This document shows, one piece after another, positions 1 to 64,000 of a DNA stretch of 64,000 nt. A model generated the notes under the pieces. It saw only the letters and a list, made by a program, of their open reading frames with translations, was not told the DNA's origin and did no database searches. The stretch is from the NCBI GenBank assembly GCA_003330885.1, contig CP030277.1:1178001-1242000 (forward strand), read 5' to 3'. The stretch is from Rhodobiaceae bacterium (GTDB lineage Bacteria; Pseudomonadota; Alphaproteobacteria; Parvibaculales; Parvibaculaceae). The number at the start of each line of letters is the position of its first letter. Position 1 is the stretch's first letter. The translations under genes were made by a program, and so were the position numbers.

Positions 1-150
1 CAACGTCTCACTGACGCAGGCTTTGCCGACGCAGAAATTGCGCGCATCTGTGGGCCCGTCGGCCTCAACATTGGCGCAAAAAGCCCCGCGGAAATCGCTA
101 TCTCAATCCTTGCAGAAGTCACTCAGGCACTTCGGCAGGAGCACTCATGA
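1..150 (+). CDS. XdhC family protein, C-terminal 49 residues (partial at window edge)
   Basis: The reading frame open from base 1 ends with TGA at 148-150 and gives a tail containing [19 protein letters not shown]. This is the conserved end of the XdhC/CoxI Rossmann domain (usual form GPVGLDIGA-TPAEIA). XdhC proteins take the finished molybdenum cofactor, protect it and help insert it into xanthine dehydrogenase or CO-dehydrogenase-type enzymes. The stop overlaps the start of the next gene as ATGA (147-150), so translation of the pair is probably coupled. The N-terminal part lies outside the window. The family call is firm for so short a piece, but the exact subfamily cannot be told. Confidence 0.8.
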
Positions 151-1796
151 AGTTTGGCTCATTTCCCGTAGCAGAAGCAGAAGGCATGGTGCTCGCCCAT
201 TCAGTGCGGGCAGCTGACAAGACCTTCAAAAAGGGGCGCGTTCTGAGCAGTGAAGATGTCGACACTCTCTCACATGCCGGTATCGCAACGCTCTACGCAG
301 CTCACCTGGACGCAGAGGACATACCGGAAGATGAGGCCGCCGCGACGATCGCGACAGCACTCACAGGCCCCGACATACGCGCTGACACCGCCTTCACCGG
401 GCGCGCCAATCTATATGCAACAGCTCCCGGCGTGCTTCATTTGAACGAAACGACCATCAACGGGATCAACGCCTTGGACGAGTCGATCACCGTCGCGACG
501 CTCGCGAATTTCGACGCTGTGACCGATGGCCAAATGGTGGCCACGGTGAAAATCATTCCCTACGCAGCGCCGAAGCAGCTCGTTGACCAGGCAGCAACTT
601 TAGCATCTGCCACATCGCCCTCGCTGGAGCTGCACCCCTATAAGCTCAAACGCGCTGCCCTCATCCTCACAACCGTCGAGGGGACCAAGCAGTCTGTCCT
701 GATCAAATCAGAAACAGTTGTCCGTGCGAGGCTTGAGAGCCTTGGCGTTTCGCTGGACAGTGTACAGACATGCCCACATGATGAAACATCGCTCATGGCA
801 GCGCTTCAAGCAGTACCGACCGACACAGAGATCATCCTGGTTCTTGGTGCATCAGCAACCGGCGATCGACGCGATGTAGTACCGGCATCCATCGAAAGGT
901 CCGGCGGCGTGGTCCAGCATTTTGGCATGCCTGTTGATCCAGGAAATCTTCTCTTGCTTGCCGAGCTCAATGGCAGACCCGTTGTAGGCCTGCCCGGCTG
1001 CGCACGGTCCCCCAAGCTGAATGGCGCTGATTGGGTGTTACAACGTCTGGTGGCCGGATTGGCGGTCGAGCCTTGCGACATTCAATCCATGGGCGTCGGT
1101 GGCCTTCTAAAAGAAATTCCGTCCCGACCTCAACCTCGTGATGCAAAGCGCGAAAGTGATCAGGCCCCTCGTGTGGCCGCGATCATTCTGGGTGGCGGCC
1201 GCTCAACCCGCATGGGCCGGACCAACAAACTGACAAGTGACTTTGACGGCAAACCGATGATTGCTCATGTGGCCGACGCCGCTCTCGCTTCAAAGGCTGA
1301 CGGCATCATCCTTGTGACTGGCCACGAAAAGGAAAATGTGCTGACAGCGCTTGCAGGACGCCCGATGTCCTACGCGCACAACCCAGACTTTACTGACGGG
1401 TTGAGCACTTCCATTAAGGCGGGCATCAAAGCTGCCACAGAGCTTGATCCACCTGTTGATGCAGCAGTGATCTTGCTCGGCGACATGCCGCTCGTCACTG
1501 CAGATTTGATTGATCTTCTCATTGATGCGCGAGATCCGGCAGACGACAAACTTATCTGCGTGCCTGTCGTCGGCAAGAAACGCGGAAACCCTGTCCTTTG
1601 GGATGCATCTTTCTTTGGTGACCTTCTGAACCTAACAGGCGATGTTGGGGCAAAAGCGCTGATGGCACAAAACTCGGACCTCGTATGCGAGGCACCCGTT
1701 GGCGATGACTCTCCCCTCAAAGACTTCGATACCCCCGAAGCGCTCAGCCAACTCAACGCCGACGAGGATCACAAGCGTTCACCCAGAAGGCGATAG
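147..1796 (+). CDS. Molybdopterin-binding domain fused to MobA/MocA-like nucleotidyltransferase
   Basis: A 549-residue two-domain protein. About residues 1-320 form a MoeA/MoaB-like molybdopterin-binding part, seen in the stretch [15 protein letters not shown] and in [18 protein letters not shown]. From about residue 340 a nucleotidyltransferase of the MobA/MocA type begins with the signature [14 protein letters not shown], followed by LLGDMPLVT, the usual metal-binding aspartate region. MocA-type enzymes join CTP or GTP to the molybdenum cofactor. The gene overlaps an upstream XdhC-like gene by 4 bases, which supports a role in maturing a molybdenum hydroxylase; the hydroxylase subunits themselves are not in view. 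The 3' end overlaps the convergent AraC gene by 28 bases. Nucleotide specificity (CTP versus GTP) cannot be decided by eye. Confidence 0.85.
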
Positions 1797-2617
1797 CACC
1801 AGAACGCCTCTTCCTCTCTAATTGCCTGGTTGAGGCGAGCAGGTGAAAGTCCCGTCGCGCGACGGACTGCACGGCCCATATGCGATTGGTCAGCATACCC
1901 CGCATCGAAAGCTATGTCCGCCAGGGAACTGTCTGACTTTTGCAGTGCAAGCCTGTGAAGGTTTTCAATATTGCTATAGAAATCCAGACAACGTCGTGTC
2001 TGCCCGCTCAGCCGCTTTATCCGCCTTTCCAGCGAGCGGATACTCTTACCCGACCCTGACGTAAGAGCGCGAGCCACAATTGCACGCGCCCAGTCCTCAA
2101 TGCCGTTTGTACCAGGCCATGAGGTCGGTCGGCTATTGGTCCAGGTCGGGCCCAGCGCACCGCAAAAAGACTGCCATCCCTCTTCCGGCCTCTCTTTTGT
2201 TGTCAAACAATCAAAAGCGGCAACAAGCCTTTCCGGCGCTTGCGAAAATTCCTGATCGCCGCCAAGGTGAAGCCAGGCATCGGGATAGATGCCCAAGGTT
2301 GTCGCAACAACCTCCCCAGCAGCCCGACTGACCAGCGGTTTACTTCGCGGGCCCATTACGAACAACCGTGGCATAGAGGAGATTTTCTCGACGCCTCCAG
2401 CCTCATCATTGCTAGCGAGGTATTGCAATTCCCCGCACGTCACCACCGTCATTGAAACCAATGGCGAAGCCGGGAAGTAGTTGAGCCTGTCGTCCTTAGA
2501 GAGTGCCGCGCCGCGTGTGTCCCGGTAAATCGCTGAATGGACGCAGCCTGCCAATTCCGTTGGTGGTAAAAACAATTTGGAAACAGGGCTCAATCGCTCG
2601 CTCCTAACGTGTCGCAT
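1769..2617 (-). CDS. AraC family transcriptional regulator
   Basis: A 282-residue protein whose last 100 residues form the double helix-turn-helix of the AraC/XylS family. The second motif reads LADIAFDAGYADQSHMGRA followed by RRATGLSPARLNQ, matching the usual A-x-x-x-G-F/Y-x-D-Q-S-H-F...R-x-x-G-x-S-P pattern. The N-terminal two thirds (about residues 1-180) do not show a sensor domain that I recognise, so the ligand is unknown. It is divergent from the esterase gene at 2684 with about 65 bases between them, which makes that gene a possible target. The 3' end overlaps the molybdenum cofactor gene on the other strand. Confidence 0.85.
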   Translation of the reverse strand: MRHVRSERLSPVSKLFLPPTELAGCVHSAIYRDTRGAALSKDDRLNYFPASPLVSMTVVTCGELQYLASNDEAGGVEKISSMPRLFVMGPRSKPLVSRAAGEVVATTLGIYPDAWLHLGGDQEFSQAPERLVAAFDCLTTKERPEEGWQSFCGALGPTWTNSRPTSWPGTNGIEDWARAIVARALTSGSGKSIRSLERRIKRLSGQTRRCLDFYSNIENLHRLALQKSDSSLADIAFDAGYADQSHMGRAVRRATGLSPARLNQAIREEEAFWCYRLLGERL

Positions 2618-2683
2618 TCATTCTATACGTAAGAGGTCATCCCACGGCAATAAAGGGGCAATGTGCCACTAAGGATGATAGCT

Positions 2684-3769
2684 ATGGTTAAACTCACATT
2701 CACAGGTCCATTTTCGTTGCGCCTACGAAGCTTTGCAAAGCTAAGTCAAATCGCGACGAAGGTATATTTGCGCCACGCATTTAACAAGCGCATTGCGCCT
2801 GATTGGGACGCAAATACCGAGATTGGGATTCGCTTCGTGCGCCACCAGTTCACCGCCGCGATGACCCATCAGGATATTGCCAAAGGCCGTCTCTTGTTTG
2901 ATAGCGTTCAGACCGAGACGGACGATCAATACGATGTGACAACAGAACCATCAACAAATCCAATGGGAACGTGGTACTATCCAAAGACGATCCGTACGGA
3001 AACAAAATTGCTCTATCTTCATGGTGGCGGATATACGTTTCATGGCGGTGTCAGCGATCGTTTCGCCGCGATGCTTGCTCATCATACCGGCAATGTCCTC
3101 TTCGCACCTCACTATCGCTTAACGCCGGAGCACCCTCACCCAGCCCAGGCCGAAGACGCGTTGGAAGCCTGGACATACATGACACGCAAAACTGCACCGA
3201 AAAATATTGTCACAATTGGCGACAGTGCCGGCGGGCATATGGCGCTGATGCTTCTGCAAACATTGAGAATGGAGGGATTGGACCAACCGGCTCTTTGCAT
3301 CGGTCTTTGTCCCTGGACCGACATTGGCGAAAGAGGAGCGAGTCTACGCGACAATGACCGGTACGACCTGGTGCAGGGATGGATGGCCTTAAAGTTTGGC
3401 GAGTGGCTCGACCCGGGAAACAAATTCGGACGCGAAACACTCTCGCCCATTTTCCAAGACTTCTCTGGCTTGGCACCCATTTACCTGCAGGCTGGGGGTC
3501 GTGAAATGCTCCGCGATATGATCGTAGAGTTTGCGCAAATACAAAGATCGAAAGGCGCAGATGTAACACTCGATCTCTGGTCGGACATGCCCCACGTTTT
3601 TCAGGCCTATGACAGTCTGACAGAGTCTTCTTCAATGGCGCTTAACAGAATTGCAACCGTCATCAAGGCGAGAGCAGAAAATAATACGCATTTCCAGTCG
3701 TTAGAGGAGATCACCGTCGGCTCAAATTACCCAAAGAACCAGTCTGAGACTGGCAGGGCGTCAGCTTGA
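2684..3769 (+). CDS. Alpha/beta hydrolase (HSL-type esterase/lipase)
   Basis: The oxyanion-hole motif LYLHGGGYTFHGG lies at about residue 110 and the nucleophile elbow GDSAGGHMAL about 75 residues later. The later segment QAGGREMLRDM and the histidine in MPHVFQ supply the remaining triad region. These are the hallmarks of the hormone-sensitive-lipase branch (alpha/beta hydrolase fold-3), which cleaves short or medium acyl esters. The frame stays open to a GTG at 2663 and also offers an ATG at 2675. I prefer ATG 2684 because AAGG stands 9 bases before it, giving 361 residues. The last 9 bases overlap the convergent glucosidase gene. The true substrate is unknown. Confidence 0.85.
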   Translation: MVKLTFTGPFSLRLRSFAKLSQIATKVYLRHAFNKRIAPDWDANTEIGIRFVRHQFTAAMTHQDIAKGRLLFDSVQTETDDQYDVTTEPSTNPMGTWYYPKTIRTETKLLYLHGGGYTFHGGVSDRFAAMLAHHTGNVLFAPHYRLTPEHPHPAQAEDALEAWTYMTRKTAPKNIVTIGDSAGGHMALMLLQTLRMEGLDQPALCIGLCPWTDIGERGASLRDNDRYDLVQGWMALKFGEWLDPGNKFGRETLSPIFQDFSGLAPIYLQAGGREMLRDMIVEFAQIQRSKGADVTLDLWSDMPHVFQAYDSLTESSSMALNRIATVIKARAENNTHFQSLEEITVGSNYPKNQSETGRASA

Positions 3770-5413
3770 AGAGGGATCACCAAAGAAGGCAGCGCTCCGC
3801 GGACCGCAGATGACCTCTGTTCCCACGATCGAAACATCGCCCGTTCCAAATTCCAGACTGTCGGATCCTTTGAGAATAACCTCAGACGCCGCTCCCCCAT
3901 GCCAAACAGCAGCCTCATTGCTTGAATTGAAGACACAGGTGAGCGTCTCCCCACCAAGCAACCGTTCAAATGCCAGAACGGGTCCGCTGCTTTCTAAGAA
4001 AGTAATATTGCCGCTCGACAAACAGGCGTGTGCCTTTCGGAAACTGATAGCCTCCCGCGCGAACTTCAGGACCGTGTCGGTCACCGCTTCCTGAACATCG
4101 ACAGCGCGCTCTTTGTGCACCTTCGGGATTGGTAGCCAGGGTTCGCCATCCGTAAACGCTGCATTCGGTGCGCGACTGATCCATGGCATGGGTGTCCGAC
4201 ATCCATCTCGCCCTTTGCCGAATGGGAAATAGAGCTCACCCACCGGGTCTTGGATCTGGTCGCGCTCTATATCGACATCGGGAAGTCCGAGCTCCTCCCC
4301 TTGGTAGAGAAGGACAGTCCCTTTCAGCGCCAAAAGAAGCGCCAGTCCGAACTTGGCCAACTTGTCGTCGCCATCTCTTCCGCTCCCCCATCGGGTGACA
4401 GGTCGTGTGAGATCATGATTGGAGAAAGTGACACAGGGCCAGGGGTCGCCGTTTTTCTTCAACGTATCCTGGTAATAGTTCTGAAAGACCGAGGGCGCGA
4501 GCGATCGGTCCTCTAGAAAATCAAATGTATAGGCCGTATGCAGCAAATCAGGCTCACCCACATACGTCCCAATCATTTCAGGCGTCTCCGCAAACTCGCC
4601 AAATGCCAAGCGGTCCTCATATTCATCTAGAACAGATCGCACAGCTCGCATGGCGATCTGATTTTCTGGCAAACCGCTATCGTGAACATGTTCCTGTAAC
4701 CGTGGAGCATGCGACCAGTTAAGGCCGCTACGCTCCGCCATCGCCACCGGCGGATTATCGGCGAGCGTGGCGTCATGGTAATAGGCATGCGCCACATCCA
4801 GGCGGAACCCGTCCACTCCTCTGTCGAGCCAGAACCTCAACACGTTCATAAGGGCTTTCACAACCTCGGGTTCATGAAAATTCAGCTTCGGCTGCTGGCG
4901 CAGAAATTTATGGTGGTAGTATTGCCGACGTACCGGGTGCCAGGACCATGCAGGCCCGCCAAAGGCAGACATCCAATTATTGGGCGGCGTACCGTCTTCC
5001 TTTGCATCTGCCCAGACATACCAATTCGCCTTTTCGTTGTCAGGAGAGAGTAGGCTCTCCTGAAACCATGCATGCTGGTCAGAGCTATGGGCGAGCACCT
5101 GATCCAAGATGAGCTTCATGCCGCGCTCATGGGTTTCGGCCAACAGCGCATCGAACCCGTCGAGCGTTCCCATCTCAGGCGCGACATCACAATAATCAGC
5201 AACGTCATAGCCAAAGTCTTTGTTTGGGCTGGGATAGATCGGAGACAGCCAGATCGCATCAACCCCTAACGAGGCGACATAATCCAGTTTCCGCTTGATG
5301 CCCTCAAGATCGCCCACCCCGGATCCCGTCGTGTCTGCATAGCTCCTTGGATATATCTGGTACACAACCGCGCCCTTCCACCAGGGCGTCTTCTCCGAAC
5401 CACTCATATGCAT
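3761..5413 (-). CDS. Alpha-glucosidase, glycoside hydrolase family 13
   Basis: A 550-residue GH13 enzyme of the oligo-1,6-glucosidase/alpha-glucosidase type. The N-terminus GAVVYQIYPRSYADTTG is the usual first strand. The nucleophile sits in VDGFRLDVAHAYYHD, the acid/base in FGEFAE, and the transition-state aspartate in FSNHDLTRPVTRWG. The C-terminal beta domain is present, so the protein looks complete and cytoplasmic (no signal peptide). It hydrolyses terminal alpha-glucosidic bonds of sucrose, maltose or isomaltose-like substrates. It stands alone, without a transporter or sugar regulator nearby; the divergent neighbour starts 73 bases away. Exact linkage specificity cannot be read safely. 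Confidence 0.9.
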   Translation of the reverse strand: MHMSGSEKTPWWKGAVVYQIYPRSYADTTGSGVGDLEGIKRKLDYVASLGVDAIWLSPIYPSPNKDFGYDVADYCDVAPEMGTLDGFDALLAETHERGMKLILDQVLAHSSDQHAWFQESLLSPDNEKANWYVWADAKEDGTPPNNWMSAFGGPAWSWHPVRRQYYHHKFLRQQPKLNFHEPEVVKALMNVLRFWLDRGVDGFRLDVAHAYYHDATLADNPPVAMAERSGLNWSHAPRLQEHVHDSGLPENQIAMRAVRSVLDEYEDRLAFGEFAETPEMIGTYVGEPDLLHTAYTFDFLEDRSLAPSVFQNYYQDTLKKNGDPWPCVTFSNHDLTRPVTRWGSGRDGDDKLAKFGLALLLALKGTVLLYQGEELGLPDVDIERDQIQDPVGELYFPFGKGRDGCRTPMPWISRAPNAAFTDGEPWLPIPKVHKERAVDVQEAVTDTVLKFAREAISFRKAHACLSSGNITFLESSGPVLAFERLLGGETLTCVFNSSNEAAVWHGGAASEVILKGSDSLEFGTGDVSIVGTEVICGPRSAAFFGDPSSS

Positions 5414-5476
5414 CCCCTAAAATATCGCGCTTCACTTAGGTAAATGCTACATCAGGAACAAGCACATGAATATGTT

Positions 5477-5481
5477 GGAGG
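5477..5481 (+). promoter_or_regulatory. Strong ribosome binding site deciding the start of the dehalogenase-like gene
   Basis: GGAGG stands 5 bases before the ATG at 5487. An earlier in-frame ATG at 5466 has no such signal and would add seven residues before the conserved first beta strand, so 5487 is preferred. Confidence 0.75.
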
Positions 5482-5486
5482 TAAGC

Positions 5487-6233
5487 ATGAGCGAGCTAGC
5501 AGGCACCATTGTTCTAATAACGGATATTGAACATTTCATAGGACGCCCGGCAGCAAAGGCGCTTATTGAAGCCGGCGCCACGGTCTATGGAACCGACCAC
5601 GCCTTTTCAGACAAGACAGCTCGCGAGGCGGCGGAACAAGCCCTGCCCGGCCTCAAGACCGTCGGTGGCGCAGATCCGGTCGTCGCAGCGGGGCGTGTGC
5701 TGGAGGAAACAGGCCGCATTGACCTCCTTCTAAACAATGACGCTTTCCCAGCACTAAGAGCGTCTCTCGATACGGCAAAAGATGAAGATCTTGAAGCGAC
5801 CTATGACGCCCTCGTCTTTAAGCCATTTCGTGTCAGCCGCGCCGTCGTCCCGTCCATGAAATCTGCGGGCGGTGGCAAGATATTGTTCCTCACCTCAGCA
5901 GCGCCACTCAACGGCCTCGCAAACTACTCCATGTACGCTTCTGCACGAGGAGCAGCGAACTCACTCGTTTTGTCTCTTGCACGTGAGCTCGCGTCGAAGA
6001 ACATTCAGGTTAACGCACTCGCTCCTAACTACGTCGAGAGTGCGGACTATTTTCCACCTGCGCTTATGGAAAATGAGGACACCAAGGCCAAGATTTTGAA
6101 AAACATCCCCCTCGGGCGTTTAGGGAAACCGGAAGAAGCCGCTGCCTTCATCACGTTCCTTGCAGGTCCTCTTTCCGGCTTTATCACTGGCCAGGTCATC
6201 CCTTTTGCAGGCGGTTGGGCAAACGCCCGGTAA
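5487..6233 (+). CDS. Probable halohydrin dehalogenase (SDR-like, S-Y-R triad)
   Basis: At 248 residues it has the size and fold pattern of short-chain dehydrogenases, but both cofactor and catalytic motifs are altered in the way that defines halohydrin dehalogenases. The N-terminal dinucleotide motif T-G-x3-G-x-G is replaced by T12-D-I-E-H-F17-I-G19, that is T-x4-F-x-G, where the aromatic residue forms part of the halide pocket. The catalytic site is S137-x12-Y150-x3-R154 (TSAAPLNGLANYSMYASARG), with arginine in place of the SDR lysine. Segments LLNNDAF, FKPFRV and APNYVES also resemble HheC as I remember it. Such enzymes convert vicinal haloalcohols to epoxides and the reverse, without NAD(P). 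A small methyltransferase follows 8 bases later. Activity and subtype (HheA-G) are inference. Confidence 0.8.
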   Translation: MSELAGTIVLITDIEHFIGRPAAKALIEAGATVYGTDHAFSDKTAREAAEQALPGLKTVGGADPVVAAGRVLEETGRIDLLLNNDAFPALRASLDTAKDEDLEATYDALVFKPFRVSRAVVPSMKSAGGGKILFLTSAAPLNGLANYSMYASARGAANSLVLSLARELASKNIQVNALAPNYVESADYFPPALMENEDTKAKILKNIPLGRLGKPEEAAAFITFLAGPLSGFITGQVIPFAGGWANAR

Positions 6234-6241
6234 GAAGCGCC

Positions 6242-6757
6242 ATGAGTTCAAAATACGAAGAAATCTACAAAGCGCATCGTCACGCGCTTGGTGAACCCAC
6301 CAAGACATTCGTCGACTTCTTTACGTCATTGGAGAAACCAGAACAGACCGTGCTTGATATTGGAGCAGGTCAAGGACGTGATGCTCTCTTCATTGCCAGA
6401 CTCGGCCATTCCGTTACGGCGGTCGACCTCTCTCCGTCAGGCATGATGCAACTTCAGGAAGACGCAAACCAAGAAGAGTTGAACATCAAAACCCATATTG
6501 TCGATGTTTGCGAGTTCACACCCTCAGCGAAATTCGACATTGTCCTGATCGATCGAACGCTGCATATGCTGAATGCACAAGACCGAACAGCTGTTCTCTC
6601 TAGTCTATTGCCTCATACAAACAGTCAGGCCTTTCTGCTGATTGCGGACGAGCGTTCAAACATTCCAGCCTTTACACAAACCCTCAATGCTTCGACGGAC
6701 CCCTGGGAGATCTTCCTGCAAAAGAAGGGCTTTCTCTTCGCGCAGAAGCAAATCTAG
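6242..6757 (+). CDS. Class I SAM-dependent methyltransferase, small
   Basis: A 171-residue Rossmann methyltransferase. Motif I reads VLDIGAGQGRDALFIARLG, followed by VTAVDLSPSGM (motif II acidic residue) and the FDIVLIDRTLHML segment at motif IV. The short size and layout recall TehB-like or thiol/chalcogen methyltransferases, but no substrate-specific feature is clear. ATG 6242 is chosen; the frame is open to a TTG at 6215 inside the upstream gene, which lacks a better ribosome binding site. It begins 8 bases after the stop of the halohydrin-dehalogenase-like gene and is probably co-transcribed. Its stop lies 3 bases from the stop of the convergent sirtuin gene. Confidence 0.8.
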   Translation: MSSKYEEIYKAHRHALGEPTKTFVDFFTSLEKPEQTVLDIGAGQGRDALFIARLGHSVTAVDLSPSGMMQLQEDANQEELNIKTHIVDVCEFTPSAKFDIVLIDRTLHMLNAQDRTAVLSSLLPHTNSQAFLLIADERSNIPAFTQTLNASTDPWEIFLQKKGFLFAQKQI

Positions 6758-6760
6758 ACA

Positions 6761-7501
6761 TCAGTTGAGCTGAACAATGGGGGCGAGTGTCGGTCCAATC
6801 TCCTCATGCACGACAAGGTCTGCAAGCGGGTCCAGCTCCGTTTCTTCACGGTTTAATATCACAAGTTTCGCGCCATTCTTTTTCGCCATGATCGGGAAAC
6901 CCGCTGCCGGATAGACCTGCAGTGACGAGCCAATCGCGACAAACAGGTCGCAGTCCAATGTCGCTTCTGTCGCCCGCTCCATCTCAGCTTCCGGCATCGC
7001 CTGTCCAAAGGAGATCGTCGCAGATTTGATAATCCCACTGCAAAACCGGCAGTCCTGTGGCTTGCCGTGTTCGTCGTAGTGCGAACGGATTTCCGCCAAC
7101 TCATAGCGCACACCGCAATTAAGGCAGGTCGCATAAGTACTGTTCCCATGGAGCTCGATCACCTTGTCAGTCGGGATCCCTGAGTTTTGGTGAAGATTAT
7201 CGACATTCTGGGTAATCACGTGAGTGACTTTTCCCGTATCAACCAATTTTGCGACGGCCATATGCCCTTTATTGGGCTCCGCTGCTGAAAAGCTCCCATC
7301 CATTGCGAACTTGCGACGCCACGCTTCGATCCGCATTTCTTCAGAGGCCATAAAATCTCGAAAATCAATCGGGGCCATTTTTGTCCAAAGGCCACCCGGA
7401 CTGCGAAAATCAGGGATGCCGGATTCCGTACTGATCCCCGCTCCCGTGAAGACGACAGTCCGTTGGCTGCTCTCAATCAGTGCCTTCAGCTCTCCAGACA
7501 T
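6761..7501 (-). CDS. cobB: NAD-dependent protein deacylase, SIR2 family
   Basis: The NAD-binding motif VVFTGAGISTESGIPDFRS, the catalytic block ITQNVDNLHQNSG with histidine in ELHGNS, and a four-cysteine zinc site (CLNCG ... CRFCSG) are all present in order. The protein removes acyl groups from lysines using NAD+. The pattern STESGIPDFRSPGGLW and the later VFIAIGSSLQV-like segment (VAIGSSLQVYPAAG) are standard. I place the start at ATG 7501 (246 residues) because GGGAGAGGGT stands directly before it; the frame runs on to 7591, which would overlap the divergent glyoxalase gene. Whether it prefers acetyl or longer acyl groups is not clear. Confidence 0.92.
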   Translation of the reverse strand: MSGELKALIESSQRTVVFTGAGISTESGIPDFRSPGGLWTKMAPIDFRDFMASEEMRIEAWRRKFAMDGSFSAAEPNKGHMAVAKLVDTGKVTHVITQNVDNLHQNSGIPTDKVIELHGNSTYATCLNCGVRYELAEIRSHYDEHGKPQDCRFCSGIIKSATISFGQAMPEAEMERATEATLDCDLFVAIGSSLQVYPAAGFPIMAKKNGAKLVILNREETELDPLADLVVHEEIGPTLAPIVQLN

Positions 7502-7589
7502 ACCCTCTCCCTGACAGTTCTCTTTGACCTTGTGGCCTGTTCCGGAAATGATACGCAAAACGAACCCCTGAAGGATAGGCAAACCACGC

Positions 7590-8009
7590 ATGCGCTACTT
7601 GCACACCATGGTCCGCGTGACGGATCTTGACGCATCACTCGACTTTTACTGCACCCATTTGGGTCTTAAGAATGTCGGTCGATTTGATGTGGAAGAAGGC
7701 CGTTTCACCCTCGTCTTCCTGGCTCCAGAAGGCCAAGAGGAAGCTCAGGTTGAATTGACCTACAATTGGGACCCAGAAGAGCTGGATGAAGGCCGGAATT
7801 TCGGCCATCTGGCCTACAGGGTCGATGACATTTACGCGACCTGTCAGAAACTGGCTGATGCGGGAATCACCATCAACCGCCCTCCGCGCGACGGCCGAAT
7901 GGCATTTGTGCGCTCGCCGGACAACATTTCCATTGAACTTCTTCAGGAAGGCCAGCCCCTCCCTGCTCAAGAGCCTTGGGCATCCATGGAGAATACCGGC
8001 CATTGGTGA
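7590..8009 (+). CDS. gloA: Lactoylglutathione lyase (glyoxalase I)
   Basis: 139 residues beginning MRYLHTMVRVTDLDASLDFY, the common start of proteobacterial glyoxalase I, with metal-binding His5. The second beta-alpha-beta-beta unit starts at GRNFGHLAYRVDDIY with another histidine, and the C-terminal glutamate lies in NISIELLQEG. The enzyme isomerises the hemithioacetal of methylglyoxal and glutathione to S-lactoylglutathione. Length is normal for the nickel-type bacterial enzymes. It is divergent from the sirtuin gene with 88 bases between the starts. Confidence 0.93.
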   Translation: MRYLHTMVRVTDLDASLDFYCTHLGLKNVGRFDVEEGRFTLVFLAPEGQEEAQVELTYNWDPEELDEGRNFGHLAYRVDDIYATCQKLADAGITINRPPRDGRMAFVRSPDNISIELLQEGQPLPAQEPWASMENTGHW

Positions 8010-8120
8010 GGGCGAACCTGAACAGGCTGTTCATCTAGCGTTCAAACCCAGAAGACCACCTTCTCCCTGAGGATGTGACACCGGTCAATTGCGGACCGGT
8101 CCAAGGATTGGGAGAAGGAA

Positions 8121-8720
8121 ATGATACTCGCACGATTGGCACTCAGTGCCTGTCTGGTAGTCGGGTCTATGGGCAGCCTGTCCGCTCCAGCAGCGGCGGC
8201 AGGACCTGTGGGCGCGGGCAACCTGACACCAAACAGCAACCTACATCACATACGCGACAGGAGAGGCCACCATGGCCGCGGACATGGTCGCCATTATAGG
8301 GGTGGACGGCATGGAGGCGGCGGCCACCACGGCGGGCACAGACGTCATCGCGGAGATCGCGCTGGAGCGTTTATCGCCGGTGCTCTGGTTGGCGGCCTGA
8401 TCGGATGGAGCAGCGGGTACGGCTATCCCCGAGCGCACCATCAACGCTACCGACAACACCATCGGCCCTATCATGCGCCGCGTCGCCACCACAGAAACGA
8501 CTATTATGGCGGGCACTCTCGCCGACATTATAGTTACTCCGATGGCGGCTATAACGACCGGCACAGCTACCGTCACACAAACAGCAGATCATGCCACCCC
8601 GTCTACAAGCGTGGACAGTGGCATGGGCGGCCAGCCAAGGTTGGTGGCACCATGTGCTATAATCGCTATGGCGAAGGTTATGTGGTCTCCGGCAGCCGGT
8701 ATTTGATCCACTACCGCTGA
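8121..8720 (+). CDS. Secreted histidine-, glycine-, arginine- and tyrosine-rich protein
   Basis: A typical signal peptide (MILARLALSACLVVGSMG... ending ASAPAAAAG-like) is followed by a very biased 170-residue mature chain. I count 25 histidines among 199 residues, many paired or next to Arg and Gly, around a short hydrophobic stretch AGAFIAGALVGGLIGWSSGYG (about residues 83-103) that looks like a glycine zipper. The C-terminus has two cysteines and a compact tail GYVVSGSRYLIHYR. The start has a fine AGAAGGAA ribosome binding site directly upstream. Function is not recognised; metal binding or envelope association is a guess from composition. The next gene also encodes a secreted protein. Confidence 0.7.
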   Translation: MILARLALSACLVVGSMGSLSAPAAAAGPVGAGNLTPNSNLHHIRDRRGHHGRGHGRHYRGGRHGGGGHHGGHRRHRGDRAGAFIAGALVGGLIGWSSGYGYPRAHHQRYRQHHRPYHAPRRHHRNDYYGGHSRRHYSYSDGGYNDRHSYRHTNSRSCHPVYKRGQWHGRPAKVGGTMCYNRYGEGYVVSGSRYLIHYR

Positions 8721-8775
8721 ATTTCAGGGTCTGTGGTCGATTGAAACTAAGGCGCGGTCAGGATACGGTTTTCCA

Positions 8776-9438
8776 ATGAAAACATTTGTCCCGGCCGCGT
8801 TTTGTCTTTGTTTGTCTGGTTCCTTGCTCACCAGCACTTTGCTCCCATTTTCGGCACTGGCCAACGGCCAGGAAAATCCTCGGAGATCACCCCATTATGA
8901 TGTCCGAGACCGCTACAACTACCAAGATCCCCAGGCGGCCTATTGGGCGGGGTTTGAACTCAAAAACGAAGGTGACTGCGAGGCGGCCATCGAACGATTG
9001 CGCCCGCTGGCGCGAAATGGACGAGGATATGAGTCGGCTCAGCACGCCTACGGCCTCTGTCTCATGTCAATCGGTGGTTTGCCGACAGAAAGCGGAGCAG
9101 ATTTCGACACGGAGCAAGTCCGCAGCAACGAGAAATTCCAGCAGGGTCGCACCTGGGTGATGCGCGCCGCAAACGCTGGCCACTTTCAAGCGCAACGCAC
9201 ATTGCTCGCGCTTTACGCAGCCAATATCGGCCCAGACAATGACCCGGTGGAGATAGGTAAATGGCTGCGCCTGTACGACGTCAATCCGCTGCGCCTGACC
9301 CTCGGCGCAACAGATCAGAACGACGGACTTCGCTCACATCTCCAACAATCTATTGCCAGATCAGACTATCTTGACGGCAAGGAACTTGCCCGTGATTGGG
9401 TTCCCACCTTCTGGGCACCGCCCGGCGTCCGCGATTAG
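8776..9438 (+). CDS. Secreted SEL1/TPR-like repeat protein
   Basis: 220 residues with a signal peptide (about 1-32, hydrophobic core FCLCLSGSLLTSTLLPF, cut near ALANGQ). The mature part has helical repeats with small residues in the spacing of SEL1-like units, for example QAAYWAGFELKNEGDCEAAI, the GRGYESAQHAYGLCLM segment and AANAGHFQAQRTLLALYAA. Two cysteines (in GDCEAA and YGLCLM) could form a disulfide. Sel1-like proteins usually act as scaffolds; no specific role can be named. The 14-base gap to the cytochrome b561 gene suggests one transcript with the redox genes that follow. Confidence 0.65.
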   Translation: MKTFVPAAFCLCLSGSLLTSTLLPFSALANGQENPRRSPHYDVRDRYNYQDPQAAYWAGFELKNEGDCEAAIERLRPLARNGRGYESAQHAYGLCLMSIGGLPTESGADFDTEQVRSNEKFQQGRTWVMRAANAGHFQAQRTLLALYAANIGPDNDPVEIGKWLRLYDVNPLRLTLGATDQNDGLRSHLQQSIARSDYLDGKELARDWVPTFWAPPGVRD

Positions 9439-9452
9439 GAGCCAAGGCAGCA

Positions 9453-10025
9453 ATGCGATGGAAAAATAGTGCTACACGCTACGGTCTGCTTGCCGCTTCT
9501 TTTCACTGGTTGGTTGCCCTGTTCTTTTTAGGCAACCTGGGGCTTGGCATCTATATGAGCGATCTGGAATTCTCCGATCCCAATCTTTTTCCCCTGTACC
9601 AGCTCCACAAGTCCTTTGGCATTTGCGTGCTTGCCATTGTGATGTTGCGCCTCGTCTGGCGATTCATCGATACGCCGCCTCCGCTGCCCGAGAGCATGGC
9701 TTGGTGGGAGAAGACTGCTGCCTCACTCACTCATCTGGGGCTTTACACAATCCTCGTAGCAATGCCACTCACCGGCTGGATCATAGTGTCAGCCTCACCA
9801 ATCAATATTCCAACCCTGGTGTTTGACACTATTCCAGTCCCGCATATCGGTTTCATTGCAACCGATCCGGACAAGGATCAATGGTTGGCAGTCGGCGAAT
9901 GGGGGCACTGGCTCCTTGCCTGGTCTGCTGGCGCGGCTGTTTTACTTCATGCCGCCGCAGCCTTCCGTCATCACTTCATTTTGAAGGATGACATCTTGCG
10001 CCGCATGCTCCCCTGGAGTTCCTAG
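9453..10025 (+). CDS. Cytochrome b561 family membrane protein
   Basis: About 190 residues with four transmembrane helices and the histidines that bind two b-type hemes: AASFHWLVALFF in helix 1, YQLHKSFGI at the start of helix 2, and AAAAFRHHFI in helix 4. Bacterial b561 proteins oxidise ubiquinol and pass electrons in the membrane, some scavenging superoxide. ATG 9453 is preferred (AAGG 6 bases upstream); the frame runs to a GTG at 9396 inside the previous gene. A YceI-family gene follows, a pairing seen in many proteobacteria because YceI proteins bind isoprenoid quinones. Confidence 0.88.
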   Translation: MRWKNSATRYGLLAASFHWLVALFFLGNLGLGIYMSDLEFSDPNLFPLYQLHKSFGICVLAIVMLRLVWRFIDTPPPLPESMAWWEKTAASLTHLGLYTILVAMPLTGWIIVSASPINIPTLVFDTIPVPHIGFIATDPDKDQWLAVGEWGHWLLAWSAGAAVLLHAAAAFRHHFILKDDILRRMLPWSS

Positions 10026-10074
10026 TATGGAACCAAAGCCCGCGATCCATTTCTCTGACGCCAAAGGACAGTTC

Positions 10075-10611
10075 ATGGTGTTTCGTAGTCTCGCCGTCTT
10101 GCTTCTGTTGACCACAAATGTTTTTGCCAGTGATTGGACCATGAACACTGATAGCAGCCAGCTGACATTTGAAGGCACGCAGGCGGGAGCGCCCTTTCAA
10201 GGATCTTTCGCAGACTTCTCCTCAGAAATCACGCTCGACCCAGCCAACCTGGAAAAGGCTTCGATTAGCGTTGAGATCGTGACCGCCAGCGCAAACAGTG
10301 GATCCGCTGAGCGAGACGGCGCATTGCCAGGTGCTGATTGGTTCGACGTCGCCACCCATCCAATCGCGAGCTTCATCTCATCAACCGTGACAAAGACAGA
10401 TGCTGGCTATATGGCAGAAGGAACGCTGACGATTAAGGGAACCGCCCTCCCCGTGACACTTCCGTTCAGCCTCAATATTGACGTAGACGAAGCCACGGCA
10501 TCAGGCAGCCTTACCATTGACCGAAACGATTACGGCATCGGAACCGGACCACTGAGTCCCATGGTTGGGAACGAGGTGGCAATCACATTTGACTTGGTTG
10601 CCACCCGCTAA
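10075..10611 (+). CDS. YceI family periplasmic lipid/quinone-binding protein
   Basis: A signal peptide MVFRSLAVLLLLTTNVFA precedes SDWTMNTDSSQLTFEGTQAG, the beginning of the YceI lipocalin-like barrel. Later segments match the family: ADWFDVATHPIASFIS, the GTLTIKGTALPVTLPF strand pair and TIDRNDYGIGTGPL. YceI proteins bind polyisoprenoids such as ubiquinone. ATG 10075 is chosen since AAGGA stands 6 bases before it and it places the signal peptide at the very N-terminus (178 residues); an earlier ATG at 10027 would add 16 residues. It follows the b561 gene on the same strand and probably works with it. Confidence 0.88.
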   Translation: MVFRSLAVLLLLTTNVFASDWTMNTDSSQLTFEGTQAGAPFQGSFADFSSEITLDPANLEKASISVEIVTASANSGSAERDGALPGADWFDVATHPIASFISSTVTKTDAGYMAEGTLTIKGTALPVTLPFSLNIDVDEATASGSLTIDRNDYGIGTGPLSPMVGNEVAITFDLVATR

Positions 10612-10632
10612 CTTTGGAAGGAGTCCTGTCTT

Positions 10633-11040
10633 CTAGCCAGGCAGCTTGTCGAAGGACGCAACGCCCTCAGGGATCATGTGGAAATCCTGAGCGTCACAGG
10701 TGTAAATGGCAACCTGAGGACCCTCAAACTGCTTGGGATCATCCATTGATCCAACCTTCAGCAAGACAAGTCCCGGGGCGCCAGGGGCCCGAGATAGCAT
10801 GCTCGTGCCGCAATTGCCGCAGAACTCACGTGTGACAGACGGGTCGATATCTGTGCGTTTGAAAGCCTTTGGTGCGCCCTTTGTGTATTTGAACGTGCCC
10901 TCAGGCATGCCCATGGTCACATTGGGCGACCCGCCTGAAATATACTGACATTCCCGGCAGTGACACTGAGCCTTAAAAAGGGCGTCCCCTTCGACCTCAT
11001 AGCGCAACTCGCCGCAATAGCATCCACCTTCTACCTTCAT
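10633..11040 (-). CDS. GFA/CENP-V family zinc-binding protein
   Basis: A 135-residue Mss4-like fold protein with the cysteine ladder typical of the glutathione-dependent formaldehyde-activating family: GGCYCGELRYE, then CHCRECQ, then EFCGNCGTSML. These cysteines bind structural and substrate-site zinc. Most members have no proven enzyme activity, so a role in glutathione adduct handling is only possible. ATG 11040 is chosen because GGGAGAGG stands just before it; the frame continues 10 codons further upstream. It is convergent with the YceI gene with 21 bases between the stops. Confidence 0.87.
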   Translation of the reverse strand: MKVEGGCYCGELRYEVEGDALFKAQCHCRECQYISGGSPNVTMGMPEGTFKYTKGAPKAFKRTDIDPSVTREFCGNCGTSMLSRAPGAPGLVLLKVGSMDDPKQFEGPQVAIYTCDAQDFHMIPEGVASFDKLPG

Positions 11041-11129
11041 GACACCTCTCCCATTGGTTTTATGGGGCAAGTGTCGCAGATCAGGCCATCTCAGGCCAGC
11101 TGCAGCATATCAATGAATGAGAAGAAAAC

Positions 11130-11204
11130 TGGTACGCCCTAGGGGAATCGAACCCCTCTTTCCAGGTTGAAAACCTGGCGTCCTAACCGATAGACGAAGG
11201 GCGC
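11130..11204 (-). tRNA. tRNA-Glu (anticodon TTC)
   Basis: Read on the minus strand, the sequence folds into a cloverleaf with the anticodon loop TTTTCAA between CCAGG and CCTGG, the T-loop GGTTCGATTCC, and a 7-base acceptor stem with a terminal G-U pair. CCA is encoded at the 3' end (TGG at 11130-11132 on the plus strand). It lies 85 bases downstream of recJ. Confidence 0.95.
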
Positions 11205-11289
11205 GCAGTGCGGCTTTAATAATGGGTCACCTTCGGGAATGCAAGTGCCTAATCCCCTGATTTTTGTCGATTTTCCGGGGTTTTTGAGA

Positions 11290-13089
11290 TCAGAGCCGAG
11301 CAGCGTCATCAATTTGCAACTGGACGCCTCTTCGTCCCTGCCAATCATCCGCCCGGAGGCGTCCTGCGACATGGAAAACAGCCCCACCACTGTTCAAAAG
11401 GCTCTCTCCAAGCTCTGAATCAGCCGCTCTAAAAGCGATTCCCTTCAATCGCCCGCCCTCGTCGCCCGCCAGGATACAGCGCACATGATTCTGTCCGACC
11501 CGATCTGCCCGCACAATCCGCACCCTCGGCACCGCAAATCGCGGTTCCGGGTTCCCCGCGCCGTAAGGCCCAGCTTTTTCGAGCATTTCAAACATCTCAC
11601 GCGACGCCGCATCTGTCGTCAGCGCGCCATCCAGTTTCAACTGTCTTTCTTCACCAGCCGCCATCACATCCGATGCAATGCGGCTGTTCAGAAACTCATG
11701 AAGTTCATCCAGCTTGCCTTCCCGGACTGTAAGACCAGCTGCCATAGCATGGCCGCCCCCATTGACCAGAAGCCCCGCCTCAAGGGCCGCTGTCACTGCG
11801 CGCCCGAGGTCAACACCGGGGACAGACCTGCCAGATCCCTTCCCCTCACCCTTGCTATCGATGGCAACAACAAAGGTGGGGCGGTCATATTTGTCTTTTA
11901 TGCGGCTCGCCACGATCCCAATGACACCAGGATGCCATCCAGCTCCCGACGCAATGATAAGGGGCGGCGGCTGATTGGCACGCGAATGAGCCAGCATGGC
12001 ATCAACCTGTTCGATCGCTTGTTCCAACACCAAGGCTTCAATCGCCTGGCGCTCACGGTTGTATGTATCGAGCGCGAGCGCAATTTCATGGGCTTCAGCG
12101 CCGTCATGCGTTGTGAGGAGACGCGCGCCCAGGTCAGCGCGGCCAACACGTCCGCCAGCATTTACACGAGGACCGAGCAGAAAACCTGCGTGATAGGTGC
12201 CAGGCGCACCTTCCATCTTTGCCACATCACCCAGAGCCGCAAGACCCTTGTTTTTGCGCAAGCTCATGACTTTCAAGCCTTGGGTCACAATCGCTCGGTT
12301 GAGGCCCGTCAACGGCACCACATCACAAACGGTTCCAAGGGCGGCAATGTCGAGCATGTCCAGGAGGTTGGGCTCTTCCCGATCCCCCTCAAACCATCCC
12401 GCAGAGCGCAGCGTTCTGTTTAGAGCAATCAATAGAAGAAACGTCACACCAACCGCAGCGAGCTGTCCAAGACCGCTCGTGTCATCCAGTCTGTTGGGAT
12501 TCACCACTGCGACCGCCGGTGGCAACAAAGGCTCAGCCTGATGGTGGTCAACAACGACCACATCCAACCCGCGTTCCTTAGCAACACCAAGAGGCTTGTG
12601 CGCCATGGTGCCGCAATCAACCGTAATAATGAGCGATACGCCTAAATCCTTGAGCTTGAGGAAGGCGGGTGCGTTTGGGCCATAGCCTTCCTTGATGCGG
12701 TCGGGAATGTAAATCCGCAAAGGGGCGCCAATCGCTTCAAAGTAGAGCTTCAGGAGGGCCGATGAGGTAGCCCCATCCACGTCATAGTCGCCAAAAACAG
12801 CCACTTGCTCACCATCGACAACCGCCTTGGTGATGCGCTCAGCAGCCTTATCCATATCTTCAACGATGGACGGGTCTGGCAGGTAAGATCGCAAGGTCGG
12901 GTTGAGATGTTGTTCGCAGGCGTCTGCGGTAACACCACGCGCCGCAAGAACCCGCGCAAGAAGCTCAGGAACATCTGCTTGCTGAGCAAGTTGCAAGGCC
13001 AACCGATCATTTTCAAGCCGAGGGATCCAACGACGGCTGGTCAAAGACCTTCCGACACCCAGGAACCCGCTATCCGGCTCGTACTCCAA
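11290..13089 (-). CDS. recJ: Single-stranded-DNA-specific exonuclease RecJ
   Basis: 599 residues with the DHH phosphoesterase core: motif I GDYDVDGATSSALLKLYF at about residue 98, motif II VITVDCGT-like segment, and motif III VVVVDHHQAE. Further on come the DHHA1 domain (VNGGGHAMAAGLTV) and an OB-like C-terminus. RecJ degrades single strands 5' to 3' in RecF-pathway recombination, mismatch repair and base excision repair. Length is close to the family norm. The gene follows glpX by 29 bases and is the last protein gene of a leftward cluster ending at tRNA-Glu. Confidence 0.96.
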   Translation of the reverse strand: MEYEPDSGFLGVGRSLTSRRWIPRLENDRLALQLAQQADVPELLARVLAARGVTADACEQHLNPTLRSYLPDPSIVEDMDKAAERITKAVVDGEQVAVFGDYDVDGATSSALLKLYFEAIGAPLRIYIPDRIKEGYGPNAPAFLKLKDLGVSLIITVDCGTMAHKPLGVAKERGLDVVVVDHHQAEPLLPPAVAVVNPNRLDDTSGLGQLAAVGVTFLLLIALNRTLRSAGWFEGDREEPNLLDMLDIAALGTVCDVVPLTGLNRAIVTQGLKVMSLRKNKGLAALGDVAKMEGAPGTYHAGFLLGPRVNAGGRVGRADLGARLLTTHDGAEAHEIALALDTYNRERQAIEALVLEQAIEQVDAMLAHSRANQPPPLIIASGAGWHPGVIGIVASRIKDKYDRPTFVVAIDSKGEGKGSGRSVPGVDLGRAVTAALEAGLLVNGGGHAMAAGLTVREGKLDELHEFLNSRIASDVMAAGEERQLKLDGALTTDAASREMFEMLEKAGPYGAGNPEPRFAVPRVRIVRADRVGQNHVRCILAGDEGGRLKGIAFRAADSELGESLLNSGGAVFHVAGRLRADDWQGRRGVQLQIDDAARL

Positions 13090-13118
13090 TCAGCCTCCTA
13101 AAGCGTGCAATATCGCAC

Positions 13119-14105
13119 TCAATCGTTTTCAAATTTTGAATCTGCTCTGTGGAATGCACGAATACGACGCACAGTTCCTGTCGACGAGCGCATCACAATT
13201 GTATGGGTCGACACGCCCTCTTTTGTCACTTTGATTCCATCAAGCATGGAGCCATCGGTGACGCCGGTTGCAGCAAAAATTACGTCGCCGCTCGCCATTT
13301 CGATCATGGAGTATTTAGCATCGAAGTCTTTGACGCCCATTTTAGCGGCGCGGGCTTTTTGCTCTTCATTGTTCGTGACAAGACGTCCCTGCATCTGTCC
13401 GCCAATGCAGCGAAGCGCAGCAGCTGCGAGCACACCTTCCGGTGCCCCACCGACACCCATATAGATGTCGATGCCCGTTGTGGCGTCGGTTGTCGCGATC
13501 ACGCCGGCAATGTCACCATCTGAGATCAGGGACACGCGCGCACCCACACCACGAATTTCAGCGATAAGGTTCGCGTGCCGCGGCCGGTCAAGAACACAGG
13601 CAGTAATCTCACTAACGTCTACACCTTTGGCTTGAGCTAAGGCTTTGATGTTGTAGCCAGCGGGCGAGTCGAGATCGACAATACCGTCCGGGTAGCCGCC
13701 GCCTATGGCGATCTTGTCCATATAGACATCTGGCGCGTGCAACAAAGTGCCGCCCTCAGCCATGGCAACAACGGCAAGTGCGTTTTCCATATTCTTGGCG
13801 GTAAGCGTAGTGCCTTCCAATGGATCAAGCGCGATGTCGACCTTTGGTCCACCAGTGCCAACTTCTTCACCGATGTAGAGCATCGGCGCTTCGTCGCGCT
13901 CGCCCTCACCAATGACAATCGTGCCGTCAATCGGGAGCGCATTCAGCTCCTGGCGCATGGCATCAACAGCAGCCTGGTCAGCTTCCTTCTCATCGCCCCT
14001 ACCCGAAAGCCTGGACGCAGCCACCGCTGCCCGCTCGGTCACACGTGCGAGCTCAAGAGCCAGTGTACGGCTCAGACCCTGATTGGCGGCTTTTTTCGAA
14101 GTCAT
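13119..14105 (-). CDS. glpX: Class II fructose-1,6-bisphosphatase
   Basis: 328 residues with the GlpX signatures VIGEGERDEAPMLYIGEEVG and DIALDPLEGTTL, which carry the metal ligands and the substrate phosphate site of the lithium-sensitive phosphatase fold. The enzyme converts fructose 1,6-bisphosphate to fructose 6-phosphate in gluconeogenesis. The arrangement aminotransferase-hom-glpX-recJ is one I associate with many alphaproteobacteria. The start is 38 bases after the hom stop. Class II fba at 33562 provides the matching aldolase step. Confidence 0.95.
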   Translation of the reverse strand: MTSKKAANQGLSRTLALELARVTERAAVAASRLSGRGDEKEADQAAVDAMRQELNALPIDGTIVIGEGERDEAPMLYIGEEVGTGGPKVDIALDPLEGTTLTAKNMENALAVVAMAEGGTLLHAPDVYMDKIAIGGGYPDGIVDLDSPAGYNIKALAQAKGVDVSEITACVLDRPRHANLIAEIRGVGARVSLISDGDIAGVIATTDATTGIDIYMGVGGAPEGVLAAAALRCIGGQMQGRLVTNNEEQKARAAKMGVKDFDAKYSMIEMASGDVIFAATGVTDGSMLDGIKVTKEGVSTHTIVMRSSTGTVRRIRAFHRADSKFEND

Positions 14106-14143
14106 TCTTATCCCCGTTGGTTCACGTGTATTTGTTTGTGCTT

Positions 14144-15445
14144 TTAGCTGCCTTGGATACGGATCACAACCGGCGTGCTCACCACATCTGCATGTTCTGA
14201 AAGAAGCGCGAGGGCGCGCTGCATCGTTGCTTCACGAGTCTCGTGGGTTATCAAGACTACAGGAAGCCATTCGCCATCACGCCCCTGATCAGGCCGCTGG
14301 ACAATCCGTTCGATGGAAACATCTGCTTCTGCCAGCGCCTTGGTGACTTCGGCCATGCTTCCAGCACGGTCCGCAGCCTCTAGCCTTAAGTAGTAGGCCC
14401 CTGAATAGTCGCTCATTTCCACGGTTTCAGCCGGTTTGAGCTGCGATTGTGGAAGAATAAATGGCGCGAATGCGATGCCGCGCGCAATATCCACGATGTC
14501 AGCCACCACTGCCGATGCAGTGGGCCCCTCGCCAGCGCCAGGGCCGGTCAGCACAACATTGCCGACATATCCCCCGTGGACGGAAACCGCGTTGGTGACC
14601 CCTGAGACGCTCGCCAGAGGCGCGCTATGGGCCACCAGTGCTGGATGGACACGCTGTTCGATGGCGCCCTGCTCATTGCGGACAGCCGTGCCCAGAAGTT
14701 TGATCCGGTATCCAAACTCCGCCGCAAACTTGATATCAGACGCGGTAACCGTCTCGATGCCTTCAACATAGACTGAAGAAAAATCTACCGCCGTGCCAAA
14801 TGCGAGACTGGCTAAAATCGCAAGCTTATGCGCGGCATCCGTCCCGCCGACATCAAAACTGGGATCTGCTTCTGCGTACCCGAGCTTTTGGGCATCTGCG
14901 AGCACATCTGCAAAATCAGCCCCGGTTTCTTCCATCTCAGTCAGGATGTAGTTGCACGTTCCGTTCAAAATGCCGGAAACCTGGGAAATTTGGTTCGCCA
15001 GAAGGCCTTCCCGCATCGCCTTGATGATCGGGATGCCGCCAGCAACAGCCGCTTCGAAATTGAGTGCAGCCCCGCCTTTCTCTGCGAGGGCCGCCAGCGC
15101 AGCGCCATGATGGGCGACGAGCGCCTTATTTGCTGTCACCACATGCTTGCCGGATGACAGAGCCGCCTCAACGGCACTTTTGGCTGAACCGTCTGATCCG
15201 CCAATCAGCTCGACAAACACATCAATCTCGGCGTTTTTGGCCATATCGACCGGGTCGTCAAACCAGGTTGCCCCGAACACGTCAAAACCACGGTCTTTTG
15301 AGCGATCACGGGCGCATATAGCCGCAACAACGATCTCTCGACCGGAAATGGCCGCCAAACGCGCGCGCTCAGCTTCCAACTGTTTGCCGACGCCACCGCC
15401 GACCGTGCCCAGTCCCGCCAGGCCAATTCGCAGCGGTGTTGTCAT
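14144..15445 (-). CDS. hom: Homoserine dehydrogenase
   Basis: 433 residues: NAD(P)-binding N-terminus GLAGLGTVGGGVGKQLE, the substrate domain with GGIPIIKAMREGL and GILNGTCNYILTEME, a DPSFDVGGTDAAHKLAILA block containing catalytic residues, and a C-terminal ACT domain from about residue 350 (YYLRLEAADRAGSMAEV). It reduces aspartate semialdehyde to homoserine, feeding threonine and methionine synthesis; metY at 25215 uses the acetylated product. The gene begins 3 bases after the upstream aminotransferase, so the two are co-translated. The ACT domain suggests feedback control by threonine. Confidence 0.96.
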   Translation of the reverse strand: MTTPLRIGLAGLGTVGGGVGKQLEAERARLAAISGREIVVAAICARDRSKDRGFDVFGATWFDDPVDMAKNAEIDVFVELIGGSDGSAKSAVEAALSSGKHVVTANKALVAHHGAALAALAEKGGAALNFEAAVAGGIPIIKAMREGLLANQISQVSGILNGTCNYILTEMEETGADFADVLADAQKLGYAEADPSFDVGGTDAAHKLAILASLAFGTAVDFSSVYVEGIETVTASDIKFAAEFGYRIKLLGTAVRNEQGAIEQRVHPALVAHSAPLASVSGVTNAVSVHGGYVGNVVLTGPGAGEGPTASAVVADIVDIARGIAFAPFILPQSQLKPAETVEMSDYSGAYYLRLEAADRAGSMAEVTKALAEADVSIERIVQRPDQGRDGEWLPVVLITHETREATMQRALALLSEHADVVSTPVVIRIQGS

Positions 15446-15448
15446 TTC

Positions 15449-16699
15449 TTACGCTTTCTGCCCCGGATACTGGACGACTGTGCCCCCAGATGGATCATAG
15501 TCCGCGAGAATTTTGTCCGCATTTTCCAGGAATTTCTTCACATTCCGGGCTGCCTGACGGATCCGCTGCTCGTTTTCCACGAACCCGATCCGAACATGCC
15601 CATCACCATATTCGCCAAAGCCAATACCTGCCGCGACAGCAATGTCAGCATGCTCCAGCAGCAACATAGAGAACGCTAGCGAGCCCAGATGTTTGAATTT
15701 TTCAGGGATCGGTGCCCAGGCAAACATGCCTGCCTTAGGCGTGGGGATTTCCCAGCCAGCGCGGCCCATACTGTCGATCAGGATATCCCGCCTGGTTTTG
15801 TAGGTCTCTCGGATTTCGTCAATGCAATCCGTCGGTCCGTTAAGGGCTGCAGCGGCAGCAACCTGGATCGGCGTGAAAGCGCCATAGTCGAGATACGACT
15901 TCACACGGGCGAGCGCGCCGATAAGACGTTCGTTCCCTACTGCAAAGCCCATACGCCAGCCGGGCATCGCAAAGGTCTTCGACAGAGAGGTAAATTCAAC
16001 CGCCAGATCCATGGCTCCCGGCACCTGCAGAAGCGACGGAGGAGGATTGTCGTCAAAGTAAATCTCTGCGTAGGCAAGGTCTGAGATCAGGAACAAATCA
16101 TGTGCCTTCGCGACCTTTACGACCTCCTTGTAGAACTCGAGGTCCGCGACATAACCCGTTGGATTTGCTGGATAATTAAGAACCAGCGCAGAGGGTGCAG
16201 GAACCGAATGTTTTAGGGCGCGATGGAGCGTCCGCAGATATTCTTCACCTGGCTCAATACCGCCAAGCAAATGGCGAACAACACCACCGGAAATGATGAA
16301 GCCGAAGGCATGGATCGGGTATGTGGGGTTGGGTACGAGGATCACATCACCCGGCGCGGAGATCGCCTGGGCCAGGTTCGCAAGTCCTTCTTTTGAGCCG
16401 AGCGTCGAAATCACTTGTGTTTCCGGGTCGAGTTTCACCCCAAACCGACGCTCATAGTATCCAGCTTGGGCTTTCCGAAGCCCTGGAATACCTCTGGAAG
16501 CCGAATAGCGGTGTGTCCGAGGGTCCTGCACCGTCTCAATCAGCTTGTCGACAATGTGCTGAGGTGTCGGCATGTCGGGATTGCCCATCCCGAAATCGAT
16601 TATGTCTCGTCCTTCCGCGCGCGCCTTCGCTTTGAGGCGGTTGACCACCTCCAAAACATACGGTGGCAAGCGTTTGATGCGATGAAATTCCTCAGTCAT
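15449..16699 (-). CDS. PLP-dependent class I/II aminotransferase
   Basis: 416 residues of fold-type I. The N-terminal block EEFHRIKRLPPYVLEVVNRL and DIIDFGMGNPDMPTP, the Schiff-base lysine in SLSKTFAMPGWRMGFAVG and the final arginine region GDGHVRIGFVENEQRIRQA are complete. Relatives next to hom in alphaproteobacteria are often labelled LL-diaminopimelate or alanine/aspartate aminotransferase; the substrate cannot be read from the sequence. The frame runs on 10 codons to 16729; ATG 16699 (MTEEFHRIK) fits the family start. It is the first gene of the leftward cluster with hom, glpX and recJ. Confidence 0.88.
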   Translation of the reverse strand: MTEEFHRIKRLPPYVLEVVNRLKAKARAEGRDIIDFGMGNPDMPTPQHIVDKLIETVQDPRTHRYSASRGIPGLRKAQAGYYERRFGVKLDPETQVISTLGSKEGLANLAQAISAPGDVILVPNPTYPIHAFGFIISGGVVRHLLGGIEPGEEYLRTLHRALKHSVPAPSALVLNYPANPTGYVADLEFYKEVVKVAKAHDLFLISDLAYAEIYFDDNPPPSLLQVPGAMDLAVEFTSLSKTFAMPGWRMGFAVGNERLIGALARVKSYLDYGAFTPIQVAAAAALNGPTDCIDEIRETYKTRRDILIDSMGRAGWEIPTPKAGMFAWAPIPEKFKHLGSLAFSMLLLEHADIAVAAGIGFGEYGDGHVRIGFVENEQRIRQAARNVKKFLENADKILADYDPSGGTVVQYPGQKA

Positions 16700-16849
16700 C
16701 TCAAAGGACTCCGGCAAGTACAGCCTCAAATTGCTGGCAAAAGCGCCATCGGGCGCTCTTATACCGCCAAAAACCGGGTCGGACTACGGGTTTCCGCGCC
16801 CCCGGCTAACCTTGGGCTGAATAATAAGAAGAAACGAAATAATCGGCTG

Positions 16850-16869
16850 AAAAAGGCCAAAGAATGGCC
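16850..16869 (-). terminator. Weak rho-independent terminator after the OmpA-type lipoprotein gene
   Basis: On the minus strand a 5-base stem (GGCCA at 16865-16869 pairing with TGGCC at 16855-16859) closes a loop of 5 bases and is followed by five T (16850-16854). It lies 21 bases after the lipoprotein stop and before the aminotransferase gene, so it would separate the two units. The stem is short. Confidence 0.4.
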
Positions 16870-16889
16870 AATTTCAAGCTTTTAGGCGC

Positions 16890-18359
16890 CTACTCGATGA
16901 AAATTTCGGCGCGGCGGTTTCCAGCTTCACCCGCAGGCATGGATTCGTAATAGACGGGCACAGCATCGCCTTTTGCCTCTACAACCACGCGTGACGGGTC
17001 GACGCCCGCTCGAATGAGTTCATTGGCGACCGCGTTCGCTCGCTTCATGGATACTCTGAAATTGGCCAAAAGGTGGTCACCCACCCCAAGATCGCCCGTC
17101 CGGCTCGAGGCGTGTCCAACCACGCGCACAATGCCATTATAAGCTGCTGCACTGGCTGCGGCGGCCGCGATCTTCTGTCGGTCTTCGGCATTAAGCCCCG
17201 TCGACCCGTGGGCAAAGCTCACGACATAAGGTGGAATATTCCCGGGGCCGCCCTGATTTGCATAAGCCGAGCCATTTGGCGCTGCTTGAGCTGGCGCAAG
17301 TGATGCCCCTGGTCCAAGCCCCCTCAAGGCATCCAGATTGACCTCCACAGGGTCTTCTGGGTCCGCAGATCCTGTTGGTGCACCGGACGAACCAAAACGA
17401 GAGGAGACAATAGGTCCGGCAGCTTCAAGTGCTTCCTGCGTCAATGCAGGAGCTGATGAAGCTTCAAATGCACTATTTGAACGTGGAACAGGCGTCGTCG
17501 CTGCAACTGAAGGCGTCGCTCGGGGCGTTGGCACCACTTCTGCCTGTGCAGCCGGCTGGCTCGTTTGTGCAGGCACCGGCGGACGCTCGCGATAGTTCGG
17601 CGTCGCAGAAGGTGGCGTGGTCGACGCCGCGCTCACCCGGGCTGTGTCGGGTACCGCAGGTACTGCCGGACGACGGGTGGTTTGGGCTGGCTGAGCAGGT
17701 GTGGGTGCAACAGGTGCTGCGGCAGCTACAGGTTGTGGCGCAGTGGCAGCAGGAGCCGATGCCTGAGGCGTCGGCACAGGCGCTGGCTCTACTACAGCAA
17801 CAGGTTCCGTCACAGCTGCCTGAGTCGCACGTTCAACGACCTGCTCTGCAGCAGGTACGGAGGAGACCAAAGAGGACCGACCACCACGTTCAGGTGGCGG
17901 GATCACTCCTTCATTGGAGTCAGCAGCTGCTGCGACAGGCGTAGGTGACGTCAGGCCGGCGGTTGGAAGCGGTGCTGGGCTTGCCGCAGGTGCAGCACTG
18001 CGCGGTGCTGGAGCTGGTGCGCCTGTACCGCCACGAAGAATTTCATCGCTATATCGCGCACGCTCTCTGTCGGCGGCCAAACCATCAACGGCTTCCTGCA
18101 CTTCAGCAGCTGAGCTTCGCGCGGGGACTTGACCCGGCACATCCGCCAATTCCGGAAAATCCTTTTCAGCACGCGGGTCTGCCGCAGCTGCTTCGGCATC
18201 ATCGCCATAGATGAGGCCGGGCCGGGCCCATTCAGGCGCCGTTGAACAAGCCGCCAGGCCTGCAACAAGCAGTATGGCACCAAGACGCTTCGTCGCTCGC
18301 TCTACAAACCCTGCCGTGGCAGACGAACATGCTTCGCTCGTTTGGCGTTCACTTGTCAT
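16890..18359 (-). CDS. OmpA-domain lipoprotein with a long Ala/Pro-rich linker
   Basis: The start region holds a lipoprotein signal with core GAILLVAGLAAC, whose cysteine follows L-A-A. After a short globular beginning (TAPEWARPGLIYGDDAEAA) comes about 270 residues dominated by Ala, Pro, Thr, Val and Gln. The last 110 residues are an OmpA-like peptidoglycan-binding domain: VVSFAHGSTGLNAEDRQKI, VVGHASSRTGDLGVGD, ANFRVSMKRANAVANELIR and the end NRRAEIFIE. It should anchor the outer membrane to the wall, with the linker spanning the periplasm. ATG 18359 (489 residues) has GGGG 6 bases upstream; an alternative ATG is at 18386. Confidence 0.85.
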   Translation of the reverse strand: MTSERQTSEACSSATAGFVERATKRLGAILLVAGLAACSTAPEWARPGLIYGDDAEAAAADPRAEKDFPELADVPGQVPARSSAAEVQEAVDGLAADRERARYSDEILRGGTGAPAPAPRSAAPAASPAPLPTAGLTSPTPVAAAADSNEGVIPPPERGGRSSLVSSVPAAEQVVERATQAAVTEPVAVVEPAPVPTPQASAPAATAPQPVAAAAPVAPTPAQPAQTTRRPAVPAVPDTARVSAASTTPPSATPNYRERPPVPAQTSQPAAQAEVVPTPRATPSVAATTPVPRSNSAFEASSAPALTQEALEAAGPIVSSRFGSSGAPTGSADPEDPVEVNLDALRGLGPGASLAPAQAAPNGSAYANQGGPGNIPPYVVSFAHGSTGLNAEDRQKIAAAAASAAAYNGIVRVVGHASSRTGDLGVGDHLLANFRVSMKRANAVANELIRAGVDPSRVVVEAKGDAVPVYYESMPAGEAGNRRAEIFIE

Positions 18360-18614
18360 ATTGACCCCGCACACTTGACCATTCATTGGCCAGACCCCTT
18401 TTAGACCACCTCAACGACTCTCGCTGAGGATCACAGATATTCAGTTCCCTACCCTATAGGATATTCAGAGCAAACGTAACCAGACCAAATAGCAACAATC
18501 TCAAGTTTCTGCTCATTCATTTCAGCACATATTTCCCTTAACGCCCGACCACGCAATCCCATTTGCTGTTTCTGTGAATAGGCAGCAGCACACTTCGGCC
18601 TCTATGGTCCGCCC

Positions 18615-19466
18615 ATGGAAACAGACATTAGCCTCGCCCTTATCGGGCTCGTCCTTCTGACAGCCCTTATGCACGCAAGCTGGAACGCCATGGTGCGTGC
18701 GGGTGAGGATCGCCTGAACTCATTGGCATTGATGACAGGGGCCTGCGGCTTACTTGCTCTCCCCGTATTACCTTTCCTGCCTTTTCCAAATCCTCAAACC
18801 TGGGCGATCCTGGGAGGCACACTCGTCCTCCACACAGGCTACAAGCTATTCCTGGTACGCGCCTATACCTATGGCGATTTGGGACACGTCTATCCCATCG
18901 CAAGAGGAACCGCTCCGCTGCTGGTGGCATTAGGCGCCTACTTCGTCATCGGTGAGACGATCTCTCTTTATGCCGTCGCAGGCCTCGTGCTTGTAACAGG
19001 CGGCATTATGAGCCTGGCATGGCAAAAACGCGGCGGGTCTTCTGACGAACGTAAGGCAACTTTCTACGCTTTGGGCACTGCTGCCTTTATTGCCAGCTAC
19101 ACCATGATGGACGGCATTGGCGGGCGTGTCGCCCAAACACCCATGACCTTTGTATTCTGGCTGTTTCTGCTCGATGGGCTCATATTTTTCTCTATCGGGC
19201 TCCATCGACGGGGTTGGCGGTCGATCCGCGCAACAAATTCCATCGGCGTCATCGCGTTGGGCGGCGCTGCCCTCCAAATGATAGCTTATGCTTTGGTGAT
19301 CTGGGCCATGAGTGTGGCACCCCTAGGGCTCGTTTCGGCACTCCGGGAAACGAGCGTAATTTTTGCGGCGTTTCTTTCGGCCTACATCTTGAAAGAACCT
19401 ATCGGTCGGATCGGGTTCGCCGCTGCGGTCATTGTTGCTGCAGGGGTCATCCTCATTCGCTTTTAA
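18615..19466 (+). CDS. DMT superfamily transporter (EamA type)
   Basis: 283 residues with ten predicted transmembrane helices in two EamA repeats. The first repeat begins IGLVLLTALMHASWNAMVRAG and includes ARGTAPLLVALGAYFVIGE; the second ends with the usual ALRETSVIFAAFLSAYILKE. Members export amino acids, metabolites or drugs; the cargo is unknown here. It stands alone, and its stop is 3 bases from the stop of the convergent SDR gene. Confidence 0.88.
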   Translation: METDISLALIGLVLLTALMHASWNAMVRAGEDRLNSLALMTGACGLLALPVLPFLPFPNPQTWAILGGTLVLHTGYKLFLVRAYTYGDLGHVYPIARGTAPLLVALGAYFVIGETISLYAVAGLVLVTGGIMSLAWQKRGGSSDERKATFYALGTAAFIASYTMMDGIGGRVAQTPMTFVFWLFLLDGLIFFSIGLHRRGWRSIRATNSIGVIALGGAALQMIAYALVIWAMSVAPLGLVSALRETSVIFAAFLSAYILKEPIGRIGFAAAVIVAAGVILIRF

Positions 19467-19469
19467 GGG

Positions 19470-20273
19470 TCAGTACGTCCGCTCGATCTCCAAGGCTTTC
19501 AGTGAAACCTCGATGTCCCGCATACGAGGCTGCATGTCATCCAGCAGGTGGGCCTGCGTCGGAATGTAGAAAAGGCCTAGGTCCATACCCTTGAGCGCGA
19601 GCTCAGCGCACCGTTCTGCGGTGATGAGCTCTAGTTCTCGCGGCGCCATGGAAGGGTCCGGCAGGCTGCGTGCAACAAGAGGCGTGTAGACCGCACCAGG
19701 CAACAGCACATGAAGATCGAGGAGCCCTGCTTTCTCCTGCTCAATGCGCAGCCATTCCATCGCCACCAGGAGCGCATGCTTGGTCGCCCCATAGAAAGTC
19801 ATTCTTCCCGCGCTGACAGCCGTCGGTACGCTTAAGGAATTCTCCGACGCGGTGACCATTAGCCGTCCTCGCTTGCCATCAGCCTCAAGGCGTCGGGCAT
19901 AGGCCTGAGCGATCTTCGGTCCAGCAAAGAAATTGATCTCAAAGAGATTTGCCATCGCATCTGTCGCATCAAACGGTTCTTTGGACAGACTGCTGCGATG
20001 TCCGATGCCCGCATTCGAAAAAATCAGGTCCAGATGCCCCGCCGTCTCATAGGCCTGATCCACAAGCTGTGCAGCAGCATCAGGAACACTCAAATCAGAG
20101 ACGAGCGTCGTTGCGCTTTCGCCAATGGTTCCCGCAGTCTCTTTGACACCATCTGCATCAACATCCGCACAAATGACCTTCGCGCCGCGCTTGGCCAACG
20201 CGATTGCTGTTGCCTCGCCAATACCTGATGCGGCACCGGTCACCAGAACCGTCTTATCGTGATAGTCGATCAT
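19470..20273 (-). CDS. Short-chain dehydrogenase/reductase (classical)
   Basis: 267 residues with intact SDR motifs: VLVTGAASGIGEATAIALAK for NAD(P) binding, aspartate in CADVDADG (NAD preference is likely), NAG in FSNAGIGHRSS, the serine in MVTASENSLS and the catalytic YGATK. The C-terminal substrate loop does not reveal the substrate. It serves as a useful contrast to the altered SDR-like protein at 5487-6233. It is convergent with the DMT transporter. Confidence 0.9.
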   Translation of the reverse strand: MIDYHDKTVLVTGAASGIGEATAIALAKRGAKVICADVDADGVKETAGTIGESATTLVSDLSVPDAAAQLVDQAYETAGHLDLIFSNAGIGHRSSLSKEPFDATDAMANLFEINFFAGPKIAQAYARRLEADGKRGRLMVTASENSLSVPTAVSAGRMTFYGATKHALLVAMEWLRIEQEKAGLLDLHVLLPGAVYTPLVARSLPDPSMAPRELELITAERCAELALKGMDLGLFYIPTQAHLLDDMQPRMRDIEVSLKALEIERTY

Positions 20274-20359
20274 ACTGCCCCTCCCTCAACGTCCCTTTTC
20301 TAGGTCCGCGCGTCCCTCTTTGATGATTCTACACCCGATCGGAAATACAGCGCGAGACG

Positions 20360-21016
20360 CTACCCGCACGCTTCCAGCCAAATATCACCGAGGCTCTCTG
20401 GACGACAATTGCCTTTAAGAAGACGTTCAATCCGTTTTGCCCTCTCGGCAAGCTTCGCATCTTCACCCAGAAGATTATAGTTGGACGGCGCAATCATGAC
20501 CGCGAGAAGTCTGTGAAACAATTCATCTTCTAACGCAGCCACCTCACGGCCATAAACTGCGACGCTGGCCGTAAAAAAGCCAGTCACCCACCCATCATGG
20601 CCATGTCCCATTTCCACAGTATCGAGAAAGAGTGCAACGATTTGTGGCTTCGACAGCGTGCTTTCAAGACCCAGCGCATATCCTGTCTGACGTATCTTCT
20701 GTACACCTGGTTGGAATTGTTCAAACCCAAGGCGTTTTGAAAGGGATTGTGACATGGTCGTAAGTCCAGCCCCCGGTGTTGTTAGATCGACGCCCGAGTG
20801 CTCCCAAAACCCAGGGTCCTGAACCATCAGCAACGAGTCTAGTCGCCCGATTCCCAGACCTTCACCACCCCGATCAATCAATATCAACGCATCTGCGCGC
20901 ACCGCAAAAGCGTCAGACGCAGCAACGGCATCATAGTAGCCCTTTGCTCCGTAAAGGAACGCCGCCACAAAAACTGCGGCGAGCATTGCCAGGGTGTATT
21001 TGAAAAACTTTGCCAT
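20360..21016 (-). CDS. Membrane-anchored GT51-like (penicillin-binding-protein transglycosylase) protein with altered catalytic residues
   Basis: 218 residues from ATG 21016 (GGAG 7 bases upstream). Residues 4-23 form one transmembrane helix. The rest follows the peptidoglycan glycosyltransferase fold: VQDPGFWEHSGVD matches motif I (EDxxFxxHxG), GAGLTTMSQSLSKRLG matches motif II (GGSTITQQLxKNL), QKIRQTGYALGLE matches motif III (RKxxExxxALxLE), and SKPQIVALFLDTVEMGHG and APSNYNLL match the later motifs. However the two catalytic glutamates are Q66 and Q110, so polymerising lipid II is unlikely. It is intact and not a decayed pseudogene. A structural or regulatory wall role is inference. The neighbour downstream is unrelated (SDR). 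Confidence 0.8.
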   Translation of the reverse strand: MAKFFKYTLAMLAAVFVAAFLYGAKGYYDAVAASDAFAVRADALILIDRGGEGLGIGRLDSLLMVQDPGFWEHSGVDLTTPGAGLTTMSQSLSKRLGFEQFQPGVQKIRQTGYALGLESTLSKPQIVALFLDTVEMGHGHDGWVTGFFTASVAVYGREVAALEDELFHRLLAVMIAPSNYNLLGEDAKLAERAKRIERLLKGNCRPESLGDIWLEACG

Positions 21017-21067
21017 AATGGAACTCCGGAAAGGATCAAATACCGAAGGAGGAAATTGCAAACGAAC

Positions 21068-22030
21068 CTAACTCGTCAGCCCGGTTGCCTCATCAATCCC
21101 AAGCACAAGGTTCATGCTTTGCACGGCCGCGCCAGAGGCGCCCTTGCCCAGATTGTCGAGAAGCGCGACGAGCCGCACTTGCTCAGTCTCTTGATTTCCA
21201 AAGACAAAGAGCTTCATCTCATTCGTATGATTGAGGCCCTCGGGATCAATGTTCGCAATGCCAGCCGTCTCCTCGGCGTCAGCAACGGACACAAACCGTT
21301 CACCTGCATAATGCTCACTAAGCACGTCTCGAATTTGATCCGGCGTGGCGTCTGACGCGAGCGACCATAGCTGCACCGGCACCTCCACCAGCATACCCTG
21401 CCGATACTTTCCCACAGCTGGCGAGAACAGAGGCTTGTGATTCAACCCACCATAGACCTGCATTTCGGGCACATGCTTATGTGCCAGGGTCAGACCGTAG
21501 AGCCTAAACGGCTGCTCCGATGTCACAGGCGCTTGGACGTCTTCAAACTCCGCAATCATGCCCTTGCCCCCGCCGCTATAACCTGAAATCGCATTGATCG
21601 TCAGCGGAAAATCTCTAGGCAATATGCCTGCATCAACCAAAGGCCGCACAAGCGCAATCGTGCCAGTGGGATAACAACCCGGATTGCTGATCCGCTTGGA
21701 ACTGGCGACCGCTGCCCGATGGTCCTTGGTCATTTCTGGGAAGCCATATGTCCAACCATCAGCCACCCGAAAGGCGGTCGATCCGTCAATCACCACAGTG
21801 TCCGGATTGTCGATGAGCGAGACCGCTTCTATCGCCGCTTCATCAGGCAGGCACAGGAAAACAATATCAGCAGCATTCAAAAGGCGCTTCCGCTCATCCG
21901 CGTCTTTCCGTTTTGCAGGATCAATCTGCAAAAGCTCAATGTCACGCCGTCTCACAATCCGGTCCCTGATGAGGAGTCCCGTTGTTCCTGCTTCGCCGTC
22001 AATGAATACCCGTTTCATATAGTTCACCAT
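21068..22030 (-). CDS. argC: N-acetyl-gamma-glutamyl-phosphate reductase (short, type 2 form)
   Basis: 320 residues with the N-terminal KRVFIDGEAGTTGLLIRDRI, the catalytic cysteine in SNPGCYPTGTIALVRPL and the histidine region AHKHVPEM. This is the short AgrC2 form that reduces N-acetylglutamyl phosphate in arginine synthesis. ATG 22030 has AGG 7 bases upstream; ATG 22018 (MKRVFIDGE) is an equally family-like start. It lies downstream of rplM-rpsI but a strong terminator stands between, so it has its own promoter or depends on readthrough. Confidence 0.94.
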   Translation of the reverse strand: MVNYMKRVFIDGEAGTTGLLIRDRIVRRRDIELLQIDPAKRKDADERKRLLNAADIVFLCLPDEAAIEAVSLIDNPDTVVIDGSTAFRVADGWTYGFPEMTKDHRAAVASSKRISNPGCYPTGTIALVRPLVDAGILPRDFPLTINAISGYSGGGKGMIAEFEDVQAPVTSEQPFRLYGLTLAHKHVPEMQVYGGLNHKPLFSPAVGKYRQGMLVEVPVQLWSLASDATPDQIRDVLSEHYAGERFVSVADAEETAGIANIDPEGLNHTNEMKLFVFGNQETEQVRLVALLDNLGKGASGAAVQSMNLVLGIDEATGLTS

Positions 22031-22054
22031 CTCATCGCCTAATCAGCAATCATA

Positions 22055-22087
22055 ACAAAAAAAGGGGCGCCTCGCTGGCGCCCCTTT
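22055..22087 (-). terminator. Rho-independent terminator after rpsI
   Basis: An 11-base perfect inverted repeat (AAAGGGGCGCC at 22061-22071, GGCGCCCCTTT at 22077-22087) with a 5-base loop, followed on the minus strand by a run of seven T. It ends the rplM-rpsI transcript 21 bases after the rpsI stop. Confidence 0.92.
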
Positions 22088-22108
22088 GAACTCTGAACCC
22101 AAACAAGA

Positions 22109-22588
22109 TCAACGTTTGGAGAACTGGAAGCTCCGGCGCGCTTTCGCAAGGCCATATTTTTTACGCTCAACAACGCGGCTATCGCGCGTGAGGAAGCCAC
22201 CGCTTTTCAGAACCGCGCGAAGGCCAGGTTCGTAATAGGTCAGGGCTTTCGAGATACCGTGACGGACCGCACCAGCCTGGCCGGAAAGACCACCACCGGA
22301 CACGCTGCAAACGATATCGAACTGATTTTCACGACCCGCAGCAACAAGCGGCTGACGGAGAACCATGCGCAGCACAGGACGTGCGAAATAAGTTTCGATG
22401 TCACGGTCGTTGATCGTGATACGGCCTGAACCAGGCTTAATCCAGACACGAGCAACAGCGTCTTTACGCTTGCCAGTTGCATAGGAGCGACCCTGCGCAT
22501 CAATCTTTGGCTCACGAGGAGCAGGCGCTTCTTCAGCTGGGGCAACCACGTCTTTCAGGTCTTCCAGCGTGCGTGCTTCTTCAGACAT
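22109..22588 (-). CDS. rpsI: 30S ribosomal protein S9
   Basis: 159 residues. An acidic N-terminal extension of about 25 residues precedes the S9 core: [20 protein letters not shown], then [12 protein letters not shown], and the family end RRSFQFSKR. The tail contacts P-site tRNA in the small subunit. The start ATG overlaps the rplM stop as TAATG, so S9 follows L13 by translational coupling, the standard bacterial order. Confidence 0.98.
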
Positions 22589-23052
22589 TACGCACTCCTC
22601 ACGTTCTTAGAATTCATGGCGCCAACATCGAGCTTCTCTGGCTTCTGCGCTTCATGCGGGTGATCCGTACCAGCATAGATGTGCAGGTTAGACATCTGCT
22701 TGCGAGAGAGAGGTCCGCCCGGCAGCATGCGCTGGACAGCAAGCTCAACCACACGGGTTGGGAATTTGCCGTTCAGGATCTTCTCAGGAGTGGTCTCTTT
22801 GATCCCACCTGGATGACCGGTGTGACGGTAATACTTCTTGTCCGTCAGTTTTTTGCCGGTCATGGCGATTTTTTCAGCGTTCACAACGATGACATTGTCA
22901 CCACAGTCCATATGAGGCGTGAAAATCGGCAGATGCTTGCCACGAAGGCGCATCGCAATGATAGAGGCGAGACGGCCAACAACGAGGCCTTCCGCGTCAA
23001 TCACGATCCATTTCTTGTCTATGTCTGTGGGTTTTGCAGAGAAGGTTTTCAT
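22588..23052 (-). CDS. rplM: 50S ribosomal protein L13
   Basis: 154 residues with the L13 signatures [35 protein letters not shown] and the motif [21 protein letters not shown]13 is an early assembly protein of the large subunit. It is the first gene of the rplM-rpsI operon, preceded by a leader of up to about 180 bases with a stable hairpin (see 23108-23126). Confidence 0.98.
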
Positions 23053-23107
23053 TTTGACCCTAATCTCGCTCCCCGAAAGGAGCCTTGACCCTTAATAAAT
23101 ACGAGAA

Positions 23108-23126
23108 GGCCCCCATCGCGGGAGCC
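23108..23126 (-). promoter_or_regulatory. Stem-loop in the rplM leader, possible attenuator or autoregulatory site
   Basis: On the minus strand GGCTCCC pairs with GGGGGCC (7 pairs, one G-U) around the 5-base loop GCGAT, and TTCTCGTATTTATT follows. It lies 56 bases before the rplM start. It could be a leader target for a ribosomal protein, an attenuator, or a terminator for transcription from the right. The sequence alone does not decide. Confidence 0.45.
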
Positions 23127-23200
23127 TGTTGGCCGGAGTTTTAGGGGACCCGTTTCGTCAAGTCAAACGGATAAGTGGCGAAAAAGTAGAATAAATACAG

Positions 23201-23216
23201 CCGCTTAATGAAGCGG
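23201..23216 (-). terminator. Hairpin downstream of the PaaI-type thioesterase gene
   Basis: CCGCTT (23201-23206) and AAGCGG (23211-23216) form a 6-base stem with a 4-base loop 18 bases after the thioesterase stop. On the minus strand it is followed by CTGTATTTATT, a poor T tract, so termination may be weak. An AT-rich TATATATATA stretch lies beside it. Confidence 0.4.
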
Positions 23217-23234
23217 TATATATATACCCCATTT

Positions 23235-23681
23235 TCATCGATCCGGAGGAATTGAATAGGTTGAAGTCACGTGGGCCACTGGACCAGCCTCATCACCTTC
23301 GTTGAAGAGCGTGACCTCGCCTACAGCGAGCCTTTTTCCCAGTTTTAGCAACCTGCCCTCAGCAAGCAGGTCCTGAAGCCCAGGTTTCCGCAAGAAATTG
23401 ATATTAAGATTGGTGGTGACCGCGAGCGCAACCGGCCCGATGTGCCCCAGAATGACCGCATACATGGCGTGATCGGCCAGCGCCATCATGGTTGGGCCTG
23501 AAACCGTGCCCCCAGGGCGCAGGTTTACCTCAGAAACCTTCCGGCGGATCAGAACCCGCCCTGGCGCGATCTCCTCCACCAGGGTCTCATCGCCCGAGGC
23601 GCCCAATGCCTGCGGAAAGGCGTCCACAAAAAACGCTCTCAGCTCCGCTACGGTCATCACCGGTTCAAGCCCACTCGCCAT
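23235..23681 (-). CDS. PaaI/YdiI-like hotdog-fold acyl-CoA thioesterase
   Basis: 148 residues of the hotdog fold. The central block RPGGTVSGPTMMALADHAMYAV carries the helix with the catalytic acidic residue, followed by strands TTNLNINFLRKPG and LAVGEVTLFNEGD. Such enzymes hydrolyse aromatic or medium-chain acyl-CoA. It is divergent from a crotonase gene whose start is about 200 bases away, suggesting a link with acyl-CoA metabolism. The substrate is unknown. Confidence 0.85.
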   Translation of the reverse strand: MASGLEPVMTVAELRAFFVDAFPQALGASGDETLVEEIAPGRVLIRRKVSEVNLRPGGTVSGPTMMALADHAMYAVILGHIGPVALAVTTNLNINFLRKPGLQDLLAEGRLLKLGKRLAVGEVTLFNEGDEAGPVAHVTSTYSIPPDR

Positions 23682-23878
23682 CTGTCACTCCCCTATTTGG
23701 GTCGGACATTAAGGGCTCTATGGAGCATCAGCAAACAGGAGCGGATAAATGAAGATGCTTCATCCAACCGCCAAACTATTCGTTTGTCAGAAGGTGCTTC
23801 AGAATGCGACGACGCCGCAAATGAAGCCTGACGGGACCCCTTCCGCGCGATAACATTGGGCAAACCGAGGAGAAACAC

Positions 23879-24694
23879 ATGTCACAGGCAGCTGCTGCAC
23901 GAGTGGAGGAAGTCCTCTCGCGGGACGATTGCGAAGGCGTCACCACGCTGACGCTCAACCGACCAAAGCAACGCAACTCTTTGTCCGAGGCTCTGATGGC
24001 TGCGCTGACTGCGGAAATGACCGCTATTGCCGAAGATCCATCCGTCCGCGTTGTCGTTCTTGCCGCCAATGGACCGGTCTTCAGCGCCGGACATGACCTG
24101 AAAGAGCTGACCGCCGCCAGACAGCAGGAAGACCGCGGGCGCACTTATTATCAGGACATCATGAAGCGCTGCTCCACCATGATGCTGTCAATTCTGCAGA
24201 ACCCGAAACCCGTCATCGCAAAAGTTCATGGCACAGCGACGGCGGCTGGATGTCAGCTGGTCGCCACATGCGATCTGGCAATTGCGGCTGAGGGCGCTCA
24301 CTTCGCGACGCCTGGCGTTAACATTGGTCTCTTTTGCTCAACGCCCATGGTCGCCCTATCGCGCAATGTGAGCCGCAAACACGCAATGGAAATGCTGTTG
24401 AGTGGCGACATGGTAGATGCAAACCACGCGGCCGAAATCGGATTGATCAACCGTGCAGTTTCAGCTGAAACGCTTGATACAGAAGTCAGCGATCTCGCAA
24501 CGAAGATCGCATCCAAATCCTCTATGACGGTATCCATTGGCAAACGCGCCTTCTATGACCAGCTGGAACTCGGTGTCTCAGAGGCTTATGCCTATACAAG
24601 CGAGGTCATGGTGCAGAACATGCTGACCCATGACGCAGAAGAAGGCGTCAATGCCTTCATCGAGAAGCGCGATCCAACATGGGAAGACCGGTGA
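23879..24694 (+). CDS. ECHDC3-like crotonase-family protein without the hydratase glutamates
   Basis: 271 residues of the crotonase fold with the CoA-binding motif [10 protein letters not shown]. In the oxyanion region it reads [19 protein letters not shown], where hydratases have G-G-G-C-E-L; the first catalytic glutamate is therefore glutamine. The second glutamate is also absent: [19 protein letters not shown] replaces the usual PE-x-x-x-G. This pattern is that of the ECHDC3 branch of crotonases, whose reaction is poorly known. AGGAG stands 7 bases before the start. A CoA-binding-domain protein follows 7 bases after the stop, probably in the same transcript. Confidence 0.82.
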
Positions 24695-24701
24695 CCAGCC
24701 A

Positions 24702-25133
24702 ATGAACGATCTGAATTACAGTCCGGCCTTTCTCACTCAAATTCTTCGGGAGACAAAAACCATCGCCCTCGTTGGCGCAAGCCACAAGGAGAACAGAGCC
24801 AGCCACAATGTGATGAAATACATGCTGTCAAAAGGCTACAAGGTTATCCCTGTGAACCCGGGTCTTGCGGGGAAGGATCTCCTTGGACAAAAGGTCGTGG
24901 CGTCCCTCGCCGACATTCCCCATCCTGTAGACATGGTAGATATATTCAGGAACTCAGAAGATGCAGGGAGCGTTACCGACGAGGCGATTGCCATAGGTGC
25001 AAAGACTGTTTGGATGCAGCTTGAAATAGTCAATCAAGCGGCAGCAAAACGAGCCGAAGCAGCCGGGCTCAATGTCATCATGGACCGCTGCCCGAAAATT
25101 GAATATGAGCGTCTCCGTTTGGACGACATGTGA
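24702..25133 (+). CDS. CoA-binding domain protein (YccU-like)
   Basis: 143 residues forming a single Rossmann-type CoA-binding domain: [20 protein letters not shown], then [31 protein letters not shown] and the end [14 protein letters not shown]. These stand-alone proteins resemble the N-terminal domain of ADP-forming acyl-CoA synthetases and lack the catalytic half. ATG 24702 follows the crotonase stop by 7 bases; an earlier in-frame start at 24630 lies inside that gene. Function is not known, though the pairing with a crotonase fits CoA handling. Confidence 0.87.
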
Positions 25134-25214
25134 CCAACCTTTTGTAAATTCACGAACCATACAAAACGTCAGCGCCTCTAGAGCGCATCTAACAGGAAGT
25201 AACTGGGAAACATC

Positions 25215-26489
25215 ATGAGCGATTACGGTTTTGACACATTGGCCATTCATGCAGGTGCCGCCCCTGACCCCACAACAGGTGCGCGCACCACGCCGATCTA
25301 TCAGACGACATCCTTTGTCTTCGATGACACAGACCATGCCGCAAGCCTTTTTGATCTGCAGGCATTCGGCAACATCTACACCCGCATCACGAACCCAACG
25401 ACAGCAGTCCTCGAAGAGCGTGTTGCCACCCTCGAAGGCGGCGTCGCCGCGCTTGCAACAGCCTCCGGTCACGCGGCACAATTGATTGCCTTCCACACAC
25501 TCATGCAGCCAGGCGATCATTTTGTCGCCGCCCGCCAACTCTATGGTGGCTCCATCACTCAGTTTGGTGTGTCGTTCCAAAAATTCGACTGGCATGTCGA
25601 TTGGGCTGATGTGACGGACCCCGCCTCCATCAAAGCTGCCATTGGTCCAAAAACCAAAGCCGTGTTCATCGAAAGCATTGCCAACCCAGGTGGCTTGGTA
25701 ACCGACATTGCGGCAATTGCGGACATTGCCCATGAGGCGGGCATCCCGCTTATCGTCGACAATACATTGGCGTCACCCTACCTCTGCAAGCCTCTGCAGC
25801 ATGGTGCAGACATTGTGCTTCACTCCGCCACCAAGTTTCTCGGCGGCCACGGCAACTCAATGGGCGGCATCATTGTCGATGGCGGCAAGTTCGACTGGTC
25901 GGCGTCAGACAAGTACCCCTCTCTCTCCCAGCCCAATGACGGCTATCACGGGATGAAGCTTCACGAGACCTTCGGCGAAATTGCCTTTGCCATTGCCTGC
26001 CGCGTCATCGGCCTGCGAGATCTGGGTCCGGCGATCTCGCCAACGAACGCGTTCATGATCATCACAGGTATTGAGACCCTGCACCTTCGCATGCCGCGCC
26101 ATTGCGAAAACGCTCTGAAGGTCGCCGAATATCTCAAAGCACATGATGCGGTCAGCTGGGTGTCCTATGCTGGCCTCACAGATGATCCAAGCCATGACCT
26201 GATGAAGAAATATTCGCCAAAGGGTGCAGGAAGCGTCTTCACCTTCGGGGTCAAAGGTGGCTACGACGCGGGTGTCAAACTGGCAAACAATGTGAACCTG
26301 TTTAGCCTGCTCGCCAATGTTGGTGACACGCGCAGCCTGATAATCCATCCGTCATCGACAACACACCGCCAACTGACCGAAGAGCAGCAAAAAGCTGCAG
26401 GCGCTGGTCCTGATGTTGTCCGTCTTTCCGTGGGCTTGGAAGATGCCGCTGACATCATTGCCGACCTCGATCAGGCCCTATCAGCCTAG
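25215..26489 (+). CDS. metY: O-acetylhomoserine sulfhydrylase / aminocarboxypropyltransferase
   Basis: 424 residues of the Cys/Met-metabolism PLP family. The start YGFDTLAIHAGAAPDPTTGA is typical of MetY. The PLP lysine lies in LHSATKFLGGHGNSMGG and the C-terminal block is SLIIHPSSTTHRQL with VRLSVGLEDAADI. It makes homocysteine (or methionine) from O-acetylhomoserine and sulfide (or methanethiol), using the product of hom. The 80 bases before it contain no SAM-II riboswitch that I can recognise, although this class often has one upstream of metY. Confidence 0.94.
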   Translation: MSDYGFDTLAIHAGAAPDPTTGARTTPIYQTTSFVFDDTDHAASLFDLQAFGNIYTRITNPTTAVLEERVATLEGGVAALATASGHAAQLIAFHTLMQPGDHFVAARQLYGGSITQFGVSFQKFDWHVDWADVTDPASIKAAIGPKTKAVFIESIANPGGLVTDIAAIADIAHEAGIPLIVDNTLASPYLCKPLQHGADIVLHSATKFLGGHGNSMGGIIVDGGKFDWSASDKYPSLSQPNDGYHGMKLHETFGEIAFAIACRVIGLRDLGPAISPTNAFMIITGIETLHLRMPRHCENALKVAEYLKAHDAVSWVSYAGLTDDPSHDLMKKYSPKGAGSVFTFGVKGGYDAGVKLANNVNLFSLLANVGDTRSLIIHPSSTTHRQLTEEQQKAAGAGPDVVRLSVGLEDAADIIADLDQALSA

Positions 26490-26523
26490 AGAGTGCCAGC
26501 AAAATGCAATATCTCGGGTCGCG

Positions 26524-27588
26524 TTAGCGCGCGGCCCGCCCGATGTTTTGAAGATGGAAGAGCGCAACGCTCAACAGCAGCACAGCTCCAGCCTGATGAA
26601 GCAATGCCACTTCAATCCGTGTGACGGTCAGGATCGTCGCAATCCCCAAAAACACCTGGAATACAAGTGCGCCCAGCACCCAGTTGCCGGTCTGTTGAAC
26701 CTGCAGGTCTGAGTTATTCATCTTCCAATAGTGCCAGCCCACAAGAACAACAAGGGCGTAAGCAAACATCCGGTGGTTGAACTGCACAGTCCGCACATCT
26801 TCAAATGCACTCACCCAAACCGACTCAAGTGGATAGAGGTGACGCGGAATGAACGATCCATCCATCAGCGGCCAAGTGTTGAAAATAAAGCCTGCATTAA
26901 GGCCGGCGACAAAAGCGCCGAGCAGGATCTGCGCAAAAATGGCAACAACAACGATCGCAGCACCCAGCTCAAGCCCCTTAAAGCTGATCCGCCCAGGCAC
27001 TTCGCGTCGCCACAGAGCCGTGGCAAACCAGAACATGTAGCCGTACACAAAAAAGGCCAGGCTCAAATGTGCCGCAAGGCGGTACTGACTGACATCCACC
27101 CGCTCGGTCAGGCCGCTCATCACCATGTACCAGCCGAGCGCACCCTGAAGCCCGCCAATGACAAACATGGCGATCAAATGAGGCAACAAGGGCCGCTCTA
27201 TGCGTTTCGTGAAGTAGAAGAAAACGAAGGGAACAAAGAATGCGAGCCCAACCAAACGACCCAAAAACCTGTGTCCCCACTCCCACCAATAGATGGTCTT
27301 GAACTCATCCAGGCTCATGCCTCGGTTGATGCGGATGTATTCAGGGATTTGTTTGTACTTCTCGAACTCCTCTTCCCAGACTTCCTGGCTAAGAGGAGGA
27401 ATGGCGCCTGTCACAGGTTTCCATTCAGTAATGGACAGCCCGCTGTCGGTAAGCCGCGTCGCACCGCCGACCACGACCATACCCGCAACGAGGCCACAGA
27501 TGACGAACAGCCAAATGGCAATGGAGCGCCTGGCCGCTACCTGACGGTCAGTCACTTCTGCAGAAATCTGAATATCGGTCGCTGTCAT
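26524..27588 (-). CDS. ctaA: Heme A synthase (COX15/CtaA)
   Basis: 354 residues with eight transmembrane helices. Heme-ligand histidines are seen in EWGHRFLGRLVG, YRLAAHLSLAFF, QFNHRMFAYALV and LLHQAGAVLLLS, and the N-terminal VVVGGATRLTDSGLSITEW block is the family hallmark. The enzyme oxidises heme O to heme A for aa3-type cytochrome c oxidase. It is the alphaproteobacterial/mitochondrial-type version without the CtaA cysteine pairs. It is convergent with metY and stands as a single gene. Confidence 0.95.
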   Translation of the reverse strand: MTATDIQISAEVTDRQVAARRSIAIWLFVICGLVAGMVVVGGATRLTDSGLSITEWKPVTGAIPPLSQEVWEEEFEKYKQIPEYIRINRGMSLDEFKTIYWWEWGHRFLGRLVGLAFFVPFVFFYFTKRIERPLLPHLIAMFVIGGLQGALGWYMVMSGLTERVDVSQYRLAAHLSLAFFVYGYMFWFATALWRREVPGRISFKGLELGAAIVVVAIFAQILLGAFVAGLNAGFIFNTWPLMDGSFIPRHLYPLESVWVSAFEDVRTVQFNHRMFAYALVVLVGWHYWKMNNSDLQVQQTGNWVLGALVFQVFLGIATILTVTRIEVALLHQAGAVLLLSVALFHLQNIGRAAR

Positions 27589-27710
27589 AATGACATGACA
27601 TAGCGCGCCCCTCCGCCGGCAACAAGGCTATCTGCTAAACGCGACCTCTCGCCACACCTTGGCGAACCGGCGCGAATGCCGTAGGAAGAGCCCGAATGGA
27701 GATCTCATAA

Positions 27711-27953
27711 ATGGACACTCAGCCCTACAAGCCGCCGTTCCTGCCTATCGGCGTGAGGAAACTACTGGGCACAGTCATCATTCTCGTTGGCTTGACCGCC
27801 TATACCCTCGCCGCCGTTTGGCTGGCCGTGGACATCCTGCCGGATCACTGGGCGGTGCAGCTCGTCTTCTATCCAATCGCAGGCATAGCCTGGGCCTTTC
27901 CGACCAAACCGCTGATAGACTGGATGCAACGACCGGATAGTCTCGACGGATAA
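27711..27953 (+). CDS. DUF2842 small membrane protein
   Basis: 80 residues with two transmembrane helices: KLLGTVIILVGLTAYTLAAV and DHWAVQLVFYPIAGIAWAFP, ending KPLIDWMQRPD. This is the alphaproteobacteria-restricted DUF2842 family, of unknown function, often near ctaA, which is the divergent neighbour here. GGAGA stands 8 bases before the ATG. Confidence 0.85.
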   Translation: MDTQPYKPPFLPIGVRKLLGTVIILVGLTAYTLAAVWLAVDILPDHWAVQLVFYPIAGIAWAFPTKPLIDWMQRPDSLDG

Positions 27954-28069
27954 CGGAGCGTATCCAGAAAAAGTGGGTTCCATTGTTCCGTCCGAATGCG
28001 CGACAAAAGACAGTGCGCGCCCGCGAAAAATGGTTTAGCCGCTTTTACTGCCGCTACGCGTCATTAAAA

Positions 28070-28150
28070 TCAGTCGAACCGACCAAATGTCATTTTATTG
28101 AGAATCGCCATAACAGCGATGAAAGCGACAATGGCGTAAATTGCAGTCAT
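28070..28150 (-). CDS. Possible 26-residue single-span membrane protein
   Basis: An ATG at 28150 opens a frame for MTAIYAIVAFIAVMAILNKM followed by TFGRFD. It would be one hydrophobic helix with a short polar tail of the pattern L-N-x3-F-G-R-x-D, which I associate loosely with tiny membrane proteins in other alphaproteobacteria. An in-frame ATG at 28162 would add four residues. No strong ribosome binding site is seen. It lies in the stretch between DUF2842 and tRNA-Pro, which holds no other gene. Confidence 0.45.
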   Translation of the reverse strand: MTAIYAIVAFIAVMAILNKMTFGRFD

Positions 28151-28313
28151 TGGGTGTTCCATTCGTTGAGTGTCATCTGCCCGTTCAGTGCATTTCCAGC
28201 AAAAGTTGCAGACTTTGGTGGTTCGGAAATGCGACCAAATAAGAGCGTGGCCGGACAATGCCTCACCGCTTCTTTGCTGTCCAGCCACCTTGCCGTCCAC
28301 CGCGGCAAAATCG

Positions 28314-28358
28314 AAAAAGCCGCCTCCCCCAAAACACGAATAAGGAGAAGACGGCTTT
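28314..28358 (-). terminator. Rho-independent terminator after tRNA-Pro
   Basis: AAAGCCG (28316-28322) pairs with CGGCTTT (28352-28358), and the inner CCTCCCCC pairs with GGAGAAGA using some G-U pairs, giving a 15-pair stem with a 13-base loop. On the minus strand five T follow the stem. It lies 6 bases after the tRNA 3' end. Confidence 0.88.
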
Positions 28359-28364
28359 CTACAA

Positions 28365-28441
28365 TGGTCGGAGCGGCGGGATTTGAACCCACGACCCCTT
28401 GTCCCCCAGACAAGTGCGCTACCGGGCTGCGCTACGCTCCG
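28365..28441 (-). tRNA. tRNA-Pro (anticodon GGG)
   Basis: Minus-strand cloverleaf with acceptor stem CGGAGCG/CGCTCCG, anticodon stem CTTGT/ACAAG around loop CTGGGGG, and T-loop GGTTCAAATCC. CCA is encoded (TGG at 28365-28367 on the plus strand). It follows the merR gene on the same strand. Confidence 0.96.
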
Positions 28442-28554
28442 TCATATCTTCCAAGGCGATGGAGGGTGGTCCTCAGAAGGAGCGGCACTATAGAGGCGCA
28501 CTCTCTGACGATCAACGGGCCAGGACATGGAAAAATGTGTTTTAAAGCTGGCTA

Positions 28555-29043
28555 TCAGCCAGACGAATCTTGGTCGTCTGCATCTCCATCCAGATCGGCC
28601 TTCAAGGCTTCAAGACGGCGAGCAATGCCGGACAGAATAGACTTGGCCGTTCGATCAAGACCGTTCTCTTGTCCATCAACGTCGGAAGAATCGTCCCCGC
28701 CGCGTTCGACAACCGTTCTGGCAATGCCAGCGACAGAATCATCATTCGCTGCCCGACCCGTCTCCATAACGAACCGAACACCCTGATCGCGGAAGACCTT
28801 CTGGACACCTTTGATCGTATATCCGTCCTTGTAGAGCAGCGCACGCACACCGCGCAGCAGATCGACATCCTCGGGCCGGTAGTAGCGGCGCCCGCCACCG
28901 CGCTTCAGCGGCTTGATCTGTGCAAACTTGCTTTCCCAAAACCGCAACACGTGCTGTGGCACATCCAGCTCAACCGCAACTTCGCTGATCGTCCGAAAGG
29001 CATCAGGCGATTTTCGCGGGCTTGTTGTTTCTATTACGGTCAT
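28555..29043 (-). CDS. MerR family transcriptional regulator
   Basis: 162 residues. The winged helix part [20 protein letters not shown], then [20 protein letters not shown] and [16 protein letters not shown] matches the MerR DNA-binding domain. No metal-binding cysteines are seen in the C-terminal part, which is acidic and variable. This is the MerR-like gene that regularly follows ihfA downstream of plsX-fabH in alphaproteobacteria; its targets are not known to me. Confidence 0.9.
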
Positions 29044-29090
29044 ATCAAACGATTGCGCTGTTCCTTGGAGTGGCGGTCAATCTGCAATTC

Positions 29091-29456
29091 CTAATCGGCA
29101 GCTTGGTCGGCCGACCCAGTTGAGCTGACCCCCGTAAGGCTCGCACCTGCGGCCTTCGCGACGGTCAGCGCCTTGTTGATCTGCTCTTTCAACACGTGGC
29201 TCGGTCGAAAAACGAGCACCCGACGCGGTTTAATCGGCACCTCTTCACCAGTCTTGGGGTTTCTGCCCATTCGGCCACCCTTCTGACGGACAGAAAAAGA
29301 CCCAAAGGAAGATAGCTTCACAGTCTCTCCCTCAGACAGACTGTCCCCAATTGCGGTCAGCACAGACTCGACAAGATCTGCCGACTCATTCCGTGACAAG
29401 CCGACTTCCTGATAAACCGCTTCGCTCAAATGAGCGCGCGTAATTGTTTGCCCCAT
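29091..29456 (-). CDS. ihfA: Integration host factor subunit alpha
   Basis: 121 residues of the HU/IHF family: [40 protein letters not shown] and the beta arm [20 protein letters not shown] with the DNA-intercalating proline region. IhfA pairs with IhfB to bend DNA at specific sites. ATG 29456 (MGQTITRAH) has GAGAGG 6 bases before it; ATG 29462 is possible. The tail is about 20 residues longer than in E. coli and rich in Ala, Ser and Gly. Position downstream of fabH and before merR is the usual alphaproteobacterial order. Confidence 0.94.
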
Positions 29457-29576
29457 GACCATCCTCTCGCGTTGTCACAAAAGGTAGGCCAGCGGAATTA
29501 TCCCGTCAATATCAATGAGATGGCGGAATCTTCTTACATAGAATGTTGTGTCGAATTTGACGCGTTCGAGAGCCGG

Positions 29577-30554
29577 TTACCAGCGAACCAGTGCAGAGCC
29601 CCAGGTGAATCCACCGCCCATGGCTTCCAGCAAGACCAGATCGCCGCGCTTGATCCGACTATCGGCAACAGCCACGCTCAAAGCGAGTGGAACCGATGCC
29701 GCAGAGGTGTTTCCATGTTGCCCGACCGTCATCACGACCTTTTCCGGCGGCAATCCGATTCGTTTTGCTGTGCCATCCAGAATGCGTTTATTCGCCTGAT
29801 GCGGCACAAACCAATCAATATCATCAATCGTAAGATTTGTTGCCTCTAGTGCCTCATTGATGACGTCAGCAATATTCACCACGGCGTGCCTGAACACATC
29901 CCGCCCAATCATACGGACATGACCAACTGACTGGGTAGAGGACGGACCACCATCAACATAGAGCTTCTCTTTGTGACGCCCATCACTGTGAAGATGTGCG
30001 GTAAGAACTCCGCGATCTTCAATAGTGCCCTCGCCTTCCTGTGCCTGCAGGACAACCGCACCGGCTCCGTCGCCGAACAGCACGCATGTCGTGCGGTCTT
30101 CAAAGTCCAGCAGCCGGGAAAATGTCTCTGCGCCGATCACCAGAGCATTCTTGAACTGCCCGGCTTTAAGGAAATTGTCGGCCGTCGATAAGCCAAACAC
30201 AAAGCCCGAACAAACCGCCTGCAAATCAAAGGCAGCGCCATGATGTATGCCAAGTTCAGCCTGGATGGTCGTTGCCGTCGCAGGAAACGTATTGTCAGGC
30301 GTTGTCGTCGCCATAATGATCAGGTCAATTTCCTGAGCATCAACACCTGCATTCGCCAATGCCGCTTTTGCTGCAGCTAGCGCCAAGTCGGACGTTTTTT
30401 CACCGTCCTCCACCATGTGGCGCTGATGAATACCTGAGCGTTCAACAATCCACTCATCGCTGGTATCAACGATCTTGGCAAGATCATCATTTGTGACGAT
30501 TTTTTTGGGAAGATAGGAGCCTACACCGGTAATCACACTTCTAGGCACACTCAC
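29577..30554 (-). CDS. fabH: Beta-ketoacyl-ACP synthase III
   Basis: 325 residues with Cys-His-Asn triad: [28 protein letters not shown] and [14 protein letters not shown]. The N-terminal [20 protein letters not shown] is typical. It starts fatty acid synthesis by joining acetyl-CoA and malonyl-ACP. It begins with GTG at 30554, overlapping the plsX stop as GTGA. Confidence 0.96.
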
Positions 30555-31663
30555 GACGCAACAACCTCACTTTGAGCTGCTTCCATCCGGTCACTCCATT
30601 CAGCGACCACATCTAGGTCTGCTGCAATTTTTGAAACCAGGTCAGCCGAAGAAACATCGACGGCCAGATCAATCGCAGATGCAATACCCGCTTCATTTGC
30701 GCCACCATGACTTTTCACCACCAGACCGTTCAAACCCATAAACAGGCCACCATTGTGGACGTTTGGGTCGAGCCGGTCGCGCAACATGTTGAAGGCTGTT
30801 TGCGCCAACAGATATCCAAGCTTGCTGAAAATCGATTTGGACATTGCTTCCCGCAGGTAAGTACTGATCAAGCGGGCTGTGCCTTCTGCAGTTTTCAAAG
30901 CAACATTGCCAGTAAAGCCATCGGTCACGACAACGTCGACGGTTCCTTTTGCAATGTCATCGCCTTCGATAAATCCATGAAAATGAATAGGCAGGTTGGC
31001 TTCCCGAAGCATCTGGGCCGCTGCTTTAACCGATTCAGTGCCCTTCATCTCTTCTTCGCCAATATTCAACAATCCGACGCTGGGCTTGTCATTTCCAAAC
31101 AGGACGCGGGCATAGGCTTCCCCCATCACAGCAAACTGGACCATCTGTTTTTCATCCGGGCCGATCGTCGCGCCACAATCCAGCATGACACTTTCACCGC
31201 GGATCGTCGGTATAAGAGCGGCCAGTGCCGGACGGTCAATGCTTGGCATTGTTTTGAGCAGAACCTTCGACATCGCCATCAGGGCACCTGTATTCCCCGC
31301 TGACATGGCAGCCTGAGCGTCCCCCTGCTTCACGGCGTCAATCGCACGCCACATGCTGCTTGTTTTGCGCCCGCGCCGAAGAGCTTGGCTTGGTTTGTCG
31401 TCCATGGAGATCGCAACGTCCGTATGAACAACCGTGCTGACGTCAGCGAGCCGCGGTTCCTTGTCGAGCTCAGCCTGGATCTTCGCTTCGTCTCCGAAAA
31501 TGAGGAAACGTACTTCCGGGTGACGCACACGGGCAATTTCTGCCCCCGGGATCACCACAGACGGGCCGATATCTCCGCCCATACCATCAAGTGCAATTGT
31601 TAGGTCACGCGCCAAATCTTGGTTTTCCCAATTCTTGGTTTCGATTGCCCAGTCTTTAGTCAA
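30551..31663 (-). CDS. plsX: Phosphate acyltransferase PlsX
   Basis: 370 residues: [20 protein letters not shown] at the start, [36 protein letters not shown] and the [19 protein letters not shown] end. PlsX makes acyl-phosphate from acyl-ACP for phospholipid synthesis. No ATG lies before DGMGGD; the frame opens with TTG at 31663, giving about 18 extra residues, and TTG 31615 is an alternative. The downstream fabH is translationally coupled. YceD lies 79 bases upstream. Confidence 0.95.
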
Positions 31664-31742
31664 TCAATCCCAGGCGGTCAGACAATACCCAGTCTCCCCA
31701 CCGAAACAACAGTTAATAGGTAGGGGGTCAATGGCCGTAGCG

Positions 31743-32285
31743 CTAGTCTTGTGTTTTTAGATTTTTCAATATTTCAAATGGGTTAGGCTTCTTTTCTGAT
31801 CCACTCTCTAACGACTCAGTTGCTGCAAGCTCTGCACCCTCAGCCCGTGGATATGGATCAAGCACAAGAGCAAGCTGTTCAGCAACTGCCTCCCCCAGAT
31901 CAACACCTTCGACAGGCAGTGGATCAGGTGGCTCCTCTGCAAGGGGATCCACAGCGACCTCCATGGCGCGCCGCCCAGAGACATCTTCAGGTAAATAAAG
32001 CAGTGTAAATTCTGCGCTCAACTCTGCAGGAACCGGGTCCAGGGTGACAATGCATGACTGCTCAAGATCTGCTTCAAGCGTGCCAGAAACCCTAATCCCC
32101 CTTTTTCGCCACGGCTCAATCACCAGACGCGCTTTAAGCTGATCCAGCGTAAGAAGTCCGAACCTTTGCGCAAGAAGCGCACGCGCTTCGGTCTTTGCCT
32201 CCAAAGTCACTTCGAGGCCGTCATCAGACACGTCGTCGCGGGCCACAACATAGGTAAAGCCCGGAAGTCCGTCCACGCCGGTCAA
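31743..32285 (-). CDS. YceD family protein (DUF177)
   Basis: 180 residues. The central CIVTLDPVPAELSAEFTLLY and the later GVDLGEAVAEQLALVLDPYPR match the DUF177/YceD family, which is tied to 23S rRNA accumulation and normally sits beside rpmF or plsX. Start is TTG at 32285, overlapping the stop of the bc1 chaperone gene; GAGG 7 bases before supports it over the GTG at 32276. rpmF itself is not found between this gene and plsX. Confidence 0.87.
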   Translation of the reverse strand: MTGVDGLPGFTYVVARDDVSDDGLEVTLEAKTEARALLAQRFGLLTLDQLKARLVIEPWRKRGIRVSGTLEADLEQSCIVTLDPVPAELSAEFTLLYLPEDVSGRRAMEVAVDPLAEEPPDPLPVEGVDLGEAVAEQLALVLDPYPRAEGAELAATESLESGSEKKPNPFEILKNLKTQD

Positions 32286-32848
32286 GGACGCACCTCAACC
32301 GCCAGTATTCCTTCTGGAGCAGCCGGAAATTGCACACGTCCACTGGCAAAAACGTCAAGCTCCAACTCTTTTAAAGTGGCCCGCACCCTTTGAAGATAGG
32401 CGGCAAGCGCTTCCAATCGTTCCGGTGCGATCTCTGCCTCACGGAAAACATTCCGCTTCAGTGCGGCCTGAAGAGCCTCATCAGTCCCATTCTGAAAGGC
32501 GTCATCATAGGCGCCAAGCCGCCCATAAAACGCGCGTGCCATGGTCTTTACTTTCTTGCCCACTGACAGGTCTCCGACACCAATTTCGCGCAGAGCCTGG
32601 TCCATGTCATCAAACATCACATCAAACAGCTTTTGGCTGAGTTCCTTGGCTGGCGCCCCAATCACGCTTAACCGCTCAATCACGACAACCATATGGAGAA
32701 CAATCATGTCAAAGCGGCCGTCTAACGTGTCTGGAACCCCCACATTTAGGTAAAACTGAGGGGATCGGGCCTGATCGACCAGATTTCTGTAGAGAAGAAA
32801 AGAGCTGTCATCTGCAGATGAGGCCCCAAACCAGCTTTTCCAGAACAT
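32282..32848 (-). CDS. Ubiquinol-cytochrome c chaperone (CBP3-like)
   Basis: 188 residues of the Ubiq_cyt_C_chap family: NLVDQARSPQFYLNVGVPDTL, the FDMIVLHMVVVIERL helix, LFDVMFDDMDQALREIGVGD and VKTMARAFYGRLGAYDDAF. The mitochondrial relative Cbp3 helps assemble cytochrome b in complex III. It overlaps yceD by 4 bases and is divergent from bamE, the standard alphaproteobacterial arrangement. Confidence 0.92.
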   Translation of the reverse strand: MFWKSWFGASSADDSSFLLYRNLVDQARSPQFYLNVGVPDTLDGRFDMIVLHMVVVIERLSVIGAPAKELSQKLFDVMFDDMDQALREIGVGDLSVGKKVKTMARAFYGRLGAYDDAFQNGTDEALQAALKRNVFREAEIAPERLEALAAYLQRVRATLKELELDVFASGRVQFPAAPEGILAVEVRP

Positions 32849-32971
32849 ATTGTTTCTTTCTCTCTTCCACCAAATCGGCAGGAAAGCTTGAATCTAGACG
32901 CCGTTACAGGTACGTCAACAGGGGACTTGCGCAACCCCCGGACCCGCTTCGGGAGCAAAAAAGGTATTTCG

Positions 32972-33454
32972 ATGAGACAGCGTTTAGCCGCTCTGCTGGC
33001 CCCCTTCAAGTCAGCATTCATTGCCTCTGTTATGGCTGCAACCGCACTAGCAGGATGCAGCACCGAAATCGAAGAACGGGGTTATGTCTACGACCAGCGT
33101 GATTTCGACCAGATCAAACCCGGGCTCACAAGTGAGGCTGAGGTCACCGCGATTCTCGGAAGCCCCTCAACTGTAGCAACCGTCGAGGGCAGCACCTGGT
33201 TTTATATTTCCTCGACGTTCGAAAAGCTGATGTTTTATACACCAGAGGAAGTCGACCGGAAGGTCGTTGCCATCTATTTCGATGACACAAAGACTGTTGA
33301 AGAGGTCGGATATTACGGCCTTGAAGACGGGCAGATTATCGATTTCCGCACCCGTAAAACGCCAACTCGCGGCAAGGAACTCACCGTTCTCGGCCAGATT
33401 TTCGGCAATTTGGGGCGCTTCAACCAGAATGCGCCGGCTCAACCCGGGCGCTAA
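32972..33454 (+). CDS. bamE: Outer membrane assembly lipoprotein BamE
   Basis: 160 residues. A lipoprotein signal ends in ALAGC, followed by the BamE core RDFDQIKPGLTSEAEVTAIL, GSPSTVATVEGSTWFYIS and KVVAIYFDDTKTVEEVGYYG. BamE stabilises the BAM machine that inserts outer membrane beta-barrels. ATG 32972 has AAAGG 7 bases before it and puts the signal peptide at the N-terminus; the frame is open further to 32888. Confidence 0.93.
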   Translation: MRQRLAALLAPFKSAFIASVMAATALAGCSTEIEERGYVYDQRDFDQIKPGLTSEAEVTAILGSPSTVATVEGSTWFYISSTFEKLMFYTPEEVDRKVVAIYFDDTKTVEEVGYYGLEDGQIIDFRTRKTPTRGKELTVLGQIFGNLGRFNQNAPAQPGR

Positions 33455-33561
33455 CATTTGATTTTTTACGACCTATGCCGCTTACCTTGCGGAAAACACC
33501 TTAATCCTGAGTTTGAGGCGCGCGCCGTCTCAAATAGCCAACCAACTGAGAACAGAAATTC

Positions 33562-34635
33562 ATGTCTACAAAACTGAAGCCTGGCGTCCAAACTGGTGCC
33601 GACTACATCGCCCTTGTCGAGGCCTGCAAATCAGGTGGATACGCCCTGCCAGCGGTCAACGTGGTCAATACACAGTCAATCAACGCGGTTTTGGAAGCAG
33701 CATCGAAAGCCAAATCAGACATCATCATTCAGTTGTCTGGTGGTGGCGCACAGTTTTATGCCGGTAAGGGCATCAAGGATGGCGAAAAAGCTAAAGTGCT
33801 CGGCGCCGTTTCAGCTGCCGAGCATGTCCATCGCGTCGCCGAGGCCTATGGCGTCTGTGCAGTCCTTCATACCGACCACGCAAACCGGGCCCTCATTCCC
33901 TGGGTGGATGCCTTGATTGACGCTGGCGAAGAGCGTTTCAAAGCAACGGGCAAGCCCCTATTCAGTTCACATATGCTTGATCTTTCCGAAGAAAGCCTCG
34001 AAGACAATCTCGCTGAGTGCGAACGTCTGCTGAAGCGTCTGGCACCCATCGGCATGAGCCTTGAGATCGAACTCGGTGTGACCGGCGGTGAAGAAGATGG
34101 CGTAGGCAAAGACCTTGATGAAATCGACAATGACAAGCTCTATACCCAGCCAGATGAAGTCCTAACTGCTTATCGCCGCTTGGCGCCGCTTGGGCACTTC
34201 TCCGTAGCTGCAGCGTTCGGGAACGTTCATGGCGTCTACAAGCCTGGGAACGTAAAACTTCGCCCAGAGATCCTGAAAGCGTCGCAGGAAGCTGTCTCAG
34301 CGGCAGAAACCACCGGCAACGACCATCCGCTTCACTTTGTGTTCCATGGCGGGTCTGGATCAGAGAAAGCAAAGATCACAGAAGCTGTCGGATACGGCGT
34401 TTTCAAAATGAACATCGACACCGACACCCAGTTTGCCTTCTCGGAACAAGTGGGGAAATACGTCGAAGAAAACGCCAAAGCGTTTAAGTATCAGATCGAT
34501 CCTGAGACCGACGAACCCTACAAGAAAAAGTACGACCCACGGGCCTGGCTGCGCAAAGGCGAAGAAGGCATCGTTGACCGCCTGCTCATCGCTTGTGACG
34601 ATCTAGGCTCAACCGGTAAGTCGCTCGCCGGATAA
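33562..34635 (+). CDS. fba: Class II fructose-bisphosphate aldolase
   Basis: 357 residues with class IIA signatures: zinc histidine in CAVLHTDHANRALIPW, LEIELGVTGGEEDGV, GNVHGVYKPGNVKLRP and VFHGGSGSEKAKI. It interconverts fructose 1,6-bisphosphate and two triose phosphates. It ends 21 bases before a strong terminator. It is the FbaA-type enzyme as in E. coli and fungi. Confidence 0.96.
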   Translation: MSTKLKPGVQTGADYIALVEACKSGGYALPAVNVVNTQSINAVLEAASKAKSDIIIQLSGGGAQFYAGKGIKDGEKAKVLGAVSAAEHVHRVAEAYGVCAVLHTDHANRALIPWVDALIDAGEERFKATGKPLFSSHMLDLSEESLEDNLAECERLLKRLAPIGMSLEIELGVTGGEEDGVGKDLDEIDNDKLYTQPDEVLTAYRRLAPLGHFSVAAAFGNVHGVYKPGNVKLRPEILKASQEAVSAAETTGNDHPLHFVFHGGSGSEKAKITEAVGYGVFKMNIDTDTQFAFSEQVGKYVEENAKAFKYQIDPETDEPYKKKYDPRAWLRKGEEGIVDRLLIACDDLGSTGKSLAG

Positions 34636-34656
34636 AGTCAGTCATTACACAAAGAA

Positions 34657-34688
34657 AAACCCCGCGAGGATCGCTCCACGCGGGGTTT
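34657..34688. terminator. Bidirectional rho-independent terminator between fba and hppA
   Basis: AAACCCCGCG (34657-34666) and CGCGGGGTTT (34679-34688) form a 10-pair stem with a 12-base loop. The plus strand continues with CTTTTTG and the minus strand with TTCTTTG, so it can end both convergent genes. Confidence 0.93.
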
Positions 34689-34710
34689 CTTTTTGTCTTA
34701 AATGACCCGA

Positions 34711-36825
34711 TTAGTGAGCCAGGATCGCGAGCAGCAGGAGAGCCACAATGTTCGTGATCTTGATCATTGGGTTCACCGCAGGACCTGCAGTATCCTTGTA
34801 AGGATCACCAACAGTATCGCCGGTCACAGCAGCTTTATGAGCTTCTGAGCCCTTACCGCCATGATTGCCATCTTCGATATACTTCTTTGCATTATCCCAC
34901 GCGCCGCCACCAGCGGTCATGGAAAGCGCCACGAAGAGACCGGTGATGATCACACCGAGCAACATGGCCCCAAGTGCTGAGAAGGCAGCAGATTTGTCAG
35001 CAACGGCCAGAACGATGAAGTAAAGCACAACAGGCGAGAGAACCGGCAACAAGGATGGGACGACCATCTCTTTGATCGCTGCTTTGGTAAGCAGGTCAAC
35101 CGCTGCGCCATAATCAGGCTTCTCAGTGCCCTGCATGATGCCTGGCTTCTCTTTGAACTGGCGACGCACTTCCTCAACAATCGCACCAGCAGCACGGCCA
35201 ACAGCCATCATGCCCATGGAGCCGAAGAGGTAAGGCAACAGACCACCAACAAACAGCCCCACCACGACGTAAGGGTTGGACAGAGAGAAGTCAGCCACAA
35301 CACCCGCAAAATACGGATAGGTCTCAGAGTTAGCTGCAAACAGGATCAAATCCTGCGTGTAGGCTGCAAAGAGAACCAGAGCACCAAGTCCAGCAGAACC
35401 AATCGCATATCCCTTGGTCACAGCTTTCGTTGTGTTACCCACGGCATCCAGAGCATCCGTCGTTTTACGAACGTCTTCTGGCAGATCTGCCATTTCGGCA
35501 ATACCGCCAGCATTGTCGGTCACAGGACCAAATGCATCGAGAGCAACCACCATACCGGCCAGCGCCAGCATCGTCGTCACAGCAATGGCGATCCCGAAGA
35601 GGCCCGCAAGGCTGTAAGTGGCGATGATACCAATCACAATGACCAAAGCAGGCAATGCCGTTGCTTCCATAGAAACAGCAAGACCCTGGATCACGTTTGT
35701 ACCGTGGCCAGTTTCAGACGCAGCCGCGATTGATTTCACAGGACGATAATCAACACCAGTGTAGTACTCGGTGATCCAGATAATCAGACCGGTGATCAAC
35801 AGGCCACAAACGCCGCACAAGAACAGGCTTTGACCCGTAAAGGTTTGGTCCGCGACCGTAAGCTCCGTAGCGAAACCGACAAGCCGTTCTGTGACGTAAT
35901 AAAGTGCGCCAAGCGACAGCACAGCTGAAGCAACGAAGCCCTTGTAAAGCGCACCCATGATTGAGTTGCTTTTGCCAAGACGCACAAAGAACGTGCCGAT
36001 AATGGACGTAATGATGCAGGCACCGCCAATAGCCAGCGGATAAGTCATCATGTTGACCATCATGTCGCCCGCAAAGAAGATAGATGCGAGCACCATGGTA
36101 GCAACAATCGTTACCGCATAGGTTTCAAACAAGTCAGCAGCCATGCCAGCACAGTCGCCAACATTATCGCCTACATTGTCAGCAATCGTTGCCGGGTTCC
36201 GGGGGTCATCTTCTGGGATACCGGCTTCAACTTTACCAACCAGGTCACCACCAACATCGGCACCTTTCGTAAAGATACCGCCGCCGAGACGCGCAAAGAT
36301 TGAGATAAGAGAAGCACCAAAGCCCAATGCGACAAGCGCATCAATCACCACACGTGATCCGGCTTCATGGCCCATTTGCCCAGTCAAAATGCCGAAATAA
36401 ACCGCGACAGCCAGAAGTGCCAGACCAGCCACCAGCATGCCTGTGACGGCACCAGACTTAAAGGCAATGGAAAGACCAGCAGCAAGGCTTTCACTCGCCG
36501 CCTGGGTCGTCCGAACGTTCGCCCGCACTGACACAAGCATACCGATATAACCAGCAGCACCGGAAAGAATGGCACCGATAGCAAAACCGATTGCCACCGT
36601 CATACCCAGCAGCCACCAAACGGCAACAAAGATGACAACACCCACATATCCGATTGTGCGGTATTGACGATTAAGATAGGCGCTAGCCCCTTCTTGGATC
36701 GCTGACGCGATCTCCTGCATCCGCGCGTTACCCGCGTCGGCTGCCATCACTGAACGCGATGCCCAGATACCGTACAAAACGGCCAAGGCGCCACAACCAA
36801 TGATTGCCCACAAAGACGTGCTCAT
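34711..36825 (-). CDS. hppA: Membrane-bound proton-translocating pyrophosphatase, K+-independent type
   Basis: 704 residues and about 16 transmembrane helices. The substrate site is complete: [20 protein letters not shown], then [20 protein letters not shown], and late [18 protein letters not shown]. In the key helix the sequence is [17 protein letters not shown] with K467 and T470, the pair known to mark K+-independent H+-pumping enzymes; K+-dependent enzymes have alanine at the first position. It couples pyrophosphate hydrolysis to proton export, saving energy from biosynthesis. It ends at the shared terminator. Confidence 0.95.
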
Positions 36826-37305
36826 AGTTTTTCCTTATCCCTTTATAGGATTGAACTTCTGATATGAGACAAGGGTCCCCCAACCACCTCCTAGCTGGGT
36901 GCCCCCTCCCCTAAGATGGGCAGAAGAGTGCCAAACCTTAACCATGGGCGCAACCATGCAGCGCCGGAAAGGTTTTGTTGAAATATCGGGCCAAATCCCG
37001 AGTTGGAAGATTGTTCTGAACACCAGCGCAGAAGCTGCGAACCGCATTAAGGACAGGCTTCCGCAGCGAAGCCTAGGAGGCTGCTGGTTTCGACTTCTGC
37101 CACTTTATTGCCAGCGCGAAGCTGCTCCTGGCCCTCAAACGGGTACTTCGGGTCAGTCTGAGGTACGCATTTTACTGTCTAACAGTCGTTTCGACTTCGG
37201 CTCATCACGTTATATAGCGACGGTGACAATTGAAACTGCGGCCTATGCCGGGTCGATTCTCAAAGTTTGTGCAGTCCATTCCGAATCATGAAGGGGCACA
37301 TATGC
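36826..37305. other. 480-base gap between hppA and the YkgJ-type gene
   Basis: No recognised gene is seen. A plus-strand frame open from ATG 36944 to 37291 could encode about 115 residues but matches nothing I know and has poor composition for a protein. The first part (36826-36900) should hold the hppA promoter. A near-repeat GTTTCGACTTC occurs at 37089 and again about 100 bases later near 37189. Confidence 0.5.
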
Positions 37306-37716
37306 CTAGTCGGCAGCAATTTGAGTCGGTCTTGATTTGAGGATGGCCTTCAACCGGCTCCGACCCTCTTTTTGAACGGTCTGATTCAAGAGGCCCTTTT
37401 TCATCATCGTGCGTCGTTCGGTGCGTGGTTTTGCAATCCATTGGATGTAGTCGGACCGACAGTCATAGGTACGGCAGACACGTGGGCGGTTTTCATAATT
37501 GGTACACCCGGTCTCAAGATCCAAATAGACGCAATCACCATTCGGTTTCGTTTTCAGGATGGGGCGATTGTCGACAATTTCAACATTCTCGCCATATACA
37601 GCCGGGTCATCCCCAATCTCGGGAAACAGCAAAATGCCGGGCTTTTTCCTGCAGCACTTGTTACAGACTCCGCAGTCAAGCGGCTGGTTTTTTAGAACAT
37701 CCTCGACTTGTCCCAT
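37306..37716 (-). CDS. YkgJ family cysteine-cluster protein
   Basis: 136 residues with the cluster CGVCNKCCRKKPG near residue 18, then GDCVYLDLETGCTNYENRP and the VCRTYDCRSDY pair. The eight conserved cysteines probably bind zinc or an iron-sulfur cluster; function is not established. ATG 37716 has AGGAG 8 bases before it; the frame continues to 37875, which would overlap the MFS gene. Confidence 0.85.
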   Translation of the reverse strand: MGQVEDVLKNQPLDCGVCNKCCRKKPGILLFPEIGDDPAVYGENVEIVDNRPILKTKPNGDCVYLDLETGCTNYENRPRVCRTYDCRSDYIQWIAKPRTERRTMMKKGLLNQTVQKEGRSRLKAILKSRPTQIAAD

Positions 37717-37795
37717 CCACGTCACTCCTGAATTAGATCTGGAGTGGACAACATCCCATGGACGTCTTGGCATTTCGTTAACCATACCCCCCCTT

Positions 37796-39001
37796 TTAGG
37801 CGGACATTTTCCTTTCATGAAAACCAAACCAGAGCAAAAGCAGGAGTGCTGCACCAACAAAGGGAAAGAGCGCATAGTTCACGGCATTCCAGCCAAACCC
37901 GTTGAGCAATCCGCCTGAACCGAAAGACGCAATCGCCACCACCACGAACACCATGAGATCATTCGCGGCCTGCGCCTTGCTCCGTTCTGCAGTGGTATAG
38001 CACTCGGTCAAAAGCGTCGTCGCGCCAACAAACGTAAAGTTCCAGCCCAACCCCAGTAGAATAAGCGCTGTAACGAAACGCTCGATCTCCAGTCCGCCAA
38101 GCGCCACAAATCCACACCCTGCAAGCAAAGCCAAGCCGGTTCCCAGGATAGGCCCCACACCAAATCGAGCAATCAGGTTGCCAGTGAAGAAGCTGGGCGC
38201 AAACATGGAAAATATGTGCCACTGAATAACGAAGGCAGCATCTTTGACACTCAAGCCGCACCCAACCATGGCAATCGGCGTTGCGGTCATAACGAGCGTC
38301 ATGATCCCATACCCAACCATTCCACACCCAACGGCGACAATGGCTTTCTGTTGGGAAAAAATCTCTCGCAGCGGCCGCCCCGTATTCGTCTGGTCGTCTG
38401 CGCTGAGTTTAGGGATCGTGAGAAATGACATCACGATGAACGCGATGAGGCTAAGAACAACGCAGGTGGCGTAGCCACCGACAAAGGGGACCGGCCCTAA
38501 CCAGTCACTCGACAGCGCAACAAGCTGAGCGCCAACAAATGCTGCGGCAACACCCCCCGCCATCACCCAGGAAATCGCCCGTGGGCGGAATTCGTCGCTC
38601 GCGGCATCGGCGGCCGCAAATCGGTAATAGCCGGCAAAGGCCTGATAGATCCCGCAGATGAAGAGCGCGATGCAAAAAAGTGCGAAAGAGTTCCCAAACA
38701 GCGCGGTCATCGCAAGTGCCGCGCCGAATATGCCAGCCGCAGTGCCCAACATAAATCCTCGCCGGCGGCTCGTTCGCTGCATGAAGAGTGAGGCCGGGAC
38801 CGTTGAGACCGCCGTACCGACGACCATGGCACTTATTGGCAAAGTTGCATAAGCCGGGTCTGGCGACAGATAGACACCGGCAAGCCCGCTCAGCGTAATG
38901 AGCACAGCCATGTTGGACCCATAGAGTGCCTGCCCGCCTGAAAGAAGGACGGTGTTTCGCTTCGCTAGGTGGTCGTTTTGAGAAGAATCTATTTGAGACA
39001 T
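37796..39001 (-). CDS. Major facilitator superfamily transporter
   Basis: 401 residues with about 12 transmembrane helices. Features include the loop LFMQRTSRRRGFMLG after helix 2-3 in the place of the MFS A motif, YGIMTLVMTATPIAMVGCG and a helix-rich C-terminal half ending GAALLLLLWFGFHERKMSA. Layout resembles MFS members near the YnfM/EmrD-like group, but the cargo is not clear. No regulator is adjacent. Confidence 0.87.
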   Translation of the reverse strand: MSQIDSSQNDHLAKRNTVLLSGGQALYGSNMAVLITLSGLAGVYLSPDPAYATLPISAMVVGTAVSTVPASLFMQRTSRRRGFMLGTAAGIFGAALAMTALFGNSFALFCIALFICGIYQAFAGYYRFAAADAASDEFRPRAISWVMAGGVAAAFVGAQLVALSSDWLGPVPFVGGYATCVVLSLIAFIVMSFLTIPKLSADDQTNTGRPLREIFSQQKAIVAVGCGMVGYGIMTLVMTATPIAMVGCGLSVKDAAFVIQWHIFSMFAPSFFTGNLIARFGVGPILGTGLALLAGCGFVALGGLEIERFVTALILLGLGWNFTFVGATTLLTECYTTAERSKAQAANDLMVFVVVAIASFGSGGLLNGFGWNAVNYALFPFVGAALLLLLWFGFHERKMSA

Positions 39002-39293
39002 GTGGTGACGCTAGGACATGGTCCTACCATCGCCAAGGTCAAAACAGCCACAATGTCTGTCAACACGGTGGCTAGGAAAATGTCCGACCCTTTGCAAGGA
39101 TCTTCCATCCCACACTATTTCTGGTACTTTCTTGATCGAGTGACAAAAGGACCGCTCTGTACCCATGCGCTAATTCCCACGCCGACGATGGCCACACATA
39201 GAGAAACGCCCTTCACGGCACAATCCATGCCCAGGGCAAACGCAGCTCGTGTCGAGCATGCGACCTATTTGATTGGAATTAGAAAGACTCAAA
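39002..39293. other. About 290 bases between the MFS and GNAT genes
   Basis: The two genes are divergent, so this stretch should carry both promoters. I see no conserved gene, RNA or clear repeat. Confidence 0.4.
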
Positions 39294-39803
39294 ATGACCT
39301 ATTCCATCAGACTCGCTCAACTGAGCGATCTGCCTGCTTTCGCACAAATTGAACTCAACGCCGGGGACCTCTTCAAAACTGTCGGCCTCGACAAATTGGC
39401 TGGCGATTTCGCGGATCCCGATTTTGTTGCAAGCTTCATCCGATCTGGTGGCGCCTTTGTCGCGGTCCATGCTGACAGTAATGTTGTTGGATTTGCGCTT
39501 TCGTTCGCTCTCGACGGATCACTGCACCTGCAGGAAATGTCTGTCGATCCGGCGCATGGACGCAAGGGTCTCGGTGGTCGTCTTTTAGATGCTATCGACG
39601 CAAAGGCTCGGGAAGAAAGCTACGCCCGCACAACATTATCTACCTTCGCTGACGTTCCATGGAATGCACCGTTTTACGAACGGCATGGATACCAGATTGT
39701 CGCTCCTGCAGAGTGGACACCTGGTTTTCATATCCTAAGAGAGCACGAAGCTCAGGCGGGCCTTCCCATCAAGCGACGGTGTTTCATGGAGAAACGCACC
39801 TGA
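39294..39803 (+). CDS. GNAT family N-acetyltransferase
   Basis: 169 residues with the start IRLAQLSDLPAFAQIELNAG, the beta-4 strand LHLQEMSVDPAHGRKGLGGR bearing the acetyl-CoA pyrophosphate loop, and the motif PWNAPFYERHGYQIV. The substrate is unknown. ATG 39294 is chosen; a TTG at 39273 lies upstream in frame. The gene is convergent with thiL with 9 bases between stops. Confidence 0.88.
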   Translation: MTYSIRLAQLSDLPAFAQIELNAGDLFKTVGLDKLAGDFADPDFVASFIRSGGAFVAVHADSNVVGFALSFALDGSLHLQEMSVDPAHGRKGLGGRLLDAIDAKAREESYARTTLSTFADVPWNAPFYERHGYQIVAPAEWTPGFHILREHEAQAGLPIKRRCFMEKRT

Positions 39804-39812
39804 GCAACCAGA

Positions 39813-40781
39813 CTAAAAATGCGAAAAACCAGCGGGCGCAACGTCAATCGATTGCCCCGCTTCATCCAACACAACCACATCCTGCGCCTCAGTCAGACAA
39901 CCTATACAACTTACCTGGACATTCGCCGCACGTGCGAGATCCACAACACGTTCCTGTTTCTCTCGGGGAGCTGCAAAGAGGATCTGGTAATCATCGCCGC
40001 CCCCATAGACCAAACCCCAACGCTCTTCAGTAGATGTCGTGCACTTCTTGAAGACCGGAGATAGTGGAATGGCAGAGCGGTCAAGCCGTGCGCCAACCTG
40101 TGACGCCGCACATAAATGGTCCAGATCAGCAAGCAGACCGTCGGAAACATCAAGAGCTGCGGAAGCAAACCCACTCAACTGCTTTCCAAAAGCAACGGGT
40201 GGCTGAGGGATTCGATATCGGCTGATCAGATAATCCCTATCCTCTGGCTCAGTGCCCGCATATTCGCCCTGCGCTACCAGGAGACCCAGAGCGGCATCAC
40301 CAATGGTTCCCGTGACCCACAGGTCATCGCCGGGGGCTGCACCTGAACGCGTCACCGCCCGACCAGAAGGCACCTCACCGATGGCAGTAAGTGAAAAAAC
40401 CGTGGGGCCCGAAACCCTGATCGTATCGCCGCCCCACAAAGAAAGATCAAATTTGGATTGATCCTCCTCAAGGCCATCGGCAAATGCCTGCATCCAATCG
40501 AGAGGAGTTTCTGCCGACCACGCGCAGGACAAAAGATACCCGCGTGGCGTTGCACCTTTCGCCGCCAGGTCAGACAGGTTTACGCGCAAGAGCTTCTTAG
40601 CAACGGTGTCCGGTGGGTCGCTGGAAAGATAATGGCGCCCTTCCGCTATGGCATCCTTGCTGAGCACGAGGTCATATCCGACACGCGGCGTGAAAACTGC
40701 CGCATCATCCTTGAGCCCAAGCCCCTCAGGTCCTGCCAGCGGTTCGAACAAGCGCTCAATCAGTGAGAATTCATCGGGCAT
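39813..40781 (-). CDS. thiL: Thiamine-monophosphate kinase
   Basis: About 322 residues beginning MPDEFSLIERLFEPLAG, followed by GLKDDAAVFTPRVGYDLVLS (metal-binding aspartates), VNLSDLAAKGATPRGYLLS, and GDDLWVTGTIGDAALGLL. It phosphorylates TMP to the coenzyme TPP. ATG 40781 fits the family start; ATG 40808 and an overlapping longer frame to 40856 are alternatives. The last gene of the glyA-nrdR-rib-nusB cluster. Confidence 0.94.
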   Translation of the reverse strand: MPDEFSLIERLFEPLAGPEGLGLKDDAAVFTPRVGYDLVLSKDAIAEGRHYLSSDPPDTVAKKLLRVNLSDLAAKGATPRGYLLSCAWSAETPLDWMQAFADGLEEDQSKFDLSLWGGDTIRVSGPTVFSLTAIGEVPSGRAVTRSGAAPGDDLWVTGTIGDAALGLLVAQGEYAGTEPEDRDYLISRYRIPQPPVAFGKQLSGFASAALDVSDGLLADLDHLCAASQVGARLDRSAIPLSPVFKKCTTSTEERWGLVYGGGDDYQILFAAPREKQERVVDLARAANVQVSCIGCLTEAQDVVVLDEAGQSIDVAPAGFSHF

Positions 40782-40809
40782 CGCATCTGCGTCGCCGCCC
40801 CGCCCCATA

Positions 40810-41301
40810 TCAGGCGCTCGCTTGCCCAAATTCCTGCGGCCGGATCGCGCGTGCAACCCGGTCCAGAACTGCGTTTACCACTTTGGGTTCATCGTTCTCG
40901 AAGAAGGCTTTGGCAATGTCCAGATATTCGGTGATCACAACTTTGCCTGGAATGTCCTTGCTCCGCTGGAGTTCGTAGCATCCTGCCCGTAGAGTTGCCC
41001 GAAGCGTGCTGTCGAGCCGGGCCAGGACCCAGCCATCTGCCAGCGCATCATTTATCCGAACATCAATGGCTTTTTGTTCACGGACCACGCCGCGCACCAC
41101 ATCATCGAAATGGGCCTCTTCCGCCTCATGATAGAGCTCGCCCTCTACCTCCCGGCCGAACCGATGGTGGACAAACTCCTCAATCACATCTTCCAGATCT
41201 GTCTGCGCCACGTCCATCTGATAGAGCGCCTGCACGGCAGCAAGCCGTGCCGCACTGCGGCCCGCTCGTTTGGAGACTTTGCCCGGTTTCGAAGAGGACA
41301 T
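40810..41301 (-). CDS. nusB: Transcription antitermination factor NusB
   Basis: 163 residues with RSAARLAAVQALYQMDVA at the start, a central helical region and the ELQRSKDIPGKVVITEYLDI and VVNAVLDRVARAI end. NusB binds boxA RNA with S10 in rRNA antitermination. It follows ribH by 7 bases, the usual order ribH-nusB-thiL. Confidence 0.96.
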   Translation of the reverse strand: MSSSKPGKVSKRAGRSAARLAAVQALYQMDVAQTDLEDVIEEFVHHRFGREVEGELYHEAEEAHFDDVVRGVVREQKAIDVRINDALADGWVLARLDSTLRATLRAGCYELQRSKDIPGKVVITEYLDIAKAFFENDEPKVVNAVLDRVARAIRPQEFGQASA

Positions 41302-41308
41302 TCTGAAT

Positions 41309-41767
41309 TTACGCTCCTGCGCCGTATCGCTGTTTCAACGCCGCCATTGCTAGCGCCGCAGCCGCAGCACCGCCACCTTTATTTTTGTCAGAGACATTCG
41401 CCCTGGCCCAGGCCTGATCGTTATTTTCGACGGTCTGTATGCCGTTTCCAAGAGCGATCTTGTCATCAATAGTCAAATCCATCAGCGCGCGCGCCGATTC
41501 ATTGGACACAATGTCATAATGCGTTGTTTCGCCACGGATGACGACGCCCAGGGTCACGTACCCATCATAGGCCTTATCGAGACCACCGGCCCGGCTGGCG
41601 TCAGAGGCAATCTTCACAGCGGCCGGGATCTCGAGGACACCGGGAACGGCTACCCGTTCATAGGTGCCGCCTTGTGCCTCAATCTCTGCAATAGCTCCAC
41701 GAGCCAACTCATCAGCCAGGTCATCGTAGAAACGCGCTTCAACAATCAGAATATGCTTACCCGACAT
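41309..41767 (-). CDS. ribH: 6,7-dimethyl-8-ribityllumazine synthase
   Basis: 152 residues: [39 protein letters not shown] (with the catalytic histidine) and [20 protein letters not shown]. It condenses the ribityl pyrimidine with dihydroxybutanone phosphate. Its ATG overlaps the ribB stop as TGATG, so translation is coupled. Confidence 0.96.
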
Positions 41768-42903
41768 CAGACTGTTTCCGCATCTTTGGAGGTAACCTTT
41801 TTTCCGTCGACCGAGCGCTGCTCAACCACCCGGAGGCCGTAACCTTCAAGCCCAACGATCTGACGTGGCGTATCTGACATCAAAATCATGTCATGCACCC
41901 CAAGGTCGAGCAGGATCTGTGCACCCACCCCATACTCACGGAGACGACGCGGTCCCTGCTCTTCTGACTCGCCTTTGTGAAGCAGCATGTCAGAAACAAC
42001 GGTTGCCGTGGTATCCCGGATCAGAACGATGACGCCGCGACCTTCTTTCGCGATCGTCCGCATCGAGTCCTCGATGAGGCTGTTCCGCCCACCCTTGGCA
42101 CCAAGCATGTCATCGAACACATTGATCGCATGCATCCGCACAAGAACCGGTTCCGGCGTTGTGAGATCACCCATGGTCAGCGCGATATGCTCAGCATACT
42201 CTGCGGTGTTCAGGTAAACGTTGAGGTTGAACGTGCCCCCATACTCACTCTCGATCTCTGTCTCGATCGCGCGATGAATAAGATTGTCGTGACGACGCCG
42301 ATAAGCAATGAGATCAGCAATAGTTGCGATCTTTAGCCCATGAAGCTGCGCGAACTGAACAAGATCTGGCAAGCGCGCCATCGTCCCATCATCATTCATG
42401 ATCTCGCAAATAACCCCTGCGGGATAAAGCCCAGCAAGGCGGGAAATATCGACCGCTGCCTCAGTATGTCCTGCGCGTACAAGCACGCCGCCGTCGCGGG
42501 CAACGAGTGGGAACACATGCCCTGGTGAGACGATGTCCGTCGCACCCTTTGTCGGATCAATCGCAACAGCAATCGTATGCGCCCTGTCATGGGCTGAGAT
42601 CCCCGTGGTGATCCCTTCCCGCGCCTCAATCGACACTGTAAAAGCGGTCTGATGTCTCGATTGATTGTTGGACGACATGAGTTCCAGATTGAGCTGTTTC
42701 GCCCGATCAGAATTCATGGAAAGGCAGATCAGGCCTCGGCCATACTTTGCCATGAAGTTGACGGTCTCTGGCGTTGCCATTTGAGCTGGGATAACAAGGT
42801 CGCCCTCATTCTCCCGGTCCTCTGCATCAACAAGCACAAACATCTTGCCGTTGCGGGCGTCTTCGATCACTTCTTCAATAGGCGATAGAAATTCTTTGTA
42901 CAC
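41767..42903 (-). CDS. ribB: 3,4-dihydroxy-2-butanone-4-phosphate synthase with degenerate GTP cyclohydrolase II domain (RibBX type)
   Basis: 378 residues. Residues 1-200 are a complete DHBP synthase: [34 protein letters not shown], and [20 protein letters not shown] with [10 protein letters not shown]. The second half follows the GTP cyclohydrolase II fold, but the zinc site is lost: where active enzymes have R-x-H-S-x-C-x-T-G-D...C-x-C, this one reads [19 protein letters not shown]. None of the three zinc cysteines remains. This matches the RibBX variant described for many Proteobacteria; GTP cyclohydrolase II activity must come from another gene outside the window. Confidence 0.93.
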
Positions 42904-42908
42904 GGGTC

Positions 42909-43508
42909 TCAGTCCTCTTGTGTCAGGCGCGCGACATAGCGGGCCAGCACGTCTATTTCAAGGTTGATCTTGTCGCCAACCTTTGCATGTCCCCAGGTTG
43001 TGACCTCCTGGGTATGCGGAATAATGTTAACGCCGAACGTGTCACCCTCGACCTCATTAACAGTCAAAGAGGTTCCGGAAAGAGTGACAGATCCTTTCGG
43101 CGCGATGAAATACTTTTGGTTGGTTGGGATGCGAAAGGTGAAGCGTTTGGAGTCACCCTCTTCCCGGATGTCAGTGATTTCTGCCACGCAATCGACATGG
43201 CCGCTCACAATATGGCCACCAAGCTCGTCACCGACCTTCAGAGCACGTTCCAGATTGATTGACCGCCCCTCTGTCCAACCGGCAAGCGAGGTGCAATCAA
43301 GTGTTTCTTTGGAGGCATCCACAGCAAACCAGTTGGTCCCATTCATGGTGCCTTTTTCCACAACGGTCAGACAGCAGCCGTCGCACATGATTGAGGCGCC
43401 GAGCGCAATGGTTGTGGGATCGTAAGCGGTCTCGATCACGTAACGCATATCGCCTTTTTGCTCGATCGTGCTGATCTTACCGACGTCTGTGACAATTCCC
43501 GTGAACAT
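42909..43508 (-). CDS. ribE: Riboflavin synthase alpha chain
   Basis: 199 residues made of two lumazine-binding repeats, beginning MFTGIVTDVGKI. Repeat 1 has SIMCDGCCLTVVEKG and repeat 2 SVTLSGTSLTVNEVEG, with HIVSGHVDCVAEI in between. It dismutates two lumazines to riboflavin. It lies 5 bases from both ribD and ribB, in one transcript. Confidence 0.95.
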   Translation of the reverse strand: MFTGIVTDVGKISTIEQKGDMRYVIETAYDPTTIALGASIMCDGCCLTVVEKGTMNGTNWFAVDASKETLDCTSLAGWTEGRSINLERALKVGDELGGHIVSGHVDCVAEITDIREEGDSKRFTFRIPTNQKYFIAPKGSVTLSGTSLTVNEVEGDTFGVNIIPHTQEVTTWGHAKVGDKINLEIDVLARYVARLTQED

Positions 43509-43513
43509 GGCCC

Positions 43514-44626
43514 CTACCTCTTCACACTAAAGCTTTGCAGCGTGTCTTCGCCGAGTGAAAGAACTTCAAGAAGCTCAAATCCCGGCGCTTCATCAACTGT
43601 ATCAATGCCCAGCCCGACCAAAGCCGGATATCCGTCGCCACCGATAATCTTAGGCGCCTGAAACCAGTCGAGCCGGTCAACCAGCCCTGCCCGCATAAGC
43701 GACGACACAAGACGTGAGCCGCCTTCAACCATCAACCGGGTAATGCCTCGTTCGCCGAGCAATGAGAGTGCAACCGACATGTCCATCGTACCGTCTGGTC
43801 CTGCAGGAACATCAATAAGTACAACACCGCAATCTTCAAATGCCTGGCGTCGCGCGGCGTCTCCTTCAGGAAATGTCAAAATCCAAACCGGTACATCATG
43901 GGCTGAGCGAACCAGCTTGGATGTAAGCGGTAACCTCAATCGTCCATCAGCAACAATACGGCGGGGCGAGCGATCACCGAGTCCAGGAAGACGACATGTG
44001 AGATCGGGATCATCCACAATTGCCGTTGCGCTGCCGACCATGATTGCATCTGTGCGCGCCCGCATCAGATGTGCACGGTTGCGCGCACGCTCTCCGGTAA
44101 TCCATTGACTATGGCCAGTATGGGTAGCTGTCCGCCCATCAAGAGAGCTTGCAAGCTTCACACTGACCATGGGACGACCAGAGCTCACCCTTGTCAGGAA
44201 ACCTTCATTGAGGAGCGCCGCCTCTGCAGCCAGCACACCATCGACAACTTCGACGCCGGCATCAGAAAGCATCGTATACCCTGCACCCGCAACCCGCGGA
44301 TCCGGATCTTTCAACGCGCTTACCACCCGAGAAACTCCGGCATCTATGAGCGCCTGTGCGCAGGGGGGCGTTTTACCAGTATGAGCGCAAGGCTCCAGGG
44401 TGACATAGGCCGTGGCGCCTTTTGCAGCCGTGCCGGCGCGGGCAATCGCTTCGGCTTCTGCGTGGGGCCTACCAGATGGTTGCGTCCAGCCACGACCCAA
44501 AATGGTTCCAGAGGCCTCATCAACGATCACACATCCAACAGATGGATTGGGCGCGACGCGGCCCAGGCCCCGTTCAGCGAGGCCCAACGCAATGCGCATC
44601 ATCTGATCGTCAAAGGCCGCCGTCAC
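43514..44626 (-). CDS. ribD: Bifunctional pyrimidine deaminase/reductase
   Basis: 370 residues. The deaminase half holds the zinc site HAEAEAIARAG and EPCAHTGKTPPCAQALI; the reductase half begins about residue 150 with VSVKLASSLDGRTATHTGHS and includes RIVADGRLRLP and MVEGGSRLVSSLM. It carries out the second and third steps of riboflavin synthesis. The start is GTG 44626 with GGGAG 6 bases before it. Confidence 0.95.
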   Translation of the reverse strand: MTAAFDDQMMRIALGLAERGLGRVAPNPSVGCVIVDEASGTILGRGWTQPSGRPHAEAEAIARAGTAAKGATAYVTLEPCAHTGKTPPCAQALIDAGVSRVVSALKDPDPRVAGAGYTMLSDAGVEVVDGVLAAEAALLNEGFLTRVSSGRPMVSVKLASSLDGRTATHTGHSQWITGERARNRAHLMRARTDAIMVGSATAIVDDPDLTCRLPGLGDRSPRRIVADGRLRLPLTSKLVRSAHDVPVWILTFPEGDAARRQAFEDCGVVLIDVPAGPDGTMDMSVALSLLGERGITRLMVEGGSRLVSSLMRAGLVDRLDWFQAPKIIGGDGYPALVGLGIDTVDEAPGFELLEVLSLGEDTLQSFSVKR

Positions 44627-44680
44627 AGGATCACTCCCTGCAGCGTATGACTATTACGGTTCAAACTGTAGAATCTGTCG

Positions 44681-45145
44681 TCAGTCGTCTTCGCCGGGCC
44701 CTGAGAGCTCTCCAAGCACTTCTTCAAAGTCCTTGGCTTCCCGGAAGTTTTTATAGACTGAGGCAAAACGCACATAAGCAATATCATCCAACGAGCGGAG
44801 CCCTTCCATAATCAGCTCGCCCACAACTTGAGACGGAATTTCAGGTTCGCCCATACTTTCCAGGCGCCTGACAATGCCGCTTACCATACGCTCGACGCGC
44901 TCAGCCTCAACCGGGCGTTTGCGCATAGCAACTTGCACGGAGCGCATGAGTTTATCCCGGTCAAATGGCACGCGGCGACCGCTGGATTTCACGATTGTGA
45001 GCTCTCGAAGCTGGATGCGTTCAAATGTGGTGAAACGCCCCCCACAACCGGGACAGAAGCGTCGACGCCGGATAGCCGTATTGTCCTCAGTAGGACGGGA
45101 ATCTTTCACCTGGGTGTCTTCGTTTCCGCAATATGGGCACCGCAT
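44681..45145 (-). CDS. nrdR: Transcriptional repressor NrdR
   Basis: 154 residues with the four-cysteine zinc ribbon [17 protein letters not shown] and [16 protein letters not shown], then the ATP-cone domain ([20 protein letters not shown]). NrdR senses ATP/dATP and represses ribonucleotide reductase genes. It lies between glyA and ribD, the typical alphaproteobacterial order. Confidence 0.97.
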
Positions 45146-45210
45146 GCTGCCTCAAACTCCCCTATTTGGCCGCAGCCAATTGAAACCTCTCGAACCGAAA
45201 TCCAGCTCGA

Positions 45211-46524
45211 TTATGCGTCACCGTAGATCGGAAAACGACTGCAGAGTGCGTCAACTTCAGCCCGCACCGCTGCTTCAGTCTCTGCATTCCCATCGGCACC
45301 ATTTGCCGCCAGCCCGTCAAGCACCCGAGCAATAAGCTCACCCACAAGCCGGAATTCAGCAGTCCCAAACCCACGGGTCGTCCCTGCTGGTGTACCCAAG
45401 CGAACGCCGGAGGTAACCGCAGGTTTCTCCGGATCAAATGGGATGCCGTTTTTGTTGCAGGTAATGTTCGCGCGCTCCAGGCTCGCTTCAGCAACATTCC
45501 CAGTCTGTCCCTTAGGCCGCAGATCAACCAGCATGAGATGTGTGTCGGTTCCGCCTGAAACAATATCAAGGCCGTTTTCGACCAGGGTGCCAGCAAGCAT
45601 CCGCGCGTTCTCAACTATCTGGCCTGCATAGGACTTGAAGCCCGGGCGCAATGCTTCGCCAAATGCCACGGCCTTGCCGGCGATGACATGCATCAGCGGG
45701 CCGCCCTGGATGCCAGGGAAAATCGCTGAATTGAATTTTTTGCCCAGCTCTTCATTGTTGGACAGGATCATCCCGCCCCGGGGACCGCGCAATGTCTTGT
45801 GAGTCGTCGTCGTCACGACATCTGCATAAGGCAGCGGACTTGGATGAACACCACCAGCAACGAGCCCGGCAAAGTGCGCCATGTCCACCATCAAATAGGC
45901 ACCGACACTGTCTGCAATCTGACGGAAGGCAGCAAAATCAATAATACGTGGATAGGCTGACCCGCCAGCGATGATGAGCTGCGGCTTATGTTCTTTCGCC
46001 AGGCTCGCCACCTCATCCATATCGATCAAATGATCCTGAGCCCGCACACCATACTGAACCGCATTGAACCACTTGCCTGACTGATTGGGTTTGGCACCAT
46101 GGGTCAAATGACCGCCAGCAGCGAGGCTCATACCCAGGATCGTATCTCCGGGCTTGATCATCCCCATCAGTGCACCCTGGTTCGCCTGGCTACCAGAATT
46201 GGGTTGGACGTTCACATAGGCGCAATTAAAAAGTTGTTTCGCGCGCTCAATGGCGAGCTCTTCTGCGACATCAACAAACTCACACCCACCGTAGTACCGA
46301 CGCCCGGGATATCCTTCGGCATATTTGTTGGTCAGAACGGAGCCTTGTGCCTCAAGCACTGCTTTGGAGACAATGTTCTCTGAAGCAATCAGCTCGATCT
46401 GGTTTTGCTGACGACCGAGCTCACGCTCAATTGCGCCAAAAATTTCCGGGTCGCTATCTTCCAATGACCGACTAAAGAACTGCGAAGACGAGGTATCCAT
46501 GCTTGCGGGGCTGGAGACGGCCAT
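45211..46524 (-). CDS. glyA: Serine hydroxymethyltransferase
   Basis: 437 residues: [40 protein letters not shown], the PLP lysine in [18 protein letters not shown] and the C-terminal [10 protein letters not shown]-type block ([17 protein letters not shown]). It interconverts serine and glycine while charging tetrahydrofolate. AAGG stands 8 bases before the ATG. First gene of a leftward cluster that runs to thiL. Confidence 0.97.
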
Positions 46525-46916
46525 GTCTGAAACCTTTTTCTGAAACTGTCACTGGAGAGCGAACCCAGAGGGCAAACAGGGGGATCGGACCAGAGTCAGA
46601 TTGCGTTAACGTAAGGCGCGCTAGTTACCACATATAGTCTCCCTGCGCCAACGTCGCACAAGCCAGGACACCCCAAAAAAAGACCGCCAACACCCTCCGT
46701 TCAGGACAGCTCCTTTCGGGTCGCACCACCTACCTCCACCAAATGACCAAAACCAAGTTATTTGCTGGGTTAATACCAAAGGTCATCAAACATATGGGCG
46801 TTTTACAAAAAGCATCGCAATCACTTTTCAAATAGTTCGAAGAAATACTTGATTAATCTTGCGCCCTTTGCGATACACCTCACAAGTATTGGTTCATTGA
46901 TATCTGGTTTAGATTC
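46525..46916. other. 392-base gap between the divergent glyA and mucR genes
   Basis: Carries both promoters and probably a long leader for glyA. On the minus strand a GC-rich segment from about 46735 to 46680 (with AGGA-GCTG-TCCT as a small hairpin) runs into seven T at 46675-46681, which might be an attenuator or the end of a small RNA. I cannot match it to a known RNA family. The half nearer mucR is AT-rich. Confidence 0.4.
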
Positions 46917-47360
46917 TTGTCGGATTCCAAGATGCCGAGTGATCGTGACGATTCCCCATCACCTGCAACACTTCAGTTTGCGTCAGAAATTGTAGCTGCC
47001 TATGTCAGCAACAACACTCTCGCAGTTGATGAGTTGCCGGACATGATCCGCACCGTACACGGTGTTCTTGCTGCATTGGGAGAAGACGCAGGAGCCGGTC
47101 TGACCCAGCAAGGACCTGCCGTTTCCGTCGAAGACTCAGTAACGGACGAATACTTGATCTGTCTGGAAGATGGGAAAAAGCTGAAAATGCTGAAGCGATA
47201 CCTAAGATCCAGGTATGGCCTATCACCTGAAGAATATCGTGCAAAATGGGGCCTTCCAGCTGACTATCCAATGGTTGCCCCCAACTATGCGGCGCAGCGT
47301 TCTAAGCTTGCGAAGAAGATCGGCCTTGGACAAAACAGTGCGCCGCGCAAGCGCGACTGA
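46917..47360 (+). CDS. MucR/Ros family transcriptional regulator with incomplete zinc finger
   Basis: 147 residues from TTG 46917, or 142 from ATG 46932. The helical N-terminal part FASEIVAAYVSNNTLAVDEL and the DNA-binding part ICLEDGKKLKMLKRYLRSRY then GLSPEEYRAKWGLPADYPMV match MucR. The Cys2His2 zinc site of Ros is mostly gone: only the first cysteine of C-L-E-D remains, with Asp, Tyr and Arg in the other ligand positions. Zinc-free relatives that still bind AT-rich DNA are known in Mesorhizobium. MucR proteins act as broad H-NS-like silencers. Convergent with the DUF6898-like gene, 5 bases apart. Confidence 0.9.
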   Translation: MSDSKMPSDRDDSPSPATLQFASEIVAAYVSNNTLAVDELPDMIRTVHGVLAALGEDAGAGLTQQGPAVSVEDSVTDEYLICLEDGKKLKMLKRYLRSRYGLSPEEYRAKWGLPADYPMVAPNYAAQRSKLAKKIGLGQNSAPRKRD

Positions 47361-47365
47361 CCGGT

Positions 47366-47665
47366 CTAAACAACCCAGCCCTTGCCATCTTTTCCTGACC
47401 GGGAAGCAGACGCAGACTGCTCATTCTCGTCAGCTTTCTGATTCATGACATAGTTCAGCTTATTGAGTGCCACACGCTCAAGCTCTGATTGTGGCAGCTT
47501 GGCCGGCCCGACAATCGACACCTCTGTCCCAGTGGCACCATCGATGGCTGACACTTTCATGCTGTCACCGACTGGATAGAGCTCAAAATACACCTCACGG
47601 GTTCCCCCGCTGGTGTTCGATGGGCCGCCCTTTCCGGGGTTGGAACGCGGAAACTTACGCCGCAC
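47366..47665 (-). CDS. DUF6898-like small protein overlapping hemA
   Basis: About 99 residues from GTG 47665; the start is uncertain. The core is [20 protein letters not shown] followed by [12 protein letters not shown] and [13 protein letters not shown], a pattern I associate with the alphaproteobacterial DUF6898 family found beside hemA. The N-terminal part is basic and Gly/Pro-rich, the C-terminus polar. With GTG 47665 the gene overlaps the end of hemA by 11 bases, suggesting co-translation. Function is unknown. Confidence 0.65.
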
Positions 47666-48866
47666 GCCTGATCTTGCGCCGGGTCCACACCTCATCAAGG
47701 GCGTGCACCAGGCTCTCCATCATTTCGTCCGTATGAAGCGGACAGGGTGTGAACCGCAGCCGTTCAGTACCGCGAGGAACAGTTGGGTAATTAATCGGCT
47801 GAACGTAGATATTGTGATCGCTTAGCAGGTCATCAGCTACTTGCTTGCAGAGAACCGGATCTTTGACCATCACCGGCACAATATGGCTTTCGCACATCAT
47901 GACCGGCAGACCGGCATCCAGAAGCATTTTTCGGAGCGTTTGAGCGCGTTCTTGATGCACCTCACGCTCGACATTGCTTGATTTCAAGTGACGAACACTT
48001 GCAAGAATGCCTGCAACAAGAACCGGCGAAAGAGACGTCGAGAAGATAAACCCAGGCGCGTAGGACCGCACCACGTCGACAACCGCCTCACTGGCGGCGA
48101 TGTACCCGCCCATCACGCCAAACCCTTTGGCAAGCGTGCCTTCGATAATATCGACCTTGTCCAGAACACCGTCCCGTTCAGCAATCCCCCCACCGCGCGG
48201 GCCATAAAGCCCAACCGCGTGGACTTCATCCAGGTAGGTCAGCGCACCATATTTGTGCGCCAGATCGCAGATCTCTCCGATCGGGGCGATATCCCCATCC
48301 ATGGAGTAAACAGATTCAAAAGCGACAATCTTTGGTTGATCGAGCGGAGCGGACTGTAGCAGCTCTTCCAGGTGCTCAAGATCATTGTGGCGCCAGACCC
48401 GCTTTGGGCCGCCGCTGCGGCGAATACCTTCAATCATGGATGCATGATTGAGTTCATCGGAAATTGTCAGACAATCTCCAAAGACCCGCGCCAGTGTACT
48501 CAGAGTCGCGTCGTTAGCGATATATCCAGATGTAAAGAGGAGAGCAGATTCCTTCTGGTGAAGGTCGGCGATCTCTTTCTCAAGCTCAACATGATAGTGG
48601 GTGGTTCCAGAGATATTGCGCGTGCCACCAGACCCCGCACCGACAAGGTCAACAGCTTCATGCATCGCTGTCGTTACGAGCTCATTTTGGCCCATTCCCA
48701 GATAGTCGTTGGAGCACCAGACAACGATCTCTTTCTCGCCTTCCGGCGCGTGAAAGGTCGCACGAGGAAAGCTTCCGCGATGGCGCACAATATCTGCAAA
48801 AACTCGGTATCGGCCTTCGTTCCGCAGCGAGGTCAACGCTTCCGACAGCTTGCCTTCGTAGTCCAT
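47655..48866 (-). CDS. hemA: 5-aminolevulinate synthase
   Basis: 403 residues of the alpha-oxoamine synthase family: [59 protein letters not shown] and the PLP lysine in [17 protein letters not shown]. It condenses glycine with succinyl-CoA, the C4 route to heme confined to alphaproteobacteria and mitochondria. hemB at 56625 performs the next step. Monocistronic except for the small downstream gene. Confidence 0.97.
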
Positions 48867-49041
48867 CGTCTATTCCACTTCTAGTTGCCTATAAACCAGC
48901 ATACCACCATAGGAAGAGTGGTTGTTTATGGTTTATAGTCCGTTAACGCGTTCCAGCACTCAAGGAAATCTGCAGATTTCTGCTGTCAGCGCCACTCGCG
49001 AATTGTCGCAGAAAATGTCACCAAAAACTAGAACCAGTCGT

Positions 49042-49818
49042 TTAGCGCCAGTCCCCTCGCTCTTCCAGTACAGATTTAAGCACTTCCGGACGATCTGTCA
49101 TCACTCCGTCAACACCCAAGTCGAGCAAGCGCCTCATTTCATCGGGATCATCTATCGTCCACACATGCACCTGGAGACCCCGCTCATGGGCATGCCCGAT
49201 CAGCCGTCGATCCACCAGCCGAACACCAAACTGATGCGTGGGGATTTGCAGACACCCCTGCGTGAAACGCCCCCAAATGCCGGAGAACGGGCCCGATAGG
49301 CTCGAAAACCGCATCCTGGTCGTGCCGAGCGGCCCAAGCCCCGTACACAACCGCGGCCCCAATATTTCCTTAATCCCAACGGTGCGTTTGTCGGAGAACG
49401 AAGTCACACACACCCGGTCAAGGGCATTGGCTTCCTGAAGCACCTTCGCCAATGGCTCTGCCGCATTGTCCTGCTTCGGATCAATGTTGAACCGAGCCTC
49501 TGGCCAACTGTTCAACAACTCGACAAACAGAGGGATGGGTTCCCGCCCGTCAATGCGGGCTTTCGCGACATCTGCATAGTCCATCTCGGTGATGCGACCG
49601 GTCATGTCGGTGACCCGGTCCAGTTCCTCATCATGGAAAGCCAGCAGCACACCGTCGCGCGTTGCATGGACATCTGTCTCGAGGTACCGAAATCCGAGAT
49701 CAATCGCATGCTGGAAGGCAGGCAGTGTGTTCTCAGGATGAGCGCTGGTACCCCCTCGATGGGCAAAGGCCAAGACGCCATCACATTCCAGGTAGGGAAA
49801 CTTTGCAGGTCGGGACAT
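49042..49818 (-). CDS. Glycerophosphodiester phosphodiesterase
   Basis: 258 residues with the GDPD signature AFAHRGGTSAHPENTLPAF, metal ligands in RYLETDVHATRDGVLLAFHD and the late VHVWTIDDPDEMRRLLDLGV with DGVMTDRP. It cleaves glycerophosphodiesters to glycerol 3-phosphate and an alcohol. No signal peptide is visible, so it is cytoplasmic. ATG 49818 has GGAG 8 bases upstream. Confidence 0.92.
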   Translation of the reverse strand: MSRPAKFPYLECDGVLAFAHRGGTSAHPENTLPAFQHAIDLGFRYLETDVHATRDGVLLAFHDEELDRVTDMTGRITEMDYADVAKARIDGREPIPLFVELLNSWPEARFNIDPKQDNAAEPLAKVLQEANALDRVCVTSFSDKRTVGIKEILGPRLCTGLGPLGTTRMRFSSLSGPFSGIWGRFTQGCLQIPTHQFGVRLVDRRLIGHAHERGLQVHVWTIDDPDEMRRLLDLGVDGVMTDRPEVLKSVLEERGDWR

Positions 49819-49887
49819 TTTTCTCACTCCGCTTGGAATGGAATCTAGTTCATCCAAGACAGATTGAAAGCCCTTAGAAAGCTGGGA

Positions 49888-51201
49888 TTATCTGGTGAGC
49901 GAAGATGTCCGCACCCGCCGGTCGATATCATAGACATCGTCACGGAAATTCACGACGCCGCTGTCATCTACCCAGGCGGTCAGGTAAAGCAGATAAACAG
50001 GAACAGATTCTGCCAGGCGCACATCCCGACGATTACGGTCGTTGACCACGCCGTCAACTCGCGCCCGGTCCCACCCTTCCGTTTCGCTTAACAACCATGC
50101 TGTCAGGTCGTGCACATCTTCTACACGAACACAGCCAGAGCTATAGGTCCGCGCTGTGCGGCCAAACAGGCTCTTAGATGGCGTATCGTGAAGGTAGACC
50201 GCATAAGGGTTGTTGAAATGGATCTTCACCGTGCCCAGCGAATTTCTTGGGCTTGGGTCCTGGCGCAGTCGCACATCGCTGGCACTTGTCCGGTACCAAT
50301 TGACCGAACGTGCGCTGACCTCACGGCCACCACGATAAACACGAATGCCCAGCCGCTCAAAATAGGCAGGGTTCCGACGTGCTTTAGGGATCAGATCCTT
50401 TTCAGCAATGCTCCGGGGAACGTGCCAATAAGGATTGAACGCAAGGAAAGTAATCTCACTTGTGATCTCCGGCGTTTGCCGATCTTCTTTGCCAACAATA
50501 ACGCGCCGACGAAGATCAACCCGACCATCTGTGACAGCTTCAACCTCTTGGCCCGCAATGTTCACAAACACGTAGCGACGTCCGAGCGACTCTGACACTT
50601 CGTTCAATCGTTGAAGGTTGATCGCCAGCTGCTTGATCCGCTTCGACACGGGCACATTCATCGTATCGATTGTATTGGGGCCAATCACACCATCTGGCGC
50701 CAGACCATGACGACTTTGAAAACGACGCGTGCCCTCGTAAACATGTTCGTCATAGACAGCAGGGTCACCGCCTGAGATCGCCAAGTCGCCCGTTGCCACA
50801 AGTCGTTCACGAATGAGAGGGACCCGGTCGTCGCGGTCGCCCAATTCGATCTTCTCTCCACGAGGGATCGGCTTCCAGCCCCCCCACTCTTGGATCTGTT
50901 CGTACATGGACATGGCGCGGAGCACTGGCCAGAAGCCCGCATCCCCGAGCGTGGGCACGCTTGAAAGCGAGGTAGGCGTATCTGGAATGAGAGCTTCAGA
51001 ACTTGGATTCCAGGGATCAACCCACTGCTGCTCCCATGGGTTGAACGCATCTTCGGCTGACGCAGATGAGGCAAAGAAGACCACAGCGCCCACAAAAACA
51101 GCGCTCGCAGCCAGTATCAGATAGTCAAAAGATGTCTTTGCGACATGAGTCACAGCGCTGCCCCCGCGGCCTGTCTCGAATTTACGTCTGTTAGCGTTCA
51201 T
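49888..51201 (-). CDS. L,D-transpeptidase (YcbB/LdtD-like) with peptidoglycan-binding domain
   Basis: 437 residues from ATG 51201. A membrane anchor or signal (LILAASAVFVGAVVFFASSA) is followed by a peptidoglycan-binding domain (RRFQSRHGLAPDGVIGPNTI) and the YkuD domain (FVNIAGQEVEAVTDGRVDLR ... VYLHDTPSKSLF ... YSSGCVRVEDVHDL), in which the cysteine of S-S-G-C-V-R is catalytic. It forms 3-3 crosslinks or attaches lipoproteins to the wall. An LdtR-like regulator lies 970 bases away, with one gene between, so control by it is likely. Confidence 0.93.
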   Translation of the reverse strand: MNANRRKFETGRGGSAVTHVAKTSFDYLILAASAVFVGAVVFFASSASAEDAFNPWEQQWVDPWNPSSEALIPDTPTSLSSVPTLGDAGFWPVLRAMSMYEQIQEWGGWKPIPRGEKIELGDRDDRVPLIRERLVATGDLAISGGDPAVYDEHVYEGTRRFQSRHGLAPDGVIGPNTIDTMNVPVSKRIKQLAINLQRLNEVSESLGRRYVFVNIAGQEVEAVTDGRVDLRRRVIVGKEDRQTPEITSEITFLAFNPYWHVPRSIAEKDLIPKARRNPAYFERLGIRVYRGGREVSARSVNWYRTSASDVRLRQDPSPRNSLGTVKIHFNNPYAVYLHDTPSKSLFGRTARTYSSGCVRVEDVHDLTAWLLSETEGWDRARVDGVVNDRNRRDVRLAESVPVYLLYLTAWVDDSGVVNFRDDVYDIDRRVRTSSLTR

Positions 51202-51353
51202 TTTCGGCACACCAGAGTCAAAGCACAAATAGGGTAAATTGCCTCTTTGAGACAGTTTTTGGTTGTTCGGCAACAGTTTGCCATGATGAACGCAAGTTAG
51301 AGGCCATGTTTCACTTATTAATAGCCCCCACACAAAAAGGGTAAATCCAGTAT

Positions 51354-52148
51354 ATGTCGCAAATACTGATAATAAATTTAGCCGTGATAGCCATCAGCCT
51401 GTTCACTCTCTGGTGTGTGAGTATCAGGATTCGCGATGCCAGTATCATCGACATCTTCTGGGGTCCGGGATTTGGCATTGTCGCGCTCACAACCTTTATC
51501 CTCACCGAAGCACCCGGCCCGTCCGGGCTCCTTCTCACCGCCTTTGCGTGTCTATGGTCCATTCGCTTGGGTACACACCTAGCCGGCCGATGGCTGTCGC
51601 ATGGCCAAAAAGAGGATCCTCGATACATAGCCATGCGCAAGAAGGCGGGGCCGTCATTCGGCAGGCGCTCCCTCATCACCGTCTATGGTCTTCAGGGTGG
51701 CCTCATGTGGCTGGTCTCCATGCCACTCCAAATCGGCATCTCTCAAAGTGCTGGTGCATCCTTCGGCTATTTCACAGCGCTCGGTTGCGTCATCTTCACG
51801 CTGGGTTTCGTCATCGAAGCCTTAGCCGATGCACAATTGAGGGACTTCAAAGCCACCCCTACCAACCAGGGCAAGGTCATGTCGCTCGGCCTGTGGTCGT
51901 GGAGCAGGCATCCGAACTATTTCGGTAATGCGTGCCTTTGGTGGGGCTTGTTCTTTATCGCCGCAGATGCGCCTTACGGGGTGTTCACGGTCGCAAGCCC
52001 GGCCATCATGACCTTCTTGTTGCTTCGTGTTTCCGGCGTCTCCCTGTTGGAGCGCCGCATGGCCCGAGCAAAATCCGAATATGTGGAATACCAGCAGTCC
52101 GTAAACGCATTTGTGCCGCTCCCACCTTCATGGAAACGGCACAAATAA
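51354..52148 (+). CDS. DUF1295 / steroid 5-alpha reductase-like membrane enzyme
   Basis: 264 residues with six to seven transmembrane helices. The C-terminal block GLWSWSRHPNYFGNACLWWG is the family signature and likely binds NADPH, as in steroid 5-alpha reductases and ICMT-type methyltransferases. The substrate is unknown. It lies between the L,D-transpeptidase (divergent) and the LdtR-like gene (convergent, 18 bases). Confidence 0.88.
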   Translation: MSQILIINLAVIAISLFTLWCVSIRIRDASIIDIFWGPGFGIVALTTFILTEAPGPSGLLLTAFACLWSIRLGTHLAGRWLSHGQKEDPRYIAMRKKAGPSFGRRSLITVYGLQGGLMWLVSMPLQIGISQSAGASFGYFTALGCVIFTLGFVIEALADAQLRDFKATPTNQGKVMSLGLWSWSRHPNYFGNACLWWGLFFIAADAPYGVFTVASPAIMTFLLLRVSGVSLLERRMARAKSEYVEYQQSVNAFVPLPPSWKRHK

Positions 52149-52166
52149 GTTCTTCTGCGATCCGGA

Positions 52167-52679
52167 TTAGAGGCGGAAACGGATCTGATCTGTCCAAAAG
52201 CGTTCGAGCTTGTTCAGGGTTTTGTTGATCACCTGAAGCTCTTCCTGGCTCACATCACCGACTTCAGAAATCGTATCGATGTGGCGGTTATACAGAGTGT
52301 CGATCGTATCACAGATTTCCCGACCCTTCTGAGTCAGACGAACGCGGACCGATCGACGGTCCATTTCTGAACGCTGATGATTGATGTAGCCGGCTTCCAC
52401 AAGCTTCTTCAGATTGTAGGAAACATTCGATCCGAGATAGTGACCCCGTGACCGCAACTCGCCAGCAGTCATCTCCTGATCACCAATATTGAACAGAAGC
52501 AGCGCCTGCACGCTGTTAATTTCAACATTGCCACTCCGATCAAGCTCATCCTTGATCACATCCAGCAAACGACGGTGAAGCCGCTCAACAAATGTCAGCG
52601 CCGTCAGATAGGCCTCACGCGCTTCGGGGGAAGCACTCCTTGGCTCACTTGTTTCTGCTTCTTCGATCATCGCACTCAT
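52167..52679 (-). CDS. ldtR: MarR family regulator, LdtR-like
   Basis: 170 residues with a MarR winged helix: SVQALLLFNIGDQEMTAGEL, then RGHYLGSNVSYNLKKLVEAG and the wing DRRSVRVRLTQKGREI. The GHYLGSNVSYNLKKL recognition region and the helical start ERLHRRLLDVIKDELDR match the LdtR regulators of Rhizobiales and Liberibacter, which control L,D-transpeptidase expression and osmotic tolerance. The L,D-transpeptidase at 49888-51201 is a plausible target. The symbol is by similarity. Confidence 0.85.
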   Translation of the reverse strand: MSAMIEEAETSEPRSASPEAREAYLTALTFVERLHRRLLDVIKDELDRSGNVEINSVQALLLFNIGDQEMTAGELRSRGHYLGSNVSYNLKKLVEAGYINHQRSEMDRRSVRVRLTQKGREICDTIDTLYNRHIDTISEVGDVSQEELQVINKTLNKLERFWTDQIRFRL

Positions 52680-52831
52680 GGAACAAACCTCTACAAATCC
52701 GCTCTCGCGGCAACCTCAAACTCAGATCGCCGCAAACCCATAACCACCACACTACAAGCGGCGTCCTAATGGTGGCTTAATCAGAACCTCAAATTTGGCC
52801 TAAATTTGGGGATGTTTTCCCTACAGATCGA

Positions 52832-53251
52832 TCATTCAGCAGCTTGACCGTAGGCTGCGCCTATCATTGTGTCGGAAAGGATTTGGTAAGTATGTTTCCA
52901 AGCAGCATCAACATCCGGCGTATAAGCCTCACCTAGACCCTGCTCCAAAGTCCACAAGAGTGCCGCACCCACCTTGTCGTAGTGCTCCGGCTTCACCCCG
53001 TAAGCGACATGGCCCTGCCCAAGTTTCTGCACAACAGGCACCAGGGAATTAAGATCATTGAGGCCCGCTACAGCAATTGTCAGCGTCTTCATCAGCTTGC
53101 GCCCCTGCTCCTCCATATCTCCGGAAAAAAGTGGCTTTACCTCAGGTGCAATATCGAACAGGCGGCCATAGAAAAGTTCAGCGGCTTTGTCCGCAATGGG
53201 CTTAACAGCGTCAAACGAGCCTTGAACAAGTCCGATTTCAGTTGGGGTCAT
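52832..53251 (-). CDS. Single-domain globin
   Basis: 139 residues starting MTPTEIGLVQGSFDAVKPIA, with the proximal histidine in YGVKPEHYDKVGAALLWTLE and the E-helix TLTIAVAGLNDL. It resembles the globin domain of flavohemoglobins or Vitreoscilla-type hemoglobin but has no reductase domain. Likely roles are oxygen binding or nitric oxide detoxification with a separate reductase. Confidence 0.9.
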   Translation of the reverse strand: MTPTEIGLVQGSFDAVKPIADKAAELFYGRLFDIAPEVKPLFSGDMEEQGRKLMKTLTIAVAGLNDLNSLVPVVQKLGQGHVAYGVKPEHYDKVGAALLWTLEQGLGEAYTPDVDAAWKHTYQILSDTMIGAAYGQAAE

Positions 53252-53341
53252 TAGTTTTCTCCTCGCGTTATGCGAGCAGAAAGCTAGTCATTACACCCTA
53301 AGTCCTGGTTAAGGCGGTCCAAACCAAATCAGGCGAGAGAC

Positions 53342-54232
53342 CTAAAGGTCGCCCTTCAGCAGTTTGATAATGCCAGAAAAATCGACCTGCTCATGCCCAC
53401 TGGACTCCATGAGGCTGTAGAGAGCTGCTGCCTGAGCCCCAAGCGGCGTTGCGGCTTTGGCACTTTGGGCTGCCTCCTGCGCGAGACGTAAGTCCTTCAA
53501 CATCATGCCTGCGGTAAATCCTGCTTGATAGTCCCGGTTTGCCGGCGAGCTCGGCACCGGTCCTGGCACTGGGCAATAAGACGTCATCGACCAACACTGA
53601 CCCGATGCCGTTGAAGAAATATCAAACAGTGTCTGACCGTCGAGGCCCAGCTTTTCGGCAAGCACAAAAGCTTCTGAGACACCGATCATAGAAATGCCCA
53701 ACAGCATATTGTTGCAGACCTTAGCGACCTGCCCATTGCCGGCTGCACCGGCATGGAAGATGTTCTGGCCCATAATGTCGAGATAGGGTTTTGCCGCGGC
53801 AAACGCTGCTTCCTCACCCCCAGCCATGAAGGTCAATGTTCCGGCTTCCGCTCCACCGACCCCGCCCGACACTGGCGCATCAATCATTTGCATTCCCGCT
53901 GCTTGCGCTTCTGAGATGACTGCGCGAGCCGTTGTTACATCGATGGTTGAGGAGTCGATGAACAATGTCCCTTTGTCGGCAGCCGCAAGAAGACCGTCGT
54001 CACCCAGATAAACTGACGAGACGTGCGCTCCAGCGGGAAGCATTGTCACAACAGCATCAACGCCCCTTGCAACATCAGAAGCAGCAGCAGCCACAGAGGC
54101 ACCTGTATCCGTTGCTTTTTTGACCGCGTCAGCAGACAGGTCAAAAACCGTCAGATCATGCCCGGCCTTGATAAGGTTCTGCGCCATCGGCCCGCCCATA
54201 TTGCCAAGCCCGATAAATCCAATATTCGCCAT
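53342..54232 (-). CDS. mmsB: 3-hydroxyisobutyrate dehydrogenase
   Basis: 296 residues: IGFIGLGNMGGPMAQNLIKA for NAD binding, DAPVSGGVGGAEAGTLTFMA for substrate binding and catalytic lysine in GNGQVAKVCNNMLLGISMIG. It oxidises 3-hydroxyisobutyrate to methylmalonate semialdehyde in valine breakdown. It follows the hydrolase and dehydrogenase genes in the same strand with 22 and 8 bases between, making an operon in pathway order: acyl-CoA dehydrogenase, hydrolase, HIBADH. Confidence 0.96.
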   Translation of the reverse strand: MANIGFIGLGNMGGPMAQNLIKAGHDLTVFDLSADAVKKATDTGASVAAAASDVARGVDAVVTMLPAGAHVSSVYLGDDGLLAAADKGTLFIDSSTIDVTTARAVISEAQAAGMQMIDAPVSGGVGGAEAGTLTFMAGGEEAAFAAAKPYLDIMGQNIFHAGAAGNGQVAKVCNNMLLGISMIGVSEAFVLAEKLGLDGQTLFDISSTASGQCWSMTSYCPVPGPVPSSPANRDYQAGFTAGMMLKDLRLAQEAAQSAKAATPLGAQAAALYSLMESSGHEQVDFSGIIKLLKGDL

Positions 54233-54254
54233 CTCTTGCCTCCCGGAAATAAGT

Positions 54255-55295
54255 TCAGTCGAACGTCAGCTCATTCTCGCCAAGCGACGCGAAATAACCC
54301 GCCACCTGCTCGTCTGTCACAGCGTCCAGAGATGCAGGCTGCCACTTCGGCGCCTGATCCTTATCAATCACCACAGCCCGCACACCTTCGTAGAAGTCGG
54401 GCGCCGCCATAAACCTATTTGTCAGCCGAAATTCGAGCGACATGCAATCTTCGAAATCAAGCTCCGCGCCTGCGCGAATTTGTCCATAAGCAACCCGCGT
54501 AGAAAGAGGCGACTTAGACCGGATAGTTTCAGCTGTCTTAGTCGCCCACTCACCACCATCAGTGTCTAACCGTTGGAGAATGGCGTCCACGCTATCAGCG
54601 CTGAAAGCAGCATCGATCAGGCCCTGCAATTCAGCCAGGGGCGCGTCATCCGTTGCCTGTGTTTCTGCTGCGATCGCAGCATCCACAGCTTCCCCCTCAA
54701 CAAGCCGGGTGAGAAGCGCTTCATGTCTGTCTGTTGGTACGAACGCATCTGCGATCCCGGCATAGACGGCATCGGCCACTTTCAGGCGCGCGCCCGTAAG
54801 CCCGAGATACATGCCGATCTCACCTGGGCAGCGTGGCAGAAAATAGGTGCCGCCAACATCGGGAAACAAACCGATACCCGTTTCCGGCATCGCAAAGGTC
54901 AGACGTTCAGATGCAACGCGGCGACTACCGTTCACCGACACCCCGACACCGCCGCCCATATTGATCCCGCTCATGAGAGCCACATAGGGCTTTGGGTAGC
55001 GCTTGATGGTGCGATTAAGCCGATATTCATCGCGGTAAAAGTTGATCACTTCAGGTGAACCAGCTTTCCCCTGATCATGAAGCACCCGAATGTCACCCCC
55101 AGCGCAGAACGCCTTTTCGCCCGCTGCCTGAATGACAACAGCAGTGATGGAGTCATCCTCGGCCCATTGCTCAAGCTGAGGATGAAGCTGCTTCACCATA
55201 TTATAGGTAAGCGCATTCAACACCTTCGGGCGGTTGAGAGTTACGAGACCAATAGGCCCACGCTGCTCAAACAGAATTTCCGGCTCTTCACTCAT
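54255..55295 (-). CDS. 3-hydroxyisobutyryl-CoA hydrolase
   Basis: 346 residues of the HIBCH branch of crotonases: FCAGGDIRVLHDQGKAG, MSGINMGGGVGVSVNGSRRV and MPETGIGLFPDVGGTYFLPR with the catalytic glutamate and aspartate. It releases CoA from 3-hydroxyisobutyryl-CoA in valine catabolism. It lies 8 bases after the upstream acyl-CoA dehydrogenase gene. Confidence 0.94.
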   Translation of the reverse strand: MSEEPEILFEQRGPIGLVTLNRPKVLNALTYNMVKQLHPQLEQWAEDDSITAVVIQAAGEKAFCAGGDIRVLHDQGKAGSPEVINFYRDEYRLNRTIKRYPKPYVALMSGINMGGGVGVSVNGSRRVASERLTFAMPETGIGLFPDVGGTYFLPRCPGEIGMYLGLTGARLKVADAVYAGIADAFVPTDRHEALLTRLVEGEAVDAAIAAETQATDDAPLAELQGLIDAAFSADSVDAILQRLDTDGGEWATKTAETIRSKSPLSTRVAYGQIRAGAELDFEDCMSLEFRLTNRFMAAPDFYEGVRAVVIDKDQAPKWQPASLDAVTDEQVAGYFASLGENELTFD

Positions 55296-55303
55296 TTCGG
55301 TCT

Positions 55304-56443
55304 TCAGTCTTTCAACATCTCGCGCGCAATGATGACGCGCATAATCTCATTGGTCCCTTCCAGGATCTGATGCACGCGCACATCCCGCAAATGCCGCTCA
55401 AGCGGATAGTCTTTGAGATAGCCATACCCGCCGTGAATCTGCAGCGCTTCATTGACGACATTAAAGCCGGTGTCGGTCGCAAACCGTTTTGCCATCGCCG
55501 CCTGCATGGTGGCATCAGGCGCTTTGGCATCCACCTTCACCGCTGCTTGATAGAGCAGCAGACGTGCGGCTTCGAGCTCCGTTGCCATATCTGCGAGCTT
55601 GAATTGAAGCGCTTGGAAATCGGCGAGCGGGCGACCAAACTGTTTGCGCTCCTGCATATAGGCTTTGGCGGTCTCAAGCGCCGTCCGCGCCGTGCCCAGG
55701 GAGCAGGCACCAATATTAAGGCGACCACCGTCGAGACCCATCATCGCGATCTTGAAGCCCTGACCTTCTTCCCCAATTAGGTTCTCAACCGGCACACGGG
55801 CATCTTCAAAAATGACGGCGGCAGTCGGCTGACTGTTCCAGCCCATCTTGCTTTCTGTCGCACCAAAAGATAGGCCGGGTGTGCCTTTTTCAACGACCAG
55901 ACAGGACACCCCTTTGGGCCCGTCCTCGCCGGTGCGTACCATGCAGACATAGACGTCTGAGGTGCCACTTCCGGAGATAAAGGCTTTAGAGCCGTTCAGA
56001 ACATAATGGTCCCCGTCTCTCACGGCTTTTGTCCTGAGGGACGCCGCATCTGATCCGGAACCAGGTTCCGTCAGGCAGTAGCTGGCAATTTTGGCCATAG
56101 AGGTGAGGTCCGGCAGCCACTTGGACCGCTGCTGGTCAGAGCCGAAGCGATCGATCATCCACGATGCCATATTGTGGATCGACATATAGGCCGCCGTCGA
56201 CGTGCACCCGGCCGACAGCGCCTCAAAGATCAAAGCCGCATCAAGACGGGTGAGCGCTGAGCCCCCCACATCTTCGCGCACATAAATGCCGGCAAAGCCA
56301 AGCGCTGCGGCCTTCCGCATGGTTTCAACCGGGAAGATGGCTTCCCTGTCCCATTCAGCCGCATAGGGCGCCAGCTCATCCTGGGCGAACCCGCGCGCAA
56401 CGTCCTGAAACGCCTGCTGTTCCTCTGACAAATCAAATTGCAA
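55304..56443 (-). CDS. Isobutyryl-CoA dehydrogenase-type acyl-CoA dehydrogenase
   Basis: 379 residues of the ACAD fold: [40 protein letters not shown] and the catalytic end region [20 protein letters not shown] with glutamate. Its place before HIBYL-CoA hydrolase and HIBADH argues for isobutyryl-CoA as substrate (ACAD8-like); a general short-chain specificity is possible. First gene of the valine degradation operon. Confidence 0.9.
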
Positions 56444-56612
56444 AGCGGCACCTCCCGTTGGGATACGTAGTCAAAGCACGCATCTCGTTCTGCGGGTGAT
56501 AAAAGCCCGGTAATCCCCTGTCAAACAAGCCTTTTCTCACAAAGCGGACCCTACGGAATGTTGCCAGCTTGTCCCCCAGCCGATATGACAGAACCACCAT
56601 AATAAGAATTGA

Positions 56613-58778
<2,166 letters not shown>

Positions 58779-58782
<4 letters not shown>

Positions 58783-59660
58783 GACTTTTGCCCCAACCGC
58801 GCGATCAGGCTAGACGTATCCCATCGGTTTCCACCCATCTCCTGGACATCGGCATAAAACTGATCCACCAGTGCGGCAACGGGAAGTTGTGATCCGTTCC
58901 GGCGCGCCTCTTCCAGACAGATCGCCAGATCCTTGCGCATCCAGTCGACCGCGAACCCGTGCTCAAACTCTCCCGCAATCATGGTCTCGAAGCGGTTTTC
59001 CATTTGCCAGGATTGCGCCGCCCCTTTTGAAATCACATCAATCACAGCCGCTGCATCAAGTCCGGCGTTTTCCGCAAACTGAATGCCCTCTGACAGGCTT
59101 TGCACAAGCCCCGCAATACAGATCTGATTGACCATCTTGGTGAGCTGTCCGGCCCCCGCAGGGCCCATCAAGCGGACCGATTTTGAGAAACAATCAATCA
59201 GCGGTTGTGCCATCTGAAAAACGGCTTCTTCGCCACCAACCATGACGGTAAGCGCCCCATTCTCAGCCCCCGCCTGACCGCCCGACACCGGCGCATCCAG
59301 AACGCCAATGCCCTGCTCTTGGCCAATTTCTGCAAGTTCACGGGCAACGCCCGCAGAAGCCGTCGTGTGATCCACAAACACGGTACCTGAGCTCATACCA
59401 GCGAATGCACCTTGATCCCCGAGTGTGACACCTTGCAGGTCATCATCATTACCGACACAGCAAAAGACAAAATCAGCGTCCTTGGCTGCCTCAGCTGGCG
59501 TGGACGCCTTCGCGCCGCCATGCTGCGCCACCCATTTATCAGCCACAGAGGTCGTGCGGTTGAAGACGGTCACGGAGTGACCCATTTGGCTTAAATGACC
59601 CGCCATCGGGTAACCCATCACGCCAAGTCCAACAAATGCGACTGATTTTTCCACGCCCAC
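58779..59660 (-). CDS. Beta-hydroxyacid dehydrogenase family oxidoreductase
   Basis: 293 residues from GTG 59660 (GAGG 8 bases upstream). It has VAFVGLGVMGYPMAGHLSQM, then VTVFNRT (the arginine after strand 2 favours NADP), DAPVSGGQAGAENGALTVMV and the catalytic lysine in GAGQLTKMVNQICIAGL. It belongs to the HIBADH/tartronate semialdehyde/glyoxylate reductase group but differs from mmsB at 53342. Co-translated with the decarboxylase gene that follows. Substrate unknown. Confidence 0.87.
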
Positions 59661-59755
59661 GGTTTTTGCCTCTATTCTGATGTTTGGGCACCCTTGTACC
59701 GGACACGCACCCCATAACGCAAAACAGCCACCCGAAAGTAGAGAAGAAAACAAAC

Positions 59756-62161
59756 ATGAGCACAGCACTGAAAATCGGGAAATGGGCAGGAATTATCGTG
59801 TTGGCGCTGATTACCGTGATCGGTCTTCTTCTCATGGACCGCTATGGCGCAGCCCGCCAATCGGTCGACGCTCATGACGGCAACCTTCAACTGGCTGGCC
59901 TCAAAGCCCCTGTGCAAATCATCCGCGATGAAAACAGCGTGCCCCATATCTTTGGATCCAGTGAGGAAGATGTCGCCTTTGGCCTCGGCGTAACCCACGC
60001 GCAAGACAGACTCTGGCAGCTGGAGCTTTTCCGCCGTGTCGGCCAGGGACGCTTGGCCGAACTGCTGGGGAGCTTCGCCCTCCCCGCTGACCGCTATCTC
60101 CGCACGCTCGATCTTTATGGGCAGGCTCAGGCGACGGTTCCCGAGCTCTCCCCAGAAACTCAATCTCTGCTTGAGGCCTATGCCGCAGGTGTGAACTCCT
60201 ATCTCGCACAACGCGAAATCCCCCTACCGCCAGAATTCCTCTTCATGGCGCACACGCCTGAACCCTGGGTTGCGGCAGATTCCGTCGTGATGATCAAGCT
60301 TCTGGCGCTTGGCCTCTCCGGCAATGCCACCCGTGAGCTTTCCAGAGCTAGACTGGCAGAAGTTCTGACGACGGACCAACTGGCAGCTTTCTTTCCACCC
60401 TATCCAGGAGACGGGCCCGTTGCCCTGCCTGACCTGGCAAGCCTCTATTCAGACACCCCGATCCGGGAGGCCGCTGCTGCGATCCCTGATACGGGCCCCA
60501 AAGGGGCGTCCAACAATTGGGTTGTGGATGGCAGCCATACAGCAAGTGGGAAACCCCTGCTCGCCAATGATCCTCACCTGGGTATGCTGGCTCCCTCAAT
60601 CTGGTATCTCGCCCACCTCGCCTACCCGGACAGAAATGTCGTCGGTGGCACAATTGCTGGCGTGCCGAGCGTCGTGCTTGGGCGCAACGACCATATCGCC
60701 TGGGGGTACACGAACACTGGCCCCGACACGCAGGACCTCTACGTAGAAAAACTAAACCGGGAAAACCCGAACGAATATCTAACACCCGACGGTTATGAGA
60801 CTTTCGAAGAGCGCACTGAAATCATCAAAGTCCGTTTCGGCGAGGATGAGATATTCACTGTCCGCTCAACCAGAAACGGCCCCGTCCTACCGTCTGACTT
60901 TTTTGGCGCCGACAAACTGATCGAGGAAGGCCATGTCCTCGCACTTTCCTGGACCGCATTTGCGCGCCCAGACCTCACAATTGAAGCTGGCCACAACATC
61001 ACCAAGGCACAAAACTTCGAAGAGTTTCGAAACGCTCTCCGCTCTTATGTGGCGCCCATGCAGAACATGGTGTTTGCCAATGTCGACGGAGAAATTGGGT
61101 TTATCGCACCCGCACAAATCCCCGTGCGCAACGACGCCCATGAAACCTTGGGGCTCATTCCAACACCAGGATGGAAAGCCGAAAACAGCTGGATCGGCAC
61201 AATCCCGTTTGAAGGCCTGCCGCAAAGCTTCAATCCACCAAGTGGGAAGATCGTCACCGCGAACAACAAAATTGTCTCTGACAGCTATCCCTATTCCATC
61301 ACCAAACAATGGGACCTTCCCTACCGCGCCGAGCGGATCGAAGAATTACTCGCAGCATCCAACAAGCACACTGTCGATAGCTTCAATAGGATGTTGATGG
61401 ATAATGGCTCAAGCTTCGCCGCCAAGTTCGCACCGATGCTTCTTGGAATGGCAGCAGACACACCTGAGACCGCTGCGGTGCGCGCGCGCCTTGCTGCCTG
61501 GGATCACAGAATGGACGGTGACAGGGCTGAACCCATCCTGTTCCTCAACTGGATGCGGGAACTCACCCGTCTTGTCTATGCTGATGAGCTACAGGAAGAG
61601 TTTGCGTCTCGCTGGCGTTTCCATCCTGTGTTCATGGAACAGGTTCTGACTGGCGTTGAGGGCAAAGAAGCATGGTGCGACAACACCACAACACTCGACG
61701 TGGAAGAAACTTGTGCTGACCTCGTAGACGAGGCGCTGACAAAGGCGCTGACCGATTCGAAGGAACGGTTTGGCGACAATATGAATTCCTGGAGATGGGA
61801 TGAAGCCCATCCCGTCGTGAACCGGCACATACCGGGATCATTCTTGCCGCTGCTCGGCGATGCGCTGACGATTGCCCGCCCCTCGTCCGGCGGCAACCAC
61901 ACCATCAATCGCGGACAGCATTCCATCGGCTCCAGCAATCCGTTTGATAACATCCACGCGGCGGGATATCGCGCCGTGTATGACCTCGCAGATCTCGATG
62001 CATCCCGCTACATGATTTCAACAGGCCAGTCCGGCAATCCTTTATCGCCGGACTTTGATCATCTGGCAACCGACTGGGCTGAGGGTGGAAGCATCGCCAT
62101 CGCGACGGATCGCACCTCGATCAAAACCCTATCGCGTATGGAATTGACGCCCGCCCCGTGA
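59756..62161 (+). CDS. Penicillin acylase family protein (Ntn hydrolase)
   Basis: 801 residues: an N-terminal helix (IGKWAGIIVLALITVIGLLL) then the alpha-subunit region VPHIFGSSEEDVAFGLGVTH and AQDRLWQLELFRRVGQGRL. The processed N-terminal nucleophile is Ser252 in KGASNNWVVDG, followed by the ANDPHLGM motif. Relatives cleave acyl-homoserine lactones, penicillins or cyclic lipopeptides after self-cleavage into two chains. The start chosen is ATG 59756; the frame opens earlier at 59684. Its stop is 3 bases from the convergent TonB-like gene. Confidence 0.92.
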   Translation: MSTALKIGKWAGIIVLALITVIGLLLMDRYGAARQSVDAHDGNLQLAGLKAPVQIIRDENSVPHIFGSSEEDVAFGLGVTHAQDRLWQLELFRRVGQGRLAELLGSFALPADRYLRTLDLYGQAQATVPELSPETQSLLEAYAAGVNSYLAQREIPLPPEFLFMAHTPEPWVAADSVVMIKLLALGLSGNATRELSRARLAEVLTTDQLAAFFPPYPGDGPVALPDLASLYSDTPIREAAAAIPDTGPKGASNNWVVDGSHTASGKPLLANDPHLGMLAPSIWYLAHLAYPDRNVVGGTIAGVPSVVLGRNDHIAWGYTNTGPDTQDLYVEKLNRENPNEYLTPDGYETFEERTEIIKVRFGEDEIFTVRSTRNGPVLPSDFFGADKLIEEGHVLALSWTAFARPDLTIEAGHNITKAQNFEEFRNALRSYVAPMQNMVFANVDGEIGFIAPAQIPVRNDAHETLGLIPTPGWKAENSWIGTIPFEGLPQSFNPPSGKIVTANNKIVSDSYPYSITKQWDLPYRAERIEELLAASNKHTVDSFNRMLMDNGSSFAAKFAPMLLGMAADTPETAAVRARLAAWDHRMDGDRAEPILFLNWMRELTRLVYADELQEEFASRWRFHPVFMEQVLTGVEGKEAWCDNTTTLDVEETCADLVDEALTKALTDSKERFGDNMNSWRWDEAHPVVNRHIPGSFLPLLGDALTIARPSSGGNHTINRGQHSIGSSNPFDNIHAAGYRAVYDLADLDASRYMISTGQSGNPLSPDFDHLATDWAEGGSIAIATDRTSIKTLSRMELTPAP

Positions 62162-62164
62162 GCA

Positions 62165-63076
62165 CTAGCGAATAGAGCCTTCACCCGCCAATCGGTAGGA
62201 CTTGCAGTGAGGGGACGAGTTCCGCAGACACTCCGCGTAGTAAAGGCGCAAGACAGACCCATCAAGGTTCATGTCATAACAGTCCTTGGTGCCATATGAG
62301 ATGATTTCTGATTGATGGCACCAGCGGTTGCCTTCAATCCACCAACGACCACTACCCCGCTTCGAGCGCGTAGATGAATGTTCCCGATGGTAGGTCTTGT
62401 AGTGGTAGTAAATGAGCTTCACACGGCTTGTCCCGTCCGCATTGAGCTGGATTTCGACATTGGTGAGACGGTTACCACCCTGAATATCAAGACGGCCCAT
62501 CTCGAGAAAAAGCGTCTGACCAGTCAGACGCGCACTAATCGCATTGCCGGTGAGTGAGTTACCCGGGCGATTACGAATGGTTTCTTCCAGGTTGCCTCCA
62601 CCGCCATAGTGATCATACCCCACAATGCCCGTAGATCCGCCGGGTGTTGCCACCTCTTCTTCACCGCGCTGTTGCGTGGTCGCCGCCTGTTGAGGCTGCA
62701 CATCTTCATTGCGCCGCGTTGGAAGTTGGTCTGTAACCTGCGGTTTAGGCTCAGGTTTCACCTCAGGTTTCGGTTCTGGCTTTGGTTCCGGCTCGGGCGT
62801 TGGTTCAGGAACCGGGTCAATGTCCGCGTCCGCGAAGGTTGGCGTTTGTTGATCCGAACCATCAATCTGGGCCGCAGCGTCGTCATTATTATCGAGCCCA
62901 GCGGCAAGCTGGAATGTTAAAGCGTCGCCGTCTCCAGGTCCTTCTGACCCAAAGATCCCGCCACCCAACAAAAAATAGACCAGCACCAACAAATGAAGAC
63001 CAACCGACCAGAGCAACACTGTACGAAGGCGCGGTGCTTCAAACCCGTTTAACTGATCTGGATCAGCAACACTCAT
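62165..63076 (-). CDS. TonB-like protein with non-TonB C-terminal domain
   Basis: 303 residues. A short cytoplasmic part is followed by one transmembrane helix (about residues 19-41, LLWSVGLHLLVLVYFLLGG) and a Pro/Glu/Lys-rich stretch (PEPTPEPEPKPEPKPEVKPE, about 88-112), as in TonB. The last 140 residues do not have the TonB end (no YP..A motif); they carry LTGNAISARLTGQTLFLEMG, a strand-rich middle part and four cysteines, two in WWIEGNRWCHQSEI and GTKDCYDMNLDGS. It recalls secreted alphaproteobacterial domains with an L-x-G-N start. It lies downstream of two ExbD genes with ATGA-like overlap, so it is probably their energised partner. Confidence 0.75.
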   Translation of the reverse strand: MSVADPDQLNGFEAPRLRTVLLWSVGLHLLVLVYFLLGGGIFGSEGPGDGDALTFQLAAGLDNNDDAAAQIDGSDQQTPTFADADIDPVPEPTPEPEPKPEPKPEVKPEPKPQVTDQLPTRRNEDVQPQQAATTQQRGEEEVATPGGSTGIVGYDHYGGGGNLEETIRNRPGNSLTGNAISARLTGQTLFLEMGRLDIQGGNRLTNVEIQLNADGTSRVKLIYYHYKTYHREHSSTRSKRGSGRWWIEGNRWCHQSEIISYGTKDCYDMNLDGSVLRLYYAECLRNSSPHCKSYRLAGEGSIR

Positions 63077-63477
63077 TCAGATTGCTCCGTTACAAGGTTC
63101 ACTTCCCGCACGCCCACGTTCCGAAGGCCCTCCATGAGCTTAATCAACTCATGGGCCGGTGCATTTTCATCTGCCTTAATAGAGACGTCATAAATGCCCT
63201 GTTCATCCAGGAAATCGCGCAGCGCATAGGCTGCAAGATCAGCACCCATGACACGGTCGCCCAGATAAACAAACCCATCAGCCTCGACATAGAGCACCAG
63301 GTCCTCAGATGCCCGCTTGTCATCCACCTGTCCAACGGGCAGATCAACATCTATGTCGTCAGTAGGCTGCAACGTACCGGCCAGCAGAAAAAAAATCAGC
63401 AGCAGGAAGACCACATTGATGAGAGGCACAACCGACTCATACGGCCGACGCTGAGGAGGTTCTTCGAATTCAATCAT
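63073..63477 (-). CDS. ExbD/TolR family biopolymer transport protein (second copy)
   Basis: 134 residues: one transmembrane helix VPLINVVFLLLIFFLLAGTL with the proton-path residue region, then a periplasmic domain (DIDVDLPVGQVDDKRASEDL, ISIKADENAPAHELIKLMEG-like end). It follows the first ExbD gene with overlapping stop and start at 63477. Two ExbD subunits per complex are typical when they form a heterodimer. Confidence 0.9.
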   Translation of the reverse strand: MIEFEEPPQRRPYESVVPLINVVFLLLIFFLLAGTLQPTDDIDVDLPVGQVDDKRASEDLVLYVEADGFVYLGDRVMGADLAAYALRDFLDEQGIYDVSIKADENAPAHELIKLMEGLRNVGVREVNLVTEQSE

Positions 63478-63881
63478 TACCTCAAACTCTCCACTCGCGA
63501 TGTTCCAATGGACTGGGCACCGCCATTGCGGGCAGCTTCAATAGACGAAATCAGCGGCTGCACCGCTGAGCCATTTTCAGCCAAGATCGAGACAACAGCC
63601 TCAGGATCACCGCCGAGATTGGTACGAATACCTTCACTCAACGCCTCTGGCGCAATCGGTTCACCGTCGAGCCGCAGACTGCCGTCAGTCAGAACCCAGA
63701 CCTCAACCACATGACGATCGGTCTCAACCTCTTCCGGATCTGGGGCCGGCGTGAGAACAGCGATCGACTGGGTCTGCAAAAAGGAGCTCGCAAGCATGAA
63801 AAAGATCAAAAGCAGAAACACCACATCAATGAGTGGCGTTAAACTCACGATCCTCTTTTTGTGGATTGCTTCATCAAACAT
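63477..63881 (-). CDS. ExbD/TolR family biopolymer transport protein (first copy)
   Basis: 134 residues: KKRIVSLTPLIDVVFLLLIF with the conserved aspartate D in the transmembrane helix, and a periplasmic part (VVEVWVLTDGSLRLDGEPIA). It lies 11 bases after the ExbB-like gene. The transmembrane aspartate carries protons in this family; here it is in LIDVVFLL. The second copy lacks that aspartate (INVVFLLL has asparagine), so it may be a structural partner only. Confidence 0.9.
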   Translation of the reverse strand: MFDEAIHKKRIVSLTPLIDVVFLLLIFFMLASSFLQTQSIAVLTPAPDPEEVETDRHVVEVWVLTDGSLRLDGEPIAPEALSEGIRTNLGGDPEAVVSILAENGSAVQPLISSIEAARNGGAQSIGTSRVESLR

Positions 63882-63892
63882 GGCAAACCGCC

Positions 63893-64000
63893 TTAGGCAG
63901 ATTTAAGGGCTGCAAGTAACCTTGATGACGCATCACGCAATGTAAGGCGCGCGACATCCACCCGGCTCTCCAGAAGATTAAGAGACGCAATTGCCGGAAT
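63893..64000 (-). CDS. ExbB/TolQ/MotA-type proton channel protein, C-terminal end (partial)
   Basis: The minus-strand frame open to the window edge ends with IPAIASLNLLESRVDVARLT and a helical tail RDASSRLLAALKSA. The IPA-x-A-x-N-LLE-x-R pattern fits the last helix and tail of TolQ/ExbB proteins. Position directly upstream of two ExbD genes supports the call; most of the gene lies outside the window. Confidence 0.65.
   Translation of the reverse strand: MPAIASLNLLESRVDVARLTLRDASSRLLAALKSA

Follow-up and report, generated by a model that had tools for sequence, protein, structure and literature searches.

The window, a stretch of 64,000 nucleotides from a Rhodobiaceae bacterium, contains an open frame at 5487-6233 on the forward strand that encodes a protein of 248 amino acids. 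A longer open reading frame begins at ATG 5466 (255 aa), although ATG 5487, the start taken in the first-pass annotation, is the better of the two because GGAGGT at 5477-5482, read by eye, lies just ahead of it. A consensus-site search of 5380-6900 found no promoter- or terminator-like sites. Upstream lies a GH13-type gene on the reverse strand (3761-5413) with a Pfam alpha-amylase domain, for which the best NCBIfam model was 'beta-galactosidase BglA' at 649 bits, below the cut-off of 900. A short SAM methyltransferase gene, TehB-like according to Pfam (6242-6757, forward strand), starts with an ATG 8 bases past the stop codon. The features of the gene, a probable halohydrin dehalogenase (HHDH), are as follows.

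5477..5482, forward strand: GGAGGT, probable ribosome-binding site of ATG 5487 (read by eye)
5487..6233, forward strand: probable HHDH gene, 248 aa, A/C branch, HheA3-like (motifs, PDB sequence matches, tree, residues, predicted fold)
5520..5543, forward strand: motif 1, T12-x4-F17-x-G19, where SDRs have their glycine-rich NAD(P) loop; nucleophile pocket in HHDHs (motif match and alignment; definition of PMC4989007)
5733..5747, forward strand: NNDAF, residues 83-87, where most SDRs of the genome have NNAG (alignment)
5811..5813, forward strand: L109, aligned with Asn of most genome SDRs (alignment)
5895..5948, forward strand: motif 2, S137-x12-Y150-x3-R154, catalytic triad (motif match and alignment)
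6024..6032, forward strand: P180-N181-Y182, PN[YF] replacing the SDR PG loop (alignment)
6048..6056, forward strand: Y188-F189-P190, aromatic segment conserved in HHDH rows (alignments)

Both HHDH motifs were present exactly where they had been claimed from the letters, motif 1 reading TDIEHFIG and motif 2 reading SAAPLNGLANYSMYASAR. The pair T-x4-F/Y-x-G and S-x12-Y-x3-R is described as specific to HHDHs in PMC4989007 and PMC11976700, and the latter gives T-G/A-x3-G/A-x-G and S-x10-14-Y-x3-K for classical NAD(P)-dependent SDRs. Neither classical motif was present in the window protein. PMC4989007 reports that filtering with the HHDH pair yielded 37 novel HHDH genes, a chosen 19 of which were confirmed to be active. 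A search of the 3.86-Mb genome with PF13561 returned 62 places, one of which was a further, C-terminal fragment of a gene already listed, and the set examined consisted of 61 SDR-type genes, namely the window gene and 60 paralogues. The window gene alone carried both HHDH motifs (1/61), while the SDR glycine pattern was found in 50 and Y-x3-K in 51 of the 61 genes. One paralogue (L131) matched the motif-2 pattern out of register and kept Y-x3-K. In two others (L158 and L166) the loops read VGVGDATG and TGVGPGTG, respectively, and no Y-x3-K was found.

To compare diagnostic residues, 55 HHDH rows were aligned with the 60 own-genome SDR paralogues. The window protein has D13 and F17 where 59/60 and 55/60 paralogues, respectively, have glycine, and F17 was shared by 52 of the 55 HHDH rows, the remaining three being gaps in rows with C-terminal segments only. 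The change from NAG to NDA places D85 opposite alanine in 48/60 paralogues and A86 opposite glycine in 46/60. L109 stands opposite an asparagine, the SDR catalytic Asn, in 41/60 paralogues, and leucine or methionine occupies this position in 53/55 HHDH rows. R154 replaces a lysine found in 57/60 paralogues (two have arginine), and N181, shared by 54/55 HHDH rows, replaces a glycine found in 49/60 paralogues (PG to PN). S137, Y150 and R154 were present in all 55 HHDH rows. By alignment, these replacements fit a nucleophile pocket at the nicotinamide site. Segments of HheC cited in the first-pass annotation were partly borne out, as NNDAF, FKPF and APNY do occur in the window protein but their HheC counterparts SNDIF, IRPF and GPNY are similar rather than identical.

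The prediction that routine annotation would return an SDR held, as Pfam assigned adh_short_C2 and adh_short and, among the 25 models listed of the 201 NCBIfam families matched at E <= 0.001, none reached its own cut-off. Routine profiles show HHDHs such as the window protein only as 'SDR'. In a sequence search of the PDB the best match was 6a41, a 'dehalogenase' (E 1.4e-65), with HheC and HheA chains next (9.4e-37 to 1.9e-34) and then 7b73 (3.7e-34) and 8xxb (5.3e-32), which are HheD2 and HheD8 according to their entry titles. The first FabG chain came later (6.8e-27), and HheB (1.8e-26) and the HHDH 7wkq (3.6e-26) ranked below the first FabG chains. An AlphaFold monomer model built from a 41-sequence alignment (pLDDT 94.4, pTM 0.92) had dehalogenases as its nearest solved structures, occupying ranks 1 to 8 in Foldseek, with an SDR dehydrogenase at rank 9, and ranks 1 to 11 in VIA-align. 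The 6a41 structure was again first (Z 36.8, rmsd 1.2 over 244 residues) and most HheC chains reached Z 33-34, while HheA (32.4-32.6) was tied with the best SDR (32.2). Judged from the predicted model, the fold alone discriminates HHDHs from SDRs poorly and the argument is carried by the residues and the tree.

The tree comprised 68 rows: the window protein, seven genome-search sequences, 40 of 80 loci from a contig scan, seven PDB references and 13 of the 60 paralogues. For HheB, HheD2 and HheD8 just the C-terminal segments entered, and the rows did not include subtypes E, F or G (HheG among them). All 13 own-genome SDRs fell on one side of a branch supported at 100/99 and the HHDHs on the other. 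HheB (4zd6), HheD2 and HheD8, which share the HHDH side of the tree and the S-Y-R triad with the window protein, nevertheless formed a separate group from it at 100/99 in this comparison based on C-terminal segments. The window protein fell in the other group (95/87) with 6a41, HheA, HheA2 and HheC, so that by sequence it belongs to the A/C branch and stands apart from HheB, HheD2 and HheD8. Within that branch the 68 rows, from which E, F and G are absent, did not separate the order of HheA and HheC.

A closer relative was found in another family genome (G012), where the orthologue L016 shares 62% identity and both HHDH motifs with the window protein, although the genus differs. A query with HheA2 at E <= 1e-15 matched L016 only, and a query with the HheD2 segment matched it first (1.7e-36; next gene 4.3e-19). 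HheA3, a characterised enzyme, has its source in Parvibaculum lavamentivorans DS-1 (PMC4989007), and L016 is probably this HheA3 because it is the top HHDH-like gene in its genome. The first-pass annotation had called the subtype unknown, whereas the analysis now supports an A/C-branch position close to the probable HheA3. Its emphasis on the rarity of the family was overstated, in view of this probably characterised homologue and of the presence of both motifs in 78 of the 80 best loci of one scan (see below). The 6a41 structure, titled 'Dehalogenation enzyme', is 45-46% identical to the window protein but belongs to another lineage, with Reyranella sequences as tree neighbours. A literature search found no paper linking 6A41 with dehalogenase and none joining halohydrin dehalogenase and Reyranella, while a single paper mentioned the enzyme together with Parvibaculum. 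HheC (1pwx, 5kwe) and HheA/HheA2 (4z9f, 1zmo) have the same motifs, triad and fold at a low identity of 32-35%. The window protein ends four residues past GGW and lacks the C-terminal extension of HheC, a feature described for HheC alone in PMC4989007.

Taken at face value, the Pfam and NCBIfam names would make this an SDR oxidoreductase of the usual NAD(P)-dependent kind with motifs that only look HHDH-like, and the SDR-type overall fold, with some SDRs tying with HheA in Z, is in keeping with such a reading. It is nonetheless very improbable given the replacement of Gly13 by Asp, Gly17 by Phe, NAG by NDA, Asn by Leu and Lys by Arg, the 100/99 separation in the tree and the rank of dehalogenases as best matches by sequence. 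The proposal of an HHDH rather than a nicotinamide-dependent SDR was upheld, as the diagnostic residues and the predicted fold agreed with the sequence evidence, including the best PDB matches, and with a tree position outside the 13 own-genome SDRs. On the sequence and model evidence, we put the probability that the gene encodes a cofactor-free HHDH of the A/C branch, HheA3-like, at roughly 0.93. It is a new member of an enzyme family that is already characterised and used in industry, and it enlarges this biocatalytically valued family by one well-supported HHDH and a group of related sequences surrounding it.

In the family mechanism given in PMC4989007, the serine binds the substrate hydroxyl, the tyrosine acts as base with its pKa lowered by the arginine, and the pocket that corresponds to the nicotinamide site of SDRs receives the leaving halide. 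By analogy, the window protein would most likely be a homotetramer in which the hydroxyl group of a vicinal haloalcohol is bound by Ser137 and deprotonated by Tyr150, whose pKa Arg154 lowers. The resulting alkoxide would then displace the adjacent halide to give an epoxide, with the halide exiting into a pocket that the F17 loop and, probably, the loop at N181-Y182 would line. In the reverse direction small anions such as halide, azide, cyanide or nitrite could open epoxides. A plausible job would be the conversion of halohydrins to epoxides that are opened by separate epoxide hydrolases of the cell.

The HHDH gene was present in all seven genus genomes, including its own, and a match at E <= 1e-35 was found in 27 of 40 family genomes. 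The 13 without a match at this threshold include several incomplete genomes, and in three of the 27 (G030, G031 and G035) the match was only a divergent relative of 35-38% identity. The copy in G034 was in two pieces on two contigs. Across a phylum sample, 2/398 genomes matched, own genome included, with at most six candidates per genome scored in the rows listed. One contig scan gave 146 stretches encoding a relative, and in the titles of the best 80 Rhodobiaceae/Parvibaculum, Sneathiella and Reyranella were prominent. A codon-usage gene pick missed the HHDH in seven of the 80 loci, and the motifs were therefore counted by direct translation of all 80 matched stretches, which gave both motifs in 78. 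The two variants have Met (L079:2683-3408) or Ser (L102:8001-8723) at the Thr position of motif 1 and are otherwise HHDH-like. In a plasmid search 225 records matched, all below 60% identity; the 25 listed were 33.7-35.7% identical, and those annotated were named FabG, SDR or glucose 1-dehydrogenase, one of them also acyl-CoA dehydrogenase.

The immediate upstream neighbour was a divergent GH13-type gene, homologous to that at 3761-5413, in 19 of 21 family-type loci (the window, L038-L055, L062 and L116). The exceptions were L055, with another gene, and L116, at a contig end with a poor gene call. Sir2- and glyoxalase-type genes mostly follow the HHDH gene in these loci, while the Sneathiella and Reyranella loci have other neighbours, a few of which resemble, by eye, PurK/PurE and UbiE/UbiB/Dfp genes. 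Pfam and NCBIfam searches of the neighbours revealed no recognisable dehalogenation or epoxide gene, and the neighbourhood was rejected as a clue to substrate. The methyltransferase at 6242 was left out of the proposed system since it is not directly downstream in the congeners examined: it was absent there in L010, L011, L014 and L015 (first 110 codons, three frames), and the next called gene in L038, L041 and L042 is Sir2-type.

Possible partners were also sought elsewhere in the genome. None of nine matches to the HAD type II haloacid dehalogenase family was over the cut-off. Two tandem EHN-type epoxide hydrolase genes lie approximately 1.39 Mb away (L186:7269-9662; G000:C1 about 2571768-2574161). 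EHN matches occurred in 25/25 family genomes searched, with two or more in 22, and were also present in five genomes in which no HHDH matched at E <= 1e-35 (G007, G008, G009, G013 and G023), for which reason these hydrolases were rejected as specific partners. It is only possible that they take up the epoxide products of the HHDH.

The presence of the gene in every genus genome, the retention of the upstream neighbour and dN/dS values of about 0.02 together suggest a standing native role. The latter values were 0.020, 0.024 and 0.023 in the three of six comparisons with genus orthologues that had finite dS (1.0, 1.2 and a saturated 4.6, respectively), the other three being not computable. They argue strongly against a decaying or catalytically dead relic, as do the intact frame and triad and the genus-wide presence. 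Loss of the gene does occur, as in the G016 remnant described below and perhaps among the 13 family genomes without a match, several of them incomplete, and a relic at this locus would still be the least probable of the readings considered. An enzyme of HHDH fold and without cofactor might instead carry out a different native Ser-Tyr-Arg reaction, for example one in which a non-halide anion opens cellular epoxides, with dehalogenation as a side activity. Several anions open epoxides in HHDHs according to PMC4989007, and the authors of PMC11976700 suspect that the tested HheC substrates are not the natural ones. The family conservation and purifying selection, with no recognised dehalogenation partner nearby, would suit such an enzyme, but nothing points directly to a substrate of this kind and the protein conserves the residues diagnostic of the nucleophile pocket in HHDHs. 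This alternative is judged unlikely though far from negligible.

For the HHDH itself, a tentative reading, to which we give slightly less than even weight, is that the Parvibaculaceae gene has long resided in the chromosome and serves a native physiological job, and that HHDHs are not mainly enzymes of xenobiotic degradation. Two forms of that job may be considered, which jointly are given no greater weight: a balance of halohydrins and epoxides in lipid or terpene metabolism that feeds the tandem epoxide hydrolases, or the reverse reaction, in which endogenous epoxides would be quenched with a cellular anion. On the physiological role of HHDHs, the literature matches listed contained nothing beyond PMC11976700. 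Because the gene occurs throughout the genus, keeps a conserved neighbour and is under strong purifying selection, the role of HHDHs in nature becomes testable.

Other observations concern copies that depart from the standard form. In G016 a 5'-truncated remnant covers residues 132-248 only (L034, G016:C12:166498-166848) and represents a probable gene loss in one species. By eye, the reading frame upstream of it looks like the C-terminal portion of the one at 147-1796 in the window. The divergent relatives in G030, G031 and G035 (L032, L033 and L035) form an HHDH-like clade in family genomes that have no standard copy. Two of these, L032 and L035, keep both motifs and have TGGV where the window protein has NNDA, a difference in sequence that perhaps reflects another nucleophile pocket.
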